Positions 1 to 64,000 of a DNA stretch of 64,000 nt are shown here, piece by piece. The translations under genes and the position numbers were made by a program. Source of the stretch: Acidobacteriaceae bacterium (lineage in GTDB: Bacteria > Acidobacteriota > Terriglobia > Bryobacterales > Bryobacteraceae); NCBI GenBank assembly GCA_019240405.1, contig JAFAYL010000029.1:1-64000 (forward strand), written 5' to 3'. Each line of letters starts with the position of its first letter. Within the stretch, counting starts at the first letter, position 1. The notes under the pieces are model-generated. The model was not told the origin of the DNA, searched no databases, and worked only from the letters and a program-made list of their open reading frames with translations.

Positions 1-1532
1 GGCAGAACCCACTCAGAGACTCCGAGAACAACAGCTCGTTCGATTGCGTTTTCGAGTTCGCGGACATTCCCAGGCCACGAGTAGGACATGATCATCTCTT
101 CTGCTTCCGGCGACAGCCCCAGGACGTGACGCTTGCAGCGCTCGGCCGAGCGTTGAAGAAAATACCGCGCAAGCAGCGGAATGTCTTCCTTCCTGTCCCG
201 CAACGGCGGCGAATCGAGCGTGACAACATTCAAGCGATGATACAGATCTTCGCGAAATCTCCCGTCTCGCACGTCCTCTGAAAGGTCGCGGTTCGTAGCC
301 GCAATAATACGAATGTCGAGTGGATGCGGCTGACTTCCACCCACACGCTCGAACTCACGCTGCTGGAGCACCCGCAGCAACTTGGCTTGCAAGGGCGCGC
401 CCAATTCGCCGATTTCATCCAGAAAAATGGTCCCGCCTTGCGCCAGCTCGAACCGCCCGCGCTTCAGCGAAATGGCGCCCGTGAAAGCGCCCTTTTCGTG
501 GCCAAAGAGCTCGCTTTCAAAAAGCGTTTCGGTGAGCGCGGCACAGTTTACCGCGACGAAGGGCCGGTCGCGCCGGGAGCTTTTTTCATGCAATGCGCGC
601 GCGATCAACTCTTTTCCGGTACCGCTTTCGCCCGTTATCAAAACGGTGGTGTCGCGCGGGGCAACGCGCTCAATCATGCCAAGTAGACGGCGAATCACGG
701 GACTATTGCCGACGATTCCGGTACTGATCGAGATCTGCTCGTGAAGCAGCGCGTTCTGCGCTTTCAGAGTTTCAATTTCCTGATTCGCTTCGAAACCAAC
801 CGCGGCGAGCGATGCAATAGCAGTGAGTGTCTCGAGATGTGCCGCTAAATTATTAGTCTCTCGATCGACAACTCGCAATGCAAGCGCGCCCGCCAAGCTT
901 CCGGACAAGTAAATTGGGACGCCCACCATACCCGCTTCTGTGTCCCGAACCGCGCCTTCCTCGCAGACTCGCTCAAGCACCGCTCGGAAATCGAATTTGT
1001 AGCTAGAACTACGCTCGCCATAGCCATTCAGCAGCTCAGAACAACTTTGGCCGAGAATCAGTAAGCCGTCCTCTGCGGGAATCAGATCTGATACAAGCCG
1101 CAAAATCTGGCTTTGAAGTAGGTTGCTTTGCGCTTCGCGAAGACTCGCTGCAAGAGCACGGAACAGAAACAAGAGCGAGCATGCCGTGAGCAGGACGGGT
1201 TTCGTATCGGCGGGCGGGGCGACCGGTTCCTCCACGTTCTCGTCGCCGCAGCGAAAAGTCAGAATCGTTTTGCCGATGCCGATTTGATCGTGATCCTCGA
1301 GCCAGCGCTCAGCCGAACGCATTCCGTTGACGTAAGTGCCGGCAGAACTGCGCAGATCGGTGATGATGAACCGGCTCCCCTGACGCCGGATCTGGCAATG
1401 CCGCCATCCCAGCTCCGGCTCGCGCAAAACGATATCGCAGTTTGGGGCCCGGCCAACCAAAAGCTCGCCTTTCTCGAGCGAGTAGTGAGTACCCGCGAGC
1501 GGGCCATTGACAGCAATCAGTTCCACACTCAT
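1..1532 (-). CDS. FHA-GAF sigma-54-dependent transcriptional activator (3' end outside window)
   Basis: Bacterial enhancer-binding protein expected to remodel sigma-54 RNA polymerase. Reading the minus strand from ATG at 1532 gives 510 uninterrupted codons to the window edge. Domains in order: an FHA-like domain (about residues 10-95, with LLVGR and the SSAGTYVNG loop), a short hydrophobic linker near 112-128, a GAF-like sensor (about 140-250), then a AAA+ domain with Walker A GESGTGKE (301-308), the sigma-54 contact loop GAFTGA (348-353) and [11 protein letters not shown] as Walker B. The C-terminal Fis-type helix-turn-helix expected in this family is not reached. An FHA input suggests phosphothreonine recognition, so a Ser/Thr kinase may feed it; that link is inference. 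ATG 1532 is chosen because the FHA fold starts right after it. Confidence 0.93.
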
Positions 1533-1590
1533 AGGAACCCAACTCAGTTTAGCGAAGCTTTCTCCCGCCTCACTTGCAATGAGATCCGAT

Positions 1591-2382
1591 CTACGGGAGA
1601 GAGTTTAACGTGACAAGTTCTTGCGCTTCAATGTTTCCTTCCAGATCAAGAAAGCGCGTGTCCAGAAGCCTGCTCGTCTCCACCTTGCCCATGGCAGAAA
1701 TCAATGTCTCGCGAATAAACGGGTGTTCCTTCTCTAGCTCGCGAAACACGTCGCGCAGGGTGCGACGCACCGTGCCCGTTTTTTGTGAGCAGCCGCACGG
1801 GATTACAGGCGCTCCGAGACTGGCGGCGAATGCGCTTGTCAGCTCTTCCGTGACGTAGACGAGCGGCCGGATAATCCGGAATTCGTGCTTGCTCGACCAG
1901 GTTACTGGCGGAAACGCGCTGATGCGTCCCGTAAACATCGCATTCCGTAGAAAAGACTCGCAGAAATCGTCCGCCGTGTGCCCAAACGCAATCACGTTTG
2001 CGCCCAGTTGGCGCGCAACTTCGTACACAGCGCGCCGCCGAAATCTGCTGCACAGGTCGCATCCATGGTCCGGACGCTCGGATAACAGTCTGAGGGACGG
2101 CTTATCCGAAAAATAGGTCCAATCAATTCCGCGCTCCCGTAGATAAGCGCCCACGGGCTCAATCGGAGCAAGAAATTTACCTTGCTCGATCGTAAACGCG
2201 CAGACAGTGAATTCAATCGGTGCGCGTTTCTGAAGGAGCAATAACGCCTCGAGCAGCGTGAGCGAATCCTTGCCGCCCGAAATGCCGGCAGCGACTCGGT
2301 CGCCACTCCGGATCATGCGAAAGCGGCCAATCGCCTCGCCGACTTTTCGCAGAACTGTCTTCTCGAGGTCCACTTTCTTCAC
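1591..2382 (-). CDS. ttcA: tRNA 2-thiocytidine(32) synthetase-like TtcA
   Basis: Cytoplasmic PP-loop ATPase of the TtcA/TilS class, expected to thiolate cytidine 32 of tRNA with an iron-sulfur cluster. The 263 residues carry the PP-loop SGGKDS (35-40), a CDLC motif (Cys108, Cys111) and a further CGC (Cys196, Cys198). This matches the CxxC plus distal Cys that hold the [4Fe-4S] cluster in TtcA and separates it from TilS. The segment AFGHTADD (about 132-139) is the second conserved ATP-site block. Length is slightly below the enterobacterial enzyme (about 310 aa). It lies 36 nt downstream of the exported-protein gene on the same strand, probably in one transcript. Confidence 0.88.
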
Positions 2383-2418
2383 GATAACGGACGGTGGCTC
2401 GGCTAGGGTCTAGCCCGC

Positions 2419-3303
2419 TCACTCGAACCATGACTCGAACGCTTCTTCTACCTGCCTCCATTCGAAATTGAGGCGCTCCGTCCAACTCATCGAGGGATTG
2501 GCCGGAAGAGATTCAACTCGCTTAAAATCCTTTGGCGGCGCGAAGAGATTTTTGTCGAGGGGTTCTTCAGAGAGCTCGGTGACTTCTCTCGATGTTATCC
2601 ATGCATCTGGCCGTGATCCCGCGCGAGCATTGCTAGTCCTCAACAACACAGGAAAGCCTTCGTTCACCTTGGTTCCGTGCATCACGATCTTATCTGTGCA
2701 AGGAGCTCCGCCGCCGGCCAAATCGACAACCAGCATGGGCGACGTGCGCTGACCAACTCTTCCCGCGTACGCACGCAAAGCCGTTCGGTATTTAGGCAAT
2801 TCAGAGCGAAGCGATATATACCAGCCATCCTCATCGAGTTCAGAGTTACCAGAACAGGCGCCCGCTCCCGCAACCCGGCGCTCGCGGCTGAGGATATGGC
2901 GCGCCGTGTAACCGAAGATTTCGCGACGCTCGCCCGTGTCGATTGTGTCCACATAGACATCCACTGTCTTGCCTGATTCGCGCCCGCGCGGCGGCCGCCT
3001 GATCCACATTGCCAGTGCCAGCAGAGGATCGAATCCGGAATTCTTGACATATTCTTTTGTTTCCAGATCCACGACGTATTGTGACTTGCTTTCCGCGCTA
3101 TATATCGTTGCGATGGCGTGGCGCGAAGCGCCAAAATCGCGAGGGACTTCCAAGCGCGAGTTTGATCCCTGTACGTACTGAGTCAAGGTGCTTTCGTATC
3201 CGCCGAACGTAAGTTTGGTCACCGTTTTGAGATCGGCCCGCGCGCGCACAGCCGTAAGGAACAGCACCACGGCACACAGCGCAAAATGTAACTCGCGTCT
3301 CAT
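2419..3303 (-). CDS. Exported protein of unknown function
   Basis: A 294-residue protein I do not recognise. The N-terminus is a clear signal peptide: MRR, a hydrophobic core over about residues 7-20, and a cleavage region around VRARAD (18-23). The mature part is beta-rich, with repeated strand-like segments such as ATIYSAESKSQYVVDLETK and a HxxxGFPVLLRT segment, reminiscent of periplasmic lipid-binding or DUF4412-type proteins; this is only a resemblance. Two Cys residues (near SGNSELDEDG and in GGGAPCTDK) could form a disulfide. It is divergent from aas, with only 20 nt between the two start codons, so the two promoters must overlap coding sequence or be shared. Confidence 0.8.
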   Translation of the reverse strand: MRRELHFALCAVVLFLTAVRARADLKTVTKLTFGGYESTLTQYVQGSNSRLEVPRDFGASRHAIATIYSAESKSQYVVDLETKEYVKNSGFDPLLALAMWIRRPPRGRESGKTVDVYVDTIDTGERREIFGYTARHILSRERRVAGAGACSGNSELDEDGWYISLRSELPKYRTALRAYAGRVGQRTSPMLVVDLAGGGAPCTDKIVMHGTKVNEGFPVLLRTSNARAGSRPDAWITSREVTELSEEPLDKNLFAPPKDFKRVESLPANPSMSWTERLNFEWRQVEEAFESWFE

Positions 3304-3323
3304 AGTGGTAGCTTATCGGACAA

Positions 3324-6300
3324 ATGGGCGCGGAAGCAAAGTCACGGGGAGGCTACGGGCCACTGCTTCGGGACGGCGGTTTCGAAGCGTTTCTCTGGAC
3401 ACAGTTCCTCGGCGCATTTAACGACAACGTTTACAAGATGATGGTTTCGATTCTGGCGGTCGAAATCGCCGCGAATCGTCAGCTCGGGGCACGTTATCTT
3501 TCCATCTCGCTCGCTGTGTTCGTGCTTCCTTTCCTTCTATTCGCAGGCCCAGCCGGACAATTGGCGGATCGATTCAGCAAGACTCGCGTGCTCCAAATCA
3601 CAAAGGCTTTGGAAATCGTGACGATGGCGCTTGGTTTGAGCGCACTGCTGCTAAATCGGATTGAACTGTTGCTAGGCGTTCTCTTTTTGTTGGCAACGCA
3701 GGCCAACTTCTTTAGCCCTGCGAAGTACGGCATCTTGCCCGAAATGATGAGCGAAGCAGAGATCACACCGGCCAACGGTCTGGTTGAATTTTCCACGCTC
3801 GCCGCAATTGTTCTCGGTACAAGTTTCGGCGTGTTTTTGATCGGATTCTGGAAACACGATCCGTGGAAGATGGGCGGAACCCTGCTCGCGATCGCTGTCA
3901 TCGGGACACTCACAAGCCTGCGTATTCCGAAAGTTCCGCCTTCTGGCTCGGCAGAACGCTTTCATTGGAATCCCTTTCAGGAGGTCTGGCTGGGCGCACT
4001 CCGTTTAAAAGAGAATCGGGCACTGTGGCTCACAGTTTTTGGAATTTCGTACTTCTGGTTTATCGGCGCGCTGTTTCAAATGGCGGTCTTGCTGCTGGGC
4101 AAGGAAGCCCTCCATGCGAGCGAAACAAGCATCGGTTACTTGTCCGCGGCGCTTGCCGTCGGGATCGGCGTGGGTAGTATCACGGCCGGTTGGTTCTCAC
4201 GCGAGCACATCGAACTGGGACTTGTTCCCCTGGGTTCATTCTTGCTCGGCCTATTCTCGATCGTTTTGAGCTCCACGAACACATATGGCTGGGCGACCAT
4301 CTGGCTAGTCGCGATCGGCGTTTCCGGCGGATTGTTTTTCGTGCCTCTCAATGCGTTTCTCCAGGAGCGAGCCGGGAATCAGGAGAAAGGCCGAATACTC
4401 GCTACAAACAATTTCCTAAACACAGCCGGCATGTTGCTCGCGTCAGGCATGCTGTCGTTGCTTCACGACCGGGTCCACTGGCCTGCAAGTTACATTTTGG
4501 GCGCGCTCGGTCTAGTAACGCTGCTGGCTACGCTGTATGTGCTTTATACTTTGCTGGCAAATTCGCTCAGGCTTCTGCTCTTTGCCCTCATAAAAGTGGC
4601 TTTCCGCGTTCGCGTTCTTGGGGCCGATAAGATTCCGCAAGATGGCGGCGCACTGCTGGTTTCAAATCACGTCTCTTATGTCGACGCGATATTAATCGGC
4701 TGCTCGACGCACCGGTTCGTTCGTTTTTTGATGTGGAAACCGTACTTCCATCTGAAGCCCCTCAAGCCCTTTCTTCAGGTCTTACGCGCGATCCCGATTG
4801 ATCCCGCCGCTCCCAAGCAAATGCTGCGCGCTCTGCATCAAGCTTCTGATGAGCTGAACTCGGGAGAATTGGTCTGCATCTTTCCTGAAGGCGGTCTGAC
4901 GCGAACCGGGCACATCCGCCCGTTCCAGCGCGGCATCGAAAGGGTCATCAAAGCTTCGCCGGAAGCGCCCGTAATTCCCATTTATCTGGGCGGCCTTTCC
5001 CGACACCCACTCGCGGCGAATGGGTCAAGATCGATCAGGAGCTGGATCCGCGCTTGGCGCTGCGAAGTAACGGTATTCATTGGCGATCCGATACGCGGCC
5101 GGGTTTCTGTTCACGAGATTCGGCAGCGCGTGCTGGAGCTCGAGAGTGAAACAGTGGCGTTACGAAAGAAACCGGACTCAACGCTTGGCCATCGCCTTAT
5201 TAAAGCAGCACGACGCAAATGGTCACAACCTGCTATGGCCGATTCCACAAAGAAGCGTCTCAACTTCGGCGAGACGCTCACGGCAGGAATTCTGATTCGA
5301 AACTGGTTGAATCGAGCGGAGACAAATCAGCAGAACATCGGGCTATTATTGCCCACGTCCGTCGGCGGCGCAGTCGCAAACTTTGGGATAACACTCGCAG
5401 GACGAACGGCCGTGAACTTAAATTTCACGGCAGGCGAGCAGAATGTGCGCGCCGCGACAGAACTCTGCGAGATTCGAACCGTACTTACTTCCCGTTTGTT
5501 CGTTGAAAAAGCCAACCTCACCGAACTGCTCGATAGTCTGCGCGGCTCACAAGGTGCGCCTCGAATCATCTATCTGGAAGATCTGCTTCGGCGATTTACT
5601 CGGAGCGATAAGATCCGCGCTTTTATTACTGCTCGATTCGCTCCGTCTCGTTTAATCCTCGGCCGAGTTACACCCGACGATATCGCTTGCATTGTCTTCT
5701 CGAGCGGCAGCACCGGCGTGCCGAAAGGAGTAGAGCTATCGCACTGGAATCTGGTATCGAATCTTGACGCGGTCAGGTCAATTTTTCCGATCAACATGAG
5801 CGACTCCATGCTCGCAGCGCTTCCGCTATTTCACTCCTTCGGCTACACGTTCGGTCTTTGGTTCCCACTGATCCTCGGTTTTCCGGTTGTCTTCCATGCA
5901 AATCCAACCGATCCAAAAACAATTGGCGAACTCGCAGCCGCGCACCATCCGACGTTCTTCCTCTCGACTCCGACATTCTGCTCGCAATACACCCGCAAGT
6001 GCACGCGCGAACAGTTCTCGTCATTCAAGTACGTCCTCGTCGGCGCCGAAAAACTTCGAGAGTCGGTCGCCGAAGAGTTCGAAAAAAAATTCGGAATTCG
6101 GCCTTTGGCCGGTTATGGCTGCACGGAAGTCGGCCCTGGTGTGGCCGTCAATACTCCCGACGTTGTAAACGGAGCGATGATTCAAGACGGATCGCGGGAA
6201 GGAAGTGTCGGTCGTCCGCTCCCAGGGGTTGCTGTTCGCGTTGTCGATGCGGAAACATTTCAGCCATTGCCGGAAGGAGAACAGGGAATGCTGCTGGTGA

Positions 6301-6776
6301 ATGGTCCAAGCCGGATGGTGGGTTACTATCGCGCGCCTGAAAAAACACTCCAGGTTTTGTGCAATGGCTATTACGTAACTGGCGATCTAGGTTACATCGA
6401 TAAAGATGGTTATCTATACATAACTGACCGGCTCGCGCGATTCAGCAAGATCGGCGGTGAGATGGTTCCCCATCTCAAGGTTGAAGAGGCACTCAGTGAC
6501 ATTCTTCAGCACACACCTTGTTTTGTAACTGGGATCCCTGATGAAAAGCGCGGCGAACGCTTAGCGGTGCTTTATACGGTGGATGACATAACGCCTGCGG
6601 AACTGATAGACCACCTTCAAGCGGCGGATCTGCCCCCGTTATGGATTCCGAAACGAGAGAACTTCTATCTGGTCGATGCAATTCCGGTGCTCGCGACTGG
6701 CAAAGTCGATCTAGCCGGGGCCCGAGCATTGGTGATGGACCGGACCGCCAAAGGCCAGTCGATTTTGCAAAAGTAA
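3324..6776 (+). CDS. aas: LplT-PlsC-acyl-ACP synthetase fusion (Aas)
   Basis: Inner-membrane lysophospholipid recycling enzyme in one 1150-residue chain. Residues 1 to about 410 are a 12-helix MFS transporter like LplT, which flips lysophospholipid inward. About 430-620 is a PlsC acyltransferase with the HxxxxD motif in SNHVSYVDAILIG and FPEGG. About 640-1140 is an AMP-forming acyl-ACP synthetase with the P-loop FSSGSTGVPKGVELSH and the late motif YVTGDLGYID. In E. coli the transporter is a separate gene and Aas has only the last two domains, so this is a genuine domain fusion, known in several phyla. The expected role is reacylation of 2-lyso-phosphatidylethanolamine with exogenous fatty acid. 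ATG 3324 precedes the first helix. Confidence 0.93.
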   Translation: MGAEAKSRGGYGPLLRDGGFEAFLWTQFLGAFNDNVYKMMVSILAVEIAANRQLGARYLSISLAVFVLPFLLFAGPAGQLADRFSKTRVLQITKALEIVTMALGLSALLLNRIELLLGVLFLLATQANFFSPAKYGILPEMMSEAEITPANGLVEFSTLAAIVLGTSFGVFLIGFWKHDPWKMGGTLLAIAVIGTLTSLRIPKVPPSGSAERFHWNPFQEVWLGALRLKENRALWLTVFGISYFWFIGALFQMAVLLLGKEALHASETSIGYLSAALAVGIGVGSITAGWFSREHIELGLVPLGSFLLGLFSIVLSSTNTYGWATIWLVAIGVSGGLFFVPLNAFLQERAGNQEKGRILATNNFLNTAGMLLASGMLSLLHDRVHWPASYILGALGLVTLLATLYVLYTLLANSLRLLLFALIKVAFRVRVLGADKIPQDGGALLVSNHVSYVDAILIGCSTHRFVRFLMWKPYFHLKPLKPFLQVLRAIPIDPAAPKQMLRALHQASDELNSGELVCIFPEGGLTRTGHIRPFQRGIERVIKASPEAPVIPIYLGGLSRHPLAANGSRSIRSWIRAWRCEVTVFIGDPIRGRVSVHEIRQRVLELESETVALRKKPDSTLGHRLIKAARRKWSQPAMADSTKKRLNFGETLTAGILIRNWLNRAETNQQNIGLLLPTSVGGAVANFGITLAGRTAVNLNFTAGEQNVRAATELCEIRTVLTSRLFVEKANLTELLDSLRGSQGAPRIIYLEDLLRRFTRSDKIRAFITARFAPSRLILGRVTPDDIACIVFSSGSTGVPKGVELSHWNLVSNLDAVRSIFPINMSDSMLAALPLFHSFGYTFGLWFPLILGFPVVFHANPTDPKTIGELAAAHHPTFFLSTPTFCSQYTRKCTREQFSSFKYVLVGAEKLRESVAEEFEKKFGIRPLAGYGCTEVGPGVAVNTPDVVNGAMIQDGSREGSVGRPLPGVAVRVVDAETFQPLPEGEQGMLLVNGPSRMVGYYRAPEKTLQVLCNGYYVTGDLGYIDKDGYLYITDRLARFSKIGGEMVPHLKVEEALSDILQHTPCFVTGIPDEKRGERLAVLYTVDDITPAELIDHLQAADLPPLWIPKRENFYLVDAIPVLATGKVDLAGARALVMDRTAKGQSILQK

Positions 6777-6818
6777 AGGACGAGAGTTTGGAACTTTTGA
6801 CGAGGGTTTCGCGTTTTT

Positions 6819-6827
6819 AAGGAGAGG
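6819..6827 (+). promoter_or_regulatory. Strong ribosome binding site of the PspC gene
   Basis: AAGGAGAGG lies 6 nt before ATG 6834. It is one of the best Shine-Dalgarno matches in the window and fixes the start of the small downstream gene. Confidence 0.7.
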
Positions 6828-6833
6828 ATCAAT

Positions 6834-7181
6834 ATGTACTGCAGTTCGTGCGGCATTGAGCTTCGAAATGAGTTTCGGTATTGTCCGCAATGCGGGACCG
6901 GCAAGGATGCTTTGCGCTCCCAAACGGGTCAACCGGCGCGCGTGCTCCGCCGTTCACGCGATGACAAGAAAATTGCCGGAGTCTGTTCAGGCATTGCACA
7001 TTATCTCGGCATTGACGTAACGCTCGTCCGCGTTCTGATGATTTGTTTAACCGTTTGGCCTGTGGGTGTCGGGCTAATTATTTACGTCGCCTGCTGGATT
7101 GTAATTCCGCAAGAGCCGCTGTTGTTGCCGCCTCCTCGGAACGAGAGCGCGGCACAGCACGTAACGCCGGCTACGAGCTAA
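6834..7181 (+). CDS. Zinc-ribbon PspC-domain membrane protein
   Basis: Small envelope protein of 115 residues. The N-terminus is a zinc ribbon with two CxxC pairs (MYCSSC at 1-6, YCPQC near 17-21). A PspC domain follows from about residue 37, with RRSRDDKKIAGVCSGIAHYL and one or two membrane segments over about 65-97 (ending in IIYVACWIVIPQEP). PspC domains act with the phage-shock envelope stress response in enterobacteria; many other bacteria carry a short zinc-ribbon PspC like this with unknown partners. No pspA or pspB is nearby. Its stop overlaps the stop of the convergent glycosyltransferase gene by 4 nt. Confidence 0.88.
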   Translation: MYCSSCGIELRNEFRYCPQCGTGKDALRSQTGQPARVLRRSRDDKKIAGVCSGIAHYLGIDVTLVRVLMICLTVWPVGVGLIIYVACWIVIPQEPLLLPPPRNESAAQHVTPATS

Positions 7182-8716
7182 CGGGTGTTTATCGGGATCG
7201 AGCTTTGATCGGCTCGCTCAGCGGCGATCACGATCTCATAAGCGAGGAGACCAGGAGCAATCCTCGTAATCACGCGCAAAACACGGCTGCCAAAACGAAG
7301 CAGCGCGCCATCCGGCCGAATCGGAATGACACGCTCCAGAGGAATCACCGTGTAATGCCTCGCCGTGATTCTGTATCCGTGCTTCTCTAGTAAAGCAGTA
7401 ATCGATTTGGCGGTAAAGAAGCGCACGTGCGACCAATCGAGAATGCCGCGATCGCTGTAGTTAAATCGGCCCATTAACACCATCGCCCGGACCGTGAAGT
7501 TCACCGCGTTTGGCACTGAGATGATCAACCGGCCCCTAGGAGCGAGAAGCCGTTTCACATGTTCAACCGGTTCGGCTGGCTCCCGAAGGTGCTCAAGTGT
7601 ATCGAGCATAAGAACGCGGCCGAATACTTCTCCTGTTGAGCGCGGCTGACTTTCCAACCTGCTTGCAACCACGGAATTTCCCGCGCGCACAAGCTCCGCG
7701 CCGAAAGATCCATCGCCACCCCCCAGCTCTAGAACGCGTTGGTTTCTCCCAATCAACCGGAATGCATAGTAATGACTGGAATAGGGGCTGCGTTTGATCG
7801 GGTAGGGAACAAAATACTCCTCGAACTCGGGATACGGGCGCACCGCTCTCGCGCTGGCGTGATAGTGGTACAAAGATCGAACGATTGCTTTTGCGTACTT
7901 GGTCCCGTTGACGTAGCAGATCTCGTCACCATAGAAGGTGGGAATCGGTACTTCTTTGATCCGAAACCCTTGGTGATGCAGTTTGATGATGATCTCTGTG
8001 TCGAAATGAAAATCATCGGTAAGGTTGTCCAGCTTAATCTGCGAAAGAGCATGCAGATTATAAGCCCGGTAGCCGCTATGAAACTCAGTGAGACGCAGCC
8101 CCAATGCGCGATTCTCGATTGACGTAAGCACCCGGTTCCCGATGTACTTATAGAGCGGCATGCCACCCTTTAGCGGCCCCCCGAAATCCTTCATCATTCG
8201 TGAGCCAAACACAGCATCTGCTTCGCCGGCAACTAACGGCGCGTACATGTGGGAAAGCAACTCCGGCGCATATTGGCCGTCGCCGTGAAGCAGGACAACA
8301 ATGTCAAACCCTTGCTCGATGAAATAGCGGTAGCCCGCTTTCTGATTGCCGCCGTAACCCAGGTTTTTAGAATGCTTCAATACGCGCAACTGCGGCAGAT
8401 TGCTCATCGTCTGAATGCCGACAGCCAATTCGTAAGTTGCGTCTTCACTTGCGTCATCGAAGACGACCACCTGCTCGACATTGCGCCACACATCGGGAGT
8501 AATCCGCCGAAGCACTTTGTTCAGCGTTGTTATGGCATTAAAGGTGACAATAAAGATGCCGATGCGCTTGCCTTTGCTATCCGCGCGCGCTGGATTCTCT
8601 TCCAGAACGTTTTGACGAAATTGAGGAAGCGGCTCAAACGGGAGCGTTACCTCCCCTGCGGACGGAGAAATGGCCTCTTGAGCGCGAGCTGCCGAAAATG
8701 CCGCCGATCCGTCCAT
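7178..8716 (-). CDS. GT2 glycosyltransferase fused to SAM methyltransferase
   Basis: A 512-residue two-domain protein, last gene of the exopolysaccharide operon. Residues about 50-290 are a DPM1-like GT-A glycosyltransferase, with VVVFDDASEDAT and the DxD-like HGDGQ. From about residue 320 there is a class I methyltransferase: motif I VLELGGGDGSFG, then LMLDTLEHL and a GRLIISVPN strand. The sugar-nucleotide donor and methyl acceptor cannot be read from sequence; joint glycosylation and methylation of a polyprenyl-linked sugar is a reasonable inference. The start ATG at 8716 is 50 nt downstream of the preceding gene's stop. The first 45 residues look disordered, so an internal start is possible. 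Confidence 0.87.
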   Translation of the reverse strand: MDGSAAFSAARAQEAISPSAGEVTLPFEPLPQFRQNVLEENPARADSKGKRIGIFIVTFNAITTLNKVLRRITPDVWRNVEQVVVFDDASEDATYELAVGIQTMSNLPQLRVLKHSKNLGYGGNQKAGYRYFIEQGFDIVVLLHGDGQYAPELLSHMYAPLVAGEADAVFGSRMMKDFGGPLKGGMPLYKYIGNRVLTSIENRALGLRLTEFHSGYRAYNLHALSQIKLDNLTDDFHFDTEIIIKLHHQGFRIKEVPIPTFYGDEICYVNGTKYAKAIVRSLYHYHASARAVRPYPEFEEYFVPYPIKRSPYSSHYYAFRLIGRNQRVLELGGGDGSFGAELVRAGNSVVASRLESQPRSTGEVFGRVLMLDTLEHLREPAEPVEHVKRLLAPRGRLIISVPNAVNFTVRAMVLMGRFNYSDRGILDWSHVRFFTAKSITALLEKHGYRITARHYTVIPLERVIPIRPDGALLRFGSRVLRVITRIAPGLLAYEIVIAAERADQSSIPINTR

Positions 8717-8766
8717 ACCCGACTATGAGTTTAGACGAAACAGGCGTAATTTCGGTCACTTAGGGA

Positions 8767-10194
8767 TCAGCGACGGCGGCCAAGTTTGTACGGATTCGGC
8801 CTCGGGCGTTCGCTTTCTGGTTGTTTCAGAGCTAGAGCCGGCAGGTCAGAAGGCGTGCTCGCGACCGTTTGAGTTTTCAAGCGGACGGGAGCAGCCGGAC
8901 TTTCCGTTCGCCCTGCATCAGGTGACGCTTCAGCCTTCTCTATTAGCGGCCGCGCCGCGTTCACCAGCGATGTAGCAAGGCCTGCAACCATCGGCAAGTA
9001 GAAGTCGTAAGCAATGGCGTCGAAAAAGAAATGAATCGTGAGCGCAATGGAGCTGAGCAGCATGCACAACGCCATGCTTTGCACGTTATTTAGCTTCAAT
9101 CGTTGCGCAGTCCGATGAAGCCTCAACAGTTCGCCGATCGTAACTGCGAACACCGCGAATATCAACGCAAAGCCGACCAGGCCAGTTTCACTCGAGATTT
9201 GCGTATACGAGTTGTGACTTGCGAGCCAGTCCTGTTTTTCTCCTCGTTCTTTGGATAACTCGGCGGCGGCTGGAATAAAGACGCCCATTCCGACTCCCGT
9301 CACGGGGTGAGCGAACGTGAGCTCGATGCTTTGCTCGAGTTTGTGCTTCCGGCTGGCAGCCGATTCTTCAGCCGACAACACCTCGGCAGATGTATCGCTC
9401 GAACCGAAAATCGTCTTGTAGCGCTCGATCTGGCTCTTCTCGGCGGCAACAAATCCGATAAGCAGCGCAACCCCCGCAAGCGACAGAATCTTGAACTTGT
9501 TTGCGAACGAAACCTTCAGCAGCGCGATGGTAACGATTACAGCTACGATAATGAGCCCGGCGCGCGAAGCCGTCTTCACGGCTAAGGCAAGCGAAAGCAA
9601 GGCAATCACTGCAAGTGGAATCTTGTATAGAATCTTTGCGCGCGAAATGAGCAAGAAAAGGAATGGCAAGCCAAAGGCGATGTGAAAGGCCACCTCATTC
9701 GCGTTACCGAGACTTCCGAATGAGGTTACCCGGTCTCGATAGTAGTGATTCGTTGCCGTCAGCAGCAAGGCAGAAACCGCTGCTCCGTATCCCATGGCCG
9801 AAAATGCTTTTTCGGAATGCTCAAACGTAGTGGTCAGACCAACAATGATGAAGAAAGCGGATACCGACTTGAGCCAAACGTTCAGGAATTCATGGAGACT
9901 CTCGGACTTCCAACTGCTGAAAGGGAGAATTACTATCGCCCAAAGAGTGAACGCAAGCAGCAGCATCCCGGCCGGCGTTCTTGCGGCTCGCAAGATTCCG
10001 CCCTTGAAGAGAACTATTAACAAAGCAACCGCGGACAAGATCAGCATCAGATAGATATTTGGAATACCGATCAGCATGGTTGCTTCGAATACACGCGAGT
10101 ACAGCATGAACAAATAAATGGAAAGCAACACGGCAGCGCCGCCTTTTTTGCGTGTGCTGGAAACGTTCTTGAAGTCGCCTGGTCTTACATCCAC
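8767..10194 (-). CDS. O-antigen ligase / Wzy-type polysaccharide polymerase
   Basis: Polytopic inner-membrane protein of 475 residues in the Wzy_C / O-antigen ligase superfamily, expected to polymerise or transfer undecaprenyl-linked glycan at the periplasmic face. About a dozen hydrophobic helices are visible, with a long periplasmic loop containing the typical motif HPVTGVGMGVF and ASHNSY. The C-terminal 60 residues are proline- and alanine-rich and probably disordered. I start it at GTG 10194, because a good AGGAG (10205-10209) sits 10 nt upstream and because the longer in-frame reading would overlap the preceding glycosyltransferase by over 200 nt. It is the third gene of asnB-GT4-wzy-GT2/MT. 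Confidence 0.85.
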   Translation of the reverse strand: MDVRPGDFKNVSSTRKKGGAAVLLSIYLFMLYSRVFEATMLIGIPNIYLMLILSAVALLIVLFKGGILRAARTPAGMLLLAFTLWAIVILPFSSWKSESLHEFLNVWLKSVSAFFIIVGLTTTFEHSEKAFSAMGYGAAVSALLLTATNHYYRDRVTSFGSLGNANEVAFHIAFGLPFLFLLISRAKILYKIPLAVIALLSLALAVKTASRAGLIIVAVIVTIALLKVSFANKFKILSLAGVALLIGFVAAEKSQIERYKTIFGSSDTSAEVLSAEESAASRKHKLEQSIELTFAHPVTGVGMGVFIPAAAELSKERGEKQDWLASHNSYTQISSETGLVGFALIFAVFAVTIGELLRLHRTAQRLKLNNVQSMALCMLLSSIALTIHFFFDAIAYDFYLPMVAGLATSLVNAARPLIEKAEASPDAGRTESPAAPVRLKTQTVASTPSDLPALALKQPESERPRPNPYKLGRRR

Positions 10195-10204
10195 GTCGAG
10201 AAGT

Positions 10205-10209
10205 CTCCT
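10205..10209 (-). promoter_or_regulatory. Ribosome binding site that sets the GTG start of the Wzy-like gene
   Basis: On the minus strand AGGAG ends 10 nt before GTG 10194 and overlaps the stop codon of the upstream glycosyltransferase (10208-10210). This indicates translational coupling and rules against the longer reading that begins at 10422. Confidence 0.6.
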
Positions 10210-11443
10210 AATTCGGGCGCGGACCGGATTTGAGAGCCACTTCAAACTCGCGTGTGACTGCATCCCATGAGAACCGGCTCGAAACAAAATTCCAGGCGCG
10301 ATCCGCCGTGCGGCTCCGCAGCTCGGCGTCGGCCAGAAGATCCAGGCAGCAGCGGGCAAAGCTCTCCGGCTCATCCGCAATTGCGAGATGCCGTCCGTTT
10401 TCAACCGGGAGACCTTCGGCACCGATCGAAGTGGACACTACCGGCAGCTTGGCTGCCATTGCCTCAAAGATCTTCAGCCGCGTTCCGCCCGCGACACGCA
10501 GCGGAACGACAGCAACCGTGCTCGCCCAAAGATAGGGCCTGATATCGGAAACAGTGCCGCTGACTCCGATTCCAGAATCGCGCGCTGCGAGAATCCGCAC
10601 GGCCGAACTTGGACGCCGGCCGGCAATCATGAACCGGACGTTCGGCCGCTCCTTTCGAATGCGCCGCAGAATCTCGCCTGCAAAAAACTGCACAGCGTCG
10701 ATATTTGGAAGCCAGTCCATGGAGCCCGTAAAGATCAGATCGGAAGCAATCGATTTTCCATTCAGTCCCGGTTCGCTCGATCGCGCAATGAGAGGCCGGC
10801 GAGGAGCGAAGTACTGAAGATCCACCCCGGTCTCAACACAAGTGATACCGTCCACTCCAAACAGACTGCGCATGTTCTCCCGATCGCTTTCCGAGACAAC
10901 AACTACGCGTCCCGCGCGGCGGCAAACGGCCATTTCAAATGCACGCATTCGTTGTGCTTGCATTTTGAAATAAGCTCGCTTGGCAGGATTCTTTGCTTGC
11001 TCGAAGTGACGCTGCCAGATGACTGACTCCACATTGTGCTGGAAGAGCACGGAGCGGCTAATATCCGGAAGGTTAGAGGCGGGAAATAAGAAATCACAAA
11101 CCAAACTGTCAAACCGCTGTTCATCCAGCAGCTTCTGGATCTGGCGCTTCATTGCTACCGACGCATAGCGTTTTACAGCTACGGGCATAGGCGAAACTAG
11201 CCCTTCGCAGAGCTGCCCTACAAATCGGAGGGAGCGGTGCGGAGGAACAGAATTAGGGACTGCATAAGCGCATGAGCAGTATTCGGAACTTCTCTCGATT
11301 CCTTCCGGGTTCTTGCCGTCGTCGAATGCAACGTAGTGAATCTCATGCCTTTTGTGCAGGCACTTTAACATCTCGAGCGTGCGAATTTGCCCGCCCCGAT
11401 TCGTCGGATGAAGGAAATCGGACTTCACCCACAGAATCTTCAT
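10208..11443 (-). CDS. GT4 family glycosyltransferase
   Basis: Cytoplasmic GT-B glycosyltransferase, 411 residues. The N-terminal half has the MKILWVKSDFLHPTNRGGQ opening with the acceptor-site GG. The C-terminal half has the donor-site pattern GSMDWLPNIDAVQFF, then VVPLRVAGGTRLKIFEAMA with the conserved E for nucleotide-sugar binding. The sequence resembles the sugar transferases associated with exosortase/PEP-CTERM polysaccharide loci, which fits its place after asnB, but no exosortase gene is in view. Its start ATG overlaps the asnB stop (11440-11443), so the two are translationally coupled. Confidence 0.9.
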   Translation of the reverse strand: MKILWVKSDFLHPTNRGGQIRTLEMLKCLHKRHEIHYVAFDDGKNPEGIERSSEYCSCAYAVPNSVPPHRSLRFVGQLCEGLVSPMPVAVKRYASVAMKRQIQKLLDEQRFDSLVCDFLFPASNLPDISRSVLFQHNVESVIWQRHFEQAKNPAKRAYFKMQAQRMRAFEMAVCRRAGRVVVVSESDRENMRSLFGVDGITCVETGVDLQYFAPRRPLIARSSEPGLNGKSIASDLIFTGSMDWLPNIDAVQFFAGEILRRIRKERPNVRFMIAGRRPSSAVRILAARDSGIGVSGTVSDIRPYLWASTVAVVPLRVAGGTRLKIFEAMAAKLPVVSTSIGAEGLPVENGRHLAIADEPESFARCCLDLLADAELRSRTADRAWNFVSSRFSWDAVTREFEVALKSGPRPN

Positions 11444-13392
11444 ACTTCAGTTGCGACCGGCTGACCTGCCGCTTGCGATGAAAGGACGCCTTGCTCCCAT
11501 CGCGAGCCTCGCCCCGTAATGAACAAATCGCCCCAAAGCTGGAGGTTCAGCAAGCGCCAAAGACGATCGGTGGCTTCTTCGTGCTTCGCAAGGTGCCGGT
11601 GAATGAGCAGTTCCGTCGCGCGCTTATCGAGGATGGAACCGAGTAAACCCTTCCGGTCGACAAGAGCATCGTAAATTGGCTTGGCCGCAGGATCGAGCAA
11701 CCATTGCCGAAGCGGCGTTGGGAATCCCATTTTCTTGCGATGGACAATTTCTGCGGGCAAGAGATCCGCAGCCGCGCGTTTCAAAATGTATTTTTGCGTT
11801 TTCCCGCGGATTTTGAGCGCATCTGGAATAGTTGTCGAAAATTCGACAAGCGTGTGATCGAGAAACGGCACCCGGCTCTCAATTGAGGCCGCCATGCTCA
11901 TCCGGTCCTGCTTCATCAGAAGTTGCACCAAATATGTCTTCTGATCTGCATAGAGCATGCGAGAGAGTAACGAGCACCCATCGCGTTCCTTCCAATAACG
12001 GAGATAGTTGCCGTAAACCGCGTTGGGTTTGGATTTAAGAAATTGGTTCTGTTCTTTTCGCGAGAATGCGCAATAGAAATTATCGAGTAGAAGCGATTCC
12101 AGGTTCGTCTCGCGGCCAAGAAACGTATGCCGCAGCTTGCGCCGTAACGATGAGTTCAGCAGTGGAGTAGCCTCGAGGTGGGCATGGAGGCCTTCCCTGA
12201 TAAATGCCGGGGTGAGGCCGTAAACCTTCGCTCCTCGAAAGTTGATCAGGTTCCAGCGATAACGTTCATACCCGCCAAAAATCTCATCGCTTCCTTCGCC
12301 GGTCAGAACCACCTTCACATGCGCCGCTGCAAGCCGGGAAACAAAATAAAGCGAAACACTCGACGGCCAGGCGATCGGTTCGTCCTCGTGCCAGATCAGG
12401 CGGGGAAGCTCATTGAAGAACTGGTCCATGCCAATCGTCACGTCCCGGTGCTCGGTGCCGATTGCGCGCGCTACCTCAGCGGCGTACCCCAGCTCTGTAA
12501 ATTCACGTTCTCTATACCCAACCGAAAACGTTTGAACCGGTCGGTTTGTGAGCCGGTTTGTCAGTGCCGCGATCGCACTCGAATCGATACCTCCGCTGAG
12601 AAACATGCCCAGCGGGACGTCGCTCATCAGCCGTAAGCGCACGGATTCTTCCAACCTCAGGCGCGTCTCCGCAATAAGAGCTTGTTCCGACGTATTTGTG
12701 CGCGAAGGTCGGGGAACATCCCAATACTGGCACTCTTCGAGCTTCGGCTTGGCACGACTCACATCAAGCAACACGTAATGACCCGGCATGAGTTTCCGAA
12801 TACCCTGAAACAGGGTGCGCTCATCGCTGATGTAGCCGAAACCGAGATATTCCGGAAGGACCTCAGCTTCGAGACCGGCGTGAATCGAAGGGTGCATAAG
12901 CAGCGCCTTGATCTCAGATGCGAACGCAAAGATACGGCCGTCCCAGTAGTAATAGAAGGGCTTAATTCCTAAACGATCGCGAACTGCGAATAACCGCCGC
13001 TTCTCGCAGTCCCAAATGGCATATGCAAACATCCCGCGGAACAGATCCACCGATGCTGCCCCGAATTCCTCATACGCGTGAACGATCGTTTCGGTATCGC
13101 AACGGCTTCTGTAACGATGACCTGCTTGTTCAAGCGTCGGCCGAATCTCAGCGTGGTTGAAGATCTCGCCATTGAAAATAATCCAGTGAGAGCCGCTTTC
13201 ATTGGCCATAGGCTGGTGGCCGCCCCCCAGATCAACAATGCTGAGCCGCCGGTGCCCGAGATGCGCATGCGCGTCGTGATAATAGCCGTAATCGTCGGGT
13301 CCGCGATGCGCGATGGAATCTGTCATGCGCTGGAGAATGCGCTCGGAATCTGACGAAGGCGCGGCAGACACGTATCCCGCAATGCCACACAT
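11440..13392 (-). CDS. asnB: Asparagine synthetase (glutamine-hydrolysing)
   Basis: Class II glutamine amidotransferase fused to an asparagine synthetase domain, 650 residues. Cys2 in MCGIAGYV is the glutaminase nucleophile; SHWIIFNGEIFNHAEIR and RCDTETIVHAYEE follow in the N-terminal domain (1 to about 210). The synthetase domain has the PP-loop SGGIDSSAIAAL and GEGSDEIFGGY. It converts aspartate to asparagine with ATP and glutamine. In polysaccharide loci such paralogues often amidate a uronic acid or a related carboxylate, and its position at the head of a glycan operon makes that plausible here. The C-terminal 25 residues after LQLWGDLFITG are an unconserved extension. Confidence 0.92.
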   Translation of the reverse strand: MCGIAGYVSAAPSSDSERILQRMTDSIAHRGPDDYGYYHDAHAHLGHRRLSIVDLGGGHQPMANESGSHWIIFNGEIFNHAEIRPTLEQAGHRYRSRCDTETIVHAYEEFGAASVDLFRGMFAYAIWDCEKRRLFAVRDRLGIKPFYYYWDGRIFAFASEIKALLMHPSIHAGLEAEVLPEYLGFGYISDERTLFQGIRKLMPGHYVLLDVSRAKPKLEECQYWDVPRPSRTNTSEQALIAETRLRLEESVRLRLMSDVPLGMFLSGGIDSSAIAALTNRLTNRPVQTFSVGYREREFTELGYAAEVARAIGTEHRDVTIGMDQFFNELPRLIWHEDEPIAWPSSVSLYFVSRLAAAHVKVVLTGEGSDEIFGGYERYRWNLINFRGAKVYGLTPAFIREGLHAHLEATPLLNSSLRRKLRHTFLGRETNLESLLLDNFYCAFSRKEQNQFLKSKPNAVYGNYLRYWKERDGCSLLSRMLYADQKTYLVQLLMKQDRMSMAASIESRVPFLDHTLVEFSTTIPDALKIRGKTQKYILKRAAADLLPAEIVHRKKMGFPTPLRQWLLDPAAKPIYDALVDRKGLLGSILDKRATELLIHRHLAKHEEATDRLWRLLNLQLWGDLFITGRGSRWEQGVLSSQAAGQPVATEV

Positions 13393-13473
13393 GATGGGTA
13401 CTGGAGTTAAGTCATAGCCCCGGGCAGTTCTTCTCTAGTGACCTCTTGAGATCTGCTGGGTTATTTAAGATAC

Positions 13474-13487
13474 GTGCCGAATGGCAC
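13474..13487. other. Short hairpin between the NRAMP gene and asnB
   Basis: GTGCC-GAAT-GGCAC forms a perfect 5-bp stem with a 4-nt loop in the 122-nt gap between two minus-strand genes. It has no U-tract on the minus strand, so it is at best a weak terminator for the NRAMP gene or a leader structure of asnB. Confidence 0.25.
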
Positions 13488-13514
13488 CGTCTTCTCTCCG
13501 CTACATTCTTGCGC

Positions 13515-14783
13515 TCAAGAAACAATACTGGTGTAAATGTAGGCGAACGTTAGCAAAATCATAACCGCTGCAGTAGCCCATGCGATCCAGTTTTGCCACG
13601 CTTTGTTCTTATAGCCGCCCATCAGCCGGGGTCGGTTCACGAGAAGCAACATGTAAACCAGCACGAAGGGCAGAAGAATGCCATTTGCGACCTGCGACCA
13701 AAGAATTACTTTGAGGAGGGGCAGCCTGGGAATGAGGACAAAAGCCGCGCCTCCGCCGACGAGCAGAGTGTAAAGCCAATAGAAGACAGGCGCTTCCGAG
13801 AAGCGCTTATCGATCCCGGACTCGAAACCCAGCCCCTCGCAAACGTTATAGGAGGTTGCCAACGGCAAAATTGCCGCCGAAAGCAGCGAGGCGTTGATGA
13901 GTCCGGCGGCAAAGAGTAGCGAGGCGAATTTTCCTGCAAACGGCCTTAGTGCCAGCGCCGCTTGGCCCACATCTTCAATGGCGGGATGATTCGAATGGTA
14001 GATCGTCGCACCGCAAGCGACAACAATGAAGAATGCAATTACATCGGTCACGATACAGCCCGTGATCACGTCAAGCCGGCAGATCGCGTAGTTCCGCCTA
14101 TCGATCCCCTTCTCTACGACAGCGGCTTGCAAATAAAACTGCATCCAGGGCGTTATGGTTGTTCCCACCAATCCGATGATCATCACCAAATAAGCCGGAT
14201 CGCTGCTCAGGGTGGGGATAAAGGTCTGTTTTAACGCGAGATCCCAGTTCGGCCTCGCGAAAAACGCGGATACTGGATAGGCGAAATAGATCAGCGAGGC
14301 GAAGACGAGAATCCGCTCGACCGGCTTGTAACGCCCGCGAACAATAAGGCTCCAAACCAAGACTGCGCCAATGGGAACGACGATGTACTTGCTGATTCCA
14401 AAAATGCCCATTCCTGAGGACAGACCCGCAAATTCGGCGATGATGTTGCCGAAGTCCGCGAAACCGAGCACGATCATTGTGAAAAACGTCGCGCGCAAGC
14501 CGAACTCTTCGCGGATTAGGTCCGAAAGTCCTTTCCCCGTAATCGCGCCCATGCGTGCCGCCATTTCTTGCACAACGATCAGCGCAATGGTCGTGGGAAT
14601 GAGCGTCCAGAGAAGTTGGTACCCAAACTTCGCCCCAGCCTGCGAGTAAGTGAGAATGCCGCCTGGATCGTTATCAACGTTCGCAGTGATAAAACCGGGC
14701 CCCAATACGGCAAAGAAGGCCGCGAGCCGCGAGCTGATAAGAAATATCAACGATCTCCTGCTGCGGATGGCGGCTTGTGTCAT
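13515..14783 (-). CDS. NRAMP/SLC11-family divalent metal transporter, non-canonical site
   Basis: Inner-membrane transporter of 422 residues with 11 predicted helices. Helix 1 carries NDPGG (38-42) where Mn/Fe NRAMPs have DPGN, so Asp39 is kept but the Asn ligand is Gly42. Helix 6 carries TPWMQF (211-216) where the canonical motif is MPHN, so the metal-binding Met is Thr and the His is Trp. As I recall it, loss of the helix-1 Asn and helix-6 Met marks the magnesium-transporting SLC11 relatives (NRMT) and other divergent clades. Mn2+/Fe2+ specificity should therefore not be assumed. No mntR/fur operator could be recognised. It is divergent from the Uma2 gene. Confidence 0.88.
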   Translation of the reverse strand: MTQAAIRSRRSLIFLISSRLAAFFAVLGPGFITANVDNDPGGILTYSQAGAKFGYQLLWTLIPTTIALIVVQEMAARMGAITGKGLSDLIREEFGLRATFFTMIVLGFADFGNIIAEFAGLSSGMGIFGISKYIVVPIGAVLVWSLIVRGRYKPVERILVFASLIYFAYPVSAFFARPNWDLALKQTFIPTLSSDPAYLVMIIGLVGTTITPWMQFYLQAAVVEKGIDRRNYAICRLDVITGCIVTDVIAFFIVVACGATIYHSNHPAIEDVGQAALALRPFAGKFASLLFAAGLINASLLSAAILPLATSYNVCEGLGFESGIDKRFSEAPVFYWLYTLLVGGGAAFVLIPRLPLLKVILWSQVANGILLPFVLVYMLLLVNRPRLMGGYKNKAWQNWIAWATAAVMILLTFAYIYTSIVS

Positions 14784-14830
14784 CTGATGTCCGGTTACAT
14801 CTCTTTTTCGGCGTAAGCTGGTTATTGACT

Positions 14831-15382
14831 ATGGCAACGCGAACCACTCTGACACTGGACCAATTCGCTGCCTTACCAGACCCGGGAGACGGGACACAGC
14901 ACGAGCTCAGTCAGGGAGAGCTAATCACATTGCCTCCACCAGGATATAGGCACGGCGCGTTGATCGTGAGGATCGCGGCAATATTGCAGAATGCCCTTAA
15001 TCGGGAAGAATACATCGTTGTGGGCGCAGATTCAGGCTTCATCTTGGATCCCAATCCGGACGCCGCCACTGTGCGCGGCGCGGATGTCGCAGTCAACCGG
15101 CGCGCCGATGTCGGAGAGGATCCCCCGGAGGGATGGTTCCCCGGAGCTCCTCTGTTGGCTGTTGAAGTTGTCTCCCCAAGCCATAGAGCTGACGACATGC
15201 AATTGAAGGTAAAGCAATATCTCGAAGCCGGCTCTCTCGAAGTATGGCTCGTTTACCCAAGTAGCCGAACCATTCACGTCTACTCCGCCGGAAGACGCGA
15301 TCCTCAAGTATTTGGAGAGCGCGACACCTTCAAGAGCGTCGTCGGACAAACCTTCCGGGTGGAAGACTTGTTCCGAATTTAG
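14831..15382 (+). CDS. Uma2-family (DUF820) PD-(D/E)xK nuclease-like protein
   Basis: A 183-residue cytoplasmic protein of the Uma2 family, a restriction-endonuclease fold that is very abundant in cyanobacteria and Acidobacteriota; its biological role is unsettled. The putative active site is in RGADVAVN (Asp), LLAVEVVSPSHR (Glu) and QLKVKQYLEAG (Lys). The start ATG 14831 is chosen over the in-frame upstream codon at 14777, because the family begins at TRTTLTLDQF and because 14777 lies inside the divergent NRAMP gene. The stop overlaps that of the convergent S9 peptidase by 4 nt. Confidence 0.88.
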   Translation: MATRTTLTLDQFAALPDPGDGTQHELSQGELITLPPPGYRHGALIVRIAAILQNALNREEYIVVGADSGFILDPNPDAATVRGADVAVNRRADVGEDPPEGWFPGAPLLAVEVVSPSHRADDMQLKVKQYLEAGSLEVWLVYPSSRTIHVYSAGRRDPQVFGERDTFKSVVGQTFRVEDLFRI

Positions 15383-17487
15383 TTCGGCGACTGCGCTGGC
15401 TTCACATCCGCTGGCGTTTTCTTCGTATATTCATTGAGCCAATCGATAACAGTCGTGTACCAGAACTGGCTATTCTGCGGCTTCAGAATCCAGTGCCCCT
15501 CGTCCGGAAATTGCACCAGCTTCGATGGAATCTTGAGCTCCTGCAAAGCAGTGAACAGTTCCTCTCCCTGCCCAGCCGGCACTCGATAATCTAACTCGCC
15601 GTGAGTGACAAGCGTGGGCGTTTTAAAGTTCTTCGCAAACGAGCTCGGCGACCATTTTTCGTAAAGCTCGCGGTTCTCCCACGGGAAACCCTGGAACTCC
15701 CATTTCGGAAACCAGAGCTCTTCGGTCGTGCCTGCCTCGCTTTCTAGATCGTAGACACCGGCATGGGAGACGAGAGCCTTGAACCGGTCTGTGTGCCCCA
15801 GAACCCAATCGATCATGTACCCGCCGTACGATCCCCCTGCTGCGACCATTCGGTCTTTATCGATGTATGGCAGATTGCCGGCATAATCCACCGTCGCCAT
15901 AATGTCGTCATACGGGCGGCCGCCCCAATCACCATTCACAGCATCGGTGAAGCTCTGCCCGTAACCAACTGAGCCGTGCGGATTGGGCATGATGACCACG
16001 TAGCCGGCGGCAGCGAATACTTGTGCATTCCAGCGATAAGTCCATACTTCCCCCCACTCGCTTTCGGGCCCTCCGTGTATTAGAAAGAGCGCGGGATACT
16101 TTACTGACGCATTAAAACCGGGGGGCTTGACCACGAAGCTCTCGACCTTTGCTCCATCCGCCCCATCCACCGAAATCGTTTCAAAAGGAGTCAACTGGTA
16201 CTGATCAAACACAGCGTCATTCAAGTGCGTCAGCGGGACACCTGAGCCGCCTTTGGACATCGCTTTATTGATCTCGATTGGTCGTGACCCGCTCTGCTCC
16301 GTGTAGATCATGATCTTTTCATCGGGTGTAAACTGCATTCCGCCCACGGTTGTGGGTCCTTGCGCAATCGTACGAATAGCCCCTCCGGCCACGGGCATCA
16401 TGAGCAGAGGACTCGTCCCGTGGTCATCGGTGGTAAAGAAAATGTTTTTTGAATCCGGCGACCAAGTGTAGTTCTCTACCCAGCGATCGAGCGAATCCGT
16501 CAACGTATTCATCTTGCCCGTTGCCAGCTCGAGCACGGCAAGACGCCACTGATCGCTCTCATAACCGCCCCGAATCTGCGTGCGATAAGCGAGATACTTT
16601 CCATCGGGCGAATAGAGCGGCCCCTGATCTGCGCCAGGATTCGTTGTTATTCGCTTCGCTTCTCCGCCAGTCGCATGAACCGTGAACAGATCAGAATTTG
16701 TACTCGTGGAGGGATCGGAATCAGTGATCGCGACATACGTTACATCCACGCTATCAGGCGAAAAGGCGTACTGCTCAGGCCCGCCCAGTGAGAACGGCGG
16801 CGTGTTCGGGTCGCCTGGGGTTAGGTCCCAAATTTTGCCACTGCCGTCAGATCTCTGAACGAGAAGATGGGTCCGCCGCTTTCCTTCGTATTGAGTCCAA
16901 TGGCGATACAGTAAAGCCGTGTAGACGCGCGCGTTCATCTTGCTCGCTGCTTCCTGATCCAGATTTGTTTTATTGCAGGCGGGATCGTACTCCACTCCCG
17001 AGGACGCGTTCGCTGGCTCACAGCCCGGATACACATCGCTTACGAACAAAATCAATTTCCCATCCGGAGAAATGGTGACGCCGTCAGCTCCTGTCGGAAC
17101 GTTGGTGACGGACTTCTGGTCGCTTCCGTTTGGAGTCATCGACCAGACCTGCTGTCCATTGCTGCGATCTGAAATGAACAATATGCGCTTGGAATCGGGC
17201 GTCCAGCGCGGCCTCGTGTTTGAGCTTCCTTCTTTCGTCAACTGTTGCGGGCCGCCGCCCTCGACAGGAACAACATAGATCTGCGTTATCTTCTTGTCAC
17301 CTGCCACGTCGATTGTCTGCGCTGTGAAAGCAACGAGTTTTCCATCCGGCGAGAGCTGCGGATCGTCAATTCGAACCAGCTTCATCATTGCGTCAAACGT
17401 GAATGGGGCTTTTGCAGGAATTTGGGGGGAGACGCTAACCACGCCTCCAAAAAACGCGCACAGCACGGCGAGTCGCATGTTTTTCAT
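15379..17487 (-). CDS. S9-family prolyl oligopeptidase / acylaminoacyl-peptidase, exported
   Basis: Serine peptidase of 702 residues. A signal peptide (MKNMRLAVLCAFFGGVVSV) is followed by a TolB-like beta-propeller (about 30-430) with repeated DGKLVAFT, SPDGKYLAY and WSPDSKNIFF blades, then an alpha/beta hydrolase domain. Catalytic Ser is in GGSYGGYM, Asp in HGELDYRVP, His in PDEGHWILKP. The class cleaves short peptides, and the export signal points to periplasmic scavenging. A Gly-rich HGGPESEW oxyanion region is present. It is monocistronic as far as I can see: divergent from the carbonic anhydrase gene with a gap of 99 nt. Confidence 0.93.
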   Translation of the reverse strand: MKNMRLAVLCAFFGGVVSVSPQIPAKAPFTFDAMMKLVRIDDPQLSPDGKLVAFTAQTIDVAGDKKITQIYVVPVEGGGPQQLTKEGSSNTRPRWTPDSKRILFISDRSNGQQVWSMTPNGSDQKSVTNVPTGADGVTISPDGKLILFVSDVYPGCEPANASSGVEYDPACNKTNLDQEAASKMNARVYTALLYRHWTQYEGKRRTHLLVQRSDGSGKIWDLTPGDPNTPPFSLGGPEQYAFSPDSVDVTYVAITDSDPSTSTNSDLFTVHATGGEAKRITTNPGADQGPLYSPDGKYLAYRTQIRGGYESDQWRLAVLELATGKMNTLTDSLDRWVENYTWSPDSKNIFFTTDDHGTSPLLMMPVAGGAIRTIAQGPTTVGGMQFTPDEKIMIYTEQSGSRPIEINKAMSKGGSGVPLTHLNDAVFDQYQLTPFETISVDGADGAKVESFVVKPPGFNASVKYPALFLIHGGPESEWGEVWTYRWNAQVFAAAGYVVIMPNPHGSVGYGQSFTDAVNGDWGGRPYDDIMATVDYAGNLPYIDKDRMVAAGGSYGGYMIDWVLGHTDRFKALVSHAGVYDLESEAGTTEELWFPKWEFQGFPWENRELYEKWSPSSFAKNFKTPTLVTHGELDYRVPAGQGEELFTALQELKIPSKLVQFPDEGHWILKPQNSQFWYTTVIDWLNEYTKKTPADVKPAQSPN

Positions 17488-17586
17488 TCTAACGGCGGAT
17501 GTTAGGATGGCTTAAGAACGACGACTGTGAGCTAGTCTGTCTACCGCGCACCGGAAGTTAGCGGTTGCGCTCATCGGTATCTCTTC

Positions 17587-18102
17587 ATGATCCAGGCTTA
17601 TCGGGGCGTAATGCCGCGCATCGCGGATTCCGCATTCGTTCATTCCAGCGCTCAAATTATAGGCGACGTGGTTATAGGTGAGCGCACAAGTGTTTGGCCA
17701 AACGTCAGTATTCGTGGTGACGTAAACTACGTGCGCGTTGGGAACGAAACCAGTATTCAAGACAACACCGTCTTGCACGTAGATCGCGACCTCTATCCCT
17801 GCATCATTGGAAATCGCGTCACCGTCGGTCATGCCGTGGTGCTGCATGGATGCGAAGTAGAAGATGGCGCGCTGATCGGAATTGGAGCGCTTGTACTGAA
17901 CGGAGCAAAGATCGGCGCTGGCGCAGTGGTCGCGGCTGGCGCTCTCGTGACGGAAGGCATGCAGGTACCGCCCCAAACCGTCGTTATGGGCAGCCCCGCT
18001 AAGATACGGCGCGAGGTGAGCGCAGAAGAAGCAGAGCGGTTTCGGAAGAACTGCGATAGCTACGTCGAAATCACGGCTGCCTACAAGGACGAGCAATCTT
18101 GA
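17587..18102 (+). CDS. Gamma-class carbonic anhydrase family protein
   Basis: Left-handed beta-helix protein of 171 residues built of hexapeptide repeats (for example IGDVVIGERTSVWPNV and IGAGAVVAAGALV). The three zinc-ligand histidines of the gamma-CA family are present in VLHVD and VGHAVVLHG, so hydration of CO2 or a related reaction is possible; E. coli YrdA and PaaY are relatives with weak or different activity. An alternative function as an acyl-CoA-linked thioesterase cannot be excluded. The stop overlaps the TTG start of hisS by 4 nt, so translation of the two is coupled. Confidence 0.9.
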   Translation: MIQAYRGVMPRIADSAFVHSSAQIIGDVVIGERTSVWPNVSIRGDVNYVRVGNETSIQDNTVLHVDRDLYPCIIGNRVTVGHAVVLHGCEVEDGALIGIGALVLNGAKIGAGAVVAAGALVTEGMQVPPQTVVMGSPAKIRREVSAEEAERFRKNCDSYVEITAAYKDEQS

Positions 18103-19358
18103 TCCGCGCCGTTAAAGGCATGCGGGATATCCTGCCCCCCGTGAGCGGAATTTGGAACCAGGTCGAAGCAGCCTCAAGACGCATGTTCGCGCGCTTTAAT
18201 TACCGCGAAATCCGTACTCCGATTCTTGAAGAGACTGCCCTTTTTACGCGCAGTGTTGGCGAAGAGAGCGATATCGTCTCCAAAGAGATGTATACCTTCG
18301 AAGATCGAGACGGCAGTTCGTTGACGCTCCGTCCCGAGAACACCGCGCCCGTTTTACGTGCCTACATTGAACACCGGCTCGATCAGCAATCGGGTGTGCA
18401 AAGGCTCTATTACTTAGGCCCCATGTTTCGCCGCGAGCGTCCCCAGAAGGGCCGGTTCCGGCAGTTCTATCAAATTGGCGCTGAAGCGATCGGTTCTGAT
18501 TCGCCGGCCATCGACGCCGAAATGATCGAGCTCGTCGTTCGCATTCTCGAGCAGCTACAAATTGGAAGCTTTGAGTTGCTGATTAATTCCATTGGCTCGA
18601 AGGATTCTCGCGCGAGATACAACGAAACCTTGCGAGTCCAATTGAAGGAGCTCGCGCCTCGCCTCTGTGAAGATTGTAGGCGCCGTGCCGAAACGAATCC
18701 GTTGCGTGTACTCGATTGTAAAGTGCCCCAAGATCAGCCGCTCATTGACCAGCTTCCATCCATTCTTGACTACTTGGATCCCGAAGATGAAGATCACTTT
18801 CGGCGCGTGCGCGAGTTTCTCGATAATCGCCAGATCGCCTACACGGTAAAACCCCGGCTGGTTCGCGGCCTCGATTATTATTCGCGCACAACGTTTGAAA
18901 TTACCCACGGATCTCTCGGCGCGCAGAACTCAATCTTGGGCGGCGGCCGGTATGACGGCTTGGCCGAGAGCCTCGGATCGAAAGTTCCGGCCCCGGGGAT
19001 CGGTTTCTCAATCGGAGAAGACCGGCTGGTCATGATTGCTGAAGAAAACTCAAGTATGCACATGCCGGCTTTGGATCTTTACCTCGCCCCCATGGGCGAT
19101 GTCGCCATTCGCCACTCTGGCGTGCTCGCGCGAGAGATCCGAGACCTGGATATTTCGGTTGAAGTCGGGGTGGATCACAAATTGAAGCGCATGCTGGAAA
19201 TTGCAAACAAACTAGGCGCTCGATACACGCTGCTCGTCGGCGATGAAGAGATCGTGACACAAACCTACACCCTGAAAGATATGAAGTCGGGAGACCAAGT
19301 ACGGCTGACCCGCCAAGAGCTCCTAGATCGGTTGGCTGGCAGCAAGAAAGAAGAGTAG
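18099..19358 (+). CDS. hisS: Histidyl-tRNA synthetase
   Basis: Class II aminoacyl-tRNA synthetase of 419 residues that charges tRNA-His. Motif 2 is visible as RPENTAPVLRAYIEH and FRRERPQKGRFRQFYQIGAE. The histidine-specific motifs LVRGLDYYSRTTFE and GGGRYDGLAE are intact, and the C-terminal anticodon-binding domain begins near LDLYLAPMGD. It starts with TTG 18099 in a TTGA overlap with the carbonic anhydrase stop; no better start is available before the conserved KGMRDILPP. aspS follows after 6 nt, so the three genes form one operon. Confidence 0.95.
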   Translation: MIRAVKGMRDILPPVSGIWNQVEAASRRMFARFNYREIRTPILEETALFTRSVGEESDIVSKEMYTFEDRDGSSLTLRPENTAPVLRAYIEHRLDQQSGVQRLYYLGPMFRRERPQKGRFRQFYQIGAEAIGSDSPAIDAEMIELVVRILEQLQIGSFELLINSIGSKDSRARYNETLRVQLKELAPRLCEDCRRRAETNPLRVLDCKVPQDQPLIDQLPSILDYLDPEDEDHFRRVREFLDNRQIAYTVKPRLVRGLDYYSRTTFEITHGSLGAQNSILGGGRYDGLAESLGSKVPAPGIGFSIGEDRLVMIAEENSSMHMPALDLYLAPMGDVAIRHSGVLAREIRDLDISVEVGVDHKLKRMLEIANKLGARYTLLVGDEEIVTQTYTLKDMKSGDQVRLTRQELLDRLAGSKKEE

Positions 19359-19364
19359 AAGCGC

Positions 19365-21146
19365 ATGCCAGAAGTGCAACTGGATCTGCTTGGCGGTTTG
19401 CGCCGAACCCATACCTGCGGAGAGCTGCGCGCGAGTGATGCCGGGAAGCCGGCGTTGCTCATGGGCTGGGTACATCGCCGCCGCGACCTGGGGGGTCTGA
19501 TCTTCATTCATTTGCGCGACCGGGACGGAATAACACAGCTCGTCTTGGACGAGAGCAGGAATCCGGAGACGCACAGGCGCGCGCAAGATCTCAGCTCGGA
19601 GTTCGTCATTGCAGCGGAGGGAACCGTGTCGCTGCGAAGCGCCGAAACGGTTAACACGAGTCTCGCGACAGGCGCCATAGAAGTTGCCGTGTCTAGGATC
19701 TGGATCTTAAACGAATCCCGCACGCCGCCATTCCCGCTGGAAGGCAGCGGAGACGTTAAGGAAGACGTCCGCCTAAAATATCGCTACATCGATCTGCGCC
19801 GCCCCCGCATGCAGCGCAACATCATTATGCGATCGAAGATCTCTCTCGCCATCCGGCAGGCACTCTTTGAACAAGGATTTCTCGAGATTGAAACACCATT
19901 CATGACGCGCTCGACCCCCGAAGGAGCTCGCGACTACCTTGTACCAAGCCGCGTGCAACCTGGAAATTTCTATGCACTTCCGCAGTCGCCGCAGCTCTTC
20001 AAGCAATTACTCATGGTCAGCGGCTACGATCGCTATTTTCAGATCGTGCGCTGCTTCCGAGATGAGGATATGCGCGCCGACCGCCAAGCTGAATTCACTC
20101 AGATCGACCTCGAAATGTCTTTTCCCCAGCAGGAGCAGATCTATGAAGTAATTCAGCCGTTGATTCGTAAAGTATGCGAGGCGGCCGGCAAACCTGCTGC
20201 CAAAGAGATTCCGCGGATGACCTATGCAGAAGCGATGCGGTCGTATGGCAGCGATAAACCCGATTTACGGATTCCGCCGTTCCATTGCGTCGAAGATCTT
20301 TTCACAGGGACAAGCCTGACTACAAATGGTCTGCCCCTGGTGGCCATTCACATTCCGAAGACCGGCCAGCTAAGCCGCAAAGAGCGCGATGAAATCAAAG
20401 CACTCGGCCAGGAACGCGGGCTACGAATCTATGACGATCTCAAGCGCCTCGAGCGAGATTTCCCCGAACCTGTTACTCGGCTTCGCGGGCGAATCAATCA
20501 GGCCGAAGATGATCTGCTTGTTCTCGCGGCCTGGGCGGGCGAGGAAAAAGGCGCGCTGCCGGAGCAGACCGCGCTGCAAGCGTGTGGACAACTTCGCTTG
20601 TCAATTGCGCAGAAGTATAACGACCGGCACAAGCTTCTCGATCCGGAGGTATTCAAGTTTCTTTGGGTCACCGATTTCCCGATGTTCGAGTGGGATGAGG
20701 AACAGAAGCGCTGGAACGCGGCGCATCACCCGTTCACGTCCGTGCACGACGAGGATCTCGAAAAGCTCACGAGTGATCCGGCGCATTGTCGCGCGAAATC
20801 CTACGATCTCGTTCTCAATGGAGTCGAGCTCGGTTCCGGCTCCATACGTATTCATCGTCGCGACCTTCAAACCAAAGTCTTTCGAGCGCTCGGATTCAGC
20901 GAAGAAGAAGCCCGCCAGCGTTTTGGTTTCCTGCTAGAAGCACTCGAATATGGAGCGCCACCACACGGCGGAATTGCTCTCGGCTTGGACCGCCTCGTGA
21001 TGATTCTGGCAGGCGAGCAGTCGATTCGAGAAGTGATTCCGTTCCCAAAGACAGCAAAAGGCACGGACCTGATGTGTGATGCGCCCTCGCCCGTGCCGGA
21101 CCGCCAGCTTCGCGAGCTCGGGCTCCGCCTCAGCAAACCGCAATGA
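19365..21146 (+). CDS. aspS: Aspartyl-tRNA synthetase (bacterial type)
   Basis: Class IIb synthetase of 593 residues. An N-terminal OB-fold anticodon domain (about 15-110, with LLMGWVHRRRDLGGLIFIHLRD) leads to the catalytic core with motif 2 FRDEDMRADRQAEFTQIDLE, an inserted GAD domain (about 290-400) and motif 3 GIALGLDRLVMILAG. The length and GAD insertion define the bacterial type. Whether it is discriminating or also charges tRNA-Asn cannot be told here, since neither asnS nor gatCAB is in the window. It is the last gene of the carbonic anhydrase-hisS-aspS operon. Confidence 0.95.
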   Translation: MPEVQLDLLGGLRRTHTCGELRASDAGKPALLMGWVHRRRDLGGLIFIHLRDRDGITQLVLDESRNPETHRRAQDLSSEFVIAAEGTVSLRSAETVNTSLATGAIEVAVSRIWILNESRTPPFPLEGSGDVKEDVRLKYRYIDLRRPRMQRNIIMRSKISLAIRQALFEQGFLEIETPFMTRSTPEGARDYLVPSRVQPGNFYALPQSPQLFKQLLMVSGYDRYFQIVRCFRDEDMRADRQAEFTQIDLEMSFPQQEQIYEVIQPLIRKVCEAAGKPAAKEIPRMTYAEAMRSYGSDKPDLRIPPFHCVEDLFTGTSLTTNGLPLVAIHIPKTGQLSRKERDEIKALGQERGLRIYDDLKRLERDFPEPVTRLRGRINQAEDDLLVLAAWAGEEKGALPEQTALQACGQLRLSIAQKYNDRHKLLDPEVFKFLWVTDFPMFEWDEEQKRWNAAHHPFTSVHDEDLEKLTSDPAHCRAKSYDLVLNGVELGSGSIRIHRRDLQTKVFRALGFSEEEARQRFGFLLEALEYGAPPHGGIALGLDRLVMILAGEQSIREVIPFPKTAKGTDLMCDAPSPVPDRQLRELGLRLSKPQ

Positions 21147-21162
21147 ATGACATACTTGCTAT

Positions 21163-21663
21163 ATGGCGGTAGGCACGCAGATCTCTGTCGAAGAGTACCT
21201 ACACACTGTTTATCGGCCCGACTGCGATTACGTCGATGGCGTCGTTGAGGAGCGCAATTTGGGAGAGTGGGATCACAGCACGGTCCAAACCCAACTAGCT
21301 GTATTTTTCAGTAGATTTCGAAATATAGGGTTGCTGGCTCGAACGGAGTTGCGGATGCGCATCCGTGAAGGCAAATATCGCGTGCCGGATCTGGTTGTGA
21401 CCTCCGGCGCGCCATCGGAGCAAGTTCTAACGAAACCTCCTCTCCTTTGCATCGAGGTTCTCTCGAGAGACGACACCCTCTCGCGAATGAACCAGCGTGT
21501 CCAAGAGTACCTGGCCTTCGGCGTGCCCGTTGTATGGGTGGTCGATCCAGCCGAAAAAACCGTATGGATTTATCGCCAAAACGGAATGCAAGAGGCCACC
21601 GGCGAAGCCATCAAGTTGGACGGCACGGATATAGAAGTGCCGTTCTCTGAAATTTTTGACTAG
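21163..21663 (+). CDS. Uma2-family (DUF820) nuclease-like protein
   Basis: Second Uma2 protein, 166 residues, only distantly similar to the one at 14.8-15.4 kb. It shows the family order: N-terminal VEEYLHTVYRPDCDYVDGV, Asp in YRVPDLVVTS, Glu in PLLCIEVLSRDD, and the Lys position replaced by MNQRVQEYLAFG, so the catalytic Lys is not obvious. VPVVWVVDPAEKTVWIY is the usual C-terminal strand pair. It starts 16 nt after aspS and may ride on that transcript. Confidence 0.85.
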   Translation: MAVGTQISVEEYLHTVYRPDCDYVDGVVEERNLGEWDHSTVQTQLAVFFSRFRNIGLLARTELRMRIREGKYRVPDLVVTSGAPSEQVLTKPPLLCIEVLSRDDTLSRMNQRVQEYLAFGVPVVWVVDPAEKTVWIYRQNGMQEATGEAIKLDGTDIEVPFSEIFD

Positions 21664-21760
21664 ATTGTCGACGATCTCGACGGCACTCTTAGAACGCTGC
21701 TGAAGAGGGCGTTCAGGTAGATGATCTTCAGCGGCTGATTAGCGGCCGACTCCCCAGACG

Positions 21761-22509
21761 CTACTTGCTTGCGCTCCATGCGCGCTGCACAAATCCAAAC
21801 ATCTCGGGCGTGATGCGGAAGGGCTGCGCCTTTTGCTGAACATGCTCGGGCCAGTTTAGCTTGTCAGCCCACATCCGGGCAAGCCCTTGCGTGATCTCCG
21901 GGTCGCCTCCGGTAAACCCTTCGACTAGCTCCCTCCACCTTCGGCCCAATTCCTGCCCGTGAGACCCGGCTGGATCCTCCGCTTGATCTATTGCTGTCTG
22001 GACTTCATCAATCAGCTCCAGCCATTGTTTGCTGACTTGCTCCTGCAATTCGGGATTCCACTGCTTCTGTCGGTCCTTAATCTTCGCTTGAGCGGATTCG
22101 TTGTGATATCGCAATGCCCAATTCTCGTTCTCTTGCATTTCAATCACCTCAATGATGTTTTTCAATAGCTGCATGTCTGGAGCGCGCCCTCCGGCCGAGG
22201 CCAATTCGGCGTGCCGAATTGCGTCAATTGCACGATCAAGTAAGCGCCGTTTCTGCTCTAACACACCCCGCTGCTTTCGCATCGCCTCTGAAATTCCACC
22301 GGACTTCTCACAGAGCGGGGTTCGGATCTCTTTCAGAGGCAGGCCGATAAACCTAAGTGTCACGATTTGCTCCAGGCGCTCCAAGTCTGAAGCCACGTAC
22401 AGGCGATACCCTGCGTTCGACCGCTTAGGTTTGAGCAGGTTCAAGTGATCGTAATGATGTAGCGCCCGTACGGTAACTCCTGCCAGCTTTGCGAACTCGA
22501 TTTCATCAT
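21761..22509 (-). CDS. MerR-family regulator with TipAS-like domain, apparent frameshift at codon 3-4
   Basis: Regulator with a MerR winged helix (FAKLAGVTVRALHHYDHL, KRSNAGYRLY), a coiled-coil dimer helix and a C-terminal TipAS-like ligand domain (about the last 110 residues, PEITQGLARMWADKLNWPEHVQ). The main reading frame has no ATG, GTG or TTG before the HTH, yet two adjacent ATG codons (22509, 22506) lie just upstream one frame off. Adding one A to the AAA run on the sense strand (22501-22503 on the plus strand) gives MMKIEFAKLAGVTV, a normal MerR start. So either one base is missing from the assembly or the gene is recently broken. A restart at ATG 22444 would remove half the HTH and is unlikely to be functional. 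Confidence 0.75.
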
Positions 22510-22515
22510 CGGGTT

Positions 22516-22535
22516 TGACGTAACGTCAGAGTCAA
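22516..22535 (-). promoter_or_regulatory. Putative MerR-type operator/promoter of the TipAS regulator
   Basis: A perfect 13-bp dyad TGACGTTACGTCA (22516-22528) lies directly downstream of TTGACT (22530-22535, minus strand). The dyad centre sits 14 nt from the start of the -35, the geometry of MerR/SoxR promoters with their long spacer. A candidate -10 (GATGAT) would follow a 19-nt spacer, but it overlaps the start codons, so the exact promoter is uncertain while the autoregulatory operator is likely. Confidence 0.5.
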
Positions 22536-22601
22536 GAGAATTATTTTCGTGTTGTTGAACGTCGCTTGGAAAGCTTATCTGATCTGGCGTGAACTGAGTG
22601 G

Positions 22602-23975
22602 CTAAACCTTTACAGGCTTATCAACCGATTTCCAGTTCTTCTCGTCCCAATACTTCACCCGGCCTTCGCGGTATGCTTCAACAGACAAAGTGATTAGAAC
22701 CTGCGCGTGGGCGGCAGTCTCAACATCCAGATGGGGTTTTTCCCTGCTGCGCATGCATTGCAGAAAATTGCCTATGTGCGCCTGCATCATGTCGGTCTGT
22801 TCAACCGGTATTTTTGTCTCATCCTGGCCGAACTTGTAATCGTGGAATGGATGGCGTCCCTCTTGACCTTCGATCCGAACTAATTCCGGCCGCACGGTGA
22901 TATTTTCAGTACGCCGCTCGAACATTCCATGCTCCACCATAATGATGGTTCCTTCATGGCCCCGAATCAGACCCGGAATATGTTGCGAGTTTGCCATGGA
23001 AGAGCTCAAGACCAGCGAGTGTCCTTCCGGATACTCCGCGAGCACGTGGAATGTATCCGGAACTTCGCGATCGTTTGTAAACACGTATTTCCCGCCCGAG
23101 GCAGTGACCTTGGACGGATATTGCGGTTTGTCCCAACAAATGTTCAGCGGAGCCACAACATGGAAGAACAGATCTGTCGCGATGCCGCCTGAATAGTCCC
23201 AATATTTGCGGAAGCGGAAGAAGCGATCCGCATCGTACGGCCGTGAGGCTGCCGGTCCAAGCCAGGTTTTCCAATCGATGTGGTTGTCACCTGACGCATC
23301 AGGACCCGCGTCCTGATCGATGGGCCAGTTCCACTCGCCCTCGATCGAATTGCGATGATACGATCCCTGGCTCATGATCATTTTTCCGATCATTCCGTCG
23401 GCGATCGCCTTCTTCGCTTTCCACCACTGATCGGCTGATGTTGTTTGTGAGCCTACCTGCAGTACGCGTTTCGTTTCGCGAACCGTGTCGACCAACTGCC
23501 TGATCTCCTTAATGGTGTGACACATCGGCTTTTCGAGATACACATCCTTGCCTTGATCCATCGCATCAAGCGCAATGTGAGCATGCCAGTGGTCTGGAGT
23601 CGCAACGATAACCGCATCCACTTCCGGAAGAGCGAGCACCTCGCGATAATCGCCGAAGCCTTTACACTTGTATTTCTCCGCCTCGGTCCGCTTACGTTTC
23701 TCATAGACATCGCAAACGGCAACTATCTGGCACGCGTTGTTGTTCTCTTGGGCGTACTTGGTAAAGGACTCACCGTCATCCGAGCCACGGCCGCCGCAAC
23801 CAATCAGCCCGATATTGATGCGATCATTCGCTCCAATGACGCGGCTTGGATTTACTCTTGAGCTTCGGGAGGCTGGGCGTGAAAACGCGGCGCTAGCCAG
23901 TGCTGCTCCAGCACCGATTCCGCCGGTGCGTTTTAAAAAATCTCTGCGATCCAACTCTTCGATCGACATGGCCAC
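22602..23975 (-). CDS. Gfo/Idh/MocA-family oxidoreductase with Tat signal
   Basis: NAD(P)-dependent sugar-type oxidoreductase, 457 residues. A twin-arginine signal [10 protein letters not shown] (10-19) with a hydrophobic stretch indicates export of the folded protein. The Rossmann domain begins at [12 protein letters not shown], with the ATPDHWHA and YLEKPMCHT motifs (Glu-Lys-Pro) typical of the family. The C-terminal domain has the substrate-side [13 protein letters not shown], with Asp and His. Exported Gfo/Idh enzymes are frequent in Acidobacteriota and Planctomycetota; the substrate is not predictable. Its 3' neighbour on the same strand is the MerR gene. Confidence 0.9.
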
Positions 23976-24039
23976 TTCCTTGAGGGAAGTATACTTGACG
24001 AACCTCTGGCGGGAACTGGCGCCGAGCCGGTGACGAGTC

Positions 24040-24939
24040 TTAACTGCCTATAGAGACGGGGGCTTCAGGAAAATGCTCTTCGCCCAGTCCGAATCGTGAT
24101 CGCCCGCGCCGTCCTCGATTACTGCCAGGCCATTCGAGCCGCATATCCTGCGAAACTTCGTCGAGCATGGCGAATGTCGCGACGCGCTGCTCCATCGCGA
24201 ACACCGTCACGAGCAGATTGTCGCAAAGCGCATTGATGAGGCGGGGGATGCCCGCCGTCCGCGTATGGATCTCTTCCATCAGCTCAGGCGAGAAAATCTT
24301 CTGATTCGGCATGCCCGCGCGCGCCAGCCTCGTTTCGATATAGGCTTTCGATTCCTCAGCCGTTAGAGGATTCAAGTTGCAACGGAGCACAATGCGCTGC
24401 TTTAATTGGCGCAAATCCGGAGAATCGAGCTTTCGTTCAAGCTCCGGCTGCCCGGCCAAAATGATTTGCAGCAGCTTGCCCTGCCGGTTTTCCAGGTTCC
24501 CCAACAGGCGGATCTCTTCGAGTACGTCCCAGCTCAAGTTGTGAGCCTCATCGACGATCAGGACGCACGTACGCCCGCGCTCCGTTTGCTGCAGCAATAA
24601 CGCGTTCAGCGCAAATAGAACCGCCGTTTTCGACTTTCGGTCGCAATGCAAATCGAAGTCGTATGCCATCATTTCGAAAAACTGATCCGGCGTTAATCGG
24701 GAATTGAAAATAAACGCGAACTCGATGCGCTGCGAATCCAAATAATCTCGCAGGCACTCGAGCATGGTCGTTTTGCCGGTTCCAACTTCTCCCGTCAGGA
24801 CGATAAAGCCTTTCCGGCTGCGAACCCCGTAGATTAAGTTCGCCAGCGCCTCTTCGTGCTGAGCACTCCGGTAAAGGAACTCTGGATCAGGGCTTAAGTT
24901 GAACGGATTTTCCGAAAACCCAAAATACGCCTTATACAT
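24040..24939 (-). CDS. ExeA-like AAA ATPase
   Basis: P-loop ATPase of 299 residues. The N-terminus [19 protein letters not shown] is the signature opening of ExeA/GspA-type and exosortase-associated ATPases. Walker A is GEVGTGKTT (about 51-59), Walker [13 protein letters not shown], and the sensor region [12 protein letters not shown] is present. ExeA-family proteins help assemble secretins through peptidoglycan; the exosortase-linked ones act in polysaccharide export. The peptidoglycan-binding C-terminal domain of true ExeA is absent. It could serve the glycan operon at 7-13 kb or the secretion operon at 47-55 kb. There is no sign that it belongs to the adjacent csm operon, from which it is separated by 154 nt. 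Confidence 0.87.
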
Positions 24940-25093
24940 AGTCGGGTTTCGAGCTAATGGGAATGGCTACCGGTCGAGACGCAATCGTCATTAAATGTAG
25001 AGTCCGCTCCCCTGCCCCCCTCTCATATAGATTATCGGCAAAGCTGGAGCCAAAATTCACGGCCCCACTGCCGGTTTCGAAAGGCGTTGGATC

Positions 25094-26236
25094 TTATTGC
25101 TCTAATTGGAGTTTGACCCAGCCCGGAAATGTGGCGGGCCGCCCTCCGGCAAAGACGATGCGGCGGGTCTTCGGAAACGGCACATTTTCGCGAACCGCTC
25201 TCGCAAAGGCCGGAACAGCTCGAAGAATCTTACGGTACGGTTCCAGCTCCGTTTGGAGAAACCCAGCTTTCGAAACGAAACCACTGCCCCAGCCCAAGCA
25301 CGCGAGACAGGCGCCTGTTGACTCCTGTGTAGATGCGAGTTGTCGCTTCAGCTCCTGAATAGCCTTGTGTACCGGCTCGAGCTGCGTTACCTCTGCATAC
25401 TGTTCCTGGATGTCGAGTTGGGCTGCGGCGTGCCGGTTTGCAGCCTCGATGATTTGCTTGGAATCAGGCACCGATCGCCAGCCGAGCGCATGTTTCAGCT
25501 CTTCGTTCTCCAGGAATTTTCGTTCTTCCCACTCTCCTTCGAAGGCTGTACTCGGAATGGCCATTTCCGCGAAAACCGGAGTAGCATCCGAAACTCGCTC
25601 GGGCGGGACGCTCCCTCGACCTGCTATTTTCCACGCAAGCTGCGGTTTGCCTGGTTGGCGCGTATCGAGTGAAGCAACGCGCGTAAGAAAAATTTTGAAC
25701 GATGAGCGCGGAACCGGCTCGCTGTCCGCGGCTGCGATAATTTTCACTTGCGACGCGCCTGCGCTTGCCTCAGCAGTATCCGCCGCTCGGCGCGAAACGC
25801 GGTCGCCTTCCAGATTGGATGCAATACGCTCCAGGGTCGCTGCGGTCCATCGCGAGAATACGAAGCTCGTCCGAAGCGCGCCTTTGAGGGCTGAGGCCGG
25901 TAGGTACGCGCCGCGATAATTCGCTGCGAAAGTCGGAATGAAAAGCGATTCCCGGGAAACGGAATTCCAGATCACCGCTGCTTCGGGATCTTCAAACGGG
26001 ATGCGCCGCTCCGAAAAATTCTGAGCAAAACCGCCCCACGATGCGAAATCCAACTTCGTTGCTTTGCGCAGTTGGGCCAAATAACCGTCGAGCCTTGGGC
26101 CGCGCGCCAGCAATTTAAAAATCCGCGGTTGATCGAGAACATTCACCTGATCCTTCCAGACCATGTAGTCGATGGGCGAGAGCTCACGTCCATCGCCCAC
26201 CAGCAAGGGCGTCAAAGCGGTGACCGTGTATTTCAT
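25094..26236 (-). CDS. csm5: Type III-A CRISPR effector subunit Csm5
   Basis: RAMP (Cas7-like) protein of 380 residues that caps the 3' end of the crRNA in Csm complexes. Evidence: an N-terminal ferredoxin-like strand with LTPLLVGDGRELSPIDYMVW, the helix AYLPASALKGALRT (glycine-containing RAMP loop) at about 110-125, and its place as the last gene after csm4. Length fits the family (about 340-390). Csm5 is needed for crRNA maturation and trimming in studied systems, working with host nucleases. Its start ATG 26236 overlaps the csm4 stop by 4 nt. Confidence 0.87.
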   Translation of the reverse strand: MKYTVTALTPLLVGDGRELSPIDYMVWKDQVNVLDQPRIFKLLARGPRLDGYLAQLRKATKLDFASWGGFAQNFSERRIPFEDPEAAVIWNSVSRESLFIPTFAANYRGAYLPASALKGALRTSFVFSRWTAATLERIASNLEGDRVSRRAADTAEASAGASQVKIIAAADSEPVPRSSFKIFLTRVASLDTRQPGKPQLAWKIAGRGSVPPERVSDATPVFAEMAIPSTAFEGEWEERKFLENEELKHALGWRSVPDSKQIIEAANRHAAAQLDIQEQYAEVTQLEPVHKAIQELKRQLASTQESTGACLACLGWGSGFVSKAGFLQTELEPYRKILRAVPAFARAVRENVPFPKTRRIVFAGGRPATFPGWVKLQLEQ

Positions 26237-27513
26237 GGTTCCGGCTCTCTGTTGTCATTCGCCGGCTGCTCCAGGTTAACGGGTTCATTCTCTTCGGCAG
26301 TCTGCTCGGGTAAGGATTCGCGCTCGGCAAATGCAGGTTCAGCTTCTGATGCTCCAGCCTCCGGCTCAGCAGCCGCAGGTTCCTCGCAGGGCCGCTCTTC
26401 GAAGTCTTTATCGGTCGGCACTTCGACCGGGCCGGCTTGAGCGAGCTCATCGCTTACAGGCAATTTCAGCGCAAGCGCCAGCCCGGACCGGTATACCGGA
26501 TGCCCAAAACCGTCCGGCGCCACGTCGACACCCGCCCCAACTGGTTCCGAGTTCGCGGCGAGCACGGATCCTTCAGAAATCATCCGAGCGAGTTTTTTTT
26601 CTATGCCGGAACCTGCCGGGCTTTCAACGCGCCCGCCGCGGACGACCGGAAGATACTGGCCACCACTCCAATCGATGCGGTCCTCCGGAGAAGGCGAATA
26701 GAGCGACAGCAACCAATACAGCGATAGCTGATTATCCGCGGAACCTGCGCGATCACCGTTTAGCGACGCTCGGCGCAGTTTCGGAAAGACCAGATGAGGC
26801 CACGTTCCCTCCCGAAATTCCGGAGCGTCCATCTGCCCCCACCCGCTACTCCGTCGCCCGCCGAATCCAGTGTCGGCGAGCAGGCGAAACGCGGCTTTTA
26901 GGCGCTCCTTCCACGCAGCTTCGGCACTCTGGTCAGCAAACCGGGCAACCGCCCAAACACCCGAGCCAGGCTCAAACTCGACACATGCACAGGCATCTGA
27001 ATGGGTTCCGCGCTTGGTCAATCGATCGACAGGAGTGAAGTTCCGCACCGTTCGTCGAAAAGGACTCGCATTCGGGCGATCTCTGCGTAACAGGCAGCCA
27101 CTTTCGGGATCGGCAATCCACTGATCGGCCAAGATCGTTTCACCCGTGAAGAGTGATTCGATTAGGCTGAGCGGTACAAACCGCGGAGCTTCCCACCGGA
27201 TCTTTGTCAGAAACGCCGGGCTGGACATCGACACCGAAGACGAAGACGGAGGCCACAGACTTGAAGGCGGGTTCGCAAACAACGTGTCGCCCTGATACGG
27301 GAATAGCGAGCTAAACGTCAGAGCTGGAATTGAGCCCCGAACCGTCGCGTCCAGCCACTCCTCCAAGAATTCCAACTGCCGCAGCGCGATGGAAACAGCG
27401 GAATAAAGCCGGTCACTGCGAAAGAGCTTGTCAACACGGGTTCGCGCGCCATCGCCCGGACCATAGCGCCACGGGCCTATGGGGCTTAGCCGAATCAAGA
27501 GCGCGGGCTGCAT
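26233..27513 (-). CDS. csm4: Type III-A CRISPR effector subunit Csm4 with acidic C-terminal tail
   Basis: RAMP protein of the Cas5 group, 426 residues, which holds the crRNA 5' tag next to Cas10. Recognisable parts: ALLIRLSPIGPWRYG at the start, RSDRLYSAV, the glycine-rich loop GFGGRRSSGWGQ and the C-terminal RAMP strand PVVRGGRVESP. Most Csm4 proteins have about 300 residues. The excess here is mainly an acidic, proline/alanine-rich tail from about residue 360 to 426, with 21 Asp/Glu against 4 Lys/Arg, which has no counterpart in the families I know. The start is 1 nt downstream of the csm3 stop. Confidence 0.87.
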   Translation of the reverse strand: MQPALLIRLSPIGPWRYGPGDGARTRVDKLFRSDRLYSAVSIALRQLEFLEEWLDATVRGSIPALTFSSLFPYQGDTLFANPPSSLWPPSSSSVSMSSPAFLTKIRWEAPRFVPLSLIESLFTGETILADQWIADPESGCLLRRDRPNASPFRRTVRNFTPVDRLTKRGTHSDACACVEFEPGSGVWAVARFADQSAEAAWKERLKAAFRLLADTGFGGRRSSGWGQMDAPEFREGTWPHLVFPKLRRASLNGDRAGSADNQLSLYWLLSLYSPSPEDRIDWSGGQYLPVVRGGRVESPAGSGIEKKLARMISEGSVLAANSEPVGAGVDVAPDGFGHPVYRSGLALALKLPVSDELAQAGPVEVPTDKDFEERPCEEPAAAEPEAGASEAEPAFAERESLPEQTAEENEPVNLEQPANDNREPEP

Positions 27514-27514
27514 C

Positions 27515-28348
27515 CTACGTCAGTTTCGACGCGAAGTCTTCAGCACTGGCGAGCTGCTGCAGCGCCGCAAGCTCCGCGCCTGAAAGCAACGCGATCTCCT
27601 CCGCGCCTTTCGAGTAGTAATCCTTGCTGCGCCAATTCAATTTGAGCCCGCTCAGACCCACGCGACCGCTGCCGCGGCTTCCTCCGCCACCGAGCGCATC
27701 GTCTTCGAGCAACCGCAGACCCTCAGCCACTCGCGCAAGAAGCGGTTTATCTTCTTCGCATAACACATCTAAGACGATCCGGAAATGAAATCGGGCGCCC
27801 GACGGAACCCGCTCCAACGTCCGAGGATTCGCCTGTGAAGTGATGCGGTCCACTGCGTTTTCGCTCTTCACCTCGGTCAATTCATCGTCCAGGTTCTCGC
27901 GCATTTGCGGCGTAATGCTATCGACCAGCAAGGGCGCATCATAAACCGTCAATCGCGCTGGTGTTGCCACGGCGCCCTCGAGTGCTTCACCACTCACTTT
28001 CTCAACGCGCCCCGAATTCCGGCCGAAGAGAACACACACATCATCGTCAGGGCGGTCGCTTTGATGAATTCGAACCTCTTGGCCCCGGCGCTTCGATAAG
28101 TAAACCAGTTCTTGGGGAGTCGCCAGCCCAAGCGTCTGCTCGAGCAAGGACCGAAGGCGTCCGCGCAGCGAGCTTCCTGGTATGTATGGAATGCCGAACG
28201 CATCCTTTACGACTGGGTTATCGGCGCCTCCGATTTCAAGCGATCCCTTTCCCGCCCCGATATGCAAGCCCGTCTGGCACTGTATCTCGCCCTCGAGCAC
28301 CAGCTTTCCAAGAAATGTCAGTTCCGTAGATGCAGTATGCGAACTCAT
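27515..28348 (-). CDS. csm3: Type III-A CRISPR backbone and target RNase subunit Csm3
   Basis: RAMP (Cas7) backbone subunit of 277 residues, present in several copies along the crRNA and cutting target RNA at 6-nt intervals. The catalytic Asp of Csm3 is conserved as Asp43 in IGGADNPVVKD. It is followed by GIPYIPGSSLRGRLR (RAMP helix), the thumb-like ENAVDRITSQANPRTLERV (about 168-187) and the glycine-rich GGGGSRGSGRVGL loop near the C-terminus. So target RNA cleavage should be intact. It sits between csm2 (39-nt gap) and csm4 (1-nt gap). Confidence 0.93.
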   Translation of the reverse strand: MSSHTASTELTFLGKLVLEGEIQCQTGLHIGAGKGSLEIGGADNPVVKDAFGIPYIPGSSLRGRLRSLLEQTLGLATPQELVYLSKRRGQEVRIHQSDRPDDDVCVLFGRNSGRVEKVSGEALEGAVATPARLTVYDAPLLVDSITPQMRENLDDELTEVKSENAVDRITSQANPRTLERVPSGARFHFRIVLDVLCEEDKPLLARVAEGLRLLEDDALGGGGSRGSGRVGLSGLKLNWRSKDYYSKGAEEIALLSGAELAALQQLASAEDFASKLT

Positions 28349-28387
28349 GAGTGATTCCTATTTTTCTTTCGCCTATTTGTCGCGAAC

Positions 28388-28960
28388 CTATTCGTTGTAG
28401 GCGATGATGGCTTCGAATAAATCGCGGAAACGCTCGTACCCGCGCGTGTCGTTTTTCCGTGTCACCTGCAGCAATAAGCGCTCGAGTGCATCCAAGCTGC
28501 GCAACGAATGCCTGGCGATGGTGTATGCGAGCCGCGCCCTCACCATCACGAACTCGTGCTGTCGCGCATTTTCAGGAGCGCGCGTCGCGCGACGGACCGC
28601 ATTGTACAAACGGCGCAGTTGGCTCTTGGTTCCCGAATCCATATCGCGCATGCGGCTTACGACGACGTGCGCTTGATTGTCGAGATACAAGCTGTCGCTC
28701 ATCAATTTGTCCAGATCGATTTCCGGAGGACCCTCGCCGCGCCGCTCGCCAGGCCCGCGCCCCCCGGCCCCGAAGCGCTCTCGCCCGCGATCCCCACCTC
28801 TGTCGCCGCGATTTTCTCCACGATCGCCCCGGCTCTCACCTCCACGCTCACCCCGGCTCTCGCCTCCACGATCATTGGGGCGCGGTCCTCCCCGGTTCTC
28901 GCGCGGCGGACGATTGTCGCTACGGCGTTCCTCGCCTTTTTTCTCTTCCACGTCAGGCAT
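28388..28960 (-). CDS. csm2: Type III-A CRISPR small subunit Csm2 with arginine/glycine-rich tail
   Basis: Small helical subunit, 190 residues. The last 110 residues (81-190) are a normal Csm2 fold: TKSQLRRLYNAVRR, then VRARLAYTIARH and the C-terminal FRDLFEAIIAYNE. The first 80 residues are a low-complexity tail with 19 Arg, 21 Gly, 2 Lys and 19 Asp/Glu, built on units like GGESRGER, RGDRGG and RGRER. Ordinary Csm2 proteins are about 120-150 residues and lack it. Csm2 lines the target RNA and occurs in several copies, so the tails would be displayed repeatedly. ATG 28960 is the only plausible start, with no start codon near the core. Confidence 0.9.
   Translation of the reverse strand: MPDVEEKKGEERRSDNRPPRENRGGPRPNDRGGESRGERGGESRGDRGENRGDRGGDRGRERFGAGGRGPGERRGEGPPEIDLDKLMSDSLYLDNQAHVVVSRMRDMDSGTKSQLRRLYNAVRRATRAPENARQHEFVMVRARLAYTIARHSLRSLDALERLLLQVTRKNDTRGYERFRDLFEAIIAYNE
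28821..28868. repeat. Two tandem 24-bp units inside the csm2 tail
   Basis: Units 28821-28844 and 28845-28868 differ at only three positions and encode GGESRGER/GGESRGDR on the minus strand. The tail probably grew by short tandem duplication. Confidence 0.8.
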
Positions 28961-28993
28961 TCGAATTCCTTTCTTCGAGCGAGCTACAGGTAG

Positions 28994-30460
28994 CTAATCG
29001 CCCGCAGCCAAGCGCGCCCATTCCAAGCCCACGCGCGCTGACGGACGCAGCTTAAAGCCCGCTCCTTTCTTGCCCATCAAATCTGTGATCACCGCGTTGC
29101 GGAGATTGCTCACTTCCTTGCCGCGCGATTGCGGAACAACCCGTGACAACCGCATATATGTGCGCCAAGGTTTATCCACACGAACCGGTTTCATTCGTCC
29201 GGCTACGCGAGCCGGGAATGCCTCCCGGTGCACCGCAGCCAAGTCGTGAATGTACTCCGGTTGATAGCCGAACTCCTCGACAAGTCGCATGAGATCGCCT
29301 TTCAACTGTGCAGCATCGCGCATGCGCTTCCATTCGAGCGCCCGTCCAAACAGTTGAAACACGCCGGCTTCCATTGCTTTTGCTGCGCGTAACTGGATTC
29401 CAGCGTCTTCAAAAACTGCTGCTAGCGGCGTTTCGTTTTCCGGCGCAATCGCAAGCGCCATGCTCACTGTTTTGCCCTCGAGACCCGCAAATGACGCAAA
29501 ATGTTCTTCGGCAAACTTTTCGAACAGCCGCTGCAATTCGAGAGCCAGCTTCAGGAGCGCGTCCCACGTCCCGACGACCGCGAAATCATCGCCGCCACGA
29601 TAAACAATCGTCACTTTCCGCCAAAAATCTCCGAGCGTGCAAAGCAGAGAAAGCTCGCCGGCGAAAAACTCCTTGAACAACTCGGAGAGATGAATATGCT
29701 CTTCTATCGAGGCGGTCCCTTTCAAGCGAGATTCAAACCGGTCGACATCGCCGCGCAGCACTCCCCATCGGGGCGCTCCATCAGCTCGCTCCGCCAACTC
29801 TTCGAGAGATGCGGGCCGGATGCCGCTTTCATCCATCGCAAACCGGCGCGGGAAGAGAATCGTGTCGTCGCCACTCTCGGATCGATCGCCTAAACCCCAC
29901 AAATGCTGGCCTTCATCCCACGTCAAATGCGCCGGCTCGCCGGCAGACCAGCCGACTTGTTTTGCTGTTGGCAAACCCTGAGCGAAATCTCCGAAGTGGT
30001 GATCGGCGCCGCTGTCCATGGCGGGTGAAAATGGCGCAAAGAAATCAGGGCCGGAACCGGCTGCGAGCGGCGCTGAATTCTTGGCTAGCAGCGCATCGTC
30101 GAGCCGCTTTCGCGCAACGGGCCAAGCGCCGAGATTCTCCGTGCTCGCCCAGATCAGCCGCAGTGTGTTGCCTGACATCGCCGCGACAGCCTCAGCGGCC
30201 CGCATCAAAAAATCGTTAGCCCTTGGAATATCCTCTTCAGCCAGGACGAGGAGAAATTGTTCAGCGCTGCTCGATCCGAGCAGCATCCGCGACAACTTCA
30301 GTTCGCTGAGCAATGCTCTCGGCAGAACCTCGCAATAAAGACTCAGCCATGCCGCGCGCCCGATAAAGTCTGACGTCTCGTCCGGACCACCCCGCGCATG
30401 AGCAACGAGGAAGTCTTCCGCACCGAGCAATTGAGCTTGCAAAAAAACTTGCAGCGACAT
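28994..30460 (-). CDS. csm1: Cas10/Csm1 without HD domain, GGDD cyclase intact
   Basis: Large subunit of the type III-A effector, 488 residues against about 750-850 for usual Csm1. It begins directly with a Palm1-like domain (about 40-135: LSRMLLGSSSAEQFLLVLAEE, RLIWAST). Palm2 has WGVLRGDVDRFESRLKG (Asp238, Asp240) and the cyclic-oligoadenylate motif YRGGDDFAVVG (GGDD at 289-292), then a helical D4 domain. No HD nuclease motif and no CxxC zinc pair is present. An in-frame stop (TGA) lies three codons upstream of ATG 30460, so the short N-terminus is not a start-calling error. It should make cyclic oligoadenylate but not cut ssDNA with an HD site. First gene of the operon. Confidence 0.9.
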   Translation of the reverse strand: MSLQVFLQAQLLGAEDFLVAHARGGPDETSDFIGRAAWLSLYCEVLPRALLSELKLSRMLLGSSSAEQFLLVLAEEDIPRANDFLMRAAEAVAAMSGNTLRLIWASTENLGAWPVARKRLDDALLAKNSAPLAAGSGPDFFAPFSPAMDSGADHHFGDFAQGLPTAKQVGWSAGEPAHLTWDEGQHLWGLGDRSESGDDTILFPRRFAMDESGIRPASLEELAERADGAPRWGVLRGDVDRFESRLKGTASIEEHIHLSELFKEFFAGELSLLCTLGDFWRKVTIVYRGGDDFAVVGTWDALLKLALELQRLFEKFAEEHFASFAGLEGKTVSMALAIAPENETPLAAVFEDAGIQLRAAKAMEAGVFQLFGRALEWKRMRDAAQLKGDLMRLVEEFGYQPEYIHDLAAVHREAFPARVAGRMKPVRVDKPWRTYMRLSRVVPQSRGKEVSNLRNAVITDLMGKKGAGFKLRPSARVGLEWARLAAGD

Positions 30461-30593
30461 GATACCGGGTCATAGCGGCCCGCAAACAACGGCGGGCTGA
30501 GCGTAAAACCGCCGAGAACGCTTTTCAGACTAACACAGTGATTCGGTCGGCTTCCGTTAATGCTTTTAGGGGTAAGGATAGTCTACTGTTCGT

Positions 30594-31352
30594 ATGACCG
30601 TTTTCGTTACTGGAACCACCGCAGGTTTTGGAAGAGCGATCGCCGTCAGATTCGCTCAGGACGGCGCGAAGATCATCGGCACCGGCCGCCGCAAGGAACG
30701 GCTGGACCAGCTAAAGGCCGAACTGGGCGCGAACTTCCTGCCGCTTACTTTTGATGTGCGAGACGTAGGAGAAGTGGAGCGGGCGATTTCCGCTCTCCCG
30801 CCCGAGTTCGCAGAGGTCGACGTTCTGGTCAACAATGCGGGCGGCGCAATCGGCCTCGATCCCGCCTATCAAGCGGATCTCGAGGATTGGGAAATCATGG
30901 TCGACACGAACATCAAGGGCCTGCTCTACTGCACACGCTATCTGCTGCCGGGCATGGTGGAACGGAATCGCGGGCATGTGATCAATCTCGGGTCAGTGGC
31001 CGCCCAATGGCCTTATCCCGGAGGCAATGTGTATGGCGCAACGAAAGCATTCGTCCATCAGTTCAGCCTGAATCTGCGCGCGGATCTACACGGAACAGCG
31101 ATCCGCGTGACAGATATTCAGCCCGGGCTGGTGGGCGGATCTGAATTTTCCGAAGTTCGCTTTAAAGGCGATCAGAAACGGGCGGCGGCCGTGTACGAAG
31201 GAACGCAACCACTCATGCCGGACGACGTCGCCGATGCAGTTCATTGGGTAGCGACGCGGCCGACGCATGTAAACATAAACTCAATTGAAATGATGCCTGT
31301 CAGCCAGGCGTTCGGACCGCTACCGGTGAAGAGGGAGACCGCGAAAACTTGA
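30594..31352 (+). CDS. ydfG: NADP-dependent 3-hydroxy acid / serine dehydrogenase YdfG
   Basis: Classical SDR of 252 residues, closely similar along its length to E. coli YdfG, which oxidises L-allo-threonine, L-serine and 3-hydroxypropionate-type acids. Seen: cofactor motif TGTTAGFGRA with TGRRKERL (NADP preference), NNAGGAIG, catalytic Ser in INLGSVAA, YGATK (Tyr and Lys), DIQPGLVGGSEFS and the C-terminal THVNINSIEMMPV that caps the YdfG tetramer site. It is divergent from the csm operon with 133 nt between; nothing ties it functionally to CRISPR. Confidence 0.95.
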   Translation: MTVFVTGTTAGFGRAIAVRFAQDGAKIIGTGRRKERLDQLKAELGANFLPLTFDVRDVGEVERAISALPPEFAEVDVLVNNAGGAIGLDPAYQADLEDWEIMVDTNIKGLLYCTRYLLPGMVERNRGHVINLGSVAAQWPYPGGNVYGATKAFVHQFSLNLRADLHGTAIRVTDIQPGLVGGSEFSEVRFKGDQKRAAAVYEGTQPLMPDDVADAVHWVATRPTHVNINSIEMMPVSQAFGPLPVKRETAKT

Positions 31353-31389
31353 TCACCGTTCGCAAAGTCGATCGGGTGCGAGCGTTCGG

Positions 31390-32547
31390 TTACTGGGATA
31401 GTCTCGCTATCGAGCGAATCTCACTCATTACTCGGTCAAGCTCGTCATCTGCAGTGTAAAAATGCGGGGCAATGCGGATGCCCGCGTTGGGCCTGAAGTC
31501 GACCAGCACCTCGCGACGGGCGAGCTCGCGGGCGACTTCTTTCGCATTCGGAACATCAACGACCACAACGCCGCCCCGCATTTGCGGGTCGCGGCAGGAA
31601 TGCACCGGGAAGCCTGCTTCGTCGGCAAGTTCGATGAGGCGCTGCGTCTGACGCAAGGATTTTGCGCGTATGGCGTCGACGCCGATCTGATTGACGATCT
31701 CATAGCCCGATCGCGCAGCATAGAGCGCCGGTATGCCAGGTGTGCCGTTTAAGAAGCGAAACGCATCGCTTGCGTAGTCGATCGGACCGGGCTCGAACTC
31801 AAAAGGACGGCAGTGCGCCATCCATCCCGTAACCGCAGGCCGGAGGCGCGGCCGCAGATCCGGCCGGACGTAGAGATATCCTGCGCCGGGTCCGCCGCAC
31901 AACCACTTGACCGAACCGCCGGTCCCGAAATCGAGGCCGAGATCGCGAACATTGACCGGCAGGACTCCCGCCGATTGATAAAGGTCTGCGATGACCAGCG
32001 CCCCCATCTCGTGCGCGCGGTTTGTGATTGCGGCCAAATCCTGCACGAAGGAGCTGCGAAACGCAACGTGTGAAACGGAGACAAGCTGCGTCTGTTCATC
32101 AATCGAATCAAGCATTAGCTCGAGCGGCAGGGTGGCGCCGTCCGGCGAAGAGACCCGGCAAATGCGCGCTCCTTGACGCTCCAGTCCGTAATAAATGTAG
32201 TCGTTCGATGAGAAGTTCAAGCCATCGGTGACGAGCTTGTTGCGAGGTCCGTTCCAATCGAAGCACGAAGTCACGATGGACTGGCAAATCGAAACGTTCT
32301 GATGCATTACCACATCACCTGGGCCCGCTCCGATGATCGCGCCGATGAGATTCCCGGCGGTCACCGGCATTTCCCACCAACCTTCTTCCCACGCTCGAAT
32401 GCCGCGTGACGACCACACGCTGGCGAATTCTTGAAGCGCGTCTGCCGTGCGGCGCGGCATGGCGCCGAGTGAATGGCTGATGAGGTAAGTGGTCTTGGCG
32501 AGGATCGAAAACTCTTTGCGCCACGCAAGCAGAGGATCGGGATTCAT
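31390..32547 (-). CDS. Kynureninase-like PLP-dependent aminotransferase class V enzyme
   Basis: Fold-type I PLP enzyme, 385 residues. The N-terminus MNPDPLLAWRKEFSILAKTTYLISHSLGAMP and the WGGxx-like segment are typical of the kynureninase branch. The Schiff-base Lys is in GTGGSVKWLCGGPGAGYLYV, which parallels the YKYLNGGPGA of kynureninase, and IADLYQSAGVLPV carries the conserved Asp for the pyridine nitrogen. It may cleave kynurenine or a related amino acid, but other subfamilies are possible. ATG 32547 overlaps the APC permease stop by 4 nt; a longer in-frame reading to 32892 would run inside the permease gene and has no family similarity. Confidence 0.87.
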   Translation of the reverse strand: MNPDPLLAWRKEFSILAKTTYLISHSLGAMPRRTADALQEFASVWSSRGIRAWEEGWWEMPVTAGNLIGAIIGAGPGDVVMHQNVSICQSIVTSCFDWNGPRNKLVTDGLNFSSNDYIYYGLERQGARICRVSSPDGATLPLELMLDSIDEQTQLVSVSHVAFRSSFVQDLAAITNRAHEMGALVIADLYQSAGVLPVNVRDLGLDFGTGGSVKWLCGGPGAGYLYVRPDLRPRLRPAVTGWMAHCRPFEFEPGPIDYASDAFRFLNGTPGIPALYAARSGYEIVNQIGVDAIRAKSLRQTQRLIELADEAGFPVHSCRDPQMRGGVVVVDVPNAKEVARELARREVLVDFRPNAGIRIAPHFYTADDELDRVMSEIRSIARLSQ

Positions 32548-33953
32548 GAGGGACGCTGAACCTCTGCGAGCCTTTGCTGACCGAGCGGCTTCGAGGCGTA
32601 GCGGCGCCATAGCAGGTAGGCTGGGACGCCGGTCACTATCAGACCTAGGCCCGCAAAAGCGGGTCCGGGGCGCGTGACCAGCATGTTGCATACAAACCAG
32701 ACGGTGATTATCAGGAAGAGAATTGGCGTCGCCGGGTAGCCCCACATCCGGTAGGGCCGGGGCACTTCCGGCCGCGTACGCCGGAGCACCATCACGGCGG
32801 CAATCATCAAGCCGTAAAACACCCAGATGCCGAACAGCGAGTAATCGATCAGTGATTCGTACGAACCTGTCAATAGCAACACCGCCGCCCAAACAAATTG
32901 CGCAACAATCGCGAAGCCCGGAGTTCCATACCGCGGATGAACGTCAGCGAACTTCTGAAAAAACAACCCGTCCGCAGCCTGCGCGAAATAGACCCGAGGA
33001 ATGGTCAGGAAACAGCCGTTCAGGGTACCGAGAATAGAGATCAAGATGACAAGGGAAACTAGCGTGCCGCCCGCCGGCCCTAGTACTCGCGCCGCCGCAT
33101 CCGCCCCGACATGTTCACTGGCTGCAATCTCGGAAATCGAAAAGACCGTCATGTAAGCGAGGTTCGCCACAAGATAAATCGCAGCTACTCCTAAGGTGCC
33201 AAAGGTCAGCGCCCCCATCACGTTGCGCTTCGGATTGCTGATTTCACCCGCTACGAAGGTCAATTGCACCCAGCCGTCGTAAGCCAGGAGACACGCGGTG
33301 AGCGCAACACCGAAACTGCTGAGTGAAATGGCAGATGTGCCCGGGATCGTGTGACGGCTCGCGTGTCCGCCGAGCAAAAGCGCCGCGCCCACGATGATTA
33401 ACAAGCCCGCGACTTTGGCCAAAGTAAAACTGTTCTGGATAATTGCGCCCAGTTTCACGCCCCGGTAGTTCGCCCAAGTGAACAGTGCCAACACTGCGAG
33501 GCTGAGCACCTTCGAGCCCGCCGGCGTCAGCGGGGCCAGATAGGAGGCGTATATGGAAAACACCACTGATAGCCATGCCACTTGGGCACTGCGCGCCACG
33601 GTGAAAAACGACCAGCCGCAGAGAAATGCAGCGAAGCGTCCATACGCCTCGCGCAGGAAAACATACTGTCCGCCTGTTTCAGGAAACGCCGCGCCTAGTT
33701 CGGCGCAGGCCAGAGCCCCGATGAGTGAGATCACGCCGGCAACTACCCACACGCCCATGATTGCCGGCATCGAAGGCACGCTTCGCGCCACCAGATTCGG
33801 TATCAGAAAGATGCCGCCGCCGATCATTACGCCTACGACAATCGCTATCGAATCGCCAAGCGAGAGCCGGCGGGCAAGTTCCGCTGGCCGGACTCCTGCA
33901 GCGTCCTGAAGGGCAGAGCGCGCCGGAGCATTGGAATCTCTGCCCGCGCTCAT
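32544..33953 (-). CDS. APC-family amino acid permease
   Basis: Polytopic transporter of 469 residues with 12 predicted helices. The first helix has the APC glycine motif VVGVMIGGGIFLIPN, followed by GALACAELGAAFPETGGQYVFLREAYG, typical of LAT/basic amino-acid permease-like members, and GWVQLTFVAGEISNPKRN in helix 6. Translationally coupled to the kynureninase-like enzyme, so tryptophan, kynurenine or a related amino acid is a reasonable but untested substrate. The N-terminal 25 residues are disordered. Confidence 0.9.
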   Translation of the reverse strand: MSAGRDSNAPARSALQDAAGVRPAELARRLSLGDSIAIVVGVMIGGGIFLIPNLVARSVPSMPAIMGVWVVAGVISLIGALACAELGAAFPETGGQYVFLREAYGRFAAFLCGWSFFTVARSAQVAWLSVVFSIYASYLAPLTPAGSKVLSLAVLALFTWANYRGVKLGAIIQNSFTLAKVAGLLIIVGAALLLGGHASRHTIPGTSAISLSSFGVALTACLLAYDGWVQLTFVAGEISNPKRNVMGALTFGTLGVAAIYLVANLAYMTVFSISEIAASEHVGADAAARVLGPAGGTLVSLVILISILGTLNGCFLTIPRVYFAQAADGLFFQKFADVHPRYGTPGFAIVAQFVWAAVLLLTGSYESLIDYSLFGIWVFYGLMIAAVMVLRRTRPEVPRPYRMWGYPATPILFLIITVWFVCNMLVTRPGPAFAGLGLIVTGVPAYLLWRRYASKPLGQQRLAEVQRPS

Positions 33954-34068
33954 GGCAGCGATTTTTCCGGCAGGTTTTCTATTCTATGAATCCTCGCAAT
34001 GTCAAGCAATTCACTAAGCCTACAACTCTCGCCCGCACGTTCGCAATCCGAGTGCTTTGGCGAAGTTT

Positions 34069-34452
34069 TCAGTCGGTCAGCAGATGCAGAGCGACAATCG
34101 CGAGGATCGCCCCGGCTGTCACTGTGGATGCGAGGGTAATCGCAGCAGTCAGGTGAACCCGGAGCGCTGCAAGGGTCTGCCGCGTTGCGTGCCTTAGTTC
34201 AATCTCATCGCTCCATTTACGCCAGAGCGCCGCAGCGCCGGCAACAAAAACGATCAGTGGGAGAGCAATGAGAAGCACCCACAAACCTATGCGCGGCCGC
34301 TCAGCGTACCAGGTAACTATCTGTGCGGCGGTGCGCGCCGGCTCGTACTGTGGCGGCTGCAGATTGCGCGCGAAGAGCGCCACCATGAAGAGCGTCGCTG
34401 GAAAGACGAGGAGCGCTTCCATGATAGCAACCGCGTAGCTTCGCAATCTCAT
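34069..34452 (-). CDS. Small two- or three-helix membrane protein, unknown
   Basis: A 127-residue protein I do not recognise. Hydrophobic helices lie at about residues 8-26 (AIMEALLVFPATLFMVALF), 53-73 (RIGLWVLLIALPLIVFVAGAA) and 105-123. A cytoplasmic stretch rich in Arg/Glu sits between the last two. It sits alone between the APC permease and the VWA gene, on the same strand as both. The reading frame and helix pattern support coding; no function can be proposed. Confidence 0.7.
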   Translation of the reverse strand: MRLRSYAVAIMEALLVFPATLFMVALFARNLQPPQYEPARTAAQIVTWYAERPRIGLWVLLIALPLIVFVAGAAALWRKWSDEIELRHATRQTLAALRVHLTAAITLASTVTAGAILAIVALHLLTD

Positions 34453-34511
34453 GAGAACTTTGTATCATAAAGCTTATGACTTGCGCAAGGCCTGCGATTT
34501 GGAAACACAAC

Positions 34512-35531
34512 CTAAAAGCTGCGTTGAGGCCGGTAGCCGGGGCGCGCCCGGATCTTGTATTTCTTCATTGACTCCGGAGTCAATTCGATGCTGATCCGGC
34601 GAAAGCCTTCGTTCGGATTGGGCTGCGGGTAATAGGTTACGGTGTAGCTGTTGCCTAGATCCTCGCGGATGGATTCGAAGGCTTCTACCTGTTTCTGCCA
34701 CGTTTTGGCGAAGTAACTCTTCCCGCCGGTCGTCATCGTGATGCGCTTGAAAATCGAGCTTGAGATTGCATCATTCGTCACTTCGCTGGTCGAGATAACG
34801 TAGATCGGTATACCTTCGTCTTCGGCCACCGCTCGCACGTCGTCAGGCGCGACCATGCTGGCATTGTCCGGACCGTTCGAGAACACGATAATCACTTTGC
34901 GGCCCGCGACACGCCCGGCGTCCCGCAGCGTCAAGAGCAGGCAATTGTAGAGAGCGGAATCATCGCCCGCCACAGCCTTCCGCAAACCGGCGATCGCCGC
35001 GGTACGGTCGCGGTTTAGAGGAACGGCGCGATTCAAGTTCCGGCTGTAGGTGTACACAGCAATCGAGTCGGCGCGATCCAAGCCTCGAATGAAATCGGCA
35101 ATCGCGTCAGAGGCGTACACGAAACCGCGATACATGTAGTTGCTCGTATCGAAGAGAATGAAGACGTTTGTGCCGCTCATCGCGTCAGAGCGCAGGTTCA
35201 CAACACCGGGACCCGGCGGGATTGTGCTTGGATTTGGCGTCCCGGCGGGAACAGGCCTTGTTAGCCCGTTGTCGAGCACCTGCACCGGCGCGCGCGTCCC
35301 TTCCGCAAACATCGCCACTTTTTGGCGAATATCGTCTTCGAAAACTTTGAAATCCGAAGGACGAAGCCCATTCACATACTTGCCCTTCGTGTCGGTGACG
35401 GTGAAGGTAAGCACGACCATGTCCACTTTGACGTGGAATGTAGTCTGGTCCTGATCCTGGGCGCGCACCCACAACCCGGCGGCGATCGCGATGGCCGGTA
35501 TGATCGCAGAGACTCGCAAAAATCTCTTCAT
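34512..35531 (-). CDS. Exported VWA-domain protein (acidobacterial VWFA-related type)
   Basis: Secreted or periplasmic protein of 339 residues. A signal peptide (MKRFLRVSAIIPAIAIAAGLWVRA) is followed by the domain opening of this family: VKVDMVVLTFTVTDTKGKYV and GLRPSDFKVFEDDIRQKV. The VWA fold has a MIDAS-like FILFDTSNYM, with the last Ser of DxSxS replaced by Tyr-Met, and then SIAVYTYSRNL and KVIIVFSNGPDN. The family is greatly expanded in Acidobacteriota and its ligands are unknown. ATG 35531 overlaps the stop of the 1119-residue protein by 4 nt, so both are likely made together. Confidence 0.9.
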   Translation of the reverse strand: MKRFLRVSAIIPAIAIAAGLWVRAQDQDQTTFHVKVDMVVLTFTVTDTKGKYVNGLRPSDFKVFEDDIRQKVAMFAEGTRAPVQVLDNGLTRPVPAGTPNPSTIPPGPGVVNLRSDAMSGTNVFILFDTSNYMYRGFVYASDAIADFIRGLDRADSIAVYTYSRNLNRAVPLNRDRTAAIAGLRKAVAGDDSALYNCLLLTLRDAGRVAGRKVIIVFSNGPDNASMVAPDDVRAVAEDEGIPIYVISTSEVTNDAISSSIFKRITMTTGGKSYFAKTWQKQVEAFESIREDLGNSYTVTYYPQPNPNEGFRRISIELTPESMKKYKIRARPGYRPQRSF

Positions 35532-38500
35532 CGTTGTTGTCCTAAATCCTGGAGGGCGTTCATGGCAACATGCTGAGCGCCGTGCTGTCGAACATTTTCG
35601 CCTACCGCGTAAAGCGATCGCAGGACGGCTTGCCAGTCCTCGAGATGCGTGGCAAAAATATTCTCGACCGCTGAGCGGTTCCACTCGGGCACATACGCAT
35701 CCAATTGATCGGCCGGCACCCCCGCTTCGTCTGCCAGCGCGGCGTAATAGAGATTGTTCGATTCCCATGTTTCCGCGAGAATTCGGCTGGAGTAGCCCAT
35801 CAACGCGGGAAAAGTGCGCAAATAGAGAAGCCCGGGCCGATACGAATGTGTCAACGTGGGCTTCGGCGTGCCAAACGTGCGGGCGATTGCCGCCGGGGTC
35901 AAATCGGGCCGGTTCTCGGCAGCCATTTCCGCGATTGCATTCGAAGTCACATCCGGCGCGACGCCGCGGAACGCCGGGTCCGCTCCGAGCGCATACAGCT
36001 CGGAAGGCGGCACGTGAGACGCAGCCTTCTTAAAATCGCCCGAGTTCAATTCATCCCGCAACTGCTCTACTCGAGCCGGAGTTGCAAACCGGCCGTACGC
36101 CTCGAGAACTTGAGTCTGAAGCGAAGAGTCCAAAGCGGCGGCAGCCAGCAAACTGCGGCCCCGCTTGATGTGGAGAGACACCCAGCGCACTTGGTCCGGC
36201 TTGATGTTTCGCCATCTGGTGATCGTCACGTTCACGATCATCTGCGGCACGAGGTCGGCCCAGATGAGCGCTTGCTCGCGGCGCGGTGTGAGGAAATTCT
36301 GCTCGGCTTCCGCGATCGTATACGGCAGAGATATCAGCGATCCCATGAGACGGCCGCCTGCGCTCGCGGGCCAACCGCTTCCTGCGATTTCGGTACCGTG
36401 CCAGACCGCCGGAGATTCCGGAGGGCCGATGAAATCGTGGTTCCGAACGAGCAGCGGATTGGTCAGCAGCAACTGCGCGCCTGTCGGGGCGTAATAGCAG
36501 TAGACAAAGCCTACCAGCGAATCGCGCAAGAACGGCGCAAGCACGGCGCGAACATCCTTCTTTTCCGTGCCGTTGTCTAGATTCTCAAACCTGACCTTTC
36601 GCTCCTGATCGGTGTGCCGCTCACTCCAATAGCCGATGGTGAGCGCGCTTCTTTCAGCAGAGGAAATCGATCCCCGCAGCGCCTCGGCATCTTCGAGGCG
36701 GCCCAATTGATCGTCAATACTCTTAATCGTCTTGGTGTCTCCGCCCTTACCCGCGTGATCGGCCACGATGAAAAGGCTGTCGAGGGGAAGCAGCCTTTGA
36801 GCATCGAAAATCCGAACGAAGTTCTCCGCTGGAGAAGGGATTGCCGAATCCGGGGATGGCCGGATCTTGCCCACAAGCAATTCGATCAATCGTTCTTGCC
36901 GCGTTCCACCCTCAGGCGCACGTCCGGCGGCGAGCAAAACATCAACTCCCGATCTACCTGCGCTGAACAGGTCTGCTTCTAGCCTGATATGACCGAAAGG
37001 CTCGATGAGCTTGGAAAAGGTTGCGTCCTGCGCCGCAAGAGAAATCGTCTCCTGGCGCGCCAGGATTTGCCAGATTTCAACCAGAGCCTGAAGGGTTCCG
37101 GCGACGTCAGATTTGAGCAAGTTGTCGCGAATTGCAGATACATCGGCGCAATTGTCGAGATATCGCTGGATAGAAGATTCGCTTAATCCGGGCGCATCCG
37201 CAAAGAGAATATATTGCGCGCCGTAACTCCGGTATCCATTGATCAGGCGCGAAGCGAGCTCCGGAGAAATGGACTTGGCGCGATCGCGGTCAATGTCGTT
37301 CAGCGCGAGAAAGATCTTCAGAGGCTCGTTTTCAACTGTTTTTCGGCTGAGACCGAAAAGCGCTTCTATAAGATCATCGCTCGTGCGCCATGAGTTTGCT
37401 GAACGCGTCAACCGGCCGTCGTATTTTCCATGAGGATGTTTGATGAACAGAGTGCGCCAGACGTCAAGGTTGCCTGGGACGTGCGGCTGGCCATTAGCAT
37501 CGATTCGCAGAGATGTCGTAAGCAGTAAAAGTTCAGTACTCGAGCGAAATACCGGACGCGCCGGACCGGGGCTCGTGATTTTGCCCCTCAGTGCGTCATA
37601 GAAGCGCTTCAAGCGCTCGGGCTGTGACAGATAGTCGGCTGTCGGGCCGTTAATTCGGGAAAGCGCATCGAAGTAGCTTGCCAGCCAGCCATCATCTACA
37701 GTGATCAGTTTTTCCAAAAATGCGCCTGGATTGCTGGGTGAAACGCCCACCAAAGAAGCCCAAATTTTTGGGGAACCCGGGACAACCGCCGCGCCATTCT
37801 TGATCTGGAACATGCCGCCGAAGAAATCCAGAACGTGCGCGTACACTTTGAGTTTTGCCGCGGGCGCCTGTCTGCGCAGCGCCTCCGCGGTTTCGCGGTC
37901 GAGTCGCGATAAACCGAGATACAGGCGTGAGAGTGAGGGATCCGCGAGAAACGCATCGAGGAAGTCCGCTTGGCCACTTCTCCCGAGCGCCGATAGCCAG
38001 TAATCAGCGCTGTAGAGCACGGGAACCTGCGTCGAACTGTAGGGCAGCTCGAAGCGCCGGTTCGCTCTGAGGTCCTGCTCGAGCTCCGTGAGAGGGAACG
38101 CAGAATCGATGGTCAAGAAAGCGCGGGTGGCATTCACCGTTTCGAGCACGATATCCGCTCCGCAGGAGCCGCGCATCCGATACCCCAGAGTTTTTAGTAA
38201 TCTGCCGGTTTCCTCGCTGTCACAACTCGGAATAACAATCTTGCGGTCCTTGTTTGTCATGGCCTGCAGTTCGCGGGCTTGTCCTATGTACCGGACCAGC
38301 AGGCGCAAGTATTCGGTCTGCTGGAGGGCTTCGTTTCCAGACGCTTCGTAACCATTCGTGACGACGTTGCGCGCCAGCGAGGGAAGCAAATCTTCGGGCG
38401 CGAGATCGGGGGCAAGCGCAGCCATTCTGGCGAATGAGGAGAGCGGCCCTGGAATGGTGACCGTGCCGAACATATTGGGCGGCGTCTTCTTGGATGGCGC

Positions 38501-38887
38501 GGAGAAATCGTCACCCCCTGCGCTGCGATACGCCTTCATATCGGTCGGAAGCTCGGCGTCCCGGCCCTCCATGAAATCGATGAGCACAACCTGGCGCAGG
38601 GCGAGCTTGCGCTTGGCCGGATCGTTTTCTTCTTTGGCCCACTTCACGTAGGCATCCCTACGTCCCGGATCGTCATGCCGGTCAAGAAATTCAGCCAGAG
38701 CTTCAGCGCCGGAACTATTCCCGGCCGCCTGTTCCAAGAGCGTTCGAGCGCCCGACAAATCGCCCGCGGATTCGTGCTGCAAGACTTGCTCGTGCAAGTC
38801 GCTATTCGAGGCCGCACAGATCGGACCAGCGCATAAGCATGCTGCCGACGCAGTTACAAATAGGAGTCGAAAGGACCTCAACGTCAC
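35528..38887 (-). CDS. Large exported protein of unknown function
   Basis: A 1119-residue protein with a signal peptide (MTLRSFRLLFVTASAACLCAGPICA). I do not recognise the family. The sequence begins with a TPR/Sel1-like helical segment (EQVLQHESAGDLSGARTLLEQAAG, then AEALAEFLDRHDDPGRRDAY) and remains largely helical, with a repeated pattern around short aromatic blocks, suggesting a long solenoid. A Cys-containing patch (VIPSCDSEET, MRGSCGADIV) could form a disulfide. It shares a 4-nt overlap with the VWA gene downstream and with the sulfite-oxidase-like gene upstream. Similar large periplasmic scaffolds occur in Acidobacteriota; any partner role with the VWA protein is inference. Confidence 0.8.
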   Translation of the reverse strand: MTLRSFRLLFVTASAACLCAGPICAASNSDLHEQVLQHESAGDLSGARTLLEQAAGNSSGAEALAEFLDRHDDPGRRDAYVKWAKEENDPAKRKLALRQVVLIDFMEGRDAELPTDMKAYRSAGGDDFSAPSKKTPPNMFGTVTIPGPLSSFARMAALAPDLAPEDLLPSLARNVVTNGYEASGNEALQQTEYLRLLVRYIGQARELQAMTNKDRKIVIPSCDSEETGRLLKTLGYRMRGSCGADIVLETVNATRAFLTIDSAFPLTELEQDLRANRRFELPYSSTQVPVLYSADYWLSALGRSGQADFLDAFLADPSLSRLYLGLSRLDRETAEALRRQAPAAKLKVYAHVLDFFGGMFQIKNGAAVVPGSPKIWASLVGVSPSNPGAFLEKLITVDDGWLASYFDALSRINGPTADYLSQPERLKRFYDALRGKITSPGPARPVFRSSTELLLLTTSLRIDANGQPHVPGNLDVWRTLFIKHPHGKYDGRLTRSANSWRTSDDLIEALFGLSRKTVENEPLKIFLALNDIDRDRAKSISPELASRLINGYRSYGAQYILFADAPGLSESSIQRYLDNCADVSAIRDNLLKSDVAGTLQALVEIWQILARQETISLAAQDATFSKLIEPFGHIRLEADLFSAGRSGVDVLLAAGRAPEGGTRQERLIELLVGKIRPSPDSAIPSPAENFVRIFDAQRLLPLDSLFIVADHAGKGGDTKTIKSIDDQLGRLEDAEALRGSISSAERSALTIGYWSERHTDQERKVRFENLDNGTEKKDVRAVLAPFLRDSLVGFVYCYYAPTGAQLLLTNPLLVRNHDFIGPPESPAVWHGTEIAGSGWPASAGGRLMGSLISLPYTIAEAEQNFLTPRREQALIWADLVPQMIVNVTITRWRNIKPDQVRWVSLHIKRGRSLLAAAALDSSLQTQVLEAYGRFATPARVEQLRDELNSGDFKKAASHVPPSELYALGADPAFRGVAPDVTSNAIAEMAAENRPDLTPAAIARTFGTPKPTLTHSYRPGLLYLRTFPALMGYSSRILAETWESNNLYYAALADEAGVPADQLDAYVPEWNRSAVENIFATHLEDWQAVLRSLYAVGENVRQHGAQHVAMNALQDLGQQR

Positions 38888-40035
38888 AGTAATGTTTCCC
38901 CAACTAGGTTTTCTACTCTACCACTGATTGACTCTGTCCGGATGCCCGAACTTCTCATGCTGCTCCGAACGAATACTTCGACGGGCAAGGTGTAGTTGAT
39001 CGCATAACTTCCGTAATTCGCATCGTGGTGATCGGGTTGCGTGGCGCCGGTCGAATCCCTTGCTCGCGATAAGAGCACGCACATTCGCGATTGCGCGGGA
39101 GTGCGCCACTCGTATTCCCAGCGCCGCCATGCGTATCGCCGCGACGCATCTAAAAGCCGCGCGACATTCCACGTCTCTCCCCCGTCCACGCTCAGCTCAA
39201 CCTTTGCGATCTCCGAGGTCCCGCTCCACGCAGCCCCGGTGACCCGATATCCCATATTCGGTCGCACGATCTCGTGCATGCGAGGCCGGACAATCGCGGA
39301 TTTCACCCTTATTTTGTCTAGAGGGCGAACGATCGGACGGCCTTCCGCGGCATCCCAGTAGCTGTATTCGGATGTTTCCCAATATCCGCGCGGCCACTCT
39401 CGAAGGACCTCGATGTGAGTAATCCACTTCACCGAGGCCATACCGTAGTATCCCGGCACAATGGCTCGGACCGGAAAGCCGTGCTCAGGCGTTAGATCGC
39501 GGGCATTCATTCGGTAAGCGAGCAACACATCCGGCTCCTGAGCCTTTTCGATGGGAAGCGTTCGCGCGAAAGCGATCTCGCCATCGGGTTTGGGATCATT
39601 GGTTGGCTCTCCCCGATCCGCCCCTTCAACGAAAACGGCCACGGCGCCATCGTCAACGCCTGCGCGCCGGAGAAGATGAGCCAGCGGCACGCCAGTCCAT
39701 TCCGCGGTTCCGATGGCTCCGAGTTCCCAGGGCACGCCGCTCTTTCGCGGCTGAAGAAATGAGCGGCCATTCCCCGCGCACTCGAGAGTTACCGTGGAGG
39801 TGCGCGAAGGCATTGCGCGTAGCTCCTCGTAGCTGATCCGGAGCGGATCGGCGACCGCCCCGTCCACGCGCAGCCGGTACGACTCGGGATTCAGCCGGGG
39901 AATCGGGAAATGGTTCCGGATAAAGAACAAATCATTCGGGGTCAGGAAACTGTCGAGCACACAGGCTGGAGACTCGACGTTTAGCGGCTCTTTCTCGCGA
40001 ACGATTAAGGCGGCGCTGTCCATTGATCGCCTCAC
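38884..40035 (-). CDS. Sulfite oxidase-family molybdopterin enzyme
   Basis: Molybdenum-cofactor enzyme of 383 residues. The Mo-coordinating Cys is in STVTLECAGNGRS (about 82-94), followed by GAIGTAEWTGVPL. Residues to about 240 form the cofactor domain. The C-terminal Mo-co dimerisation domain has VTGAAWSGTSEIAKVELSVDGG and WRRWEYEW. No haem domain and no Tat signal are present, so it probably acts in the cytoplasm or needs a separate electron acceptor. Sulfite is the default substrate; nitrate-reductase-like or other YedY-like activities are less likely given the dimer domain. Its stop overlaps the start of the 1119-residue protein gene. Confidence 0.88.
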   Translation of the reverse strand: MRRSMDSAALIVREKEPLNVESPACVLDSFLTPNDLFFIRNHFPIPRLNPESYRLRVDGAVADPLRISYEELRAMPSRTSTVTLECAGNGRSFLQPRKSGVPWELGAIGTAEWTGVPLAHLLRRAGVDDGAVAVFVEGADRGEPTNDPKPDGEIAFARTLPIEKAQEPDVLLAYRMNARDLTPEHGFPVRAIVPGYYGMASVKWITHIEVLREWPRGYWETSEYSYWDAAEGRPIVRPLDKIRVKSAIVRPRMHEIVRPNMGYRVTGAAWSGTSEIAKVELSVDGGETWNVARLLDASRRYAWRRWEYEWRTPAQSRMCVLLSRARDSTGATQPDHHDANYGSYAINYTLPVEVFVRSSMRSSGIRTESISGRVENLVGETLL

Positions 40036-40134
40036 TAGAGTTTCGCAAAAAAGGCCAAAAGGATATTTCGGGGCCTATCCGCTTAAGGGGCGGCATTCCC
40101 TTATTCGTGCCACGATGTGTGTCACAATGAACTT

Positions 40135-40371
40135 GTGCCTTCCGTGAATATCCGCCAGCTGCGCGATACGCGGCAACTCAAAGCGTGGCTGAAAGCCGGA
40201 AAGACAGTAGAGCTGCGTGAAAGAGATCGCATTTTGGGTCATATTGTTCCTGAGGGTTCACGCCCCGAGCCGCAGAGTTGGCCGGATTTTGCGGCTCGGG
40301 TTACTGCGACCTTTGGAAAACGGGTACTGCCGGGCGCAGATCTGCTAATCCGGGAACGCGGTCGCTATTGA
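40135..40371 (+). CDS. Phd/YefM-like antitoxin
   Basis: Small antitoxin of 78 residues. The core VNIRQLRDTRQLKAWLKAGKTVELRERDRILGHIVPEG is the N-terminal DNA-binding fold of the Phd/YefM family, and the C-terminal part (WPDFAARVTATFGKRVLPG) would neutralise the toxin. I start at GTG 40135 because the homologous core begins immediately; GTG 40117 is an in-frame alternative that adds six residues. The stop overlaps the toxin start in a TTGA tetranucleotide. The pair is probably autoregulated from the short gap after the sulfite-oxidase-like gene. Confidence 0.82.
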   Translation: MPSVNIRQLRDTRQLKAWLKAGKTVELRERDRILGHIVPEGSRPEPQSWPDFAARVTATFGKRVLPGADLLIRERGRY

Positions 40372-40793
40372 ATATCTACGCGGACACGAGTTTTTTCGTA
40401 TCTCTTTATTTGCCTGACTGTCATTCGCAGGCGGCCCGACATCGCATAGCGCAGCAACCCCGGATCTGGTTAACTCCCTTGCACCGGGCCGAGCGGGCGC
40501 ATGCAGTGTTTCAACATGTGTTTCAGCACAAGATCTCATCGCGAGAGGCCCGGCAGGTCTATCGATATTTTGAGCAAGATCGAAAGATAGGCCTATGGCT
40601 GGAAACCAGTTTGCCTGAACCGGTTTTCGACATGTGCGCTGAACTGGCCCGTCGCCATGCGGCGCATCTCGGGACTAGAACCCTCGACAGCTTTCATGTA
40701 GCATCGGCCCTGCAACTGAATGCAGATGCTTTTTGGACGTTTGACGATCGGCAGCTTAAACTGGCCGAAGCGGAGGGATTGAAAACCTCTTAG
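40368..40793 (+). CDS. vapC: PIN-domain toxin, VapC type
   Basis: PIN-fold ribonuclease toxin of 141 residues. The acidic metal site is visible as NIYADTSFFV (Asp6), LHRAERAHAVF (Glu near 45), and the C-terminal RTLDSFHVASAL and FWTFDDRQLKLAEAEGL pairs of Asp. It starts with TTG 40368, coupled to the antitoxin stop. VapC toxins cleave tRNA or rRNA; the target is unknown here. The module lies between two unrelated minus-strand genes, as expected for a mobile or addictive element. Confidence 0.87.
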   Translation: MNIYADTSFFVSLYLPDCHSQAARHRIAQQPRIWLTPLHRAERAHAVFQHVFQHKISSREARQVYRYFEQDRKIGLWLETSLPEPVFDMCAELARRHAAHLGTRTLDSFHVASALQLNADAFWTFDDRQLKLAEAEGLKTS

Positions 40794-40894
40794 CTTCGCT
40801 GAACCGTCACCCGGCACAGCGCGTCTTTACCTGGCTTGACAAAGTCATCGCGGGACTTCTGCTGGCGATTGGCTCCGCACTCGTTCTGCTCTAG
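40794..40894 (+). pseudogene. Possible C-terminal remnant of a LysE-family exporter
   Basis: In the frame that crosses the vapC stop, the last 28 codons read HPAQRVFTWLDKVIAGLLLAIGSALVLL before a TAG at 40892. This resembles the last helix of LysE/RhtB amino-acid exporters (RxxxWLNRxAGxxxIGLGLxLAL). No start codon or upstream LysE sequence remains, so if genuine it is a fragment left when the toxin-antitoxin module inserted or a deletion occurred. The match is short and could be chance. Confidence 0.3.
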
Positions 40895-40897
40895 CCT

Positions 40898-43393
40898 TCA
40901 CTCAGCGCGCAGCGCCTCAATGGGATCAACTTTCGCCGCACGCACTGCCGGCAAATAGCTTGCGGCTGCCGAGATCGCTAGCAGCAGCAAAGAAACGGCG
41001 ACGAACGTCGTAACGTCGACCGCGCTCACGCCGAAAATCAAGCTCTGCATGAATCGCGTGACGCCCAGTGCCGCGCAGATGCCGATCGTGATGCCCACCA
41101 GCGCCATGCCCGCTCCTTGGCGCAACACTAGAGCCGTCACTGAGCCGGGCGCAGCCCCTAACGCCATGCGGATACCAATCTCTCGCGTCCGCAGCGTTAC
41201 CGAATAGGCGAGCACGCTGTATAACCCGAGACTCGCCAGCACGAGCGCAATGCCCGCAAAATTCAGAAGGATGGTCGCGTTAAACCGCCGCGGGGCAGAC
41301 CATTCCCGTAGAGCTTCTTCTTCGGTGCCCACTTCGGAAACCGGCTGCTCTTTATCGATGCTCCACACTTGCTGCTTTACGGCTCCCGCCATTGCCAGCG
41401 GATCTCCCGCGGTTCGCGCGACCAGAATCATGGATCGCAATCGATGGCTCGGAAGGTAGAACTCGGCATGTTGCTGGTTATCGGGTCCCATCTGATGCTC
41501 GTCTGCAACCGTGCCAATGATCCTGTAGTTTGTATTTCGTTCGTTTTCGTCGCCAAACACGATGATCTTGCCGATTGGATCTTCGCGCGGGAAGTATGCG
41601 CGCGTGAACGCCTGATTCACGATCACCACATCCGGCTTGTCCGATGACGCCTCCTGCCGACTGAATGTTCGTCCTTTTACGAGCTTCATTCGCAAAGTTT
41701 CGAAATAGCCATCGCTTATGCGAGCCCAATCGGAAACCGGAAGAGTGCCGGGCTTGAAAGTCTTCCCCGGAATTTCAAAGGAGGCCTCGCTGACACTCTT
41801 CATCGGGAGCGCGGTAGTGAGAGATGCCGCTTGGATCCCTAGCACCTTTCGAACACTTTCAATGAGCTGGTCATTGAACTGGGCGACCTGTTCTGGTTTG
41901 ACGTATTTAGCATCGGGCAAACTGATTCGCATGATGAGCAGATGATCGATCTTGAAGCCGAGGTCGGTGCTCATCAGAGTTTCAAGACTTCGAATCATTA
42001 GCCCGGCGCCGATCAACAAGACAAACGAGAGAGCGATCTCGATAATTGCGAGGCTATTTCGAAGGCGATGAGACGACCCGCTCAGGCTTCGTCCCGTCCG
42101 GTTGAGAACCTCGTTTACGTTCTCTTTCAAAGCATGAAAAGCGGGTGCTAGCCCAAACAGGAGGCCGGCGAGAACCGCGATGGTGGAAGTGAATACCAGA
42201 ACGGTTCTGTCAATTCGAAGCTCGTGCAGTCCATGAGTGTCGGTGGGGGCCAAACTGGACAGAACGCGAAGAGCCCAGAAGGAAAGCAGTAAGCCTGCTG
42301 CGGCCGCAATCAGGCTGAGCAGTACGCTTTCGGTAACCGCCTGGCGAACAATGCGGGACCGGCTGGCGCCGATCGCGGCGCGTACCGCAATCTCTTTGTC
42401 GCGGCCCACGGCACGGGTCAGCAACAAATTGCCTACATTTGCGCAAGCAATGAGGAGCACGAAAGCAACCGCCGCGAGAAGCACTGCGAGCGCCCGGCGC
42501 AGATCGGGCCCGACGTCTTCCTCGGATAAAGACGCTACGTTGATCCCGAATCCTGCATCATCCGGGTTAGTTTTTGCAAGCCGCTCCCCAATGATGTTCA
42601 TCTCTGCGCGGGCTTGCGCGAGTGAAACGCCGGGCTTCAAGCGGCCGAAGACGTACAAGCCGAACGTCTCGCCTTCCTGCTTGCTGGGATGCAGGTTCAA
42701 CGGCAGCCAAATCTTCGGCTTTCTCTGGTCAAATCCTTCCCAAACCGCCGGAAGCTGAAATGCAGGCGGCAATACGCCGACGATTTCGTATTCCTGTCGG
42801 TTTGCCATGAGCGTTTTACCGAGAATATGGAGATCGCCGTTGAACCGGCTTTTGTGCAGTTCATCGCTGAGGATCGCGACTTGGCCCTTTCCTCCCTCCA
42901 TCTCTTCGGGGGTGAAGTTGCGGCCCAGTCGAGGGCGGATCCCCAATAACGGGAAGAAATTTGAGGTCGCGATTCCAGCCTCGACGTCTTCCGGCTTGAG
43001 GCCTGCTCGATCGTTTTCGCTTGTCAGCGTAAGAGTCGTATCGCGCCAGGCTGCCAAGTCTTCAAAGGAGTGACTCTGTTGCTTCCACTCGCGGAAGTTC
43101 GTCATACGCGCGGGCATATTGTTCGCAAAAATCAGAGCGAGAGAAGGATTCTTTTCCCAAAGCATGGCGAGCCGGTCGGGGTTTTTCAGGCTTTGAAACG
43201 CGAGGGGATGGAGCAGGACCGCATTCACCGCGCTGAAAATAGCGGTGTTTGCACCGATAGCGAGCGCCAGCGCGATAACTGCGGTCGCCGTAAATCCCGG
43301 TTGGCGTGCGAATCCGCGAGCCGCGTATTTCAAATCTTGCCAGAGTGGGTCCACGATTTCATTGTGAACCGTCGCTGCGAGCCTCGGGACCAC
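40898..43393 (-). CDS. Orphan MacB/FtsX-type ABC permease (acidobacterial ADOP type)
   Basis: Inner-membrane protein of 831 residues. It has an N-terminal helix (FTATAVIALALAIGANTAIFSAVNAVLL), a large periplasmic MacB-type core, FtsX helices around residues 290-430 (VLLIACANVGNLLLTRAVGRDKEIAVRAAIGASR), then a second periplasmic core and FtsX block ending with LPAVRAAKVDPIEALRAE. The duplication in one chain and the absence of any adjacent ATPase or fusion partner define the acidobacterial duplicated orphan permeases. GTG 43393 is used; GTG 43354 would start at DPLWQDLKY, closer to the usual N-terminus, so the first 13 residues are uncertain. Confidence 0.88.
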   Translation of the reverse strand: MVPRLAATVHNEIVDPLWQDLKYAARGFARQPGFTATAVIALALAIGANTAIFSAVNAVLLHPLAFQSLKNPDRLAMLWEKNPSLALIFANNMPARMTNFREWKQQSHSFEDLAAWRDTTLTLTSENDRAGLKPEDVEAGIATSNFFPLLGIRPRLGRNFTPEEMEGGKGQVAILSDELHKSRFNGDLHILGKTLMANRQEYEIVGVLPPAFQLPAVWEGFDQRKPKIWLPLNLHPSKQEGETFGLYVFGRLKPGVSLAQARAEMNIIGERLAKTNPDDAGFGINVASLSEEDVGPDLRRALAVLLAAVAFVLLIACANVGNLLLTRAVGRDKEIAVRAAIGASRSRIVRQAVTESVLLSLIAAAAGLLLSFWALRVLSSLAPTDTHGLHELRIDRTVLVFTSTIAVLAGLLFGLAPAFHALKENVNEVLNRTGRSLSGSSHRLRNSLAIIEIALSFVLLIGAGLMIRSLETLMSTDLGFKIDHLLIMRISLPDAKYVKPEQVAQFNDQLIESVRKVLGIQAASLTTALPMKSVSEASFEIPGKTFKPGTLPVSDWARISDGYFETLRMKLVKGRTFSRQEASSDKPDVVIVNQAFTRAYFPREDPIGKIIVFGDENERNTNYRIIGTVADEHQMGPDNQQHAEFYLPSHRLRSMILVARTAGDPLAMAGAVKQQVWSIDKEQPVSEVGTEEEALREWSAPRRFNATILLNFAGIALVLASLGLYSVLAYSVTLRTREIGIRMALGAAPGSVTALVLRQGAGMALVGITIGICAALGVTRFMQSLIFGVSAVDVTTFVAVSLLLLAISAAASYLPAVRAAKVDPIEALRAE

Positions 43394-43404
43394 GATCCGG
43401 ACAG

Positions 43405-44080
43405 TTACGCGGCGCGTTTTTTGTCGTAATACGTGTGGTTATAGATGGCCATTTTCTTGCTCACCTCGGCGGCGTGACGCGCGACTTCTTCGGTTGAAAA
43501 TTCGAACCCAAATTCGGCAGCATCGAACACCTCTCCGGCTTTTTGGGCCTGCAGATAGAGCTGCCAGGCTTGCGTCATCTGATTCTCACGGCGCTGTTTA
43601 CGCTCGTGTTGCAGCTTTTGTAGCTCAGCTTGATCTTTTTCCCGCTGCCTGCGCAGGCGTGATTCCTGAATGCTCAGGTTGTTGAGGTCTTTCGATAGCT
43701 GAGGAAGACTTGCGCTTCGATAAGCGAGGCGCGGACCTGGGGGTCTTCTTCGTGCTCGAACTGCTTGGAAAGCGCGAGGCGGCCGATGGCGTAGATGCCC
43801 ATTTCGAGCGACGGGATGCGGAGCAAGCGCCATTCGGTGTCGGCGAGCGATTGCGTGAGAGCGGATTCTTCATCGCCGGCGGATTTGTATTGATCGAAGA
43901 AGCGCTGGACGTGCTTCTGGTAAGCGGCGTCATCGTCGCTAGGCAACAGGACGGTGCGGCCGGTGAGCCCGGTTTTGACCGCATTTTTAATGAAGATTTG
44001 GCTTTGCCTTCCGGCGTTTTCGGACCGGTGGAGAGCTGACCATTCAGGCGGTTTGCTTGGATTTGTGCGTGAGTAGACAT
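43405..44080 (-). pseudogene. STGPxTPEGKAKSS-family protein with two apparent frameshifts
   Basis: Three frames together encode one protein of about 225 residues. It begins MSTHAQIQANRLNGQLSTGP in one frame (ATG 44080), continues as NAVKTGLTGRTVLLPSDDD to IEAQVFLSYRK in a second, and ends as DLNNLSIQESRLRRQREKD to YNHTYYDKKRAA in a third. Both shifts sit on A runs of the sense strand (plus-strand T5 at 43984-43988 and T3 at 43690-43692), and adding one A to each restores a continuous reading that matches a family common in Acidobacteriota, often near transposons. The C-terminal third is a charged coiled coil. Function is unknown. The clean repair suggests sequence errors, but a true pseudogene is possible. 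Confidence 0.7.
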
Positions 44081-44472
44081 GATGGCGAAAAGTATTGAGC
44101 GTGACCAATGAAGCGAAACACGCCAATTGCGGTAAGTGGTTGAAGGGATTACCTCAAGGCTTTCAGCAATGAGATGTGACGCCCCATGGCGGGCGTGGCG
44201 TCCGCCGCAACGAAAGATGAAGACGTGGCGCGCCGAGCGCGCCAAGCTCGAACCAAAAATTCACCGGCCACGCCGGCCCGGTTCAGTCAAATTTGTAGAA
44301 TCGAAGCCGGAATGCGGTACCGCCCCGCGCCTTATTCCAATTGACATAAGGGGCCAGAGCCATTGTTCATAAGAGGGTCAACGCTTATTCCCTCTTTAGG
44401 CCGGGGGAGTTGTCGAGTTGACCCCGCTCGGGTGGCCGTGCAACATACTGAGACGTTTTGTGAAATTGGATT
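44081..44472. other. 392-nt gap without a convincing gene
   Basis: Short readings here are antisense or lack codon structure. The only notable elements are a perfect -35-like TTGACA (44341-44346, plus strand) about 130 nt before the sigma gene, without a good -10 at 16-18 nt, and a short GGGGCCAGAGCC segment next to it that recalls sequences beside REP-type transposons, which I cannot confirm. Confidence 0.5.
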
Positions 44473-45123
44473 ATGGCCTTTCCGAAGACAAGACAATCCG
44501 CTATCTTGGGCTTGCATGACGGGGATGCAACCGTGCGCCATCGCTCGATGGAAACCGTTGCTAGCGCATATTGGGAACCTGTTTGCAAATATCTGCGCCT
44601 GCGGTGGCATGAGTCTTATGAAGATGCCGCGGATCTCACACAAGCTTTCTTCTCGAAGAGCATCGAGTCGGCCACGTTGATTCGTTATGAGCCATCTAAG
44701 GGCACATTTCGGACCTATTTGCGAAGCTGTCTGGATCACTTCGTCCTGAATGCTCGAAAAACTCGCAACCCAACAGTTCCCCTCGACTTCGATTTCGCGT
44801 CTCAGCAGGAATCGCCGGAAGAGCTTTTCCATCGCGAATGGCTCCGCAGTCTGTTCACTTCTGCGGTCGAAGATTTGCGGGCTAGACGGGGCGACCTTCG
44901 CTTTCGCGTTTTCGAGCGGTACGATTTGAACGACTCCGATTCGCGGCCGACTTACGACGACTTGGCGGCCGAATTCGGAGTGACAACGGCAAGCATTACG
45001 AATTATTTGGCCAGCATGCGCCGTGCTTTTCGGAAAGCCGTCCTCGACCGCCTTCGTGATCTTACCCTCAACGAGCGCGAGTTTCGAACCGAGGTGCGAG
45101 CGCTCTTCGGGATTGAGGTTTGA
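44473..45123 (+). CDS. ECF-type sigma-70 factor, kinase-linked
   Basis: RNA polymerase sigma factor of 216 residues with region 2 (about 25-100: VASAYWEPVCKYLRLRWHESYEDAADLTQAFF, FRTYLRSCLDHFVLNARK) and a C-terminal region 4 helix-turn-helix (TYDDLAAEFGVTTASITNYLASMRRAFRKAV). It lacks regions 1 and 3. The overlap of its stop with the kinase start (TGATG at 45121-45125) and the absence of an anti-sigma gene suggest control by phosphorylation, as described for ECF factors partnered with Ser/Thr kinases. Thr/Ser-rich region 2.2-2.4 positions would be the expected targets. The DNA target is unknown. Confidence 0.9.
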   Translation: MAFPKTRQSAILGLHDGDATVRHRSMETVASAYWEPVCKYLRLRWHESYEDAADLTQAFFSKSIESATLIRYEPSKGTFRTYLRSCLDHFVLNARKTRNPTVPLDFDFASQQESPEELFHREWLRSLFTSAVEDLRARRGDLRFRVFERYDLNDSDSRPTYDDLAAEFGVTTASITNYLASMRRAFRKAVLDRLRDLTLNEREFRTEVRALFGIEV

Positions 45124-45974
45124 TGCTTTCGGACAAAATACTCCGCCACCTTCGAGAGGTAGGCGAGCTTCCAGATCTCTCGGCCACCCGCTATCAGTTG
45201 ATCCGGGAGATCGGCCGCGGAGGCATGGGCGTTGTGTATCTAGCCCATGACACCTCGCTCAACCGCAACGTGGCTCTCAAAATCTTAGATCAAGCTTCTG
45301 AAGCTTGTATGCTCGCGTCGCTTGAACATCCCGGCATCGTACCGGTGTACGAGACCGGAATCCTACCCGACGGCCGCGTCTACTACGCCATGAAGTTTGT
45401 CAGAGGCACGCGACTCGACGATTATCACGCCAGCACCCCATCGCTCGCCGAGCCTCTCCATACATTTCTTCGGATTTGTGAGCCAGTCGCGTTTGCTCAT
45501 TCTCGAGGTGTGATCCATGGAGATTTGAAACCCGAAAACATTATGATCGGCGCGTGGGGCGACGTGTTAATCCTGGATTGGGGTATCGCGAGACGCGCTA
45601 ATGTTCCAGCGGCTTTCGCGGGAGGAACGGACGGCTACATGGCGCCAGAGCAACTCGCTGGAGTTACTGGTCCGCAGACCGATATCTATTCCTTGGGCAA
45701 AGTGCTAGAACATTTGTTGTCTCCGCCGGATCCCAAATCTATCCGAGCAATCGCAGCGAAAGCTGCCCATCCGGATCCTTCGATGCGTTATGCAGGTGTC
45801 ATGGAGCTCACCGCTGAGATCGTACGTTTTCTGGATGGCCAGCCTGTGTACGCGTATCAGGAGTCGTGGTTTGAGCGCGTATCACGTTGGATTTCGCGAA
45901 ACAAGACACTGACCGTCCTTGTCATGACGTACGTTGTAGCTCGTACCCTCATTTTTTTCTTTACGCACCGTTAA
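45123..45974 (+). CDS. Hanks-type Ser/Thr protein kinase with C-terminal membrane anchor
   Basis: Kinase of 283 residues. Glycine loop GRGGMGVVYLA (about 28-38), catalytic Lys in VALKIL, the catalytic loop HGDLKPEN (Gly instead of Arg in HRD), and DWG in place of DFG (LILDWGIARR). An activation segment with GTDGYMAPEQLAG follows. The C-lobe is short. A single helix near the end (TLTVLVMTYVVARTLIFFF) anchors it with almost no periplasmic part, so it has no obvious external sensor. HGD kinases are a known subclass lacking the HRD arginine, and may not need activation-loop phosphorylation. ATG 45123 is chosen over TTG 45120. Confidence 0.9.
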   Translation: MLSDKILRHLREVGELPDLSATRYQLIREIGRGGMGVVYLAHDTSLNRNVALKILDQASEACMLASLEHPGIVPVYETGILPDGRVYYAMKFVRGTRLDDYHASTPSLAEPLHTFLRICEPVAFAHSRGVIHGDLKPENIMIGAWGDVLILDWGIARRANVPAAFAGGTDGYMAPEQLAGVTGPQTDIYSLGKVLEHLLSPPDPKSIRAIAAKAAHPDPSMRYAGVMELTAEIVRFLDGQPVYAYQESWFERVSRWISRNKTLTVLVMTYVVARTLIFFFTHR

Positions 45975-46012
45975 AGGATTTCCCTGATTCGCTGTATAGA
46001 ACGTTGTGCGAT

Positions 46013-46019
46013 AAGGAGG
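46013..46019 (+). promoter_or_regulatory. Consensus ribosome binding site before the small membrane protein
   Basis: AAGGAGG ends 4 nt before ATG 46024 and fixes that start. Confidence 0.65.
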
Positions 46020-46023
46020 CACA

Positions 46024-46404
46024 ATGAACAAACCACTATTCGGTTTAGCGCTCGGCGGCGTGCTTGGCATTTTTGACGGTCTCACGGCATGGTTCACCCC
46101 GGAGGTCAGGAGCCAGATTCTTGGAATCGTGATTGGCTCAACTCTCAAGGGCGTGATTGCCGGAATATGCATCGGATGGTTTGCGAAGAAGGTTCACTCG
46201 CTGCCCTGGGGAATTCTGTTTGGACTGGCCGTCGGAATGCTTCTCGCATATCTCGTGGCGATGATGCCCAACCCTTCCGGTAAGCATTACTATTTCGAGA
46301 TCATGCTTCCCGGGTCGTTAGTCGGAGCCATCGTGGGGTATGCGACGCAAAGGCATCAGCCTGGGCGCACTAGCACTGGTCCAGCCTCTAGAGAACAAGT
46401 CTGA
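46024..46404 (+). CDS. Small four-helix membrane protein, unknown
   Basis: A 126-residue hydrophobic protein with glycine-rich helices at about 5-27, 38-60, 66-83 and 93-112 (LFGLALGGVLGIFDGLTAWF; IVIGSTLKGVIAGICIGWF; ILFGLAVGMLLAYLVAMM). The GxxxG-rich repeats suggest an internal duplication of a two-helix unit. No family is recognised. It lies between the kinase and pdxH in the same orientation, with a strong ribosome binding site, so it is probably expressed. Confidence 0.75.
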   Translation: MNKPLFGLALGGVLGIFDGLTAWFTPEVRSQILGIVIGSTLKGVIAGICIGWFAKKVHSLPWGILFGLAVGMLLAYLVAMMPNPSGKHYYFEIMLPGSLVGAIVGYATQRHQPGRTSTGPASREQV

Positions 46405-46494
46405 GGCCACCGTGAATTTGCTCGGAGGAGGTGTAGCGGTTCCCCTTCGTAGAATCAGAAGCGGGAGAGCCATCGCTAACAGGCCGCTTAGCCC

Positions 46495-47166
46495 ATGGCC
46501 GACTTCGACAAACGAACGCACCGCCTCTCGCTTGCCGATCTTAGAGAAAACTACGGCCTCGCTCGCCTCACTGAGCAAAATTGCCAAGCTAGCCCAATCG
46601 TTCAGTTTGAAAACTGGATCAAAGACGCCGAACGCGCCGGTCTCCAACTGCCCAACGCCATGGTTCTCTCGACAGCAACCACCTGCGGCCAGCCCTCCGC
46701 GCGAGTGGTTCTCTTGAAAGACGTCAGCGATCTCGGGTTTGTGTTTTACACAAACTACACCAGCCGGAAAGCGCTTGAACTGGAATCGAATCCCTTCGCC
46801 TCGCTCACGTTCTACTGGCCTGAGCTTGAACGCCAGGTTCGGGTCGAGGGCCGCGTTCAGCGCACCGCCCGTCAGCTCTCGGAAGCCTACTTCCGATCCC
46901 GTCCCAAGGGCAGCCGCCTCGGAGCTTGGGCTTCGCGCCAAAGTCAACCCCTCCCCGGCCGCGAGCCGCTCGATGCCCGGCTGAAGGAACTCGAACGGAT
47001 CTACGCTGATACCGATGATATTCCTGTGCCTGAATTTTGGGGCGGCTACTGTCTCATGCCCGGCGTTATCGAGTTTTGGCAAGGACGCCCCAACCGGCTT
47101 CACGACCGGTTACAATATAGAAGAAATAGCGAACAGAACTGGATTGTGGAACGCCTCTCTCCGTAG
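46495..47166 (+). CDS. pdxH: Pyridoxamine 5'-phosphate oxidase
   Basis: FMN enzyme of 223 residues that oxidises pyridoxine or pyridoxamine phosphate to PLP. Typical blocks: NAMVLSTATTCGQPSARVVLLKDVS, FVFYTNYTSRKALEL, the FMN/PLP-binding RPKGSRLGAWASRQSQPL, and the C-terminal PEFWGGYCLMPGVIEFWQGRPNRLHDR with the Arg-x-His-Asp pair. Length is normal. It is followed after 35 nt by the lolA-like gene. Confidence 0.95.
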   Translation: MADFDKRTHRLSLADLRENYGLARLTEQNCQASPIVQFENWIKDAERAGLQLPNAMVLSTATTCGQPSARVVLLKDVSDLGFVFYTNYTSRKALELESNPFASLTFYWPELERQVRVEGRVQRTARQLSEAYFRSRPKGSRLGAWASRQSQPLPGREPLDARLKELERIYADTDDIPVPEFWGGYCLMPGVIEFWQGRPNRLHDRLQYRRNSEQNWIVERLSP

Positions 47167-47201
47167 CTAAACGAACCCCTCTGCGCGCACGTCTTTTCAT
47201 T

Positions 47202-47846
47202 GTGTTCCCCGCTTTTTGCCTCTTGGTTGTCGGGTCTCATCTGCTGCCCGCCAGCTCCGCCGATGAGCTCATCCAACGCGTCGAAAAACGATATAACGGG
47301 GCGCGCACATTGTCTGTAAACTTCACCGAGAGCTACGAAATTCAGGGTCACGCCCGCCAACCCGAATCCGGAACGCTCACGCTTCGCAAGCAAGGCAAGA
47401 TGCGCTGGGACTATGCCCGCCCGCAAGGCAAGCTCTTCATCTCCGATGGAAAAACCGTCTACCTGTATACCGCTAAGGACAATAGGGTAGAGAAACTGAA
47501 GTTGAAGGACACTGAGGATATGCGGGCTCCTCTTGCATTTTTGCTAGGCCGGCTCGACATGAAGAAAGAGTTTCGCGATTTCGACGTGCGCTCTACCGGC
47601 TCTGAAAACTGGCTTGACGCTTCGGCAAAGAACGACCGTGTCCCGTACGAAAAAGTCGAAATGCTGATTGCGCCCGACGCTTCAATCCGCGCATTAAAAG
47701 TGACGGGTCGTGATGCATCACTGTTATCATTCTCGTTCGACAACGAGAAGTTGAACCCTCCGGCTGCCGATCAGCTCTTCCACTTCACGATTCCTCCCGG
47801 AGCCGAAATCGTCGACTCGATCGGGCTCGGAGCGGAGGAAAATTAG
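47202..47846 (+). CDS. lolA: LolA-like outer-membrane lipoprotein carrier
   Basis: Periplasmic lipid or lipoprotein chaperone, 214 residues as drawn. Signal-like core AFCLLVVGSHLLPASSA, then the LolA fold: DELIQRVEKRYNGARTLSVNFTE, SGTLTLRKQGKMRWDYARPQGKLFISDGKTVYLY and the later DRVPYEKVEMLIAPDASIRALKV. The positive n-region of the signal (KRTPLRAR) is encoded just upstream of GTG 47202, in the same frame and without a standard start codon, so translation may begin earlier (for example CTG 47181). It heads the secretion operon. Confidence 0.85.
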   Translation: MFPAFCLLVVGSHLLPASSADELIQRVEKRYNGARTLSVNFTESYEIQGHARQPESGTLTLRKQGKMRWDYARPQGKLFISDGKTVYLYTAKDNRVEKLKLKDTEDMRAPLAFLLGRLDMKKEFRDFDVRSTGSENWLDASAKNDRVPYEKVEMLIAPDASIRALKVTGRDASLLSFSFDNEKLNPPAADQLFHFTIPPGAEIVDSIGLGAEEN

Positions 47847-47852
47847 CGAGTC

Positions 47853-49061
47853 ATGGCTGAGTTTGTCCTCCGCTACGCGGATCCTCGCGGGCAAATGCAT
47901 GAGCAAGTGGCAGATGCGCCAACCGAGCGCGAAGCCCGCGAGCGGCTTGCTCAGCAAGGTTATCTTGTCTATTCGGTTCACCCCAAGACTTTAGGCGCGC
48001 GCCTGGGCGGCGTCAAACCGCGCCGCAAAACGGTCAACCTCGAAAAGTTCCTCATCTTCAATCAGCAGTTCGTTACCCTGGTTCGCGCCGGTCTGCCGAT
48101 CCTCAAAGGCCTTGACCTTCTCGCCGACCGTCTAACCGACGAAAAACTCGGTCGCCACATCAAGGCCGTTCGCGACGAGGTCAAAACCGGAACGGTCCTG
48201 TCTGATGCCTTCGCGCATCAGAACGTCTTTCCTCCCATTTACGTCACCTCCGTCCTGGCTGGCGAAAAATCCGGCTCGCTCGTCGAGGTTCTGGATCGTT
48301 ATCTCGCCTACCAGCGCTTGACGCTCGCTCTGCGCAAGAAACTTCTCGTTTCGCTCTTGTATCCGTCTGTTCTCATCGTCCTAGTAATTTGCCTTATCGC
48401 CTTTCTCGTCACGTACGTTGTTCCGAATTTCGCCGAGCTCTACAACAGCATGGAGGCGAAGCTTCCCGCCGCAACGCGCATCCTGATCGCTGTAGGTACC
48501 ACGGCGCGCAGTTATGTGTTAGCGGCAATCGGCGTGTTGTTTCTCGCCGGTATCGCCGCCTATTTCTGGTCGCGCCGCGAATCATCACAGGAGCGGCTCG
48601 ACGCTTGGAAGATGCACATGCCCCTGTTCGGCGAAATCTGGACCAAATATCAAGTCGCGCAATTCTCTCGCGTGCTCAGCACCCTCCTCGTCGGGGGCAT
48701 TCCTCTGGTTCAGGCGCTCGAAACTTCCGGCCGCTCGCTCGGCACTGTACTGCTGAAAAAGACGCTCGACCGCGCCGCCGTTCTCGTCAAAGAAGGGAAA
48801 TCGCTTTCCGCCGCGCTCACCACAACCGGCATGTTTCCGGATCTGTCCATCGACATGATGGAGGTCGGGGAATCCACCGGCGCTCTGCCTCAAATGTTGA
48901 GCAGCGTTGCCGAATTCTATGAGGAAGATGTGTCAACGCGCATGACAGCTCTGCTGTCGTTAATTGAACCCGCCATCATGATTTTCATGGGCATGTTTGT
49001 TGCCTTTGTGCTGGTGGCCTTGTATTTGCCTATCTTCTCGCTAGCAGACACCATCCGCTAA
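47853..49061 (+). CDS. gspF: Type II secretion / type IV pilus platform protein GspF/PilC
   Basis: Inner-membrane platform protein of 402 residues. The N-terminal third is cytoplasmic (MAEFVLRYADPRGQMHEQ). T2SSF domains follow, with FNQQFVTLVRAGLPILKGLDLLADR and QFSRVLSTLLVGGIPLVQALETSGR, and three hydrophobic helices (KKLLVSLLYPSVLIVLVICLIAFLVTYVVP; LAAIGVLFLAGIAAYFW; AIMIFMGMFVAFVLVALYLPIF). It starts 7 nt after the lolA-like stop and gspE starts 2 nt after its own stop. It forms the base of the pseudopilus with GspE. Confidence 0.93.
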   Translation: MAEFVLRYADPRGQMHEQVADAPTEREARERLAQQGYLVYSVHPKTLGARLGGVKPRRKTVNLEKFLIFNQQFVTLVRAGLPILKGLDLLADRLTDEKLGRHIKAVRDEVKTGTVLSDAFAHQNVFPPIYVTSVLAGEKSGSLVEVLDRYLAYQRLTLALRKKLLVSLLYPSVLIVLVICLIAFLVTYVVPNFAELYNSMEAKLPAATRILIAVGTTARSYVLAAIGVLFLAGIAAYFWSRRESSQERLDAWKMHMPLFGEIWTKYQVAQFSRVLSTLLVGGIPLVQALETSGRSLGTVLLKKTLDRAAVLVKEGKSLSAALTTTGMFPDLSIDMMEVGESTGALPQMLSSVAEFYEEDVSTRMTALLSLIEPAIMIFMGMFVAFVLVALYLPIFSLADTIR

Positions 49062-49062
49062 T

Positions 49063-50685
49063 ATGGCCGCCGAAACGCTTTCGCTCAAAGATCCCATCGA
49101 AGAAGCCGAACTCGCCAAAACCATGGCCCGGCGCTACCGCTGCGAGTTCGTCGATCTCAAGAACACCAAGATCGATCACGAGCTCTTTCGCACCGTGCCG
49201 GTAGACCTGATGTTCCGTTACCATTTCGTTCCATTGCACGCGCAAAATGGAACTCTTGAGATAGCGCTTTCCGATCCCCGGCAGATTGTTCACATCGACG
49301 AGCTTTCAGTCCTGCTCTCGAAAAAGCTAAAGATCAAGGTCGCGACGTATTCGCAGATCTCAGATCTGCTCAAGAAAACCGAGCAATCGCAGCGCGTTCT
49401 CGAAGAAGTCACCGAAGGCTTCACGCTGGATGTGGTCGGCGATGAAGATAATGCCGACGAAACGCTTTCGATTGACCGTCTCGCCTCGGATGAAGGCAGC
49501 ATCGCGCCTGTCATTAAACTGGTCGATACAACGATTTTCAACGCGCTCGAGCGCCGCGCGAGCGACATTCACATCGAGACGCGCGATCAGGAACTCGCCA
49601 TCAAGTACCGCATCGACGGCGTCCTGCAGTACGCCATGAGCCCCATCGCCAAGGAATGGTACTCCGCGGTAATCTCGCGCATCAAAGTAATGAGCGAGCT
49701 CGATATCGCCGAGCGCCGCGTTCCACAAGACGGCCGCTTTCGCGTTCGCTACAAAGGCCGCCTGATCGACTTCCGCGTATCGATCATGCCGACCATTTAC
49801 GGCGAAGATGCCGTGCTTCGTGTGCTCGACAAAGAGTCCATGAGCGAGAAATTCTCGCGGCTGACCCTCGATGTCGTCGGCTTCGCCGAGCAGGACCTCA
49901 CGAAATTCCGGCGCTACATCAAAGAGCCGTACGGGATGGTTCTTGTCACCGGCCCCACCGGATCCGGCAAGACCACAACTCTCTATGCCGCATTAAGCGA
50001 AATCAAGAACGACGAAGACAAGATCATCACCATCGAAGATCCCGTCGAATACCAGATCAAAGGCATCACCCAAATCCCGGTGAACGAAAAGAAGGGTCTT
50101 ACCTTCGCCCGCGGCTTGCGCTCCATCCTGCGCCACGATCCCGACAAGATTCTAGTCGGCGAGATCCGCGACCACGAGACCGCTCAAATTGCTATCAACG
50201 CCGCGCTCACCGGTCACCTGGTATTTACAACCGTTCACGCCAACAACGTGCTCGATGTCCTCGGCCGCTTCCTCAACATGGGCGTCGAGCCGTACAACTT
50301 CGTTTCCGCACTGAACTGTATTCTTGCTCAACGCCTGGTGCGCGTTATTTGTCCGCACTGCCGCCATCGCGTCCACTATGACGAGGATTATCTGCGCGAG
50401 AGCGGACTCGATTTAGCCGAGTGGGGCGGGTTTGCGTTTTATGAAGGCCGCGGCTGCATGGAATGCAGTGGAACCGGTTTCCGGGGCCGAACCGCAATCC
50501 ACGAGCTTCTCGATCTGAGCGAGCGAATTCGCGAAATGATTCTCGAACGGCGGGCTACATCGGAGATCAAGCGTGTCGCGCGCGAGGAAGGCATGACGTT
50601 TCTCCGCGAGTCGGCTCTCGACAGGATCCGTCAAGGCATCACCACGCTTCGCGAGGTCAACAAAGTAACGTTTATCGAAGGATGA
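49063..50685 (+). CDS. gspE: Type II secretion / type IV pilus assembly ATPase GspE
   Basis: Hexameric traffic ATPase of 540 residues. An N-terminal GspE/MshEN domain (about 1-110) is followed by the ATPase domain: Walker A GPTGSGKTT (about 304-312), the Asp box, Walker B KILVGEIRDHETA, and the His box LTGHLVFTTVHAN. The zinc motif CPHC...CMECSGTGFRGR, two CxxC pairs some 38 residues apart, is characteristic of GspE/PilB-type enzymes. It drives pseudopilus assembly with GspF and, with the pilM/N/O-like genes after it, defines the operon. Confidence 0.94.
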   Translation: MAAETLSLKDPIEEAELAKTMARRYRCEFVDLKNTKIDHELFRTVPVDLMFRYHFVPLHAQNGTLEIALSDPRQIVHIDELSVLLSKKLKIKVATYSQISDLLKKTEQSQRVLEEVTEGFTLDVVGDEDNADETLSIDRLASDEGSIAPVIKLVDTTIFNALERRASDIHIETRDQELAIKYRIDGVLQYAMSPIAKEWYSAVISRIKVMSELDIAERRVPQDGRFRVRYKGRLIDFRVSIMPTIYGEDAVLRVLDKESMSEKFSRLTLDVVGFAEQDLTKFRRYIKEPYGMVLVTGPTGSGKTTTLYAALSEIKNDEDKIITIEDPVEYQIKGITQIPVNEKKGLTFARGLRSILRHDPDKILVGEIRDHETAQIAINAALTGHLVFTTVHANNVLDVLGRFLNMGVEPYNFVSALNCILAQRLVRVICPHCRHRVHYDEDYLRESGLDLAEWGGFAFYEGRGCMECSGTGFRGRTAIHELLDLSERIREMILERRATSEIKRVAREEGMTFLRESALDRIRQGITTLREVNKVTFIEG

Positions 50686-50687
50686 GG
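50678..50687 (+). promoter_or_regulatory. Ribosome binding site suggesting a CTG start for the pilM-like gene
   Basis: AAGGATGAGG overlaps the gspE stop and ends 7 nt before CTG 50695, which would begin the reading LQLLDYVERWVPEPPPDQ. No ATG, GTG or TTG is available in this frame before 50773. Confidence 0.45.
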
Positions 50688-50694
50688 TCCGCGT

Positions 50695-51636
50695 CTGCAG
50701 CTTCTTGATTATGTCGAGCGTTGGGTCCCGGAGCCGCCGCCCGATCAGCTATTCGAAATCACCGAAACCTCTTTGGCCGGAGTATCGCCCCGCGCTCCGA
50801 GCCAAATCAAGCAGGAGGTTTTGATCGAGCGCTCACTCGCCGTTTCCCCGAGCGCACCGAATTTGCTGAAGCCGCAGCTCTTTCGAGATGCGCTTCCGCG
50901 CGTCTCCGCCTCCATCGCTTCCCCCAGCGCCAGGAGCAGCCGGAATGGCCCGAAGCGAGCCACAACCGCGCTCGTGATTCCTGATTACGCGGTCCGCATG
51001 GCCATTCTTGATTTCGAAGAGTTTCCCGCTACGGATGAAGAGCGCAGCGCGCTGATCCGATTCCGGCTTCGCAAAGGAGTGCCGTTCCATATCGACGAAG
51101 CGCAGGTCGCATACTCAGTGCAGTTGAACGAGCCAAAGCGGGTTGAAGTGCTTGCAGTTGCGATCGCGCGTCCGATTCTCGACGAATACGAAAGCCTTTT
51201 CTCTAACGCCGGTTATCGGGTCGGCCTCGTCACGCCCTCTTCGATTGCAGCCTTGCCGTTGTACTCTGGCGCTGAGCCTGGGCTGAAGCTGGTCGCAAAA
51301 ACCGCTGGTTCCACCCTTTCCGTTCTCCTGCTCGAGCAAGGACGCGTGCGCCTGGTCCGTTGCCTCGATCTGGCTTCGGGCGAGGGCGAAGAAACAGAAC
51401 CCGGAGACTTCAACATTTTGGCCTTGCTCCAGCAAACTCTCGCTTACGCGGAAGATCAGATCGGTCAGCCTGCGACTCGGCTTATGCTTTGCGGATTCGG
51501 CCACGAGACCGAGACTCTGGGGAGAATCGCTCAACAAGAGCTGGGCGTGCCCTATTCGCCGGTTCGCGGACGTTTCGGAACTGCGTCCCAACAGAATGCG
51601 GGGCTGCTCGGCCTCTTGGAGCAATACGCGGCATGA
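50695..51636 (+). CDS. PilM/GspL-like cytoplasmic assembly protein
   Basis: Actin-like platform protein of about 313 residues that bridges the cytoplasmic and membrane parts of a pilus or pseudopilus. The reading frame is open from the gspE stop. Conserved-looking segments precede the first standard start (LLDYVERWVPEPPPDQLFEI before TTG 50773), so I use CTG 50695. Further features: TTALVIPDYAVRMAILDFEEFP and ALIRFRLRKGVPFHIDEAQVAYSVQ in domain 1, and a nucleotide-fold end TRLMLCGFGHETETLGRIA. The classical ATP-binding motifs of PilM are weak, as in other acidobacterial members. Overlaps the pilN-like start by 4 nt. Confidence 0.8.
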   Translation: MQLLDYVERWVPEPPPDQLFEITETSLAGVSPRAPSQIKQEVLIERSLAVSPSAPNLLKPQLFRDALPRVSASIASPSARSSRNGPKRATTALVIPDYAVRMAILDFEEFPATDEERSALIRFRLRKGVPFHIDEAQVAYSVQLNEPKRVEVLAVAIARPILDEYESLFSNAGYRVGLVTPSSIAALPLYSGAEPGLKLVAKTAGSTLSVLLLEQGRVRLVRCLDLASGEGEETEPGDFNILALLQQTLAYAEDQIGQPATRLMLCGFGHETETLGRIAQQELGVPYSPVRGRFGTASQQNAGLLGLLEQYAA

Positions 51637-52229
51637 CAACCACATCCCGCCCTCTCATCAATCTCGCTTCCGAGCCGTTCCGCCGCGAGCGCGCGCAAAC
51701 AGCGGTTCTCGCGTCCATCTGTCTCGCGCTCGCTTGCTCGTTTCTGGTATTGATCGGCCTCATTCTGCACGGCCGCTCCCAGGCTTCCGACATACGGCGG
51801 CAAATTGATCAAGAACAGGCACAGCTACGGCGTCTGCAGCGCGACCAGACGCAGTTCTCAAGTATTCTCGGGCGACCCGATAATGCAGACGTCTTTGCGC
51901 GAAGCGTGTTCCTCAATCAGTTGATCGCTCGTCGGGCCATCAGTTGGACGCACGTCTTCAAAGATCTTGAAACTGTCATGCCGTCGGATATGCGGCTCGA
52001 GGCTGTGCGTTTGCCGCAGATCGCAACGGAGGACATCGGCAGCGTTGATCACGTGGAACTGGATATGGTGGTTGGAACCCGCCGCCCGGATGCCGTGATT
52101 GCACTCTTGAAACGCTTGGAAGAATCTGCGCTCTTTGGCGCGGCGGCGGTTGTCAACCAGCAGCCGCCCACTCAAAACGATCCACTTTACCGCTACCGCG
52201 TCACAGTTGCCTATGCCCAGAAACTTTAA
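51633..52229 (+). CDS. PilN-like inner-membrane protein
   Basis: Bitopic protein of 198 residues: short cytoplasmic N-terminus PLINLASEPFRRER (the INLAxxPF motif that binds PilM), one membrane helix at about 27-47, a coiled coil (SDIRRQIDQEQAQLRRLQRDQ) and a ferredoxin-like periplasmic domain. The order after a PilM-like gene and before a PilO-like gene supports the call; GspL C-terminal half is a structural equivalent. ATG 51633 overlaps the previous stop. Confidence 0.85.
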   Translation: MTTTSRPLINLASEPFRRERAQTAVLASICLALACSFLVLIGLILHGRSQASDIRRQIDQEQAQLRRLQRDQTQFSSILGRPDNADVFARSVFLNQLIARRAISWTHVFKDLETVMPSDMRLEAVRLPQIATEDIGSVDHVELDMVVGTRRPDAVIALLKRLEESALFGAAAVVNQQPPTQNDPLYRYRVTVAYAQKL

Positions 52230-52830
52230 CTGGCCTTCCATTAACGGCAACCGGCTGCGCCAGCAAGGCTCCGGGTATTGGCTTCGCGTGGCTGCGGCTG
52301 CGCTTGCCCTTGCGAATGGAATCGCCCTGTTCTTGTATCTAGATCCGCCCGGCGGCACGCGCCGCGAGCTGATGCAGCAAAGCTCTGGAATTCGCCGCGA
52401 GATTACGGCCGCGCGCGCCAACACCGTGCGTCTCAGAACCGTAACCGCAAATGTGCAGCTCGGCAATACGCAATCTTCTGCCTTTGAAACGATCTATTTC
52501 TTGCCTCGCCGGACCGCCTATCAAAGAGTGATCGGCGAATTGCAGCGAATGGCGGCCGCCTCCGGTCTCCAGGAGCGCGATCGCGTGTATTCGGAAGATC
52601 CAATCGAAGGCACGGCGGATCTGACGCTGCTCAATATCACGGCGAACTATGAAGGAAGTTACGAAAACCTGGTGCATTTTTTGTACGAAGCCGATAAATC
52701 CCCGATGTTGCTGATGCTCGATACGCTAATGGCTTCGCCGCAGCAGTCGGGAGGCCGAATCAACTCTTCGCTCCGGTTTCAAGCCATCATTCGCGAAGAC
52801 GGCAGCACCGCCATCGGAGGCCAGCCATGA
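52213..52830 (+). CDS. PilO/GspM-like inner-membrane protein
   Basis: Bitopic protein of 205 residues. After a basic N-terminus (NRLRQQGSGYWLR) there is a helix at about 25-45 (AAAALALANGIALFLYL), a coiled-coil segment and a periplasmic domain, with TAYQRVIGELQRMAAASGLQ, TLLNITANYEGSYENLVHFLYEADKSPML and a closing strand LRFQAIIRED. This is the PilO/GspM pattern. ATG 52213 lies 17 nt inside the pilN-like gene, in another frame, so the two genes overlap. Confidence 0.83.
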   Translation: MPRNFNWPSINGNRLRQQGSGYWLRVAAAALALANGIALFLYLDPPGGTRRELMQQSSGIRREITAARANTVRLRTVTANVQLGNTQSSAFETIYFLPRRTAYQRVIGELQRMAAASGLQERDRVYSEDPIEGTADLTLLNITANYEGSYENLVHFLYEADKSPMLLMLDTLMASPQQSGGRINSSLRFQAIIREDGSTAIGGQP

Positions 52831-53603
52831 ACGGCACAACCCAGCCGAGGATTTTCGGGCTCCGCATCGGCCTGGATCCCAAGTTCATCGTTGTTGGATT
52901 GATCGCAGTCGCCGCCCTGCTGTTTTGGTACAACTCGCGGAGCGATGTAGAAACGCCCTCGCGCCCTGCTGCTGGCGGCGGTTCTTCCGAAACGAGCGCG
53001 GGAGGCGTGACCGCGACACGCGCTCCAGGCAATGCGCTGACTGGACGCGGAACCACTCCCGCCGCAGCGCGCCGCGCGCAAAGGACAAACGATCATTCGA
53101 CATTGCGCATGCGCGCCATCGATGCGACTCACGGCGATATCGATCCGACCCTGCGCCTCGATTTACTCGCTCGACTTCAATCCCTTCAAGAGGGCGGAAA
53201 CAGCCGCAATCTTTTCGAAATGGGTGCCGCGCCCGCGCCCGGAATGACCGACGATCAAGGCCGCCCAATTAAACATCCGATCATCCCGCCGAAGCCGATT
53301 CCGCAGCCGCCTGTTATACCCGGCAGCGCGAACGATCCAATGGCGGATGTCAACATTCCGCTGAAATATTACGGTTTTTCGAAACCGGTCGGCAAGCCGC
53401 AAAGCAATCGCGGATTCTTTCTAGACGGCGACAACATTCTCGTTGCTTCTGAAGGCGAGCTTGTGAAACAGCGATACTTAGTCGTGGAACTGACTGCAAC
53501 CAGCGCGAGATTGGAAGATACTCAAGTGAAAAAGGGCAAGACGCTGCCTATTGTTCCGGAAAACAAAGAAGCCTCAGTCGCCCAATCATCGCCGGATGAG
53601 TAA
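52827..53603 (+). CDS. Membrane-anchored protein at the PilP/GspC position
   Basis: A 258-residue protein with one helix at about 20-38 (FIVVGLIAVAALLFW), a disordered Gly/Thr/Arg-rich linker (45-90), a helical segment (LRLDLLARLQSLQEGGNSRNLFEMG) and a C-terminal beta domain with IPLKYYGFSKPVGKPQSNRGFFLDGDNILVASEGELVKQRYLV. The combination of RNLFEMG and a small beta domain resembles the homology region of GspC/PilP, which links the platform to the secretin. I name it by position and shape, not by clear homology. Overlaps the pilO-like stop by 4 nt. Confidence 0.75.
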   Translation: MNGTTQPRIFGLRIGLDPKFIVVGLIAVAALLFWYNSRSDVETPSRPAAGGGSSETSAGGVTATRAPGNALTGRGTTPAAARRAQRTNDHSTLRMRAIDATHGDIDPTLRLDLLARLQSLQEGGNSRNLFEMGAAPAPGMTDDQGRPIKHPIIPPKPIPQPPVIPGSANDPMADVNIPLKYYGFSKPVGKPQSNRGFFLDGDNILVASEGELVKQRYLVVELTATSARLEDTQVKKGKTLPIVPENKEASVAQSSPDE

Positions 53604-53625
53604 CTCTGGAATCAACGAGCGAAGC

Positions 53626-55209
53626 ATGAAACCTGAATCCAATCGCTACCCAGCCCAGCGAGGGTCCGCGCTGTTGATCGTCTTTCTGTTCGCGGCGTTC
53701 GTTGCCATCATGCTTTATCGCGAAATGCCGGTGGCCGCTTTCGAAGCCAAGCGTCAGAAAGAAGAGACGCTCATAGACCGCGGAGAACAGTACAAGCGCG
53801 CGGTCAAACTGTTCTACAAGAAATTCGGAATGTATCCTGCCTCGATGGAACAGCTCGAAAACACGAACCGGCTGCGCTTCCTCCGCCATCGTTTTGTCGA
53901 TCCATTCACGGGTAAGGACGATTGGCGCCTGCTCCATGCCGGGCCAGGCGGCATGCTGATCGATTCGAAAGTTAACCCGCTCAAGAATGGACTGAATCAG
54001 AATGCTGCCGGCTTCGGTTCCGGATCCAATTCCGGCTTCGGAAGCGGGTCAGGTTTTGGCAACAACTCCGGTTTCGGCGCGGGATCGAGTTTTGGCAACC
54101 AGGGTTTCGGCAATAATCCGGCAGCCACAGCCAACACGGGATTGCAGGGCAACGGCAACGCTTCCGCAAATTCTGGATTCGGTTCGACCAATAACACCGC
54201 CGCAAATTCCGGCTTTGGAGGATTCAACAACAGCATCTCGACCTCCGGCTTCAATTCGGCGTCCGATCAGGGAACAGTTGTCGTGCCGAACATCACGCGG
54301 CGTCCGCCTGCGATCTCCTCAAGTGGCTCTCCTAGCGTGAACTCAACGCCTGAAACCGATCAAACCGCGTCCGTTGAGGGTGACCAGCAGGACCAGTCAG
54401 GGCAGTTGCAACAGAACCCTGATATGCAGCAGCCTGCAGACTCAGGCCAGCCTAACGAGCCCAACACAGACAACGGGACAACGCCTGATCAGGATTCCAA
54501 TGCCAACTTGAGCGGCGAAACACCCCAGCAGCAGATGCAGAACATGCTGCAGCGGCAGCGAATGCAGATGCAGCAAGACCAAGGGCCCGTGGACCCCAAT
54601 AATCCGCAGCAAAACATGCCGCAGCAAAATCCGATGATGCAGCGAAACCCGCTCATGCAGCAGAATTTCATCATGCGCCAGCAAATGATGCAACAGAACG
54701 CGCAAGCTCAACAAAACGCCGATGCGCAAAACCCGCAGGCGCAAGCCCCGGGCCAGATCACCGATCAGAGCGGAGCAACAGGCGGCACGCAAAATTCGTT
54801 AAACACCATCCGGCAGTTTCTTGGTACTCCTGGAAACCAGGGACAAACTTCTGGATTAAACTCGAACATTCGCGGTGGGGGTTTGGCGGGCGTCGCGAGC
54901 AAAGCTCAAGGACACGCCATTAAGGTCATCAACGACCAAGTGGACTATTCGCTATGGGAGTTTTATTACGATCCGAGCAAAGACACCAAATCAGTGATGT
55001 CGGGTGTAACGTCGGGCATGAACAACTCCAACCGGCCCTCTGGTTTTGCGAATAACCCGAACTCGACCGGTTTCTCCAATGCCAATCAGACAAACGGATT
55101 CAATCAGAATGGCTTCAACTCAAATTCCCCGGCCACCACAAGCTCCCCCAATTCGCAAACGAATCCAACTTCATCTCCAGGCAGCACGACTCAGAATCCG
55201 CCCCAGTAG
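53626..55209 (+). CDS. Pseudopilin-like protein with FG-rich and Q/N/M-rich low-complexity regions
   Basis: A 527-residue protein. The N-terminus RGSALLIVFLFAAFVAIMLYRE is a pilin-like helix without the usual GFxxxE, followed by a GspG-like helix (KFGMYPASMEQLENTNRLRFLRHRF) and DPFTGKDDWRL. Residues about 128-208 form a Gly/Phe/Ser/Asn tract with eight FG dipeptides, and 299-375 a Gln/Met/Asn tract with almost no hydrophobic aliphatic residues. A short ordered patch (AIKVINDQVDYSLWEFYYDPS) precedes an Asn/Ser/Pro-rich end. Its place at the end of the operon suggests a secreted or surface component. ATG 53626 is preferred; ATG 53596, overlapping the upstream stop, is an alternative. Confidence 0.8.
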   Translation: MKPESNRYPAQRGSALLIVFLFAAFVAIMLYREMPVAAFEAKRQKEETLIDRGEQYKRAVKLFYKKFGMYPASMEQLENTNRLRFLRHRFVDPFTGKDDWRLLHAGPGGMLIDSKVNPLKNGLNQNAAGFGSGSNSGFGSGSGFGNNSGFGAGSSFGNQGFGNNPAATANTGLQGNGNASANSGFGSTNNTAANSGFGGFNNSISTSGFNSASDQGTVVVPNITRRPPAISSSGSPSVNSTPETDQTASVEGDQQDQSGQLQQNPDMQQPADSGQPNEPNTDNGTTPDQDSNANLSGETPQQQMQNMLQRQRMQMQQDQGPVDPNNPQQNMPQQNPMMQRNPLMQQNFIMRQQMMQQNAQAQQNADAQNPQAQAPGQITDQSGATGGTQNSLNTIRQFLGTPGNQGQTSGLNSNIRGGGLAGVASKAQGHAIKVINDQVDYSLWEFYYDPSKDTKSVMSGVTSGMNNSNRPSGFANNPNSTGFSNANQTNGFNQNGFNSNSPATTSSPNSQTNPTSSPGSTTQNPPQ

Positions 55210-55220
55210 CGCGAAATCTC

Positions 55221-55799
55221 TTATCTGCAGTCAAACTGAAACGTGCTGACAAACTGTTTGAATACTGGCTCGAATCTGGCGATCTGCTCGAAGTGGCATT
55301 CGAGCTCCAGCGTGTATAGCGTTTGTCCGCGATGCACCAGAACGATCTCGTCAATCCACATCGCCCCGTCTTGCGGATCGAAGTAACGATCTTTCGTGAA
55401 TAAAGCAGCGTAGCCGAGCAGTTCCGTCGGCCGCTTTTCGAGCACTTCAAGCTGTTGCGCCCGCTCAAACCTCTTCAGCCCTTCCAAATGAGTTTCGAAG
55501 CTCTCAATCAGACGTATGGGAACCGGCTGACTCGAATCCTTTGCGACTTCTGAAAACGCGCCCACATCAATTTCGCCCGTCAGTCGGGATTGCTTCCTTA
55601 CTCGCGCCTTCACAAAGATGCCGGACCCTTCAAATGCATCTCCCTTGAGCCAATTCGCGGGATAGCTGACACAGTACCCCCACTGTTTGTTCCGATAGTG
55701 TTTCCAGGAAGTCTCGGGTGTAATGCCGGCCAGTGTGTTCGCTGAATCAGCCTTCGCGAGAACTGCCGTCACCAGCAGAATTGCCACTCGAATGCCCAT
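55221..55799 (-). CDS. Exported PsbP/DcrB-like protein, unknown
   Basis: A 192-residue protein with a signal peptide ([20 protein letters not shown]) and an alpha-beta domain beginning [32 protein letters not shown]. That opening, with the YP-x-x-W motif, is common to PsbP- and DcrB-like folds. It ends with a helix and the strand FVSTFQFDC. Two Cys (YC and DC) could pair. Function is unknown. ATG 55799 gives the natural signal peptide; ATG 55832 is also possible. It is convergent with the secretion operon and divergent from recA. Confidence 0.75.
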
Positions 55800-55866
55800 C
55801 AATGGGACGATACCAGAGTTTTCCTTGAGCAACGTGCGCGAGAACCCGTCTCCCCTCCTCGGACTT

Positions 55867-55882
55867 CCTGTTTACAAACGGG
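55867..55882 (+). promoter_or_regulatory. 16-bp inverted repeat overlapping the recA ribosome binding site
   Basis: CCTGTTTACAAACGGG is a near-perfect dyad (CCyGTTT ry AAACrGG) ending 8 nt before the recA ATG. It could be the operator of a LexA-type repressor, but no consensus is known to me for this phylum. Confidence 0.35.
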
Positions 55883-55890
55883 AGAATTCA

Positions 55891-56955
55891 ATGGACGAAC
55901 GCCGCCGCCAGATTCTTGCCACGCTGGCGCAAATGGACAAGCAGTTTGGAAAAGGCTCTGTGTTGATGCTCGGCTCGCGTGCCGCGCTGCCGGTCGAGGT
56001 GATTCCCACCGGATCGATCGCGATCGATAACGCGCTCGGCGCAGGCGGCTTTCCGCGCGGTCGAGTGGTCGAGATCTTTGGCCCGGAATCGTCCGGCAAG
56101 ACGACGCTGGCGCTTCACGTTATTGCTGAAGCACAGCGTTCCGGCGGAACGGCCGCATTCATCGATGCCGAGCACGCGCTCGATCCGACCTACGCGACCC
56201 GCCTTGGCGTAGATACGGAGAATCTCATCGTCTCGCAACCGGATTACGGAGAGCAGGCGCTCGAGATTGCGCAAGCGCTGGTGAGCTCTCAGGCGATTGA
56301 CGTGATCGTCATCGATTCCGTCGCCGCACTTACGCCAAAAGCCGAAATTGAAGGCGAGATGGGCGACAGCCATATGGGATTGCAAGCCCGGATGATGTCT
56401 CAAGCCCTTCGCAAGCTTACTGCTTCAGTTTCCCGAGCGAATACGTGCCTGGTCTTCATCAATCAATTGCGAGAGAAGATTGGCGTAATGTTCGGCAATC
56501 CGGAAACCACCACGGGAGGGCGAGCGTTGAAGTTTTACGCCTCTATTCGCGTGGAAGTTCGCCGCGCCACCGCAATTAAAGATGGCGATGCGGCGATTGG
56601 CAGCCGCACCAAAGTCAAGATCGTCAAGAACAAGGTCGCAGCACCGTTCCGAGAAGTCGAAGTCGACATCCTCTACGGAAAAGGCATCTCGCGAGAAAGC
56701 GATGTGCTGGACCTAGGCGTACAACAGGCGCTTCTCGAAAAGAGCGGATCGTGGTACAGCTACAAAGGCGAGCGCATCGGCCAAGGCCGCGAAACCGCGC
56801 GTCAAACGTTGATTGACCGGCCGGAATTATGCCGCGCCATTGAAGCTGAACTCCGGCAGGTCCTCGGATTGAATGGCGCGAATCGGAAAGAACCGGTTAG
56901 CGAGTTCGAGCTGACGGCGGAGAAAAACGGCCGCAAGGTGCTGGCCGCGTCGTAA
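55891..56955 (+). CDS. recA: Recombinase RecA
   Basis: DNA strand-exchange protein of 354 residues, which also activates LexA cleavage. The sequence is canonical: [11 protein letters not shown], Walker [32 protein letters not shown], the L1/L2 loops and [29 protein letters not shown] good ribosome binding site (GGGAG) precedes ATG 55891. An in-frame reading extends to 55723 but is not RecA-like. Convergent with the lactonase gene, 1 nt apart. Confidence 0.97.
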
Positions 56956-56956
56956 A

Positions 56957-58111
56957 TTACGCCGCAGGCACAAACTGGAACGCCACCGGTGTAGCCACGT
57001 TAATCATTTGGCCGGTTGAATCGAGTTCGCCTGTTTTCTGATTAATTCGGAAGACAACGACTTGATCGGATCTGTGGTTCCCCACAAAGAGAAAATGCCC
57101 GGTCGGATCGATCTCTACGCCCCGTGGCTCCTTGCCTCGTGACGGAACGATTTGGATTTGCCTCAGCGTTCCCGTTTTTTCGTCAATCGCAAATACGGCA
57201 ATGCTGTCGTCCCCGCGGTTGGACGCATAGAGAAACTTACCAGCTCGGTCAACCAGTATTTCCGCGGGTGCGTTCTCTCCTGAAAACCCGGGAGGGAGCG
57301 TTGATACGGTCTGCACCAGCTTCAAATCTCCGGTCGAAGCGTCATACGAGAAAACGGTGATAACAGATTTAAGTTCATTGATCACGTAGGCGAACCTGCC
57401 GTTTGGACTGAAGGCGATGTGACGGGGGCCCAATCCCGCTTCCTCCTTCACAAACGGCGGTTGGTTTGAAGTGAGTTTTGAATGAGCTGAATCGATCCTG
57501 TAAATTCGAATCTGATCCAGCCCGAGATCAGGCACATAAAGAAACCGGTTTCCGGCTGCTATAACGACTTCGTGCGCATGGGGCCCTTTCTGGCGCTCAG
57601 GATCGACGCTCGAGCCGTGAGCCTCCATCAAAGCGGACATAACGCCCAGTCGTCCATCATGTTCAATCGGATACGCTGAGATGCCGCCGGTTCCGTAATT
57701 GGCGACAAAGAGCGTCTTTGCTGTCGCATCCACAACCAAGTGGCACGGAGCGACGCCGCCTGACGACGTGCTGTTCAGGAATCTCAGCGAACCGTGTTTG
57801 CGATCAATCGAAAACGCCGCTACGCCTCCATTCACCTCGCCATCCAGTTCGCTGACCGCGTAAAGAAAGCGGAAATGGTTATCACTCGCTAGAAACGATG
57901 GATTCGCCACTTCACTCACCAAACCCATTGGATCGAGTTTGCTGGTGGCTGCATCGAATCTATACCCGTAAATCCCTTTACCGTAGGTTCCAACATAGAC
58001 GAAATAGTTGGTCAGCTCCGGATTCCGTAATGTCGCGCTGCTCTCAACGGCGCACATGATAGTGACAAGCCCTCCTAGGTAGACTGCGAGTCTGATGAAA
58101 AACATTCGCAT
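56957..58111 (-). CDS. Lactonase-family seven-bladed beta-propeller (6-phosphogluconolactonase-like), exported
   Basis: Beta-propeller of 384 residues related to Pgl/YbhE lactonases. It has a signal-like N-terminus (MRMFFIRLAVYLGGLVTIMCAVESSA) and regular blades: NYFVYVGTYGKGIYGYRFD, PSFLASDNHFRFLYAVSE, PCHLVVDATAKTLFVANYGTG and the family HAHEV/GPRHIAFSPNGRFAYVINE motif that holds the substrate site. Because it appears exported, it is unlikely to act on cytoplasmic 6-phosphogluconolactone and may hydrolyse another lactone. It lies 12 nt downstream of the amidase gene in the same orientation. Confidence 0.9.
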   Translation of the reverse strand: MRMFFIRLAVYLGGLVTIMCAVESSATLRNPELTNYFVYVGTYGKGIYGYRFDAATSKLDPMGLVSEVANPSFLASDNHFRFLYAVSELDGEVNGGVAAFSIDRKHGSLRFLNSTSSGGVAPCHLVVDATAKTLFVANYGTGGISAYPIEHDGRLGVMSALMEAHGSSVDPERQKGPHAHEVVIAAGNRFLYVPDLGLDQIRIYRIDSAHSKLTSNQPPFVKEEAGLGPRHIAFSPNGRFAYVINELKSVITVFSYDASTGDLKLVQTVSTLPPGFSGENAPAEILVDRAGKFLYASNRGDDSIAVFAIDEKTGTLRQIQIVPSRGKEPRGVEIDPTGHFLFVGNHRSDQVVVFRINQKTGELDSTGQMINVATPVAFQFVPAA

Positions 58112-58123
58112 TGTTTGCTCGCC

Positions 58124-59530
58124 TTAAGCGTAGTGTCGCAGGTGCTGCGGAAAAATAGACGGCATCTGCCACCCGCCAAACTGCGTCTCGATGAGCTGGC
58201 AAATTTCGAGTGCTAGCATGTCGCGCCAAGGCTTAGTCACGATCTGCACGTTGATTGGGAGTCCGTCAGTTTCAGCGCAGCGGACCGTTGCCGCCGGGGT
58301 CCCGGCAACATTCCAAGCCATCGTATAGCTGAATCCTTCGAAGTTATTGCCCTTAATTGAATCTCCATGCGCGAGCGCCGGTTTCGTGTAGACAGGACAA
58401 AGAATGGCGTCGAACTGCTCGAAAAAATGCGCGATTCTCGAACGGTATTCATCCCATTGCGCCCATCGTGCGGCGAATTCGGAAGCACCGGCGCGAAATG
58501 GCCGGAACCGGTCCATAAAGCCAGTCAAGAGCGGGTGGACTCGTGTACTTCCCTCGGCTTCAAGATACGCGTCGATACCCTCGCCACGGTCCGCGCCAAG
58601 CAGCGCGAGCTCCAGCTCGTACGCTTGATCTATGCCCGGAGGCGTCTGTTCTTCAACGATCATCCCGCCCTGCGAGAGAAAATCGGCGCAGCGTCGGACA
58701 GCATTAGCAATTTCTCCCGTGCATCGCGCGATTCCGTTATCCGTGAAGAATGCAACGCGAGTCTGCTGGAGATTTTCGGCCCTCATCAAGGAAACCGGCG
58801 GTGAACTCAAATCGAGACTATCCTCGCCCGCCAAAAGCTCCATTGCTAGGAGAAGATCTTCGGTATGGCGCGCCATCGGGCCAATCTGCCAGAGGCCTTC
58901 AATCCAGCCGCCCGCCGGCGGAACGTGGCCGGTTCGGGGCAGACGCCCGCGCGTTGGTTTGATACTCGCGATCCCGCAGAAATGAGCCGGAATCCGCACG
59001 CTTCCGGCCGCATCGCTTCCAAGGCCGAGAGGCGAGCCGCACGCTGCGATCAGCGCTGACTCGCCGCCGCTGCTCCCGCCGGGCGTGCGTGACAAATCAT
59101 ATGGATTGTTGGTTCGGCCGAAGATCAGATTGTCGCTTTCATAAGCGAAGAGCAGATCCGGAAGGTTGGTCTTCGCAATCGGAATCCCGCCCGCATAGCG
59201 CAAGCGGTGTACTAGCGTCGCGTCCTTCAACGCAGGAGGCGCGTTCTTTCGGCCGGTTGTTCCGGCTGTCGTCGTCCTTCCTTCCACATCAATCGAATCT
59301 TTGATCGAAAAAGGAACACCGTGCAAAGGGCCGCACTCTCCGCCACTCGCGAGCATGCGATCGGCAGCTTCCGCCTGACGCAGCGCGGAATCGGCGAGCA
59401 GATCGGTCACCGCATTGACCGCCGGATTGACTTGCTGAATCCTGTCCAGGTGGGCACTGACCAATTCAAAGGATGAGACTTCCCGGTTCCGAATCAGCTT
59501 CGCCATCACAACCGCACTCAGGTCCAGCAC
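58124..59530 (-). CDS. Amidase signature-family hydrolase
   Basis: Amidase of 468 residues with the Ser-cisSer-Lys triad: Lys in GVPFSIKDSIDVEG (about 79-80), cis-Ser in RTPGGSSGGESALIAACG and the nucleophile Ser in GLGSDAAGSVRIPAHFCG. Substrate unknown; the family includes GatA, fatty-acid amide hydrolases and aryl amidases. No gatB or gatC is adjacent and the sequence lacks GatA-specific features, so a general amidase or peptide-amide hydrolase is more likely. It is cytoplasmic (no signal). Confidence 0.92.
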   Translation of the reverse strand: MLDLSAVVMAKLIRNREVSSFELVSAHLDRIQQVNPAVNAVTDLLADSALRQAEAADRMLASGGECGPLHGVPFSIKDSIDVEGRTTTAGTTGRKNAPPALKDATLVHRLRYAGGIPIAKTNLPDLLFAYESDNLIFGRTNNPYDLSRTPGGSSGGESALIAACGSPLGLGSDAAGSVRIPAHFCGIASIKPTRGRLPRTGHVPPAGGWIEGLWQIGPMARHTEDLLLAMELLAGEDSLDLSSPPVSLMRAENLQQTRVAFFTDNGIARCTGEIANAVRRCADFLSQGGMIVEEQTPPGIDQAYELELALLGADRGEGIDAYLEAEGSTRVHPLLTGFMDRFRPFRAGASEFAARWAQWDEYRSRIAHFFEQFDAILCPVYTKPALAHGDSIKGNNFEGFSYTMAWNVAGTPAATVRCAETDGLPINVQIVTKPWRDMLALEICQLIETQFGGWQMPSIFPQHLRHYA

Positions 59531-59594
59531 AATTACAAATCTAGCGGCATCGCGTTCACGTTTGCTTTTATAAAATGAATAGTTTCACGCCGTA

Positions 59595-62500
59595 ATGAGA
59601 AGCTTCAGGGTTACAGCTCCTCTAGCGGGGCTTTGCGCCCTGTTGTTTGCTGCCGATGTTGTCCCGCCGGCAGAGGATCGCCTTTGGGAATACCGCAACC
59701 TCGGCAAAGCGTTCTACGAGAATCCCGATACACATCTCCAAGCCGTCGAGCAGTTGCGCGCTGCGCTTCAACTCGCGCCGGACTCCGTGCGCGAACGCAT
59801 CAACTATGGTCTCGCGCTACTGCGAGCCGGGCAGACCGAAGCGGGAATGGCGGAGCTAACGCGCGCGCAAAACCAGGATCCGTCCATTCCGCACACCTGG
59901 TTCAATCTGGGAATCGCATACAAGCGCAACGGCGATTGGGATCGCGCTATAGAACAGCTAAAAGGCACTATCCGGCTTGTTCCGAATGAACCGGTTCCTC
60001 ACTACAATCTCGGCGCGGTGCTGCGGTCGAAGGGTCAGAACGATGAAGCTCGCGAAGAGTTCATCACAGCCGAAAAGCTGAATCCAGACCTAGCCGGCCC
60101 GCATTTCCAACTCTTCACTTTGTATCAGCGCGGCGGCAACAAAGAGGCTGCTGCGCAAGAAAGGCGTGCTTTCGAAGAAGCGAAGAAGCGAAACGAAGGC
60201 GCAGCCGTTCCCGAAGACATGGAATGGTGCTTCTATGCCGAGCTATACGATCCGCCCGAGCCGAGGCCGTCAGCGGAGAATGAGCCGACCAAGTACGACG
60301 ATCACGTAGTCAGCAAAGGATGGGATGCGTCGAGCGCCGGCATGCAAGTGATCGATTCAGAAGGTAACGGGCACGCGGATCTTCTCGTTTGGTCGCGCGA
60401 CCGAGTAGCGTTGTTTAAGCGCGGTACCGAGTTAGCCAAGAATTCAGGTCTGGAAGCTCTTCGCGGCGTGGTCAGTATTTCGCCCGGCGACTTCGATAAC
60501 GACGGCTTGCCGGACCTTTGCGTTATTACGGGCGACGGAGCAGAAGTGTATCACAACAATCGCGGCACATTCTCGAAATTCTTGGATCTTCCGAACACAG
60601 CCGGCGCTCGCAAAGCGCTCTGGCTTGATTACGATCACGATTACGATTTGGACCTATTGCTCTTTGGCCCGAGTCCCGTGCTGATGCGCAATAACGGAAA
60701 CGGCAAGTTTGAGAACAAAACGTCTGCTTTTCCGTTCGTGAAAGGTCAGGCTCTCGACGCGGTAATATTCGCCGTTCGCGGCGATACGGCCGCTCGCGAC
60801 GTCATCGTTTCCTATGCAGATCGCGCGGGGGTCTTGTATCGGGACAAGCTCAACGGAGTTTTCGAAGCGTCTGATCTGCCCTCACTCCCGGCAGGCGCTT
60901 CTTTGCTCGACGTTCAGGATTTCAATCACGACGGCTTGCTTGATTTGGTGAGTTACAGCCCTCAAATTCGGACGCTCCAGAATCAGAACGAGAAACTCCT
61001 CCCGGTTGAGAACGCGCATCCCGCGAAATCGCCCGTGCGCGCCGATTTCAACGGCGATCACCGTGAAGACTATGCGCGCATCCTTCCGGACGGCTCGTTG
61101 CATCTTTATCTCAATGCTTCGCCCGCGCAACGCTGGGCCACGATCCGCATTCAGGGCATTAAGAATATCAAGGAAGCTGACGGCGCCACAGTCGAAGTGA
61201 AATCCGGCGCGTTTTACGACAAGCGAATCTATCAAGGCGTGCCGCTTGCCTTCGCAACCGACGGGCACGTAAACGCCGACACCGTTCGCATTACCTGGCC
61301 GAACGGCCTCATTCAGAACGAAACGCGCAAGCAAAGCGGCGAATCGCTTACGATCGCGGAAGCCCAGCGCCTCTCGGGTTCCTGCCCGATGATCTTTGCC
61401 TGGAATGGCCACGCATTTGAATTCATCACAGATGTGTTGGGCGTGGCTCCGTTAGGAGCAAGCTCGGGAGACGGGAATTACTTTCCGGTCGATCACAACG
61501 AATACATTCAAATTCCGGGTTCTTCGCTGCACGCGGAAGCCGGCGAGTATCGGATTCACATCACTGAAGAGCTTCACGAAGTGTCGTACCTCGATCAGGT
61601 TCAATTAATCGCCGTCGACCATCCGGCTTACGTCGAGATCTATACCAACGACAAATTCAAATCGCCGCCGTATCCGGAATTTCGTCTCTTCGGCGCGCAT
61701 TCGAAGATTCATCCGGTTCGCGCTACCGATGATCTCGGCAACGACGTGACTTCGCGGCTGACGCAAAAAGATCATAAATATCCGGACGCCTTCGCCCATA
61801 ACACAGCAGGTGTCGCGGCACTGCACACGCTCAATCTCGATTTTGGAAATGCAGCGCCGGAGAATGGCGCAGCGCTTGTTCTCAACGGCTGGGTTGATTG
61901 GGCCGACGGCAGCACGTTTCTTGGCGCTTCTCAGAACGGGACCGGTCTAATCTTTCCCTACTTGCAGGTGAAAGATGCATCCGGCAAATGGAAAACGGTC
62001 ATCCAAGATATGGGGATGCCCTCGGGCAAACCGAAGACGATTGTGGTGGATCTCACCGGAAAATTTCTTTCACGCTCGCGCGGAGTGCGCATCGTAACGA
62101 ATCTCTGCATTTATTGGGACGAGATCTTTCTGATCGGTGACGCGCGTCCTCCCGAAGTCCATCTCACGCCCATCAATTCAGATACGGCGGACTTGCACTT
62201 CCGCGGCTTTTCGCGTGCAGTGATTGATCCGGCGCGCCAGCATCCCGAGCGCTTCTTATATGACGATGTCCGGCCTGTATCGAGCTGGAATCCGACTCCC
62301 GGGCTCTATACCCGATACGGAGACGTTCGCCCGCTCGTACAAAAAGCCGATGACCGGCTGGTCATCATGGGATCGGGAGATGAATTGAAGCTGACGTTTC
62401 CCTCTGCGCAGTTGCCTCAATTGCCCGCAGGCTGGTCGCGAGATTTCCTGTTGCTAGTGGATGGTTGGGCCAAAGATGCCGATCCGAATACCGCGTTTAG

Positions 62501-62657
62501 CCAGAGCGTTATGCCCTTGCCTTTCCACGCGATGAGCGCGTATCCATATAAGCCCGGTGAGCATTTTCCAAGCGATGCCGAACATCTCGCGTACTTGCAA
62601 GATTACGTGACGCGTCCCGCGTTGCGCCTGATCCGGCCCTTAGCTCCTGTTCAATGA
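59595..62657 (+). CDS. Exported TPR plus VCBS/ASPIC repeat protein
   Basis: A 1020-residue extracellular or periplasmic protein. After a signal peptide (FRVTAPLAGLCALLFAADV) there are about four TPR units (residues 30-200, for example PHTWFNLGIAYKRNGDWDRAIEQL), then a beta-propeller of FG-GAP/VCBS calcium-binding repeats: FDNDGLPDLCVIT, LDYDHDYDLDLLLFG, FNHDGLLDLVSYS and FNGDHREDYARI. An ASPIC/UnbV-like strand (VRITWPNG) follows near residue 575. The last 400 residues are a further beta-rich domain with two or three probable jelly-roll modules. Such proteins are numerous in Acidobacteriota; ligand unknown. Its stop overlaps the start of the cytochrome gene by 4 nt. Confidence 0.88.
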   Translation: MRSFRVTAPLAGLCALLFAADVVPPAEDRLWEYRNLGKAFYENPDTHLQAVEQLRAALQLAPDSVRERINYGLALLRAGQTEAGMAELTRAQNQDPSIPHTWFNLGIAYKRNGDWDRAIEQLKGTIRLVPNEPVPHYNLGAVLRSKGQNDEAREEFITAEKLNPDLAGPHFQLFTLYQRGGNKEAAAQERRAFEEAKKRNEGAAVPEDMEWCFYAELYDPPEPRPSAENEPTKYDDHVVSKGWDASSAGMQVIDSEGNGHADLLVWSRDRVALFKRGTELAKNSGLEALRGVVSISPGDFDNDGLPDLCVITGDGAEVYHNNRGTFSKFLDLPNTAGARKALWLDYDHDYDLDLLLFGPSPVLMRNNGNGKFENKTSAFPFVKGQALDAVIFAVRGDTAARDVIVSYADRAGVLYRDKLNGVFEASDLPSLPAGASLLDVQDFNHDGLLDLVSYSPQIRTLQNQNEKLLPVENAHPAKSPVRADFNGDHREDYARILPDGSLHLYLNASPAQRWATIRIQGIKNIKEADGATVEVKSGAFYDKRIYQGVPLAFATDGHVNADTVRITWPNGLIQNETRKQSGESLTIAEAQRLSGSCPMIFAWNGHAFEFITDVLGVAPLGASSGDGNYFPVDHNEYIQIPGSSLHAEAGEYRIHITEELHEVSYLDQVQLIAVDHPAYVEIYTNDKFKSPPYPEFRLFGAHSKIHPVRATDDLGNDVTSRLTQKDHKYPDAFAHNTAGVAALHTLNLDFGNAAPENGAALVLNGWVDWADGSTFLGASQNGTGLIFPYLQVKDASGKWKTVIQDMGMPSGKPKTIVVDLTGKFLSRSRGVRIVTNLCIYWDEIFLIGDARPPEVHLTPINSDTADLHFRGFSRAVIDPARQHPERFLYDDVRPVSSWNPTPGLYTRYGDVRPLVQKADDRLVIMGSGDELKLTFPSAQLPQLPAGWSRDFLLLVDGWAKDADPNTAFSQSVMPLPFHAMSAYPYKPGEHFPSDAEHLAYLQDYVTRPALRLIRPLAPVQ

Positions 62658-64000
62658 AGCGCCGTCTCAGAATCGTTCTACTTGTTTCAATAACGATTCT
62701 TGTCATCAACAGCGCAGTCCTCGCTGCATTCCCAACAACAGCGACGATTTTTGGTATCGGAAACGTGCTCCTGCATATGGGTATCGGAGCGGCTGCCGGA
62801 ATCGCTGCGGTGATCCTGTCGCGGAGGGAGCTGCGGCTAGACCTGGTGGGGCTTGCCGCGGCTACGGGCATTTTGCTCGCCGGCATTGGAAACACGCGCG
62901 ATCACAGGGTCATTTTCATCATTCACATCGTGATCTCGGTGGCCGCGATCGCGGTTTTCTTCGCGCGCAGAGAAAACCTGGTCCTCGCGAAATTAGCCGG
63001 CGCCGCAGCCCTCCTGATTCTGATCGCGGGCGTCTGTTACCGGCTGTTTGTGCCGCATCCGGAAGAGCACATCACCAACTCACGCATCGTGCCGTTGTCG
63101 ATGGATCAGGAAGGCGCGGGTCCCGAGAGCCCGTTTTTTCCGTCAGGCGCAAACACTTCCGATGGTCATCTCGTTCCCTCCGCTTTCTTCATGGAGTCAC
63201 AGAAATGCGGCGAGTGCCATCGCGACATCTACGAGCAATGGAAAAGCTCCGCCCATCACTTCGCGTCGTTTAACAACCAGTTCTATCGGAAATCCATCGA
63301 ATACATGCAGTCTGTCGTCGGTACGCGGCCGAGCAAATGGTGCGCCGGCTGCCACGATCACGCCGTATTCTTTAACGGCCGCTTTGACCGGCCCATCAAA
63401 GAGCAGATCGACACTCCGGAAGCGCGCGCGGGCTTGAGCTGCATGTCGTGCCACTCCATTGTTCACGTCGGCGGCAGCGTCGGGAATGGCAGCTTCACGA
63501 TGTCCTATCCGCCGCTTCATGAAGTAGCGAGCAGCTCGAATCCTGCTCTGCGCCGCATCGCAGATTTCGTGACATATGCGGCTCCTGAAGCGCACCGGAG
63601 GACGTTCATGAAACCATTTATGCGCGACAGCACCGCTGAATATTGCGCCGCATGCCACAAGGTTCATTTGGATGTGCCGGTGAACGACTATCGCTGGTTC
63701 CGTGGTTTCAACGAATACGATAACTGGCAGGCAAGCGGTGTTTCCGGGCAGGGCGCGCGCTCGTTTTACTATCCGGCGAAATCGAGTAACTGCGCGGATT
63801 GCCACATGCCGCTGGTCGCATCACACGATCCGGGGAACATTCACGGGCAAGTGCATTCCCACCGGTTCCCGGGCGCCAACACGGCGGTGCCATTCGTCAA
63901 TGAAGACTCGCAGCAACTCGCCGACACGGAGAAGTTCTTAAAATCGGGATTCATTACCGTCGATATCTTCGCGGTCAGTCCGGTGACGCGGGAACGTTCC
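62654..64000 (+). CDS. Membrane-anchored multihaem cytochrome c (3' end outside window)
   Basis: At least 449 residues, cut by the window edge. Four or five hydrophobic helices lie within the first 130 residues (for example IVLLVSITILVINSAVL and VIFIIHIVISVAAIAVFF). A periplasmic part follows with five CxxCH haem motifs at Cys185 (CGECH), 230 (CAGCH), 263 (CMSCH), 331 (CAACH) and 380 (CADCH). The first site is followed by YEQWKSSAHH, as in cytochrome c554-like or NrfA-related oxidoreductases. It probably moves electrons between the quinone pool and a periplasmic acceptor or donor. Overlap with the TPR-VCBS gene suggests a common transcript. Confidence 0.9.
   Translation, partial: MKRRLRIVLLVSITILVINSAVLAAFPTTATIFGIGNVLLHMGIGAAAGIAAVILSRRELRLDLVGLAAATGILLAGIGNTRDHRVIFIIHIVISVAAIAVFFARRENLVLAKLAGAAALLILIAGVCYRLFVPHPEEHITNSRIVPLSMDQEGAGPESPFFPSGANTSDGHLVPSAFFMESQKCGECHRDIYEQWKSSAHHFASFNNQFYRKSIEYMQSVVGTRPSKWCAGCHDHAVFFNGRFDRPIKEQIDTPEARAGLSCMSCHSIVHVGGSVGNGSFTMSYPPLHEVASSSNPALRRIADFVTYAAPEAHRRTFMKPFMRDSTAEYCAACHKVHLDVPVNDYRWFRGFNEYDNWQASGVSGQGARSFYYPAKSSNCADCHMPLVASHDPGNIHGQVHSHRFPGANTAVPFVNEDSQQLADTEKFLKSGFITVDIFAVSPVTRERS

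Follow-up and report, generated by a model that had tools for sequence, protein, structure and literature searches.

The type III-A-derived Csm complex (Cas10–Csm2–Csm3–Csm4–Csm5) is a near-universal and highly conserved locus of the Bryobacteraceae, and its Csm2 subunit carries an arginine- and glycine-rich N-terminal tail in all 80 family proteins with a readable N-terminus (79 relatives and the window, by which we denote the whole analyzed stretch of 64 kb). CRISPR effectors are generally regarded as patchy and fast-evolving; this one is kept in 142 of the 148 good family genomes (at least 90% complete, at most 5% contaminated) while its cyclase motif and the gene for spacer acquisition are frequently absent. 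Whether it represents a vertically inherited, RNA-guided complex that binds or cleaves RNA, is decoupled from spacer acquisition and gains additional RNA contacts through its tails is, in our estimate, an evenly balanced question, and this is the reading we prefer. The operon of the window runs in the order cas10, csm2, csm3, csm4, csm5; an AAA ATPase gene comes next. The features are as follows:

28967–28972, minus strand: AAAGGA, probable ribosome-binding site directly 5′ of the ATG of the tail, as read from the sequence
28994–30460, minus strand: cas10/csm1, 488 aa, without HD domain, GGDD motif at 29585–29596 (TIGR02578 partial, PF22335 palm2)
28388–28960, minus strand: Csm2 open reading frame, 190 aa
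28721–28960, minus strand: RG-rich polyampholyte N-terminal tail of Csm2, residues 1–80 (composition, low pLDDT, tail in relatives)
28391–28720, minus strand: helical core of Csm2, residues 81–190 (PF03750/TIGR01870, Csm structural matches, 88.7% mean identity)
27515–28348, minus strand: csm3, 277 aa; the motif GGADNPVVKD contains the predicted catalytic residue (Asp43 at 28220–28222; TIGR02582, alignment with solved Csm3)
26233–27513, minus strand: csm4, 426 aa, acidic C-terminal extension at about 26236–26460 (75 aa, net −19; TIGR01903)
25094–26236, minus strand: csm5, 380 aa (TIGR01899)
24040–24939, minus strand: AAA ATPase of the XrtA/PEP-CTERM type, just under the NCBIfam cut-off (TIGR03015)

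Csm2 tail and core

Within the first 80 residues of the window's Csm2 we counted 19 Arg, 21 Gly, 19 acidic residues (13 Glu and 6 Asp) and 2 Lys, with 11 RG and 4 RGG motifs. An AlphaFold2 model calculated with 52 family sequences yielded pLDDT block means of 44–56 for these residues, so that the RG/RGG motifs are clustered in a predicted-disordered segment, the arrangement that defines RGG/RG domains. The tail has a charged fraction of 0.50, a net charge of +0.025 per residue and a kappa of 0.04, and Tandem Repeats Finder (TRF) detected a 24-nt repeat inside its coding DNA. Among the 72 six-frame open reading frames of at least 150 aa in the window, Csm2 was the only one containing an 80-aa stretch with at least 38 Arg plus Gly (each at least 15) and at least 15 Asp plus Glu, indicating that the R/G/acidic tail exceeds chance. 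A weak match of the tail to the N-terminus of uS5 (E 0.0015) was also obtained.

The helical core behind the tail was modeled with pLDDT values of 85–96. Residues 93–188 match PF03750 with an E-value of 1.5e-9, as well as TIGR01870 and six PADLOC Csm2 models. The best 21 Foldseek matches of the Csm2 model were all Csm-complex chains or Csm2, one being titled Csm2 and the others assigned by complex title and a length of 102–139; the best reached an E-value of 0.0094, and none was found at E 0.001. The recount, the disorder prediction and these profile and structural matches thus reproduce the initial annotation exactly in the tail composition (19 Arg, 21 Gly, 19 Asp/Glu) and agree with its disordered extension joined to a normal Csm2 core. 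Within the core, all 52 aligned proteins (chosen from 80) share R116, Y146 and R150 without exception, and these residues align with R96, Y129 and K133 of T. onnurineus Csm2 (ToCsm2; chain index one above the paper's numbering). According to the accessible text of PMC10289348, the latter are equivalent to R49, Y87 and R91 of SeCsm2, which contact the target RNA, with ToCsm2 Y129 and K133 sitting further off, and the R49 equivalent is needed for cleavage.

A single scan returned 140 related stretches, of which 80 loci were kept. Together with the window these gave 81 Csm2 proteins, 80 of them readable at the N-terminus (L047 was left out owing to Ns in its tail); the loci overlap in species with the 237-genome family set described below, and the two are not independent. 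The 80 tails measure 36–176 aa with a median of 64.5 and contain 10–28% Arg (median 20%), 7–40% Gly (23%), 14–28% Asp/Glu (20%) and 1–9% hydrophobic residues (3%). Their median charged fraction is 0.43, the median net charge +0.020 per residue and the median kappa 0.061. The number of RG motifs ranges from 0 to 11, with at least two in 70 tails and none or one in 10, the latter being still rich in Arg and Gly. Arg plus Gly account for 18–56% of the whole tail, falling below 30% in 12 of the 80, where the first part was rich in Ala, Pro and Glu in those sequences inspected; over the last 40 residues preceding the core the share is 35–65% throughout. The tail is therefore a family trait and not a peculiarity of the window's Csm2, and its being unique to the window genome could be rejected: none of the 79 readable relatives lacks it, so that the observation withstands the refuting condition (relatives lacking the tail) set by the initial annotation itself. 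Among the matches listed from the 237-genome search, the smallest Csm2 open frame was 149 aa compared with the 110-aa core, so that each of these genomes has room for a tail.

Outside the family, we obtained 17 Csm2 proteins from 16 Acidobacteriota genomes. These contain 0–1 RG motifs and 9–29% Arg plus Gly before the profile match, at least two RG motifs thus occurring in 0 of 17 compared with 70 of 80 inside the family. Their profile match is preceded by a polar region of 33–119 open-frame codons, part of which belongs to the core. Since these N-termini are polar and poor in RG, the tail appears to have arisen by expansion of such a region and to have become general in one family.

The initial annotation had proposed that the tail drives condensation, concentrating Csm complexes with RNA in foci. 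The tail is indeed R/G-rich and predicted to be disordered, and it would be multivalent if several Csm2 copies were present per complex as in other Csm complexes (Csm3n Csm2n-1 in the accessible text of PMC10289348). The charges in the window's tail are, however, balanced and well mixed, hydrophobic residues are few, tails are as short as 36 aa, and an acidic Csm4 tail as partner is found in only 22 of 73 family proteins. Polyampholyte theory holds that balanced, well-mixed charge favours an expanded soluble coil. With such charge patterning, and with no more than one RG motif in 10 of 80 tails, an RGG-type condensation tail is one option only; condensation by the Csm2 tail is possible but not favoured, and we consider it unlikely.

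Translation from the first ATG is supported by the AAAGGA upstream of it, by the tail in 79 of 79 readable relatives and by the low dN/dS ratio of the tail. Among the closest 40 of 377 pairs, the ratio was 0.03–0.29 in 29, 0.31–0.55 in 7 and undefined in 4; these values are rough because of the low-complexity alignment and point to mostly purifying selection. No ATG, GTG or TTG was found in the 27-codon window around the core start in 51 of 80 genes. Such a codon is present in 29, including the window's Csm2 with Met87 as a possible start near the core. Universality, dN/dS and this start-codon survey led us to reject the tail as an artefact of start choice. Two weaker signs are an AGG motif 5′ of 75 of 80 tail starts but also of 55 of 80 core starts, and gaps between similar tails that are multiples of three in 50% (3047/6084).

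The tail might also be a generic by-product, with GC-rich slippage repeats accumulating in a permissive disordered N-terminus that has no specific function. The 24-nt repeat, the polar N-termini of Csm2 outside the family and the wide range in tail length and RG number would fit such an origin. Its presence in every readable family protein, the scarcity of hydrophobic residues, the Arg plus Gly content of the last 40 residues, the dN/dS ratios of at most 0.29 in 29 pairs and the occurrence of such a stretch in 1 of 72 window frames argue otherwise, and we regard this explanation as improbable, slightly more so than condensation.

Distribution and conservation of the csm operon

The 110-aa Csm2 core was detected in 212 of 237 family genomes and 69 of 76 genera, and no match was obtained in 6 of the 148 good genomes; every genome among the matches listed holds a single copy. 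In a 60-genome subset Csm2 was found in 52, and two of the other eight contain contig-end fragments of Csm3; a weak match in G013 (E 3.2e-4, 28% identity) was not counted as an orthologue. PF03750 was found in 19 of 396 genomes of the phylum, 3 in the family and 16 outside. Searches with the whole Csm2 gave a match in 0 of 20 genomes from other families of the order and in 1 of 20 from other families of the class (in the tail region only), and Csm3 was found in 0 of 20 genomes from other families of the order.

Across 59 loci, the mean pairwise identity amounted to 88.7% for the Csm2 core, 75.3% for Csm3, 56.4% for Csm5, 53.3% for Cas10 and 52.0% for Csm4; the far stronger divergence of Cas10, Csm4 and Csm5 (52–56%) than of the Csm2 core counts against our preferred reading. 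We compared these data with aspartyl-tRNA synthetase (AspRS) in 24 genomes, the starting set of 30 having been reduced by 5 that lacked near-full genes and by G017, whose AspRS appears to be an outlier with only 48% identity to the window's enzyme. Mean identities were 88.2% for the Csm2 core, 77.2% for Csm3 and 74.7% for AspRS. Pairwise distances correlated with those of AspRS with r values of 0.725 for Csm3 and 0.566 for Csm2 (0 of 5000 permutations each); including G017, the values were 0.368 (0/5000) and 0.339 (49/5000), respectively. Such tracking is the pattern expected of vertically inherited genes and suggests that the csm locus is one.

All five csm genes are present in 72 of 81 loci, window included, and NCBIfam, Pfam and PADLOC identify them as the type III-A effector set. 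Their order, as far as the genes were found, is identical in 81 of 81 loci, some of which are truncated at a contig end. From these 81 loci, 76 Cas10, 79 Csm3, 73 Csm4, 63 Csm5 and 80 Csm2 rows entered the gene alignments, the remainder being truncated at a contig end or lacking a near-full match. One contig carrying the Bryobacteraceae csm operon is titled Arcobacter sp. (L110, DYJN01000052.1), suggesting a mislabelled or misbinned contig.

The window's Cas10 aligned with TIGR02578 at 133.9 bits, below the cut-off of 170, and only over positions 490–732 of 753 in the C-terminal part; its AlphaFold2 model reached a pLDDT of 88, and the top 50 Foldseek matches were all Csm complexes or Csm1. 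Read from stop to stop, 69 of the 74 complete Cas10 frames of the family do not exceed 530 aa and the longest reaches 664 aa; the solved full-length Csm1 chains comprise 756–816 aa. Of the five longer frames, that of L047 contains Ns and the other four have 57–111 extra N-terminal residues, which we read as probably untranslated frame. The frames are thus too short to accommodate an HD domain, in line with the HD-less Cas10 of the initial annotation; the pairing with an acidic Csm4 proposed alongside did not hold, as detailed below. According to the accessible text of PMC11229360, the HD nuclease occurs in 65% of III-A Cas10 proteins and is thus common but not universal.

The GGDD cyclase motif is present in the window. 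Of 76 family proteins, window included, 60 have it intact and 16 show an alteration, in some mild; mapped on a 68-row Csm3 tree, the motif changed at least nine times. The aspartate of the Csm3 motif GG[AS]DNPV is found in 79 of 79 proteins by alignment and in 81 of 81 by pattern, window included. This residue, Asp43 in the window, we take to be the catalytic aspartate for target-RNA cleavage. A C-terminal extension of at least 30 aa is present in 22 of 73 family Csm4 proteins (window included) and is acidic in all 22, and a coupling of the Csm2 tail to an acidic Csm4 as a general rule was rejected on this count. The tail lengths of Csm2 and Csm4 showed no significant correlation (rho 0.19, p 0.11). 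Among the 68 rows, an acidic Csm4 tail and a GGDD change occurred together in 11, the tail alone in 10, the change alone in 5 and neither in 42; on the tree, these counts go back to no more than 4 and 9 changes, respectively, so that any association would be tentative.

The AAA ATPase gene adjoins csm5 downstream and has a relative in 24 of 80 loci with a median identity of 76%; it may lie outside the Csm system. Elsewhere in the window, a 552-aa open reading frame (53551–55209) combines a hydrophobic segment at its N-terminus with long low-complexity stretches rich in Asn, Gln and Gly, and contains tandem repeats of 36 and 18 nt.

Guide source and function of the complex

Neither the window nor the csm loci of the 80 relatives (710,894 bases) yielded a CRISPR array, so that the operon has no adjacent array in this set; four repeat matches were rejected as tandem repeats. 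Likewise, no linked Cas6 or Cas1 was seen, as the only gene clusters beside csm in at least a tenth of the loci were the ATPase and overlapping frames. Per locus, the sequence 5′ of cas10 resembles that of a median of 2 among 69 others, and the sequence 3′ of csm5 that of a median of 0 among 61; the downstream similarity of the window coincides with the ATPase gene. About 10–80 bases 5′ of cas10 (window about 30467–30537), a stretch is similar in L031, L038 and L070 and is possibly a shared promoter. We saw no conserved guide RNA beside csm or cas6, and no Rfam family at gathering score in the window, in six Cas6 regions or in the type I-D locus of the window genome (L131).

This locus (G000 contig 9, 165000–184000) contains Cas1, Cas4, Cas10d, Cas11d, Csc2, Csc1, Cas3d and Cas6 together with an array of 20 repeats, the repeat unit containing a strong hairpin. 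The Cas6 encoded there is the only one detected in the window genome and lies on another contig than the csm operon. Since it adjoins the I-D array, sharing of crRNAs in trans is possible in this genome. A TGAAA-type array pattern, covering one repeat class only in 23 genomes, recovered the same array. The only array-like cluster in a Cas1-less genome among its matches listed (G057, contig 102) consists of near-identical 79-nt units and was rejected as a tandem repeat.

Across the family, Cas6 (PF10040) was detected in 198 of 237 genomes and 130 of 148 good ones, compared with 3 of 40 genomes from the remaining families of the order and class. Cas1 was detected in 120 of 237 and in 81 of 148 good ones. 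At least 61 good genomes thus contain Csm2 without a Cas1 match (142 + 67 − 148), one example being G637, which is 100% complete in 2 contigs and holds both Csm2 and Cas6. In the 60-genome set, 14 of 17 good Cas1-less genomes keep both Csm2 and Cas6, and of the 8 genomes lacking a Csm2 orthologue, 5 also contain Cas6. We chose 20 Cas6 regions, 14 of them from genomes without Cas1. Nineteen of these contained no array, and across all 20 the only conserved neighbours were antisense frames overlapping Cas6, in 4 regions each. In stretches fetched from 19 other family genomes (L132–L150), the Cas6-like genes are 30–63% identical and occur with and without Cas1 in the genome; no array or conserved neighbours were found in these stretches.

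These data bear on whether the complex is an ordinary, unusually stable III-A immune effector that receives Cas6-processed crRNAs in trans from co-resident type I or other arrays, the tail being neutral or serving solubility. The array, Cas1, Cas4 and Cas6 of the I-D locus could make it just that in the window genome, and Cas1 is present in about half of the family (120 of 237). The accessible text of PMC12669027 further notes that arrays are missing from most III-B, III-C, III-E and III-F loci, and suggests recruitment of crRNAs in trans for III-G. A near-universal, single-copy (among the matches listed), AspRS-tracking locus with a Csm2 core more conserved than AspRS would nevertheless be odd for a defence system, and the at least 61 of 148 good genomes with Csm2 but no Cas1 match, G637 among them, as well as the joint retention of Csm2 and Cas6 in Cas1-less genomes, speak against it. 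We hold this explanation to be a real possibility, though one falling short of even.

In our preferred reading, Cas6-processed RNAs from unlinked arrays or host transcripts would be loaded into the Csm complex, and Csm3 would cut complementary RNA or the complex would hold it. Each Csm2 copy would contribute a disordered, charge-balanced R/G-rich tail making weak multivalent contacts near the target RNA, which might raise the local capture rate or recruit RNA-handling partners. Tail length and order would drift by slippage, with composition held by selection. Points against this reading are that no guide RNA was found for the Cas1-less genomes, that Cas6 also occurs in genomes without a Csm2 orthologue, that 6 good genomes gave no match to the Csm2 core, and that the AspRS correlations weaken once G017 is included. 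The retained Csm3 and Csm2 residues, the lost HD domain and the altered GGDD motif make the output look like guided RNA binding or cleavage rather than DNase activity or, in some lineages, cyclic oligoadenylate (cOA) synthesis. Because the complex looks fixed and highly conserved and is often found without the acquisition gene, it may have a housekeeping job in the Bryobacteraceae and not solely one in immunity. Only tentatively, and with a little less weight than the immune explanation, we propose the stronger form, a family-domesticated type III effector acting as a core housekeeping RNA-guided RNase, loaded through a stand-alone Cas6 with non-array guides or host RNAs and regulating or policing cellular RNA, with the Csm2 tails as a general RNA-capture surface. 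This locus allows a direct test, in soil bacteria, of whether a CRISPR effector can have a non-immune role, and the tail would offer a natural example of a disordered, RNA-binding-like segment fitted to a Csm complex.

Comparison with known systems

The Bryobacteraceae system was absent from the literature searched, which included the accessible parts of the 2022 review PMC8730458 and left most subscription papers outside its scope. No Csm2 with such an extension was described there either, in keeping with the initial annotation, which knew of none. The main text available for the 2025 classification (PMC12669027) and the 2024 type III survey (PMC11229360) contains no mention of Acidobacteri-, Bryobacter- or Solibacter-, and an Antarctic soil study reports, in its accessible text, other Acidobacteriota CRISPR loci, with arrays (PMC11742911).

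Canonical III-A systems (S. epidermidis, S. thermophilus, L. lactis, T. onnurineus) comprise the same five subunits, and our Csm2 and Cas10 models match Csm structures. Judged by alignment, the Bryobacteraceae complex also keeps the Csm3 aspartate and the Csm2 RNA-contact residues. Unlike in the canonical systems, no adjacent array, Cas1 or Cas6 was found, Cas10 has no room for an HD domain, the cyclase motif is altered in 16 of 76 proteins, Csm2 is tailed, and the locus is near-universal in its family. The 17 other Acidobacteriota Csm2 proteins share a homologous core and a polar N-terminus, with 9–29% Arg plus Gly compared with 18–56% in the family. RGG/RG and mixed-charge R-D/E domains are likewise R/G-rich, low-complexity and disordered, whereas the Csm2 tail has a predicted net charge near zero and sits on a CRISPR subunit.

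III-G and other array-less type III systems resemble the present locus in having effector genes without arrays, the III-G crRNAs being thought to be supplied in trans. As far as the accessible text of PMC12669027 describes it, III-G has an apparently active Cas10 HD domain, Csx26 perhaps replacing Cas11, and Cas7 aspartates that are not conserved, whereas the Bryobacteraceae complex lacks HD and keeps both Csm2 and the Csm3 aspartate. The III-A system of M. tuberculosis is structurally conserved, shows little evidence of spacer acquisition and has proposed roles beyond immunity, according to the available part of PMC13334790. It concerns one species and stresses cOA–Csm6 signalling, compared with a whole family without HD and with a partly altered cyclase motif here. 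Within the sources accessible to us, no other proposal comes closer to a III-A system serving wider roles.
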